A stretch of DNA of 20,170 nucleotides from a virus. The position numbers and the translations under genes are program-made. Under the pieces are notes generated by a model. It had not been told where the DNA came from, ran no database searches, and saw nothing but the letters and a program-made list of their open reading frames with translations. Positions 1-20,170 of this stretch are shown here, piece after piece. The stretch's first letter is position 1. Each line of letters starts with the position of its first letter. Location: positions 1 through 20,170 of IMG/VR virus record IMGVR_UViG_3300031539_000406; one strand, written 5' to 3'.

Positions 1-250
1 GGCGGTCCAGCGTCTCGGGGAGCCACTTTGCGTCCTGGTCGAGGAGCCACATATAGTCTGCGCTGGTCTTCAGGAACTGTTCGACGAGCAGGGTCCGCGC
101 CACGTCGATGGGCAGCTCGCGCGATGGATGCATGTGGATCGTCCCGATGTCCGGGTGCTTCCCATAGTGGTAGATTTGCCAAACCACCATGCTGTCGTGA
201 TAGTGCCACGACGGCGGTCCACACCTTGGCGTACAGACTGCTATTTTCAT
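1..250 (-). CDS. Glycosyltransferase-like protein, N-terminal part (runs off the left edge)
   Basis: The gene starts with ATG at 250, preceded by a good ribosome binding site (AAGGAGA about 6 bases upstream). It is open to the window edge, giving the first 83 residues. The protein begins MKIAVCTPRCG, has a segment RELPIDVARTLLVEQFLKT, and then ADYMWLLDQDAKWLPETL. A hydrophobic strand ending in D-x-D, here LLDQDAKW, is what is expected of the nucleotide-sugar and metal binding site of GT-A fold glycosyltransferases, and many phage genomes carry a gene of this type near the virion genes. It probably transfers a sugar, but the acceptor (DNA, virion protein or host surface) cannot be told. The catalytic C-terminal half is outside the window. 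The family call rests on the overall pattern and one motif. Confidence 0.6.
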   Translation of the reverse strand, partial: MKIAVCTPRCGPPSWHYHDSMVVWQIYHYGKHPDIGTIHMHPSRELPIDVARTLLVEQFLKTSADYMWLLDQDAKWLPETLDR

Positions 251-267
251 GCGTTCTGTCTCCTTCT

Positions 268-801
268 CTATGCCGCCTTCCATGCTGCTCGGAACGGCCC
301 CCAGTCCACGTTTCCCTTGGCACCGAGCCCGAGGATAGTGTGCGGGAAATGCTCATTTCCGATGTAACCGATGTACCGCGTCTCGAATGGTCTGAGCAGG
401 CTTCCGAATCCCGCGGGTGTGAACCGCCAGTAATCCTGCGGGTACTCGTGGATCGGGAAGGCCATCGCCGAGGACAGCACGCAGATGCCGCCCAGCTTCA
501 GGATGCGATGCATCTCCCTGAGCGCCTGGTGGCAGAACTCGACGTGTTCGATCGTCTCCAGGCACAGCACCGTGCCCGCCGTGTCGTCCGGCAGGTCGAT
601 GTCGTGCAGGTCGAGTATGCAATCCACGCCCAACCCGGGCCGCATGTCGCAGCCCACGTACTCTTTGCCGGGAAAGAGCGGGCGTAGGTCGGCCAACTCC
701 TCCTGTCCCTTCACCCGGTAGCTGCCGAACTCATAGATCGGCTCCCCGATCGGCAGGGTCCGCGCCACGACGTCGACGAAGTGCCTGATGGCTGGTCTCA
801 T
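268..801 (-). CDS. Class I SAM-dependent methyltransferase
   Basis: This 177-residue protein looks like a small Rossmann-fold methyltransferase of the Methyltransf_11 type. A glycine-containing motif I region (YEFGSYRVKG, residues 23-32) is followed by an acidic strand end (VGCDMRPG, 49-56), the motif LCLETIEHVEF (79-89) and LKLGGICVLSSAM (101-113). A HEYPQDYWRFTPAG segment (118-131) follows, which is common in this group. The start at 801 overlaps the stop of a 10-codon mini-ORF as ATGA, and no strong ribosome binding site stands directly before it, so translation is probably coupled. It lies 17 bases before the glycosyltransferase-like gene, which suggests a joint role in making or modifying a glycan or another small molecule. 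The substrate is unknown. Confidence 0.75.
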   Translation of the reverse strand: MRPAIRHFVDVVARTLPIGEPIYEFGSYRVKGQEELADLRPLFPGKEYVGCDMRPGLGVDCILDLHDIDLPDDTAGTVLCLETIEHVEFCHQALREMHRILKLGGICVLSSAMAFPIHEYPQDYWRFTPAGFGSLLRPFETRYIGYIGNEHFPHTILGLGAKGNVDWGPFRAAWKAA

Positions 802-830
802 CGTTCTGCCCTATGGGTCGGGATTTTCAT
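798..830 (-). CDS. Mini-ORF of 10 codons linking two genes by double ATGA overlaps
   Basis: This reading frame encodes MKIPTHRAER. Its ATG overlaps the TGA of the 74-residue gene upstream, and its TGA overlaps the ATG of the methyltransferase downstream. A GGAG sits 8 bases before its start, which is better than anything before the methyltransferase start. It may act as a translational relay or be the remnant of a longer gene. Whether the peptide matters is not known. Confidence 0.35.
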   Translation of the reverse strand: MKIPTHRAER

Positions 831-1051
831 GCGGGTGGCTCCAGCTTGACCACCTTCACGTCGCCGAAGATGTCATCCCAGTCCACGTCTAGCAATTCGA
901 CGCTGCCAAGAAGCTCGACATAGACGACAACCGGATCATCATACTTCAGGTCGATCACGACGCGACGCGCCAGACTTGGGTCAATGCCGAGCGGCTTACA
1001 CACCTTCTCCACGAGGCCATCAGCCTTTGCTACGTCCCATGCTCTTGCCAT
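827..1051 (-). CDS. Small conserved phage protein of unknown function
   Basis: A 74-residue protein. The start at 1051 is chosen because AAAGGAGAG lies just upstream. An in-frame extension to 1180 would run back through the end of the preceding gene and has no such site. The N-terminal half is helical and basic (MARAWDVAKADGLVEKVC), and the C-terminal half alternates hydrophobic and acidic residues (VVVYVELLGSVELLDVDWDD), as beta strands would. No catalytic or metal motif is visible. It lies directly after a putative tail-terminator-like gene, so a virion or assembly role is possible but not shown. Confidence 0.6.
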   Translation of the reverse strand: MARAWDVAKADGLVEKVCKPLGIDPSLARRVVIDLKYDDPVVVYVELLGSVELLDVDWDDIFGDVKVVKLEPPA

Positions 1052-1077
1052 TTTCGCTCTCCTTTCGGGATGCGTTA

Positions 1078-1482
1078 TCAGTGTCCCTCTACCGACGCCA
1101 AAACAGCCCAGTAGTCCGTGCCTGCCACCGTGTCGATGACTTGGCGCACTGACCAGCTCAACTTGCCCCCAATCGAGCATGGTGCCCCGCGCAGCGCCGC
1201 CGCCACGTTGTCCATCATGTCCACCGTCGCGTCGAAGTTGCGCGGGTGCGTGCTCCCCGCCACGGGCTCGACCAGGACCATCAGCTCGGCGCGCAGCGTG
1301 CCAACACCGCCCCCTTCGCCGAATACCAGCGCCCGCTCCTCGCCTCCTGGATAGCGCACGTACTGCGCGGGGACGTCGGCGGTGCCCGGTGCCCCGGAAG
1401 GCGGGCCGCTGGTGTAGCGCCGCACCACGCCGACGACGACCAGCGCCTCCAGTGCATCCACAAAGCTGCGGTAAGTGGTCAC
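1078..1482 (-). CDS. Putative neck or tail-terminator-like protein
   Basis: A 134-residue protein starting at GTG 1482. The GTG overlaps the stop of the upstream connector gene (GTGA), and AGAGG is placed 7 bases before it. A longer frame to 1671 lies entirely in the connector coding region and is rejected. The N-terminus reads TTYRSFVDALEALVVVGVVRRY. The middle has LRAELMVLVEPVAG followed by a helix NFDATVDMMDNVAAALRG, and the C-terminus is beta-rich (GTDYWAVLASVEG). Size, fold pattern and position right after the gp6-like connector fit a head-closure or tail-terminator protein, which caps the tail tube at the neck. This is an inference from gene order and general pattern, since no diagnostic motif exists for the family. 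Confidence 0.5.
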   Translation of the reverse strand: MTTYRSFVDALEALVVVGVVRRYTSGPPSGAPGTADVPAQYVRYPGGEERALVFGEGGGVGTLRAELMVLVEPVAGSTHPRNFDATVDMMDNVAAALRGAPCSIGGKLSWSVRQVIDTVAGTDYWAVLASVEGH

Positions 1483-2597
1483 AAGTACCTCTTGTACCTG
1501 TCGATGATGCGCGTCACCGTCGCCGGGACGCCCTGCGGGATGGTGATCACCCCGGCGTCGGGAATGGCGGTCACGTCGAATACCTGGGCGCTTGCCTTCC
1601 TGTAGTAGAACGCCGCCAGGTGCAGGCACGCCATCTTGATATCGCCCGGCGCCGTCGCGCTGAAGCCCCACGTCCCGGTCACTCCGACGCGATAGTCGGT
1701 GTCGAACTCCCAGTACACCCCCGTGTTCTTCTTGAGCTGGATGGCGTAGTAAGGCGGCCCCAGATTGAACGGCACCAGCCAGTAATTCGTGTTCGAGATC
1801 AGTGTCCCGCCGAACGTGATGGTATGTGTGCCCGTGCCAGCACCGGTCAAGGCGATGGCCGTCCCTGCGATAGCAAGCGCCCCGGTCGCGGCGAGCTGGA
1901 TCACCGGAGACCCGGTGAGGATGACATAGTAGGTCGTCCCCTCCACCAGCGGTGCCGGCGGGTCGTTGGTCGTCGATGCTACCGCCGCCGGCGTTCCTGT
2001 TTGCAGCGTGGCGTAGATGCTGGCAGTAGCCAGCGTCAGCGTGTTGGCGGGGGCAACCGCTGGGATGTAGGTGTCACTCCCCTTGCCGTCGCCGTTGGCC
2101 AGCGTGGTCACGGTCAGCAGGTCGTGGTCCACGTGCAGCAGCGCCGAGTCCCACGGGTCGATGGATTGGTGCAGATAGTGGCGCGTCGCGGTCGCTGCCT
2201 CGAAGACGCGGTTCGTCTGCGACTCGATATAGGTCTGCGCCGCGCTGATGGCGTCGGTGAGCAGCGCCGTGTCCGCGTCCTCTCGGGTGATGCTATGCGT
2301 CCCCGTCCCGTCGTCGGTCAGGACGATGGGCGTGGGTACAGCAGCCAGGGCGCTGGTCGTGGCGAGCTGGATCACCTGGTCGGCGCCCAGGATGACATAG
2401 TATACCGTCCCCGTAACCAGCGGCGCGGGCGGGTCGGCTGTGGACGATGCCACCGTGACTTCTGTCCCCGTCTTGAGCGTGTTACGGAACGGGACGGACG
2501 CCAGGGTCAGCGTATCCGCGCCGAACGCCGGGGTGTAGGTGTCGGTGTCCTCCAGGTCGAGATAGTCACGCAGCTCGCCGATCGAAATATAGCTCAT
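1479..2597 (-). CDS. gp6-like head-tail connector with two inserted repeat domains
   Basis: A 372-residue protein, about three times longer than a typical HK97 gp6-like connector (roughly 100-110 residues). Connector-like pieces are ISIGELRDYLDLED (4-17), DADTALLTDAISAAQTYIESQ (107-127) with the following NRVFEA, and a C-terminal helix DIKMACLHLAAFYYRKASA. They are separated by two related beta-rich domains at residues 19-104 and 175-261. Both contain a DPPAPLV-x-GT-x-YYVIL block, a short IQLA strand and a GTGTH-x-IT ending. The connector docks on the portal and forms the neck ring. The extra domains probably project from it, which is inference. The ATG at 2597 has AGGAG 6 bases upstream. The connector call is moderately sure. 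The duplication is directly visible. Confidence 0.7.
   Translation of the reverse strand: MSYISIGELRDYLDLEDTDTYTPAFGADTLTLASVPFRNTLKTGTEVTVASSTADPPAPLVTGTVYYVILGADQVIQLATTSALAAVPTPIVLTDDGTGTHSITREDADTALLTDAISAAQTYIESQTNRVFEAATATRHYLHQSIDPWDSALLHVDHDLLTVTTLANGDGKGSDTYIPAVAPANTLTLATASIYATLQTGTPAAVASTTNDPPAPLVEGTTYYVILTGSPVIQLAATGALAIAGTAIALTGAGTGTHTITFGGTLISNTNYWLVPFNLGPPYYAIQLKKNTGVYWEFDTDYRVGVTGTWGFSATAPGDIKMACLHLAAFYYRKASAQVFDVTAIPDAGVITIPQGVPATVTRIIDRYKRYL
1815..2075 (-). repeat. Inserted domain, copy 2, in the connector gene
   Basis: This encodes residues 175-261, starting DTYIPAVAPANTLTLAT and ending GTGTHTIT. It is a second copy of the domain at 2286-2543, spaced 156 residues from it and placed in a later loop of the same host protein. 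Confidence 0.75.
2286..2543 (-). repeat. Inserted domain, copy 1, in the connector gene
   Basis: This encodes residues 19-104 of the connector, starting DTYTPAFGADTLTLAS and ending GTGTHSIT. It shares order, length and about half of its residues with copy 2. It splits the first helix-turn region of the connector from the helix that normally follows it. Confidence 0.75.
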
Positions 2598-2606
2598 GCC
2601 CTGCTC

Positions 2607-3008
2607 CTATGCCACATCCATGATGTCGATGGCGCGGAAGTCGAAACGCGCGTTGGCCCGCTCGTAAATCTCGCGCACCACCTGGCGGTTGGTCCACTTG
2701 TCCGGGATGGACGGATAGCCGTGGTTGCTCAGATAGGTGTTGAGCCGCGCCCGTACCGCATCCGCACACGGATTCTCTAGCTCGCCCCAGTGCACGTTGT
2801 CCCCGCCCTCGGTCACAGCGACGATGCCGATGAAGCCATTCCACTGTTCGTCCAGCGCCTTGAGGTCCGGCCCTGTCGCCGCCACGAGGTATGCTCCCCA
2901 TCCCGTCCCGCCTATGCGGTCGCACAGCGTCCAGTTGACGCGGCCCTGTGCTGCCGGGGGGAGGTCTGGTTGTCCATCGTTCATCCTGACTAGAGCAAAA
3001 CACTTCAT
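2607..3008 (-). CDS. Conserved phage protein of unknown function
   Basis: A 133-residue protein. Its ATG directly follows the stop of the upstream gene (TAGATG), with GGAG 7 bases before it. The N-terminus MKCFALVRM is a short strand. The middle has FIGIVAVTEGGDNVHWGELE, and the C-terminus contains ARLNTYLSNHGYPSIPDKWTNRQVVREIYERANARFD, which looks helical. No signal peptide, membrane segment or enzyme motif is visible. Its place between a jelly-roll virion protein and the connector suggests an accessory virion or assembly role, but this is only context. Confidence 0.6.
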   Translation of the reverse strand: MKCFALVRMNDGQPDLPPAAQGRVNWTLCDRIGGTGWGAYLVAATGPDLKALDEQWNGFIGIVAVTEGGDNVHWGELENPCADAVRARLNTYLSNHGYPSIPDKWTNRQVVREIYERANARFDFRAIDIMDVA

Positions 3009-4208
3009 CTAGAAACTCCACTTGTTGAGCGCGGCGTACTCCCCATTCGAGCCACGGGCAAAGACCGTGAAGCGGTCCTGGGTATTTCCCACATTGGACG
3101 ACCAGAGTCCTTGCTGCGTCCCCACCTGCAAGACCGCGTCGTTGATGGTGGACGTGGCCCCGACCTGAGCGTTGTTCAGATAGAGCATGAATGTCGTGCC
3201 ATCGGGGATGACGCGGATTGCACCCGCCCCCAGCGCCACGACTGCCGAGATCACGTCCGTCTCTGCCGCCGCCACGCGCTTGACCAACTTGCAGTTCGTC
3301 CCGTCGTGGATGGCACGGATGTAGTTATCGGCGTCCACGTAGCGCAACACCACGCCGACCTCGTTGCCCGCACGCGTCAGCGTCGCGCCGGTGATGGCGT
3401 TCACCGTTCCCGTGTTCACCGTGGCGATGGCGACGCCGCCTACCAATGCCGATGCCTGTGCTGCAGTGGTGGCCACTAGCGTCGTGCCAACGCGGTTATT
3501 CCATACCCGCGCCGTTACGATCTGATTGTCCGGCCCCCATATCTCACTGCTGCCCAGCGCGCCGTCTGCCCGCGCGAAGATGTCGTAGGCCAAGGGCATC
3601 GGCAGCCACAGGGCGTCGGGGACGCGGATGGCATCTACCGTGCCGAGTGCCGTTCGCCAACCCACGCCCACATAGACCGTTGCATCAGCCATCGTGCTAT
3701 CGATCCACAGCAGTGTCCACGCTGCAAATGTGCCGCCCCTGATGAAATAGTAAGCTCCTGTAGTACGAAGGACGATGGCTAGGTCATAGTCAGTTGACAG
3801 GACTGCCCCTGCCACCGTAACGCTGCCGGGATATACAAGAAGGTCGGTGATTTGCTGATAGAAGGCGTTTCGCACTGGCACACCGTCAACACCATCATCA
3901 AATCCGAAATACAAGCGGCTGGCTCCATTGAAACGTCTGGCAATTCCTACCATTCCAGCGGCGCGGGCTAAAGCATCCAGAAAGTAACGCGGATCACCGA
4001 TGCCAGTGGGGAGAGCACACGTTATCAGCCCGCCACCAACAGACAATACATTCCCTGTATCCGTCACCGTCCGCGTTCCCGGCCCAGGCGTGGCGGGCGT
4101 CCCGTTGACCGCGCCGGCGGCACGGGTGTCAGAGAACTCGTCACGCAAGAGCCAACGGATGACCCCGCGCCGGAACAGCACCGCCAGATTTCGGATCATT
4201 CGCCGCAT
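3009..4208 (-). CDS. Virion surface protein with two concanavalin-like (LamG-type) domains
   Basis: A 399-residue protein. The start at 4208 is chosen because AAGGAAGAG precedes it. An upstream in-frame extension would overlap the preceding gene by about 90 bases. After a basic leader (MRRMIRNLAVLFRRG), a first beta-rich domain begins at DEFSD (residue 23) and includes AVNGT-x-A, GPGTRTVTDT and YYFIRGGTFAAWTLLWID (153-170). A second domain begins at IFARADGALG (about 210) and has VVLRYVDADNYIRAIHD and FMLYLNNAQVG, the pattern of LamG-like jelly rolls that bind sugars or stabilise fibres. It probably decorates the head or forms a fibre, though the ligand is unknown. The part encoded at about 3740-4060 is AT-richer than the rest, as if the gene were a mosaic. 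Confidence 0.65.
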   Translation of the reverse strand: MRRMIRNLAVLFRRGVIRWLLRDEFSDTRAAGAVNGTPATPGPGTRTVTDTGNVLSVGGGLITCALPTGIGDPRYFLDALARAAGMVGIARRFNGASRLYFGFDDGVDGVPVRNAFYQQITDLLVYPGSVTVAGAVLSTDYDLAIVLRTTGAYYFIRGGTFAAWTLLWIDSTMADATVYVGVGWRTALGTVDAIRVPDALWLPMPLAYDIFARADGALGSSEIWGPDNQIVTARVWNNRVGTTLVATTAAQASALVGGVAIATVNTGTVNAITGATLTRAGNEVGVVLRYVDADNYIRAIHDGTNCKLVKRVAAAETDVISAVVALGAGAIRVIPDGTTFMLYLNNAQVGATSTINDAVLQVGTQQGLWSSNVGNTQDRFTVFARGSNGEYAALNKWSF

Positions 4209-4210
4209 GG

Positions 4211-4675
4211 CTACTCTTCCTTGGCCACGCCGACCTTGAGCAGCAGCCTGCCGCTGGGATAGGTGACTTGGCCGGTCCGGCACACCGCCGCCACCCACAG
4301 CGACGTTTGCCCATCTGCAGGTCGCACCTTGCGCGCGTAGAACTCGGGCTGCGCGAGCCGCTGTGCGCCGAGGTCGATATAGTCAGCCGCCCTCACCAAC
4401 ACGCAGCATAGGATCTCCTGTGCCTGCGCGTTCGTGATCGCGATCGGCGCGTTGACCACGCCCAGAACACCGGGGTGGGTGCGGAAGACCAGCAGATCGA
4501 TATCCCCGCCCTGGTCGTCGTAGTCGAGCAAGGTCAGGCTGACGAGGTAGGACGGGTGATTCTGCACGCACACGCGTTCCACCTCCGTCGCCAGGGACAT
4601 CAGGTCGCCGGCAGCGTAGGCCGCCGTGTCGATGGGCAGGATGACTTCTGCAACGTCGTCTACTCGTAGTGCCAT
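4211..4675 (-). CDS. Conserved phage structural protein, function unknown
   Basis: A 154-residue protein starting at ATG 4675, with AGGAGAC 6 bases upstream. It begins MALRVDDVAEVILPIDTAAY followed by AAGDLMSL. The core is LTLLDYDDQGGDIDLLVFRTHPG, then ITNAQAQEILCCVLVRAADYIDLG. It ends with a strand-rich segment and SGRLLLKVGVAKE. The mix of an I-D-x-x-x-Y-x-x-GDL block and a D-I-D-L-x-x-F strand recurs in small beta-sandwich proteins of phage structural operons, as far as can be judged from memory. No enzyme motif is seen. It sits between two probable surface proteins, so a virion accessory role is likely. Confidence 0.6.
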   Translation of the reverse strand: MALRVDDVAEVILPIDTAAYAAGDLMSLATEVERVCVQNHPSYLVSLTLLDYDDQGGDIDLLVFRTHPGVLGVVNAPIAITNAQAQEILCCVLVRAADYIDLGAQRLAQPEFYARKVRPADGQTSLWVAAVCRTGQVTYPSGRLLLKVGVAKEE

Positions 4676-4692
4676 GTTCGTCTCCTAAAGTG

Positions 4693-4717
4693 GGGGCGGA
4701 CCACGGGCGTCCGCCCC
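4693..4717 (-). promoter_or_regulatory. Intergenic hairpin between two structural genes
   Basis: A perfect 9-bp inverted repeat (arms 4693-4701 and 4709-4717, loop 7) lies in the 48-base gap between the stop at 4724 and the start at 4675. In the transcript it reads GGGGCGGAC, loop, GTCCGCCCC. Only a weak TTT follows, so it is more likely an mRNA stabiliser, processing site or partial attenuator than a full terminator. Confidence 0.55.
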
Positions 4718-4723
4718 GATAGC

Positions 4724-5455
4724 CTATCGCTGGATCTGGATGAACCGCAGTTCGCGCACCGTCAGGCCGAGCGCACCGCCGGCTGCCCCGGTCAGGAACT
4801 CCAGGGTGAGCCGCATCAGCTCGTCGTTCGGAAAGTTCGCGTCGGTGTCGGCGATGGTCGCCATCAGCACGTCGTTGACGTACACATAGACGTTATGCGC
4901 CTCGTACAGAAACTCACAGCGGATATTGACCGCATCTACCAGCGTCGCCACTGCCGTCACACTCTCTACCGCGTCCTGTTCCAGCACGAAGTACAGCGTG
5001 TCTACCGTGTCGATGTTGCGGAAGTAGATCGCCGTGTCTGCCGCGTCGAGGCAGGTCGTGTCTGTCGCAGAGAAGCCTGCGAGCACGTCCGAGTTGGTCA
5101 CGTCGGTGGTGGAGAACTGGATGCCGAAGTAGCAAGGATAGTCGGCGACAAAGCTGATGTTCTCGCCAGCCGTGCCTTGCTCGGACCCCAGTTGCAACTT
5201 TACCCCGTCGTTGTTGGCTGCCGCCGTGGTCAGGAGCACGGCGCCGCCGGCCACGTCCGCGACTGCAAACGTGGAGGCGCCGACCAGCGTGTTCGTGTAC
5301 TCGGTCGGCATGCCCGTCGTGTTGTCCGTCGGGACGGCCGCCGGGTTCAGGCTGTACTTGACCACGCCCGGACCCCATGCATCGTACCAGCGGTGCGTGT
5401 GTTCCGCATCGTAGAGGACATAGGCGTCGTGAACTGACTTTGTGAGTATGCTCAT
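4724..5455 (-). CDS. Beta-rich virion decoration-like protein
   Basis: A 243-residue protein. ATG 5455 is chosen because AGGAGG lies 6 bases upstream, whereas the in-frame extension to 5545 runs into the preceding gene. After an N-terminal segment (MSILTKSVHDAYVLYDAEHTH) comes a long strand-rich body: GASTFAVADVAGGAVLLTT, YFGIQFSTTDVTNSDVLAGF, DTAIYFRNIDTVDTLYFVLEQ and VYVYVNDVLMATI. It ends in LTVRELRFIQIQR. The alternating pattern and the final tyrosine-rich VYVYV-x-D strand fit a concanavalin-like jelly roll found in phage structural operons. A head decoration or fibre role is inferred from the fold pattern and from the position after the major capsid gene. No catalytic residues can be pointed to. 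Confidence 0.65.
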   Translation of the reverse strand: MSILTKSVHDAYVLYDAEHTHRWYDAWGPGVVKYSLNPAAVPTDNTTGMPTEYTNTLVGASTFAVADVAGGAVLLTTAAANNDGVKLQLGSEQGTAGENISFVADYPCYFGIQFSTTDVTNSDVLAGFSATDTTCLDAADTAIYFRNIDTVDTLYFVLEQDAVESVTAVATLVDAVNIRCEFLYEAHNVYVYVNDVLMATIADTDANFPNDELMRLTLEFLTGAAGGALGLTVRELRFIQIQR

Positions 5456-5465
5456 TTCATTCCTC

Positions 5466-6923
5466 CTATGCCGCCACGACGACGGATGCCGGTGATAGGG
5501 GCTTATAGGTAATGTACCAAGCGATGACCCCATCCCGTGCCGCACTGGTCGTTGCGTTGATGGTCCCGATGGGACATAGCCACTTGACTTCCGGCACGAG
5601 CGGCAACGCGCCCGCCGGGGTCGGAGTCAAAACAGGCAGCGCCACGGCAGTGAAGGTATAGGACCCACCTACCAAGTCGCCGTCGATGTCTACCGCCGTG
5701 GACAGGTTCACATTGGCTGCCGGCGCGGTCACCGCCTCGACGATCTGACAGGTCGATAGGCCGGCGCCGATCTGGGTCGTCACGATGCCAACGAGATTGG
5801 TCACCATGATCGGTCCGCCGGTGATGGTGAACAGGTCGTCCGCGGCACCCAGCACCGCGCCATCTGCCTTGACGATGCACCGCTCCTGGGTGACTTGCAC
5901 CTGCTCCAAGCGCTCGACGATTGACCCGTTTGCATTGGCGACCACGGCAGTGGAGTCAAACGTGTTGTCCGCGCTGTTCGCGCCCAGGATGTTGCCCGCG
6001 TTGTCCACGATGGCTACAGGCGTCGGGTATCCCGGTGAGTCGATGGCCGTGGTCTCGATGTTGCCCGCGCAGCGGCACTCGCCAGGGTCGAGGATGGTCC
6101 CGCTGGTGTCACCGGCCAGCCGGTTGTCGACGATGAACCCGGTCGCTGCTGCTGAGAACTCGATAGCGTGGTCGCCGGCCTGCCGGTTGTGCAGTTTGTT
6201 TCCCGCAATCACGCAGTCGGTGTGGACAGCCGGGCTGTAGACACAGGCGTTCTCGCAATCCACATCCATCACGCAGTCGAGGATCTGAGTGCCGTCCTGT
6301 ACCACTGCGATGTCCACGACCTGATCCGCGCCTGCCGTGTGCTGGATGGCCCGGCAGCGGATCATCTTGAAGTTGTCGCAAGCGTTCGCCCCGCCGCCGT
6401 CGACGTCGACGAACGACACGGCCTGCGCTGCTGCTGGCTCTGGCCATTCGATGTCTTCCAGCGTAATGTCGTCGCCGTTCACGTCGACCATCACGACAAT
6501 CGCATCGATACCCTGAACGAACTTGAAGTTCTTCATCAGGATGTCGCAGTCGTCGATGGCGAGCGTGGCATCCACAGCCGTCCAGGTCAGCGTGGGCCGG
6601 TCATCTCCGATGCCCAGGCCGATGACCTTGAGTCCCTTCTTGTCGAGTGTGATGGCCCCTGCGGTAGCGATCGTCTCTGTGTGGCCCGGAGCGACATAGA
6701 TCACGTCGCCGTTGTTGTCCGTGGCCTGCGTGTTCGCGTAGTGGATGGTGGCAAACGGGTGGTCTGGGTCTCTTCCCACTCCTACAGCATTTACCGCCCG
6801 GGTGTGCGTCGAGTCCACGAACCACAAGTCGCCGGGGTGTTCCTGATAGTCGTCGATCGTCCAGGCGCCGCCGACCTGCTGCCGGCTGAACAGCGCCGTT
6901 CTTTGTGTCGCACTTCCAGACAT
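5466..6923 (-). CDS. Right-handed beta-helix (pectin-lyase-like) virion protein
   Basis: A 485-residue protein starting at ATG 6923, with AAGGAGA about 7 bases upstream. After a short N-terminus, LWFVDSTHTRAVNAVGVG (33-50) and PFATIHYANTQATDNNGDVIYVAPGHTETI lead into a ladder of short strands with N/D turns (ILMKNFKFVQGIDAIVVMV, ITLEDIEWPE, NFKMIRCRAIQ, TQILDCVMDVDCENACVYSP, CVIAGNKLHNRQAGDHAIEFS, GFIVDNRLAGD). This is the hallmark of a parallel beta-helix. The last 150 residues form a separate, more globular domain. Such proteins are known as tailspikes or as proteins of unknown role near capsid genes. The location between the capsid gene and the connector favours a head-associated fibre. 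Whether it cuts polysaccharide is unknown. Confidence 0.7.
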   Translation of the reverse strand: MSGSATQRTALFSRQQVGGAWTIDDYQEHPGDLWFVDSTHTRAVNAVGVGRDPDHPFATIHYANTQATDNNGDVIYVAPGHTETIATAGAITLDKKGLKVIGLGIGDDRPTLTWTAVDATLAIDDCDILMKNFKFVQGIDAIVVMVDVNGDDITLEDIEWPEPAAAQAVSFVDVDGGGANACDNFKMIRCRAIQHTAGADQVVDIAVVQDGTQILDCVMDVDCENACVYSPAVHTDCVIAGNKLHNRQAGDHAIEFSAAATGFIVDNRLAGDTSGTILDPGECRCAGNIETTAIDSPGYPTPVAIVDNAGNILGANSADNTFDSTAVVANANGSIVERLEQVQVTQERCIVKADGAVLGAADDLFTITGGPIMVTNLVGIVTTQIGAGLSTCQIVEAVTAPAANVNLSTAVDIDGDLVGGSYTFTAVALPVLTPTPAGALPLVPEVKWLCPIGTINATTSAARDGVIAWYITYKPLSPASVVVAA

Positions 6924-6971
6924 TGCGATTCTCCTTGCCCATCCTGGGTTCTAACCATTGTTGGGCCATAG

Positions 6972-7002
6972 AGGAGGCGGGCCGGGACTGCACCCGCCCC
7001 CC
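6972..7002 (-). promoter_or_regulatory. Intergenic hairpin after the decoration-like gene
   Basis: The 102-base gap between the stop at 7026 and the start at 6923 holds a GC-rich inverted repeat, GGCGGG (6976-6981) against CCCGCC (6993-6998). It can be lengthened on its outer side with G-U pairs in the minus-strand RNA. No T-run follows. It may be an mRNA stabiliser or attenuator. Confidence 0.4.
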
Positions 7003-7025
7003 AAGCGAATCTGATGTTGCTACTA

Positions 7026-7490
7026 CTAGGTCAACAGCGTTGCCGGCACGGGCTGGTAACGCGGCTGGACGACGGCTGCGTTGATGCAACCGGCGACATC
7101 CCCAACCACCGCTGCGGCCCAGGTCAGCCGCACATAGGCGTACCCAACCGCCGCGAGATTGGCAGCGGGGACAAACACCTGGTACATCTGGTTGCTCCCC
7201 GCCGTGGTGGTGAAGCCCGCCGCGAGATCCTGTATCCACGCGCCCCAGATATCGGGCGTGGTGCTGACCCGGTGCATGAAAGCGACGGCGGCAACTGCGC
7301 CAGGCCCAACAGTGCTGCAAGCCTGGATGGTAACAACGCTCGTGCCAGCCAAGCCCACGCCCTTGGTGATCTGGAACAGGACGCCGACCGCGCTCTCACA
7401 CCTCACGATGTCCGTGCTCGCCCCGCCCCCCATGAAGGCGAGGGCGGGATAGACGACCGGAACCCAGTGGAACTGTTCGAGTGTATACAT
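7026..7490 (-). CDS. Putative capsid decoration or accessory structural protein
   Basis: A 154-residue protein starting at ATG 7490, with GGGAGG about 7 bases upstream. It lies 12 bases after the stop of the major capsid gene. It begins MYTLEQFHWVPVVYPALAFMGGG and continues with strand-rich segments (VGVLFQITKGVGLAG, TSVVTIQACSTVGPGAVAAVAF, MYQVFVPAANLAAVGYAYVRLTW). It ends with VVQPRYQPVPATLLT. Small beta-rich proteins encoded immediately after the capsid gene are often head stabilisation or decoration proteins, and the size fits. This is inference from position and pattern. Confidence 0.6.
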   Translation of the reverse strand: MYTLEQFHWVPVVYPALAFMGGGASTDIVRCESAVGVLFQITKGVGLAGTSVVTIQACSTVGPGAVAAVAFMHRVSTTPDIWGAWIQDLAAGFTTTAGSNQMYQVFVPAANLAAVGYAYVRLTWAAAVVGDVAGCINAAVVQPRYQPVPATLLT

Positions 7491-7502
7491 TCTATGCCTC
7501 CC

Positions 7503-8855
7503 TTATGGCCGCCCGGCCAACGAGACAAACGGCGACACGGTGGTCAGACCGTGGTGCGGCGTGAGCGGCGCGTTCCACTTCGGCTCCCCGTCGCAGCGAT
7601 AGACGAAGCGGAACACCGTCTCGTCGTTCGTGAACCGGACGTGGATCGAGCTGGCCGACTGCATGCCACCCTTCTCGATCATCTGGTACTCGCGCAGGCT
7701 CGCCAGGATGATGTCGCCCGTGGTGCCGAGCGTCTGTGCATACTCCGTTTCGAGAACGGGCCGGCCGTAGAGCGTGCCATAGGGCAGGCCCGACAGTCCA
7801 CCAGGCGGCATATAGGTCAGCATCCCACCAGCGCCCACGCCCAGGTTCATCTGGTGCAACTGCGGCGTGCAGTCCTGATGGATCAGCCACACATAGTCCC
7901 GCGCACCTGCCCAGCGCCTCGACCACATATTGATGATGTTCTCGCTCACGATGGTCGTGATCGCCTGCGCGGGTTCCGCAGGCTGTGGGATCAAGCACGG
8001 GGAGCCGAGGATGCCTTGCGGCATGCCGCCGCCCGGCCCGTTGATGATCGCGTCCTCCACGACAAAGCGCAGCTCCTCCGGCAAGTTGCTCATGATCCAG
8101 CCCTCGAGCGCGGTTGCATCCTGCAGCAGCTCATCGGTGGCATACACCAACCCGATGACCTTGTTCAGGTTCAGCTCTAGCCGCCTGAAGGTCGGGTGAG
8201 TGGGCGTCTTGTCCGCCGCCTCACACGCCCAGTGAGCAAGGATGCCGCCACGGCGAGCGCCGTTTGCACGGCTCGTCTCCGCCTCGGCATTGAAGGTCAT
8301 GCCGTTGCTGCCGGCTCCGATGCCTACCATGTCCACGCGCCGCAGCAGATCGCCCACGTTGTACACGCGGCTCATAAGGCTGGCGTTATGGTCCACGCCG
8401 ACCAGGAAGCCGCCGTCTGCCGGCACGGTCTCGCTCAGGCCGGTGATTGCCTTGGCCTGGGTAAGCGAACCGATGGCCTTCTCGCCGACGGCCTTGCCCA
8501 TGTCGTAGCCATACTCGGTCGCCGGATCCGTAGACTTGTAGGACTGGATCTCGCGTTCATCCTTCGAGACGGCGATCAGGAACTCGCCAAAGGACCACTT
8601 TCCGGCCTTGCCCTTGGCCTTCTTGTCGGTTTCGTCCTCGACAACCACGATGCCGCCCGGTTCCGGCTTGTCTTCCTCGGCCGCCGCTGTCTTGATGGTC
8701 AGCAGCGCCTTCATGCGCCCCAGGCGTTCGCCGAGCTTCACAGCCTCGGCATCGAGCGCCTTGGCCGTTGCCTCGTCGAGAGGTTCCGCGCTCCAAGCGT
8801 CGAGAGCCTCCTGTGCCTTGGCATCGGCCAGCGCCTTCATCTGTTCGATGTTCAT
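7503..8855 (-). CDS. Major capsid protein, HK97 family
   Basis: A 450-residue protein starting at ATG 8855, with GGAGGG about 7 bases upstream and 2 bases after the protease stop. The first roughly 100 residues are charged and helical (MNIEQMKALADAKAQEALDAW onward, then an Ala/Lys/Glu-rich linker). They resemble the scaffold-like delta domain that the prohead protease removes. The body has the HK97-fold order: ADGGFLVGVDHNASLMSRVY, NKVIGLVYATDELLQD, PEELRFVVEDAIINGPGGGMPQGIL, YVWLIHQDC and GRPVLETEYAQTLGTTGDIILASLREY. It ends with FRFVYRCDGEPKWNAPLTP. The adjacent protease, portal and terminase genes support the assignment. It builds the icosahedral shell. Confidence 0.92.
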   Translation of the reverse strand: MNIEQMKALADAKAQEALDAWSAEPLDEATAKALDAEAVKLGERLGRMKALLTIKTAAAEEDKPEPGGIVVVEDETDKKAKGKAGKWSFGEFLIAVSKDEREIQSYKSTDPATEYGYDMGKAVGEKAIGSLTQAKAITGLSETVPADGGFLVGVDHNASLMSRVYNVGDLLRRVDMVGIGAGSNGMTFNAEAETSRANGARRGGILAHWACEAADKTPTHPTFRRLELNLNKVIGLVYATDELLQDATALEGWIMSNLPEELRFVVEDAIINGPGGGMPQGILGSPCLIPQPAEPAQAITTIVSENIINMWSRRWAGARDYVWLIHQDCTPQLHQMNLGVGAGGMLTYMPPGGLSGLPYGTLYGRPVLETEYAQTLGTTGDIILASLREYQMIEKGGMQSASSIHVRFTNDETVFRFVYRCDGEPKWNAPLTPHHGLTTVSPFVSLAGRP

Positions 8856-8857
8856 TG

Positions 8858-9940
8858 CTATCCCTCCATAGTCAGTCTGTTTTTGAGAAGTTGCATGCGC
8901 ATCCGCCCCTGCCCCGCCGCAGACGCCGCCGACGTGTCGGCCTCTGGCTCTGCCTCTGGAGGTGTCGAGTCGTTTGCTGTATCGTCAGGCACCGGAATGC
9001 CCAGCGCCTTGAACGCCTGTATGTGGTTCTCACCGTACTCTTTCATCATGCGCGGTTCCATCGGCTGGAAGGTGAGTGTGTCCCGCTTCAGGGGCCAGCG
9101 GGCGATCTGCCCGCCCTTCCCCTTGCGGATGCCATCTGGCACAGCTTGCGAGCTGGTGCCGATCAGCCCTGCGTCGATCAGCTCCTCCAAGAACTTCACG
9201 TACTCGCTGCGCCGCTTGAGTGCGCGCTCCACCCACACGCCGCGCGTATCCGCTTTCGCCGTGGCCCAATCCACCACGCCCAGCACATCGTCCTCTCCGG
9301 GCGCGTCGACGCCATCTAGCTCCTTGCCGTGCCCGTGCTCCCAATCAACGTAGAGCATGCCGGCCTTGGTGTAGGCGCTCTCCAAGTCTGTCTCTGCCGT
9401 GAAGAACTCGCCAAGCGAGCCGTCCTGGTTCTTGTTCTCGCTGGCGATGCCCTCCAGGTCGCGCCCGCCGAATAGCACAATGTAGTTGCCCACGCGCAGC
9501 TCATCGTCGGTGCGCGAGATGGCCTTGAGGGCGTTCTTGGCCGGCACCCAGCGGGATGACTGTTCGACCTTGCGCCACTTGTCCTGTGGTGCGAATGTCA
9601 CAGTCTCGCCATCGTCCGAATAGCCCACTTTCCAATAGGTGCCTTGGCTATGGACGATGACATAGGCATCGAAGGTCTCGACAACATAGCCCTCCTCTGC
9701 CGTTGCAGGTGCATCACTGCCGCCCCTATGCGTGGCGCTCCACGCTTCCCAGATCCTGCGCTGCTGCTGTTCCAAGCTCACGACCGCCTTGCCCTTCGGC
9801 TCTGGCTCCCCGGTGTGTTTGCGCCACATGGATAGGCACACGGCCACGGCCTGGTCCTGCTTGTCGCCCTCGTCAATGCGCGTCGGCACGCAGGCCGCCA
9901 TCCAGTCCTTTTGGTTGTCGTACTTTGCCGGGTTTGGCAT
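8858..9940 (-). CDS. Prohead (capsid maturation) protease with N-terminal extra domains
   Basis: A 360-residue protein starting at ATG 9940, with GGGAGGG a few bases upstream. The C-terminal half matches the herpesvirus-type serine protease fold of HK97-like prohead proteases. A His-containing motif, LYVDWEHGHG (196-205), is followed by VERALKRRSEYVKFLEELIDAG and the serine motif GTSSQAVP (261-268). It then has RWPLKRDTLTFQPMEPR. Catalytic His 202 or 204 and Ser 263 or 264 are likely. Before this lie a Cys-containing helical segment (ACVPTRIDEG and AVAVCLSMWRKHTG, 16-44) and a small beta domain (84-134) with YVVETFDAYVIVHSQGTYW. The protease would cleave the capsid delta domain during maturation. 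The roles of the N-terminal parts are unknown. Confidence 0.82.
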   Translation of the reverse strand: MPNPAKYDNQKDWMAACVPTRIDEGDKQDQAVAVCLSMWRKHTGEPEPKGKAVVSLEQQQRRIWEAWSATHRGGSDAPATAEEGYVVETFDAYVIVHSQGTYWKVGYSDDGETVTFAPQDKWRKVEQSSRWVPAKNALKAISRTDDELRVGNYIVLFGGRDLEGIASENKNQDGSLGEFFTAETDLESAYTKAGMLYVDWEHGHGKELDGVDAPGEDDVLGVVDWATAKADTRGVWVERALKRRSEYVKFLEELIDAGLIGTSSQAVPDGIRKGKGGQIARWPLKRDTLTFQPMEPRMMKEYGENHIQAFKALGIPVPDDTANDSTPPEAEPEADTSAASAAGQGRMRMQLLKNRLTMEG

Positions 9941-9960
9941 GTTGCCCTCCCAAAACGCGA

Positions 9961-10009
9961 AACGCCGCTAGCCCGTGCGGTCGTGAGACTCGCACAGAGT
10001 AGCGGCGTT
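9961..10009 (-). terminator. Strong nested hairpin before the protease gene, possible terminator or attenuator
   Basis: A perfect 10-bp stem AACGCCGCTA/TAGCGGCGTT (9961-9970 with 10000-10009) encloses a 5-bp inner stem GTGCG/CGCAC. In the minus-strand RNA it is followed by TTTCGCGTTTT, an interrupted U-rich tract. It lies between the 88-residue gene and the protease ribosome binding site. It could terminate or attenuate transcription, or protect the 5' end of the capsid message. Confidence 0.5.
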
Positions 10010-10036
10010 CTACGGTGTAGACTGCCAGTTAGGTTG

Positions 10037-10303
10037 TCAGTCGCAGACTAGATGCCCGTGTATCCCTTCATCTGGATGGTCGGCGGCCCACTGTGCCTCT
10101 TCATCCATTTTCTCAAGCATCATTGCCTCGACTGTCACATTCCGCACGGGCTCTGACCAGTGCGCCAAAACGATGAGCACTTCATCCTGACCCTCGACTC
10201 GGTACTTGGCCCGAATCATTGCACTTTCATCATCGGGAAATCTGTCTGGATCAAGAAAGACGTGTTCAGCCCATGCCCAGCTTAGCCGTTCAATTTTCGC
10301 CAT
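10037..10303 (-). CDS. Small acidic protein of unknown function, possible moron
   Basis: An 88-residue protein starting at ATG 10303, with AAAGGAG 7 bases upstream. It begins MAKIERLSWAWAEHVFLD, has a strand-like middle (AKYRVEGQDEVLIVLAHW) and ends in an acidic helix (MMLEKMDEEAQWAADHPDEG). No membrane segment or known motif is visible. Its DNA is visibly less GC-rich than the flanking head genes, and a strong terminator-like hairpin follows it. This is the arrangement of an accessory gene inserted into a phage operon (a moron). The function is not recognised. Confidence 0.6.
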   Translation of the reverse strand: MAKIERLSWAWAEHVFLDPDRFPDDESAMIRAKYRVEGQDEVLIVLAHWSEPVRNVTVEAMMLEKMDEEAQWAADHPDEGIHGHLVCD

Positions 10304-10316
10304 CTCAGCACTCCTT

Positions 10317-10448
10317 TCAGGGTTGCCTCTTCGCCTCTTTCCTCAACTCGCTCGTCCTCGGCAGCTCCGGCAGCTTGAACCGCTCGATGATGTCCACCAT
10401 CATCAGCAGCGCTTGGCGAAACTGTAGCCAGAACTCGCGGTCCATCAT
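10317..10448 (-). CDS. 43-residue microprotein with amphipathic helices
   Basis: The frame begins with two consecutive ATG codons at 10448 and 10445. The first overlaps the stop of the upstream gene as ATGA. GGGGG lies just upstream and is better spaced for the second ATG, which would give 42 residues. The protein reads MMDREFWLQFRQALLMMVDI, then IERFKLPELPRTSELRKEAK, then RQP. It is an amphipathic helix with aromatic residues followed by a basic helix. It fills almost the whole 141-base gap between two larger genes and ends 13 bases before the next start, inside that gene's leader. Short proteins of this FW-x-x-x-RQALL type occur among phage head genes, as I recall, but no role is known to me. 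Confidence 0.6.
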   Translation of the reverse strand: MMDREFWLQFRQALLMMVDIIERFKLPELPRTSELRKEAKRQP

Positions 10449-10942
10449 AACCCCCTGAACGCCTCGCGCACGATGGTCGCAATGTGCGCGTCCACGATGC
10501 GCTTGATCGTGCCGTCGCTCAGCGCCCTATCTGCAATCTGTTGGTCCGTCTGCCACCCCGTCGCCTTGTGCTGTTCGGTCTGGTACTGACTGCTCACCAC
10601 GTAGAGCGAATAAGTCGCCCGGTTGCCCAGCGTGGCGCTCTCTGCCTGGCGCGAGATGCCCCAGCTTGCACCCGAGCGTTGGCTCATCGGATCGCTGCCA
10701 CGGCTGTACTTGAGCGGCAGGCCGGCCTTGCGCCGCATCCAATGATAGAATGCCTGCTGCTTGCGACTGGCCCACTTGACGGGCGAATGGACGCCATAGG
10801 GGCGCACCTTGAACATCTCCTTGAGTGCAACGGCAACAAAGTACGTGGCCCGCCCCTTGAAGCGCAATAGCGCAGGGCCGTGCAGCTCGTTGATGGCCCG
10901 CTGTAGCTTGTCTAGACCGGTCGTGTCAATGCCTTCAGACAT
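10445..10942 (-). CDS. HK97 gp10-like minor structural protein
   Basis: A 165-residue protein starting at ATG 10942, overlapping the stop of the MuF-like gene by 8 bases, with GGTGGA upstream. It begins with GLDKLQRAINELHGPALLRFKGRA, a helix typical of gp10-like neck proteins. It then has a basic segment PVKWASRKQQAFYHWMRRKAG and a SQRSGASWGISRQAE block, followed by YSLYVVSSQYQTEQHKATGW. In HK97-like phages proteins of this type join the head-tail interface or tail completion. Here the gene lies before the protease rather than after the connector, an unusual but not unknown placement. The call rests on pattern and neighbours. Confidence 0.65.
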   Translation of the reverse strand: MSEGIDTTGLDKLQRAINELHGPALLRFKGRATYFVAVALKEMFKVRPYGVHSPVKWASRKQQAFYHWMRRKAGLPLKYSRGSDPMSQRSGASWGISRQAESATLGNRATYSLYVVSSQYQTEQHKATGWQTDQQIADRALSDGTIKRIVDAHIATIVREAFRGL

Positions 10943-11861
10943 TAGGTTCCACCCACAATCCCTGCTCTCTCAAGTATGCCTCTCGCTCTGCTTGGCGCGT
11001 CCCGTAGTCGGCCTGCAGCGCCTCCTGCGACCGGAATGATAGCTGCTCCTCGCATCTGCAACGTACATGAAGTGGTGGTCCACTCGGATACTGTGCCGCC
11101 CACACACTTTCCGGCGCGCCCTCAAGAGGACCGCACAGGTCACACACGAGCTCGTCCGCCATGGTCCTAAAAATCCTCGTCACCTCCAGCTCTGGCACTT
11201 CCTGTTGGATCAGCCTCTGCAGCTCGTTCGTCGATTCGCTATATGCCCGCGTGACTTCTGTCTCGGCAATCATCTCCGCGCGCACCGGGCCGAATGCCGG
11301 CTCGATCAGCGATTCGATGTCCCCGATCGTCATCCCCGGCGTCTGCACGAAGGATGTCATCGCCTCTTGCAACTGGCGGCGCGTCGTGTCGGTCAGCCCG
11401 CGCACGAGATCATAGGTATACTCGCGCGCCCAGCGCAGCGCCTCGGTGTTGATGATCGCCGGGTCGAAGCCAATGCCCACCTCCACACTCAGCCGCAGGG
11501 CGTTGTCCACCATCAGCGCCGATAGCTCGGGCTGCACAGCGGCGCGCAGCTCGTCGGCCATCCCCTCATAATCGAATGGCTCGTCCTGTTCAATCGCCCG
11601 CGCTGCCTGCGCCTTGCGCTCCTTTAGGATGGCCTGCACCTTGCGCTTGATGCGCCGCTCCGCTGCCATCCGCACGTCGAGGGGCGTCTGCTTGAGGAAT
11701 GAGAATGCCGCCTCTGGCCCCACGGCCCCCTGCGCCGCCACGACCTCGGCGTTCAGCCAGTCGGGTATGATGTCGCTGTTAAAGTGCGTTGTCTTGCCGC
11801 GCTTCTCGGCCTTGCTTCTCCATCGGCCTAGCTCGGCAAAGAGATCCGATGGTGGCCCCAT
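10935..11861 (-). CDS. MuF-like (SPP1 gp7-type) head morphogenesis protein
   Basis: A 308-residue protein. The N-terminal segment DLFAELGRWRSKAEKRG with FNSDIIPDWL (6-35) is a linker often found at a portal C-terminus or a MuF N-terminus. A long helical region follows. Then comes the MuF core, with MTIGDIESLIEPAFGPVRAEMIAETEVTRAYSES (177-210) and a metal-binding-like C-terminus LVCDLCGPLEG (Cys 240, 243) and HVRCRC (His 265, Cys 268, 270). Such proteins are minor head components that act with the portal. The ATG at 11861 overlaps portal by 34 bases, has no ribosome binding site, and sits inside a stable hairpin. Translation must therefore be coupled to portal or arise by -1 frameshifting. Confidence 0.8.
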   Translation of the reverse strand: MGPPSDLFAELGRWRSKAEKRGKTTHFNSDIIPDWLNAEVVAAQGAVGPEAAFSFLKQTPLDVRMAAERRIKRKVQAILKERKAQAARAIEQDEPFDYEGMADELRAAVQPELSALMVDNALRLSVEVGIGFDPAIINTEALRWAREYTYDLVRGLTDTTRRQLQEAMTSFVQTPGMTIGDIESLIEPAFGPVRAEMIAETEVTRAYSESTNELQRLIQQEVPELEVTRIFRTMADELVCDLCGPLEGAPESVWAAQYPSGPPLHVRCRCEEQLSFRSQEALQADYGTRQAEREAYLREQGLWVEPNV

Positions 11862-13165
11862 TCCGGGGCCAGCGCTTTTGGGCGGGTGCGTGCATCCACC
11901 CGTTCGTTCGTCGGCTGCTGTGTGCCCGGTCCCTCTTGTGGCGGCGGACCCCCGAATGGCTGCGGTGCAACGCGCTCCTCTGGCTTGAATGTCTTGTCAA
12001 GTGGCGGCAGATTGGCTGCGCGACCTACCGAATCGATCCACGACCGCACCTCGTCCGTCGACATCACGTTCGCCTGATAGGCCGGCAGGGCCACGCCGTT
12101 GATGGTGAAGGCCATGCTCTCTGCCTTGGCGATCTCTGCCTTCTGGACCGCCTCGATCTCATTGGTCTTGAACAGCACCCGCAGGCCCAGCTCGTTGAAC
12201 AACTGGTCGTTGAGTACCGGCTGTATGCGCGTCCGGACCCAGGGAATGAGCGATTGCGTCCACAACTCATACTGCAGCGCATCCCGCTCGGCTCTGTTTG
12301 TCTTTGCTTCGGCCAGCCCGGGCGGGATGTTGTGCGCGGCAAGGATCTGCTCGCGCTTGGTGCTCTCCAGTTGCGGCATGGCCAGGTCTTTGACCGGCTG
12401 CCCGATGACAGTGGGCACTAGGCCACGTTCGAGTACCGTTGTCTTGAAGGCCCGTCCCACGCCTTTGAGGATCTTTTCCCATCGTGACTGGATGCGCTCC
12501 TTTTCGACTAGCGGGACCGCACCCTCTGTGGTCAGGAATACCGCCGGTATGGCCCCGTTCTCAAAGAACGAAGCCGCCCACATATTGGCATTCTTGATCA
12601 GCGCCGCCGCCACCTGCCCTACCGCACCCGCGCCGATGCCGGGGCCGATATCGGTGGTCGGGCTGAATGTCCTGAAATACACGATCTGCTCGGCAGAGTA
12701 GTCGCGCTCCTTAATGCCCACCTTCTGGCGGAATACAGTCGGCCCGTCGTCGTCATACTTGAGTACCCGCATGGTGTTGGCGTTGAGCACCTGCAACTTC
12801 GCCAACTGCTGCGATCGCCGCCCGAGCCGCTTGAACACGTAGGCCGCCGCCTTGAGCGACAACCACGCCTCCACGTCCCACAGCAGCGGTGCCAGGTCGA
12901 TCGGCCACTCCTCTTCGTTGTCCTCGTCCTCGTCGCCTTCGGGCAGGGTCAGGCTGTACACGCCATAAGGGATTTGCGAAACATTGTTGGCCCGCAGGTT
13001 GACGCACCAGAACGTCCAGGCGACGGCGGCGTATAGGTCTTGCGGCTTGGTCCCATCGCCCGCGTCAATGGCCCAGTCCATGAACTCGTCCATGTCGCCG
13101 AGCGTTAGTGCCTTGGCCCCGTACACCCCACCCGTGATTGCCGCTTTGTATGCTGTACGTCTCAT
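11828..13165 (-). CDS. Portal protein, HK97 family
   Basis: A 445-residue protein that forms the dodecameric DNA entry ring and binds terminase and connector. ATG 13165 overlaps the terminase stop (ATGA) and is preferred over an in-frame GTG at 13183. Family features include DLYAAVAWTFWCVNLRANNVSQIPYGVY near the N-terminus. A MRVLKYDDDGPTVFRQKVGIKERDYSAEQIVYFRTFSP region and a GAGAVGQVAAALIKNANMWAASFFENGAIPAVFL helix follow. Then come NIPPGLAEAKTNRAERDALQYELWTQSLIPW and a C-terminal linker rich in Pro. The last 15 codons of this frame follow a slippery CCCAAAA site and end at a stop overlapping the MuF-like gene, so part of the product may be a longer fusion. Confidence 0.88.
   Translation of the reverse strand: MRRTAYKAAITGGVYGAKALTLGDMDEFMDWAIDAGDGTKPQDLYAAVAWTFWCVNLRANNVSQIPYGVYSLTLPEGDEDEDNEEEWPIDLAPLLWDVEAWLSLKAAAYVFKRLGRRSQQLAKLQVLNANTMRVLKYDDDGPTVFRQKVGIKERDYSAEQIVYFRTFSPTTDIGPGIGAGAVGQVAAALIKNANMWAASFFENGAIPAVFLTTEGAVPLVEKERIQSRWEKILKGVGRAFKTTVLERGLVPTVIGQPVKDLAMPQLESTKREQILAAHNIPPGLAEAKTNRAERDALQYELWTQSLIPWVRTRIQPVLNDQLFNELGLRVLFKTNEIEAVQKAEIAKAESMAFTINGVALPAYQANVMSTDEVRSWIDSVGRAANLPPLDKTFKPEERVAPQPFGGPPPQEGPGTQQPTNERVDARTRPKALAPEWGHHRISLPS
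11853..11882 (-). promoter_or_regulatory. Candidate -1 programmed frameshift site at the portal/MuF junction
   Basis: In the portal frame the heptamer reads C CCA AAA (11882-11876), an X XXY YYZ slippery pattern. After a 4-base spacer comes a perfect 7-bp hairpin TGGCCCC-GGAAT-GGGGCCA (11871-11865 with 11859-11853). A -1 slip leads exactly into the frame of the MuF-like gene. The MuF ATG lies at the loop/stem border. Confidence 0.5.
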
Positions 13166-14601
13166 TGTAGTAACGTCATCCACGCACCATAGGAGCCATA
13201 ATGCGCCAGGACCACCGCATCGCCACAGTCAGGCGACCGGCCCAAACGCGCCTTGATTTCGTCTTTGCTTTCGATCTGGATGCCGTTCGCGCTCAGCTTC
13301 CAGTGTGGGGCCACTAGGTCGGCCAACAACTCAGGATCGTCGGGAAGCGCCAAGTTGTCGCCCTTCACCGGGTCCAGCGCCTCGCGCAGCCCCCAGTACG
13401 CCTCGGCGCGCACGTTGCGCATGGACAACATCCCCGAGCGGTCGCGTGCATGCGTTGCTTCTGCAAAGTTCACGCCCATGACGTTGAGATGTTTCCTGTC
13501 CTCGGACTCGTAGTAGGCCAGCGAGTCATAGGCCGATGAACCAACGCCGATGACATCCACGTTGATCGTCGCGTCTTGCTCACCCTCAAGGGCCATAAGG
13601 ACTTGCACCTTGACCGATTCCCCATCTGGTGTCTGCCGGCCATCAACCTTGACCAATGGTGCGAACCAGTTGTCATATCGCTTGGCAATGGCCGTCTGGT
13701 CGTTGCCCCCTCTTGCCACGTCTACGCCGACTGCCGAAAGTGGCGTGTCTGGTCGTTCTGTTTCCTTGCCTCGCCGCTGTGCCTGTCGTACCCATTCGGT
13801 AGGGATCACCTGCCACGGGTCGTCTTGCACGCCGATGGTAAAGTCACCATAGAGAAGCTGCGTTCGCAGCGGCTCCGGCAGGTTGTTCAAGACCGTGCCG
13901 TATTCCGTCTCGCTCAGGTACGGGTTGTCACCCAGCTTTGCCGGAATGAATGTCCGCGACCTGGGCGTGATTTCCTGCCCGTTGTGCTCGAAGGACTCAG
14001 GGCCATCTACCTCGATGTTCTTGCCGTCCACGATGGCGAACCACCGCAGCTCCCCCGGCGTAGCCGGGTTGGGATGATGCTCGCTCAGCCACGGCGCCCA
14101 GTACTCAATGACCCATTGCCCGTCTGCGTGCATCGGCGGGTTGCCCGCACAGATCACCCGACAACGCTGGCCTTCCTCAACCGTTCGCAGCCACCCAATC
14201 AGGAAGCGATACTGTGACTCCAAGAACTCGGGCAACTCGTCAAAGCCAATAAAGTCGTGTGGCCGGCCCTGGTACTTGTGCTTGTCCTGGTCATACTGGC
14301 AGGCACCGAACTCCAAGGCCCGTTTGCCGGGTAGGTCACGCCACGCATGCTCAATCCCGTTGTACCGCCCCTTCGTGCCGATGATCTCCCGGCTTCGCTC
14401 GATAAGGCCCGCCGGCCCGGATAGCTGGGTCAGCTCCCGCCGAAAGATGATTGAATGCCCGTGTGCTGTGGCGGCCAAGCCGAGCAGCAGATCGCTCTTG
14501 CCTCCACCTGCCGCGCCGCCGTAATAGACCTCATCCGCTCGACTCAGGGCCGCCATCCATTGCGGCGTATTCTGCGGCATCCACAGCGCCTTGCCCTCCA
14601 T
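13162..14601 (-). CDS. terL: Terminase large subunit
   Basis: The ATP-driven packaging motor and nuclease, 479 residues from ATG 14601. The Walker A motif is YGGAAGGGKSD (27-37 counted from this start) and Walker B with the catalytic acid is FIGFDELPEF (DE at 121-122). The nuclease domain begins VGVDVARGGNDQTAI (first Asp 294), continues INVDVIGVGSSAYDSLAYY (Asp 349) and closes with a CGDAVVLA-type acidic segment. NTPQW before Walker A is typical. The frame stays open upstream to a TTG at 14685, which would give 507 residues and a 155-base overlap with the small subunit. Even from 14601 the two genes overlap by 71 bases. ATG 14580 is a third option. The function is very sure, the start less so. 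Confidence 0.93.
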   Translation of the reverse strand: MEGKALWMPQNTPQWMAALSRADEVYYGGAAGGGKSDLLLGLAATAHGHSIIFRRELTQLSGPAGLIERSREIIGTKGRYNGIEHAWRDLPGKRALEFGACQYDQDKHKYQGRPHDFIGFDELPEFLESQYRFLIGWLRTVEEGQRCRVICAGNPPMHADGQWVIEYWAPWLSEHHPNPATPGELRWFAIVDGKNIEVDGPESFEHNGQEITPRSRTFIPAKLGDNPYLSETEYGTVLNNLPEPLRTQLLYGDFTIGVQDDPWQVIPTEWVRQAQRRGKETERPDTPLSAVGVDVARGGNDQTAIAKRYDNWFAPLVKVDGRQTPDGESVKVQVLMALEGEQDATINVDVIGVGSSAYDSLAYYESEDRKHLNVMGVNFAEATHARDRSGMLSMRNVRAEAYWGLREALDPVKGDNLALPDDPELLADLVAPHWKLSANGIQIESKDEIKARLGRSPDCGDAVVLAHYGSYGAWMTLLQ

Positions 14602-14980
14602 CACCTCGTTCAGCCAACAGACCTCCGAGGGCTCTAGCAAGTGTGTCCAGGGCTCGACTATGGTACTCAGCTCGAGTGTCGTCAACCTCTATTGCCTTCC
14701 CGCCTGGCCCGCTGATCTCGCTGCGCTGCACCGGCTTCCCCATCAGGTAGTCGCTCAACCACTGGCGGGCGGTAGAATCGCCGGCCTTGGCGCGGGCCAC
14801 TGCCGTGTTCACAATGGTGGCCCAGTCCTTCAGCGTGACGTGGCGAGAGAGCGCAGTGAGGTACTTCTCCTCTGTGCTGCGCTTGGGACGACCGTTCGGG
14901 TTGCCCGAGTGTCCCTTGGCGAATTGTCCGTTGTCCTTCCTTGGAGTCACTGATCCTATCCTGCTATCAGGGCGTGCCAT
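14531..14980 (-). CDS. terS: Putative terminase small subunit (DUF5681-type N-terminus)
   Basis: A 149-residue protein from ATG 14980 (MARPDSRIG). It carries NGQFAKGHSGNPNGRPKRS near the N-terminus, the G-x-F-x-x-GxSGNPxGRPK pattern of the DUF5681 domain seen in DNA-packaging proteins. A helical middle (LTALSRHVTLKDWATIVNTAVARAKAGD, then ARQWLSDYLMGKPVQ) follows, and an Ala/Gly-rich tail overlaps terL. It would recognise phage DNA and pass it to the large subunit. ATG 14980 overlaps the upstream gene by 14 bases and lacks a clear ribosome binding site. ATG 14995 and GTG 14950 (with AGGA upstream) are alternatives. Confidence 0.78.
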   Translation of the reverse strand: MARPDSRIGSVTPRKDNGQFAKGHSGNPNGRPKRSTEEKYLTALSRHVTLKDWATIVNTAVARAKAGDSTARQWLSDYLMGKPVQRSEISGPGGKAIEVDDTRAEYHSRALDTLARALGGLLAERGDGGQGAVDAAEYAAMDGGPESSG

Positions 14981-15335
14981 TATGCACGCGGTCATACCAC
15001 CATCGCACGACGTTGCGAAATGTCTGAAGATCCGCATTATCGTATGGGTACTCATGTTGCTTCGTGAACACCAACAAACGCTGGGGCTGGTTCTGTTCGC
15101 CCCAAACGACGATAACGGTGAATAGGCCGGTCTCTCGCATAGCCTCAATGCTGATCTGCTGGCCTTCTTTAATCTGCACACCAGGACCCTTTGCTTCCAG
15201 AACCAGAAATTGGCCCTTGTGTTCCACCCAGCCGTCGATGTCGGTCGGCTCAATTCTGCTCGTACCGAAGCAGCCGTCTAAGATGCCCCAATCCCAGATG
15301 CCTTTCAGATAGGCATCTGGGTCATTGATGGTCAT
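14967..15335 (-). CDS. PD-(D/E)XK-like nuclease family protein
   Basis: A 122-residue protein starting at ATG 15335, which overlaps the methyltransferase stop (ATGA) with a purine-rich GGTGGGGAG upstream. It begins MTINDPDAYLKGIWDWGILDG. The core EPTDIDGWVEHKGQFLVLEAKGPG has an Asp followed after about 14 residues by E-x-K on a hydrophobic strand, the signature of PD-(D/E)XK nucleases. GQQISIEAMRETGLFTVIVVWGE comes next. A small nuclease beside an adenine methyltransferase and the terminase genes could help DNA processing at packaging or act on DNA ends. The substrate is unknown. Without a structure, an inactive nuclease-fold protein cannot be ruled out. Confidence 0.6.
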   Translation of the reverse strand: MTINDPDAYLKGIWDWGILDGCFGTSRIEPTDIDGWVEHKGQFLVLEAKGPGVQIKEGQQISIEAMRETGLFTVIVVWGEQNQPQRLLVFTKQHEYPYDNADLQTFRNVVRWWYDRVHNGTP

Positions 15336-16288
15336 AGTCTCCCCACCACAATGCCGAACCGTGAAAAGACGCTCAAGAATATCTCTGCCTTCCACTCGGG
15401 GCCAAGGTAGAAAAGCGTCTGCCCCTGTCGCGCTGCAAAACTCTTATGTGCAGGGTGCCAGAACTTCACGCGCCCCGAAGTAAAGCAGGCCGGGAACCGC
15501 GACAGCAGCTTGTGAAACCACTTGGTATCCGATGAATTGTTCACCAGCATAATCGCCTCGATGACGTTCCCGCCCTCGAACTCGGACAGCAACTTGTCCA
15601 CAAATCGCTCGATCTTGGGCATGCTATAGGGCGGGTTCAACCACACGCGCCCAAACCACGGATGCAAGAGCGCGTCATCCTCTTTGGTCAAGAAGTGCTT
15701 GGCCTGCACCTTCTCTTGCGCTGTTGCGCATGTTGCCGGGTCCAGTTCGATGTCGCCCATCACTTCCCGCGCCGCCTTGATGTACTTGGTAGGCGTATGC
15801 CACTCATCGCCATCATAGGTTGGCTTGTCGGATACCAGCGCCTTGGCCTTGCGCTCCAATCCCACCGTGGTGATTTCTTCCCGCCGATCCCTAGCCTCCT
15901 CCATATATTCTGTCACCACTTTTTCGGGTATCTCAACCTCGGCCTGAACGCGGGAAGACTCCGCTTTTGAGATGCCAAGGTCATCAAGCGTTGGCGGATT
16001 GTCTACAGGCGGTTCCGGCCTGGAACCGCCTGATAGATGTTCCTGAATATGGCCCTGTGCGCCTGTATTCTTCGGCATCTTCTTCAGCATCGCGCCCAGC
16101 TTGCGCCGCGTCCAGATGCGGCATTCCGCGATGTCATTCTGGATTTCTAGCTCAAAGCGCTGTCGCTTGGCGTACTCCGCCATCATAGAGAAGGTATCTA
16201 GCAGTTGCTTGATGTCAGGCAGCGTCTTGGCCTCGGCAATCGCCTGCCTTGCGATATTCAGTTTTTCAAGTGCGAATACGTCTGTCAT
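15332..16288 (-). CDS. Phage DNA N-6-adenine methyltransferase with N-terminal helical domain
   Basis: A 318-residue protein starting at ATG 16288, with GGAGG about 4 bases upstream. The C-terminal half matches the phage-type Dam family: EWHTPTKYIKAAREVMGDIELDPAT (162-186) and the catalytic motif LNPPY (217-221). VRFWHP-like and GQTLFYLGPEW segments lie near the end. It would methylate adenine N6 in phage DNA with SAM, probably against host restriction or to mark packaging DNA. The N-terminal 150 residues hold helices and a ParB-like segment LDDLGISKAESSRVQAEVEIPEKVV (101-125), which probably aids DNA binding. The linker between (86-95) is encoded by a perfect 11-bp inverted repeat. Confidence 0.85.
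   Translation of the reverse strand: MTDVFALEKLNIARQAIAEAKTLPDIKQLLDTFSMMAEYAKRQRFELEIQNDIAECRIWTRRKLGAMLKKMPKNTGAQGHIQEHLSGGSRPEPPVDNPPTLDDLGISKAESSRVQAEVEIPEKVVTEYMEEARDRREEITTVGLERKAKALVSDKPTYDGDEWHTPTKYIKAAREVMGDIELDPATCATAQEKVQAKHFLTKEDDALLHPWFGRVWLNPPYSMPKIERFVDKLLSEFEGGNVIEAIMLVNNSSDTKWFHKLLSRFPACFTSGRVKFWHPAHKSFAARQGQTLFYLGPEWKAEIFLSVFSRFGIVVGRL
16006..16032 (-). repeat. Perfect 11-bp inverted repeat inside the methyltransferase gene
   Basis: Arms 16006-16016 and 16022-16032 are exact reverse complements around a 5-base loop. They encode the SGGSRPEPPV linker. The hairpin is stable in either strand and may affect mRNA or serve as a protein site. Confidence 0.55.
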
Positions 16289-16524
16289 GTCACCTCCGCC
16301 TGTGACTCCGCGCTGTTCAAAGTGGGGCAGGCGGTGCGGATACCGCTTTTCGGGCCTAGCACCCTAGCCCCACTACGATTCCCTCAGCGTGGGGGCGGTT
16401 CAGGAGCCCACCCGTCCCCGCCCCGCACGCCTACAAAGGAGGAGAGATGGATGACGCCCGGCCCACGCGCACGCTAAGTCGCCTCTTGCCCACCCACTAC
16501 TCCCTGCCGGGCGACATCCGTCTA
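16289..16524 (-). other. 236-base non-coding gap with two inverted-repeat structures
   Basis: No convincing minus-strand gene fits here. A compact three-way junction can form at 16321-16374: an 8-bp outer stem AGTGGGGC/GCCCCACT, an inner stem GCGGT/ACCGC and a short GGG/CCC stem. A second imperfect stem joins 16387-16396 and 16420-16430 (10 bp with one bulged base). No T-run or consensus promoter was seen. It is the leader of the methyltransferase operon and may regulate it. Confidence 0.45.
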
Positions 16525-16758
16525 TCAGACCCCCTCAACCTTCCAGAATACTCGGTGCTCGTGATGCGTCACCGGATGCTGCTTAAGGGCGGTGGCATAC
16601 TGGCCCGCCTGGACCAGCCGCCCCATCACCCGCAACACGCTGGCGGGATCAATGCCCATCGCATTGGCAAGTTCGTGCGCCGTCACGTCCCCTGGGCCGA
16701 TGACCGGCTTGGTTGTCAGCTCGACGATCTCGGCAATGATGGCGGCCTTGTCAATCAC
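16525..16758 (-). CDS. Small helix-turn-helix-like protein
   Basis: A 77-residue protein starting at GTG 16758, which overlaps the phosphoesterase stop (GTGA), with GGAGG 4 bases upstream. The middle, VTAHELANAMGIDPASVLRVMGRLVQAGQ, has the spacing of a winged helix-turn-helix with a short loop at MGIDP. The C-terminus (HEHRVFWKVEGV) could be the wing strand. It may bind DNA as a small regulator, possibly of the methyltransferase operon downstream. Only the pattern supports this. Confidence 0.6.
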   Translation of the reverse strand: MIDKAAIIAEIVELTTKPVIGPGDVTAHELANAMGIDPASVLRVMGRLVQAGQYATALKQHPVTHHEHRVFWKVEGV

Positions 16759-17636
16759 ATCTCCTCCCGCGTTCGTATGTCGAGCTCCTGATACAGCGGC
16801 ACAATCTCGCGCAGCCCGTCCTCAAAGACGAGGACCACCAGCCCGTGGTCGATCTTGCGCTTGCTGCGCGTGGCCCTGCGCACGTAATCGTCAATGCCGC
16901 TGTAGCTAGGCGTGATCACGAGGTCGCTGATCACATCCTGCCCATTGCGGCGTATCCGCACCGTCTCAGGCACCCACACGTGATAGTGTGCCCGAGCGTA
17001 GACGCGCGGCGGCGTGATGCCGTCGATCAGTTCCTCCATCATCGCGCTCTTGAGATAGTAGCGCGGCCCGTTTCCTATCAGCCACGCCCGTCCGCCAGGG
17101 AACGGGCCGTGATGCGCGCAGTCGACAACTTGCCCTCTTTGTCTAGTTAACGCAATCTGCGCGTGGTACAGCGGCTTGGTATCCATCTTCGGGTAGCGTT
17201 GGGACAATCGCGTTGACACCAGCGCCTCGGCTGCACCTTCCCAGCCGTGCGCTGCGGTCCCGACAATGATGCGCACGGCCTGGAGGTCGATGCCCTTGTG
17301 CTCGTACCACGGCGCAAGGTTCTCAGCGCCGGCCATCACCTGGTCGCTGATGAGCGGCAACGTCAGGTGTGACGGGTAGCGCGTGCCCTGCGTGATGTCC
17401 CCGTTGTGTATTAGAATCAGCGGGGACTTGTCGGCCAGGTCCGCAACACTGTTAATGTGCCCCTGATACAGCTCCCAAAGGTAGCGCTGCGTAGTCGTCA
17501 GCCCGGGCGAATATGCCTCACCATGCTCATCAATGAGCACCGTCTCCGGGTTCAGCAGGCCCAGCTTGTGCCCTGCATGTGTGTCGCTCAGCAGGACCAC
17601 AATCAGGCGCTGGGCTTTGCGCCGCTTGTGAGCCAT
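16755..17636 (-). CDS. Calcineurin-like metallophosphoesterase
   Basis: A 293-residue protein. The ATG directly follows the upstream stop (TAGATG). Metal-binding motifs are in the order expected of the family: LSDTHAGH (16-23), LIHNGDITQG (75-84), VGTAAHGWEG (125-134), CAHHGPFPG (173-181) and ARAHYHVW (214-221). The usual GNH(D/E) block is altered to TAAH, and the other ligands are present. It likely hydrolyses a phosphodiester or phosphomonoester, either nucleic acid or nucleotide. The phage role is not known. It is co-translated with the small helix-turn-helix-like gene. Confidence 0.82.
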   Translation of the reverse strand: MAHKRRKAQRLIVVLLSDTHAGHKLGLLNPETVLIDEHGEAYSPGLTTTQRYLWELYQGHINSVADLADKSPLILIHNGDITQGTRYPSHLTLPLISDQVMAGAENLAPWYEHKGIDLQAVRIIVGTAAHGWEGAAEALVSTRLSQRYPKMDTKPLYHAQIALTRQRGQVVDCAHHGPFPGGRAWLIGNGPRYYLKSAMMEELIDGITPPRVYARAHYHVWVPETVRIRRNGQDVISDLVITPSYSGIDDYVRRATRSKRKIDHGLVVLVFEDGLREIVPLYQELDIRTREEM

Positions 17637-17855
17637 CTATGGCTGTTTCAGGCCCAGTGCTATGGCAGCCACGGCAACGAGGGCCGAGCCCGCCTCGGCC
17701 AATGAGCGCCACGGTTCGCGCTTCTCCAATGCGCGGATACGATCCTCGTGATCGGGCAGGATCTCGTCTAGTCGTTTGTCTAGTGCGTTGAAGCGCAGCT
17801 CGAGATACTCGCGCACCGATACACGATCATTCGATACCTGGTCTGGTGGTGTCAT
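17637..17855 (-). CDS. Coiled-coil protein with C-terminal membrane segment (XhlA-like)
   Basis: A 72-residue protein from ATG 17855. An in-frame GTG at 17876 is less likely. The N-terminal part YLELRFNALDKRLDEILPDHEDRIRALEKREPW is a heptad-like coiled coil. SLAEAGSALVAVAAIALGL at the end is a single membrane helix. This layout matches haemolysin XhlA-type and other lysis-accessory proteins encoded next to holins, and the preceding gene is holin-like. It ends directly at the start of the phosphoesterase. The ribosome binding site is weak (GCGGAA). Confidence 0.6.
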   Translation of the reverse strand: MTPPDQVSNDRVSVREYLELRFNALDKRLDEILPDHEDRIRALEKREPWRSLAEAGSALVAVAAIALGLKQP

Positions 17856-17885
17856 AGTGTTCCGCGCGCCCCTCACGGCTGTATT

Positions 17886-18197
17886 CTACGGTTGTGGCCG
17901 AAACTTCTTGCTCAGGTCGTACAGCCCCATTGCCGCACATGCCGCAACGCCGCCGGCAAGCGCCCAGATTGCGACGCGAATCCACGGCAATGCTGCAACG
18001 GGAATCAGGCCCTCCTCTATCGCCCCGGCTACGCCCAGGCCAAGAACGCCAAGCAGAAATGCGGCAAGCATCAACTTTCGCTTGCCGTCTAGTCCTTGTC
18101 CCTTGAAGAACTCTACGAGGCCGATGATGAGGGGAATAAGGAGCACGCCGCCGATGGCGACGCTGCCCAGGTCAAAGCCGAGATCGAGACCTTGCAT
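17886..18197 (-). CDS. Holin-like small membrane protein
   Basis: A 103-residue protein starting at ATG 18197, with GAGGAGGAG about 7 bases upstream. It has three likely membrane helices: SVAIGGVLLIPLIIGLVEFF (12-31), LMLAAFLLGVLGLGVAGAI (about 42-60) and VAIWALAGGVAACAAMGLYDL (about 75-95). A short charged loop FKGQGLDGKRK separates the first two. The size, topology and basic tail SKKFRPQP fit a phage holin, which opens the inner membrane for lysis. No endolysin gene lies in this window, so the lysis role rests on the sequence and on the XhlA-like neighbour. Confidence 0.65.
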   Translation of the reverse strand: MQGLDLGFDLGSVAIGGVLLIPLIIGLVEFFKGQGLDGKRKLMLAAFLLGVLGLGVAGAIEEGLIPVAALPWIRVAIWALAGGVAACAAMGLYDLSKKFRPQP

Positions 18198-18218
18198 GGC
18201 ATACTCCTCCTCAAAGGG

Positions 18219-18449
18219 GCGACCGGGAGGGGCAGTAGGCCCCTACGAGTCGCTTCACAGGCGGCCCTCCCAGTCGCGGGTTTTATTGGGGCCGGCCCGC
18301 CCCCCTGCCCCGTCGGGCAAGTTCGGTGCGCACCAGGGCCGGCCCACTACCTATCGTAACGCCGGTGGGTATAGGGTGGGTTTGCCACCACACGGCCTGT
18401 AGCCGAGTTTCGCCCACAGCGGCGTTGGGCCAGGGATGCGATCCCTGGC
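18219..18449 (-). ncRNA. Candidate structured RNA: chain of hairpins and a three-way junction
   Basis: Nearly all of the gap between the endonuclease and holin-like genes is inverted repeats. In minus-strand order: (1) a 9-bp hairpin GCCAGGGAT-CGC-ATCCCTGGC (18449-18429). (2) A three-way junction closed by AACGCCG plus GTGGG against CCCAC plus CGGCGTT (18426-18358), with arms CGGC/GCCG and GGTGG/CCACC. (3) Two copies of the palindrome GGGCCGGCCC (18336-18345 and 18289-18298) flanking a TGCCC/GGGCA hairpin. (4) A 13-bp stem (18277-18265 with 18231-18219) whose only non-Watson-Crick pair is U-G in the minus-strand RNA but C-A in the plus-strand RNA. This favours a minus-strand transcript. No family is recognised. 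It could also be a 5' leader of the holin message. Confidence 0.45.
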
Positions 18450-18481
18450 GGGGTGCCTAGAAACACAAAAAGCGCCGTGGA

Positions 18482-19120
18482 CTATACCTCTTGCTCTAGC
18501 AAAAGGTAGTCCGTTGCCTTAGAAGTGAGAGAGGGATCATCCCGAAAACTGCCAATACCCAAATTGCAGTTGGTACATAGCAACCCCCTCACTTCGCCCG
18601 TCTCATGATTGTGATCAACTGCTAATCGCCTGCCGTTCTCTTCTGGCGACATTCCGCAAATGGCGCAACCATTGCCCTGCATTTCAAGTAGCTCATCATA
18701 CTCGGTCAGGGCGATTCCATATTTCCGGCATAGCCTTCTACTAGTACCGGGCATCCCAGGGTGCTGGCGTCTATATTCGGCCCTACACGCCTTGCACCGA
18801 CTCCGCCTACCATCTTTCTTGCGAGCATCTCTTGGAAATTCCTCAAATGGCTTTGCCTTTCCGCACTTGGCACACTGTTTCATCCCTCTCGCGGCCAATT
18901 CCGCACGCTGCTGCCATGCTACGCTCTGTGCGCGATATGGAGCCAGCTCACACTCTTTGCAAGCCGATGTCCTACCGTCCTTGCTGGCCGTTCTCACATG
19001 AAATGCATCAAGCGGCTTCACCTCGCCGCACTTAGTACATCGCTTCGTTCTCTTCCCTATAAACAACAAAAACGCCTCAGATCTATGTCGCTTGAAAGCG
19101 AAACAGGTCTGGGCGCTCAT
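18482..19120 (-). CDS. Endonuclease VII-like HNH nuclease with two zinc ribbons
   Basis: A 212-residue protein. Two Cys4 zinc-ribbon modules come first: CTKCGEVKPLDAF ending at CKEC (28-57) and CAKCGKAKPFEEF ending at CKAC (83-112). The C-terminal part matches the endonuclease VII type: CRKYGIALTEYDELLEMQGNGCAICG (131-156), the catalytic block VDHNHETGEVRGLLCTNCNLGIGSF (168-192) and DDPSLTSKATDYLL. It would cut DNA, as homing nucleases or T4 endonuclease VII (junction resolution) do. The DNA is visibly less GC-rich than its neighbours and a consensus promoter precedes it, so it may be a mobile insertion. ATG 19120 has a GGAG that abuts it, so the exact start is uncertain. Confidence 0.82.
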   Translation of the reverse strand: MSAQTCFAFKRHRSEAFLLFIGKRTKRCTKCGEVKPLDAFHVRTASKDGRTSACKECELAPYRAQSVAWQQRAELAARGMKQCAKCGKAKPFEEFPRDARKKDGRRSRCKACRAEYRRQHPGMPGTSRRLCRKYGIALTEYDELLEMQGNGCAICGMSPEENGRRLAVDHNHETGEVRGLLCTNCNLGIGSFRDDPSLTSKATDYLLLEQEV

Positions 19121-19187
19121 CTCCAGTGTGGCGAAGGTTTTATCCGACCTACCGCCAGCTACGTGTCATTGATGTATCACTGTGCTT

Positions 19188-19406
19188 TCATTGTACCATA
19201 GGTACGGCATCCTTGTCAAGTCCAGTTGGCACCTTTGCCTCAATCCAATGGATGACGTAACCGCAGCCACAGACGAACGTGCCACAGCGCAGGACAATCT
19301 CGCCCGTGGGCCAGCGCCATATCACGAGGTTGTTGTTTTCGTCTATCCAGCCGATCTGGAAATGACATCCTGGACATAGCCAAGCCGCTCGCCCCGGCTC
19401 AGTCAT
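19188..19406 (-). CDS. Small Cys-rich, probably metal-binding protein
   Basis: A 72-residue protein starting at ATG 19406, with AGGAGG 4 bases upstream. Two cysteine groups, LCPGC (near residue 12) and RCGTFVCGCG (near 42-49), with strand-like segments between (QIGWIDENNNLVIW and GEIVLRCG), suggest a small zinc-ribbon fold. There is no catalytic motif. It belongs to the cluster of small genes at the right end. Its function is unknown. Confidence 0.6.
   Translation of the reverse strand: MTEPGRAAWLCPGCHFQIGWIDENNNLVIWRWPTGEIVLRCGTFVCGCGYVIHWIEAKVPTGLDKDAVPMVQ
19190..19219 (-). promoter_or_regulatory. Sigma70-type promoter upstream of the endonuclease gene
   Basis: TTGACA (19219-19214) and TACAAT (19195-19190) are separated by 18 bases, with a TGG extended -10 element just before TACAAT. 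The start of RNA is expected near 19183, about 60 bases before the gene. The -10 box covers the stop codon of the preceding gene. A short dyad TGATACATCA (19179-19170) lies at the start of the leader and might be an operator. This is weak. Confidence 0.75.
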
Positions 19407-19415
19407 GGTGCCTCC

Positions 19416-19601
19416 TTACGGTTTCGCGCGGCAAATTACTCCGATATAGGTGTTAACCAGTTCCAATGCTTGGGCCGGCTCAAAGCCTAGTTCCACAAGA
19501 TGCTCGTAGAATTCGCGGCAGAGACGGGCAAGAAGGGCCAGCCCTTCTGAACCGCTTGTTTCTTTGCCCCGAAAGAATTCCTCAACCATATCGTCGTCCA
19601 T
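19416..19601 (-). CDS. Small helical protein of unknown function
   Basis: A 61-residue protein starting at ATG 19601, with GAGGAGG about 5 bases upstream. It begins MDDDMVEEFFRGKETSG and continues as helices: LALLARLCREFYEHLVELGF, then EPAQALELVNTYIGVICRAKP. No membrane segment or known motif is seen. It lies 10 bases after a membrane protein gene and 9 bases before the Cys-rich gene, in one transcription unit. Confidence 0.6.
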   Translation of the reverse strand: MDDDMVEEFFRGKETSGSEGLALLARLCREFYEHLVELGFEPAQALELVNTYIGVICRAKP

Positions 19602-19611
19602 AGTGCCTCCT

Positions 19612-19887
19612 CTACCACGCGCCGATGCTGCGCCCCCACAATGCTACAACCAAACCGAACGCAGCACCAACGCCAATCCAACCGCCCGCCCCAAAGAAAA
19701 CGGCAAGGGCCATCATGCCGAGCTGCGCCCAGCCCGATGCATTTTCGCTGAGGAGCCGTTGAAGTATGACGGCCCAGAAGCCATACGACAGCGCCGCACC
19801 TGTCCAGTAGAACGATTGCGGCTTCTCTTTCTTGTTCTCGGTCGTTGTCAGTATCGTACCCGGAATCTGCCAGTTGCTGTCTTCCAT
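19612..19887 (-). CDS. Small membrane protein with two predicted helices
   Basis: A 91-residue protein. ATG 19887 is chosen because GGAGGAAG lies just upstream, and it shares one base with the preceding stop (TGATG). After a soluble N-terminus (MEDSNWQIPGTILTTTENKK), two hydrophobic stretches follow: WTGAALSYGFWAVILQRLL and a long MMALAVFFGAGGWIGVGAAFGLVVALW. The function is unknown. A membrane role in lysis, superinfection exclusion or host take-over is possible, without evidence to choose. Confidence 0.55.
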   Translation of the reverse strand: MEDSNWQIPGTILTTTENKKEKPQSFYWTGAALSYGFWAVILQRLLSENASGWAQLGMMALAVFFGAGGWIGVGAAFGLVVALWGRSIGAW

Positions 19888-20021
19888 CACTTCCTCCTCG
19901 TCACATACTCTTCCCCGTGTACCCGCCACCGCACTGTCCGCTGTCCGCGCCGCGACAGCCACCACCACCGGCCCGGGATGGCGAATGCGACAGCGATGAA
20001 CGCCCAGGCTAGGTAGCGCAC
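19887..20021 (-). CDS. Tiny single-pass membrane protein
   Basis: A 44-residue protein from GTG 20021, with GGGAGG placed 4-5 bases upstream. It begins VRYLAWAFIAVAFAIPGRWW, one membrane helix followed by a very basic tail (WLSRRGQRTVRWRVHGEEYV and TRRK). An in-frame ATG at 20042 is possible. It overlaps the partial gene upstream by 13 bases and the next membrane protein gene by one base. The function is unknown. Confidence 0.5.
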   Translation of the reverse strand: MRYLAWAFIAVAFAIPGRWWWLSRRGQRTVRWRVHGEEYVTRRK

Positions 20022-20170
20022 TCGGCCTCCCTCTCCGCCCATATCTGCGCCGCGGCCTCGTCGACCGCGCGCTCCCAGCCCTGGCGGGCGCGACGTATCA
20101 CCTTGGCGATCTGGTTGCGCCTGCGCTGGCTCTGGCTGTATGAAAAAGGACATCTTTCGTCCTGTTGGTC
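20009..20170 (-). CDS. Basic helical protein, C-terminal part (runs off the right edge)
   Basis: The last 53 residues of a gene whose start lies outside the window. They read DQQDERCPFSYSQSQRRRNQ, then IAKVIRRARQGWERAVDEAA, then AQIWAEREAECAT and a TAG stop. The strongly basic and helical composition could bind nucleic acid. The frame is preferred over the alternative overlapping frames because of its helical pattern and because the downstream ribosome binding site falls near its stop. The identity is not recognised. Confidence 0.45.
   Translation of the reverse strand, partial: DQQDERCPFSYSQSQRRRNQIAKVIRRARQGWERAVDEAAAQIWAEREAECAT

Follow-up and report, generated by a model that had tools for sequence, protein, structure and literature searches.

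A putative programmed -1 frameshift at a conserved slippery heptamer between portal and MuF-like phage genes

Genes and signals at the portal-MuF junction

The window, that is, the whole stretch of DNA that was analysed, comprises the 20,170 bases of an IMG/VR virus record and has a G+C content of about 61%. The head genes and the signals at the junction between the portal gene and the MuF-like frame are the following:

13162-14685, minus strand: terminase gene
11828-13165, minus strand: zero-frame portal gene, of 445 aa when counted from the ATG at 13165; from the sequence, Phage_portal PF04860 (E 1.1e-30) and the portal profiles phrog_2662/phrog_12
11876-11882, minus strand: slippery heptamer C CCA AAA, read in the phase of the portal codons; conserved in relatives, with CCCTTTT replacing CCCAAAA in L037/L018
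10935-11882, minus strand: -1 frame segment, a PK-SAGPG linker followed by a MuF-like head morphogenesis domain, from profile matches
11872-11875, minus strand: spacer GCGC, 4 nt, variable among relatives
11853-11871, minus strand: putative stimulator hairpin TGGCCCC-GGAAT-GGGGCCA; arms conserved, loop variable
11859-11861, minus strand: ATG at which ORF finding places the start of the MuF ORF; ATG, GTG, TTG or CTG in relatives, with no Shine-Dalgarno
10935-11861, minus strand: MuF-like ORF, 308 aa from 11861
11828-11830, minus strand: zero-frame stop TAG; it follows the heptamer at a distance of 17 codons in the out-of-frame relatives, or 18 in L032
7503-8855, minus strand: HK97-type capsid gene

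The portal ORF covers 11828-13183 and its first start is a GTG at 13183; the ATG at 13165, which shares an ATGA overlap with the terminase stop, is most likely the portal start. The MuF frame matched the head morphogenesis profile phrog_3517 (E 1.7e-16) and the C-terminal part of phrog_2662, a portal-MuF fusion profile (E 2.1e-12), and its score against Phage_Mu_F PF04233 was 29.5 bits, slightly below the cut-off of 29.6. The portal and MuF frames of the window matched positions 55-401 and 492-712 of phrog_2662, which is 717 long, and the two domains would be present in a single chain only if the frameshift happens.

A preliminary description of this DNA had proposed that the portal is fused to the MuF-like protein by a programmed -1 frameshift. 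Direct reading of the sequence confirmed the heptamer at 11882-11876, the 4-nt spacer and the 7-bp hairpin at 11871-11853 (stem TGGCCCC 11871-11865, loop GGAAT 11864-11860, GGGGCCA 11859-11853) on which that proposal was based, as well as the position of the MuF ORF in the -1 frame of the portal and the length calculated for the fusion (743 residues: 430 of the portal from the ATG at 13165, 5 in SAGPG and 308 of MuF). The minus-strand portal codons around the heptamer are CGC CCA AAA GCG. Before the heptamer, the MuF frame stays open over 38 codons, none of which is a start codon. The coding strand of the window has a single CCCAAAA, and no other X XXY YYZ sequence is present in the portal/MuF overlap. 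Given the encoded residues and the codon usage of the gene, the chance of this heptamer is 0.009, and in the window sequence by itself it is only suggestive. Elsewhere in the window, an in-phase GGGAAAT was noticed at 3090, close to the end of the ORF 3009-4298 and with a -1 extension of 174 codons; it is probably incidental, since the next gene has an ordinary ATG directly after the stop.

No matches to isolated phages were obtained in a DNA-level search with the window, and tblastn with the portal returned nothing beyond portals about 27% identical. In Javan424, the one such match examined, the portal is followed by a Clp-protease-like gene and not by MuF. The sole tblastn match of the MuF protein was Halobacterium phage ChaoS9, in which the portal and head assembly genes are separate. 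Only one portal match, of 27%, was detected among the GTDB genomes (a Lokiarchaeota MAG contig), and therefore no host was assigned.

Conservation of the junction among relatives

Relatives were collected from IMG/VR by protein-guided and pattern searches, and all of them are metagenomic contigs. About nine lineages were represented, with 14 distinct junctions at which the two ORFs are out of frame: the window cluster (window, L003, L005, L007, L009, L010), L016/L033, L018/L037, L032, L034, L035/L036, L038, L051 and L075. The pattern search of IMG/VR gave 42 hits in total; among these, the ones that did not match portal/MuF lacked a fitting ORF pair and were taken as chance. The MuF ORF overlapped the portal in the -1 frame at 14 of the 14 junctions, and an in-phase X XXY YYZ sequence was present inside the ORF overlap at all 14. 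Eight lineages have CCCAAAA as the heptamer and the remaining one has CCCTTTT.

This conservation was observed between sequences whose fourfold sites in the portal gene upstream of the junction were 0.30-0.57 identical between diverged lineages, values that place the synonymous sites of the portal close to saturation. The base preceding CCA was C in each lineage, whatever the residue encoded (Arg, Gly, Ala, Pro or Val). The proline of the heptamer was CCA, which accounts for 10-29% of Pro codons, and the lysine was AAA, which accounts for 6-43% of Lys codons; L037 has CCT TTT at these two codons. The probability of the heptamer in each lineage, given the residues and its own codon usage, was 0.004-0.04, values that are not for simple multiplication as the lineages are partly dependent. 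Across the relatives, the presence of the heptamer is far beyond chance. Moreover, where residues are conserved, the same codon was used in a fraction of 0.85 at the junction, compared with 0.50 on average upstream of it. Part of the identity downstream of the heptamer is due to dual coding; the heptamer itself precedes the MuF start and would therefore be single-coding if MuF were initiated independently.

Several lineages were especially informative. In L018/L037 the heptamer is C CCT TTT, with four bases altered together and the zero-frame Lys changed to Phe. Sharma and colleagues (PMC4066793) selected 18 heptamers that are underrepresented and shift-prone in E. coli, and C_CCA_AAA and C_CCU_UUU both belong to this set, so that the swap keeps slipperiness by a measure based on E. 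coli, from which the tRNAs of the phages' own hosts may differ. L090 is nested within the clade in the portal tree, and its portal ORF continues in frame into a MuF-like N-terminal segment, with a separate gene next. The residues P-K-A-L are retained there but spelled CCG AAG, which indicates that the slippery spelling was lost once the frameshift was not needed; no matching hairpin was visible at the L090 junction. The codon-usage null, the same-codon fraction and the loss in L090 together indicate that the signal is conserved beyond coding need. A portal with only the MuF-like N-terminal segment in frame was seen in both L090 (1546-3916) and L094 (2393-4780), and the genes after the portal in L090 (phrog_24776) and in L094 are separate and have a similar Cys-rich C-terminus.

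In L092, a sister lineage of the clade in the portal tree, portal and MuF form one in-frame ORF of 714 aa, which matches phrog_2662 at 40-705 of 717. L092 retains ATC CCA AAA and TGGCCCC-CAGT-GGGGCCA. A -1 slip in L092 would stop about 30 codons on and give a short portal, so that the role of the signal would be reversed. This in-frame fusion is found in one contig and may be an error or a young fusion. Other differences were observed in the MuF ORFs themselves. That of the close relative L009 (2923-5040) is interrupted in frame, after ...DELVC, by an intein-like insert about 400 residues long, with Intein_splicing/Hint matches just under the cut-off. Those of L038 (5281-6942) and L051 (396-2084) have a C-terminal extension of roughly 250 residues, into which the phrog_6577 match of L038 reaches; the extension is perhaps a cargo domain.

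The variation in the alignment was mostly in the spacer and the loop, and the heptamer and inner stem were nearly fixed. The spacer was 3-6 nt across the relatives, close to the lower limit of usual spacer lengths. Stem pairing was retained in 92.3% of the pair cells of the alignment, versus at most 59.3% for slid pairings. The hairpin of the window was not stronger in energy than shuffled sequence (z -0.14), and the energies of the relatives, taken sequence by sequence, were also no better than those of shuffles. No compensatory covariation was found in the stem among the aligned relatives, the core CCCC/GGGG being invariant, and shorter stems were present in L037, L038 and L032. The hairpin is considered a probable, though putative, frameshift stimulator. 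No consistent upstream Shine-Dalgarno-like stimulator was seen by eye across the relatives.

At the position of the zero-frame stop the -1 frame encodes Leu-X, and at every junction the codons chosen produce a stop in the zero frame: CTG AGC, giving TGA, where the residues are Leu-Ser, and CTA G.., giving TAG, where they are Leu-Gly, Leu-Ala or Leu-Val. CTA accounts for 9-28% of Leu codons in the lineages of the latter type. As the stop position is held while the -1 residue varies, a short portal appears to be needed besides the fusion. The comparison of relatives shows that the heptamer and its phase, the arms of the hairpin and the zero-frame stop are under selection, and that fused homologues exist. 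Heptamer, phase and hairpin are the features whose persistence in related phages despite synonymous drift would, according to the preliminary description, support a frameshift, and all of them are conserved in relatives near synonymous saturation.

Access of ribosomes to the MuF frame

The MuF frame could be reached in other ways. Under translational coupling or internal initiation, ribosomes would stop at 11828 and re-initiate at the ATG at 11861, or start internally, free MuF would be made and the heptamer would be incidental. An NTG is present at the same spot in all of the out-of-frame relatives, and ATGA-type overlaps exist in other gene pairs of the genome (terminase/portal), as this explanation would have it. 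Against it, no usable Shine-Dalgarno was found before the MuF start in the window or in any relative, the best pairing being about -2.6 kcal/mol with zero spacing for most of them, whereas many genes elsewhere in the window do have one, with a pairing of -8 to -14 for the major capsid gene and others. The ATG of the window is buried in the hairpin, the codon at its position is CTG in L016/L033 and GTG or TTG in other relatives, and the same T is retained in L092, where it is not part of a start. Coupling also fails to predict the conservation of the heptamer, the CCCTTTT swap or the loss of the heptamer in the in-frame L090, and it is considered quite improbable. The earlier observation that the MuF ATG lacks a ribosome binding site and lies in the hairpin therefore held, and it extends to all relatives as regards the Shine-Dalgarno. 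Coupling, put forward at that time as the main rival, is weakened by the drifting start codon (CTG included) and the missing Shine-Dalgarno, although some independent initiation may occur.

A variant of the frameshift explanation combines both routes, with a minority fusion made by frameshifting and a certain amount of free MuF produced by weak initiation at the NTG. The retention of the NTG alongside the frameshift signal in all of the out-of-frame relatives is in its favor; the sequestered start without a Shine-Dalgarno speaks against it, and the T-G-G-G-G is accounted for by the stem and the zero-frame Trp-Gly. This variant is rather unlikely, less so than coupling. Finally, the two frames might result from a sequencing or assembly error (a base lost in the A run) or from a recent disabling mutation of a once-fused gene, as the single ORFs of the phrog_2662 relatives and of L092 might suggest. 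More than 12 contigs, which come from several metagenomes and have diverged in their flanks, show the same -1 arrangement, the A run comprises only four bases, a CCCTTTT lineage exists and the zero-frame stop is conserved, and this explanation is given almost no weight. The homopolymer error that the preliminary description had raised is excluded by these many independent assemblies. The programmed -1 frameshift that it had proposed as a candidate is supported by the conservation of the heptamer, the CCCTTTT swap and the loss of slippery codons in L090.

Proposed mechanism and comparison with known systems

It is therefore very probable, as judged from the comparative sequence data, that a programmed -1 ribosomal frameshift on the portal mRNA yields the portal and a minority portal-MuF fusion. 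We infer the slipping itself, its efficiency, its stimulation by the hairpin, the role in the virion and the stoichiometry. The majority of ribosomes would read on and stop 17 codons past the heptamer, giving the portal. A fraction, helped by the downstream GC hairpin, would slip at C CCA AAA, with tRNA-Pro re-pairing on CCC and tRNA-Lys on AAA. By the established rules of decoding, a tRNA-Pro from CCA can re-pair with CCC and a tRNA-Lys from AAA with AAA, so that pairing is kept by both after the slip. The slipped ribosomes would enter the MuF frame and make the 743-aa portal-MuF fusion. The likely purpose would be to place a few MuF domains in the portal ring, facing the capsid interior, in a ratio fixed by translation. 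More broadly, recoding at the portal-MuF junction may be recurrent in tailed phages, with a polarity that can flip and with a mixed portal ring carrying a set number of MuF-bearing subunits as its purpose, although the chances of this wider proposal are put at somewhat under even.

Additionally, runs of nine A were observed at other portal-MuF junctions, with more distant MuF domains. An invariant CTCAAAAAAAAACTCTA (A9) lies at the junction of L022-L024 and L026-L031, and the junction sequence in this more distant MuF group is GCTCAAAAAAAAACTCTA. In this group L022/L024 have MuF in frame; in L023 and the L026/L027 type it is in the -1 frame, with no start codon nearby; L028-L031 have the same A9 run with the L027-type flank. 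Examples of the site are L023:3771 and L022:2026. In L017 (2720-4881) the portal reading frame continues into the N-terminal segment of MuF before a -1 break at CTAAAAAAAAATC (A9), for which slippage and homopolymer error are both possible. In the two Brevundimonas phages that are related to L022, the annotation gives a single fused gene, and no A9 run is present. Runs of nine A are known transcriptional slippage sites (PMC5009743), and the A9 run at these junctions is a candidate slippage site.

No report of programmed frameshifting in portal/MuF genes was found in a literature search that covered mainly freely accessible papers. The unverified predictions of PRFect include MuF-like genes, paired with VIP2 toxins (PMC10274946). 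MuF-type loading into the capsid has so far been understood only as portal binding (SPP1 gp6/gp7). If true, the mechanism proposed here would provide a covalent, ratio-set route for MuF, would imply an asymmetric or mixed portal ring and would extend programmed frameshifting to the portal gene. It would also be a warning that a portal ORF and a MuF ORF annotated side by side may together encode a single recoded protein.

A -1 frameshift in the tail assembly chaperones gpG/gpGT of lambda and relatives was reportedly described by Xu, Hendrix and Duda in 2004. The lambda system (reviewed in PMC5009743) resembles the present one in being a phage late gene with an X XXY YYZ sequence near the end of the first ORF and a signal conserved across phages, and in making a short product and a minority C-terminally extended one at a fixed ratio, as is predicted here. 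Unlike the portal, a virion component with MuF as its partner, the lambda tail chaperones are absent from the virion. Virion structural proteins in a frameshift-extended form, as predicted here, are the major head and tail proteins of Lactobacillus phage A2 and the Listeria PSA, A118 and A500 and T3/T7 coat proteins (PMC5009743). These extensions are decoration domains, often Ig-like, on many capsid or tail subunits, whereas here MuF would be carried by the portal, which by analogy would be a single 12-mer ring. Frameshifting in dnaX yields the long or the short product, tau or gamma, and both polarities exist (PMC5009743), as in the window and L092. It shares with our case a slippery heptamer and a downstream stem-loop; by contrast, it is a cellular gene, and that of E. 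coli adds an upstream Shine-Dalgarno-like stimulator.

The portal-MuF gene fusions that the preliminary description had mentioned in other phages do exist, in phrog_2662 and in Microbacterium phages (clusters EA3/EA5/EA8/EB, PMC7302621). They have the same order, portal and then MuF, in one polypeptide, but MuF is on all of their portal subunits, whereas here it is predicted only on those made by slipping. In SPP1 the MuF protein gp7 enters the procapsid in few copies by binding to the portal gp6 (PMC6316719). As proposed here, MuF reaches the capsid interior through the portal and in few copies, with the difference that gp7 is made separately and bound non-covalently instead of being fused.
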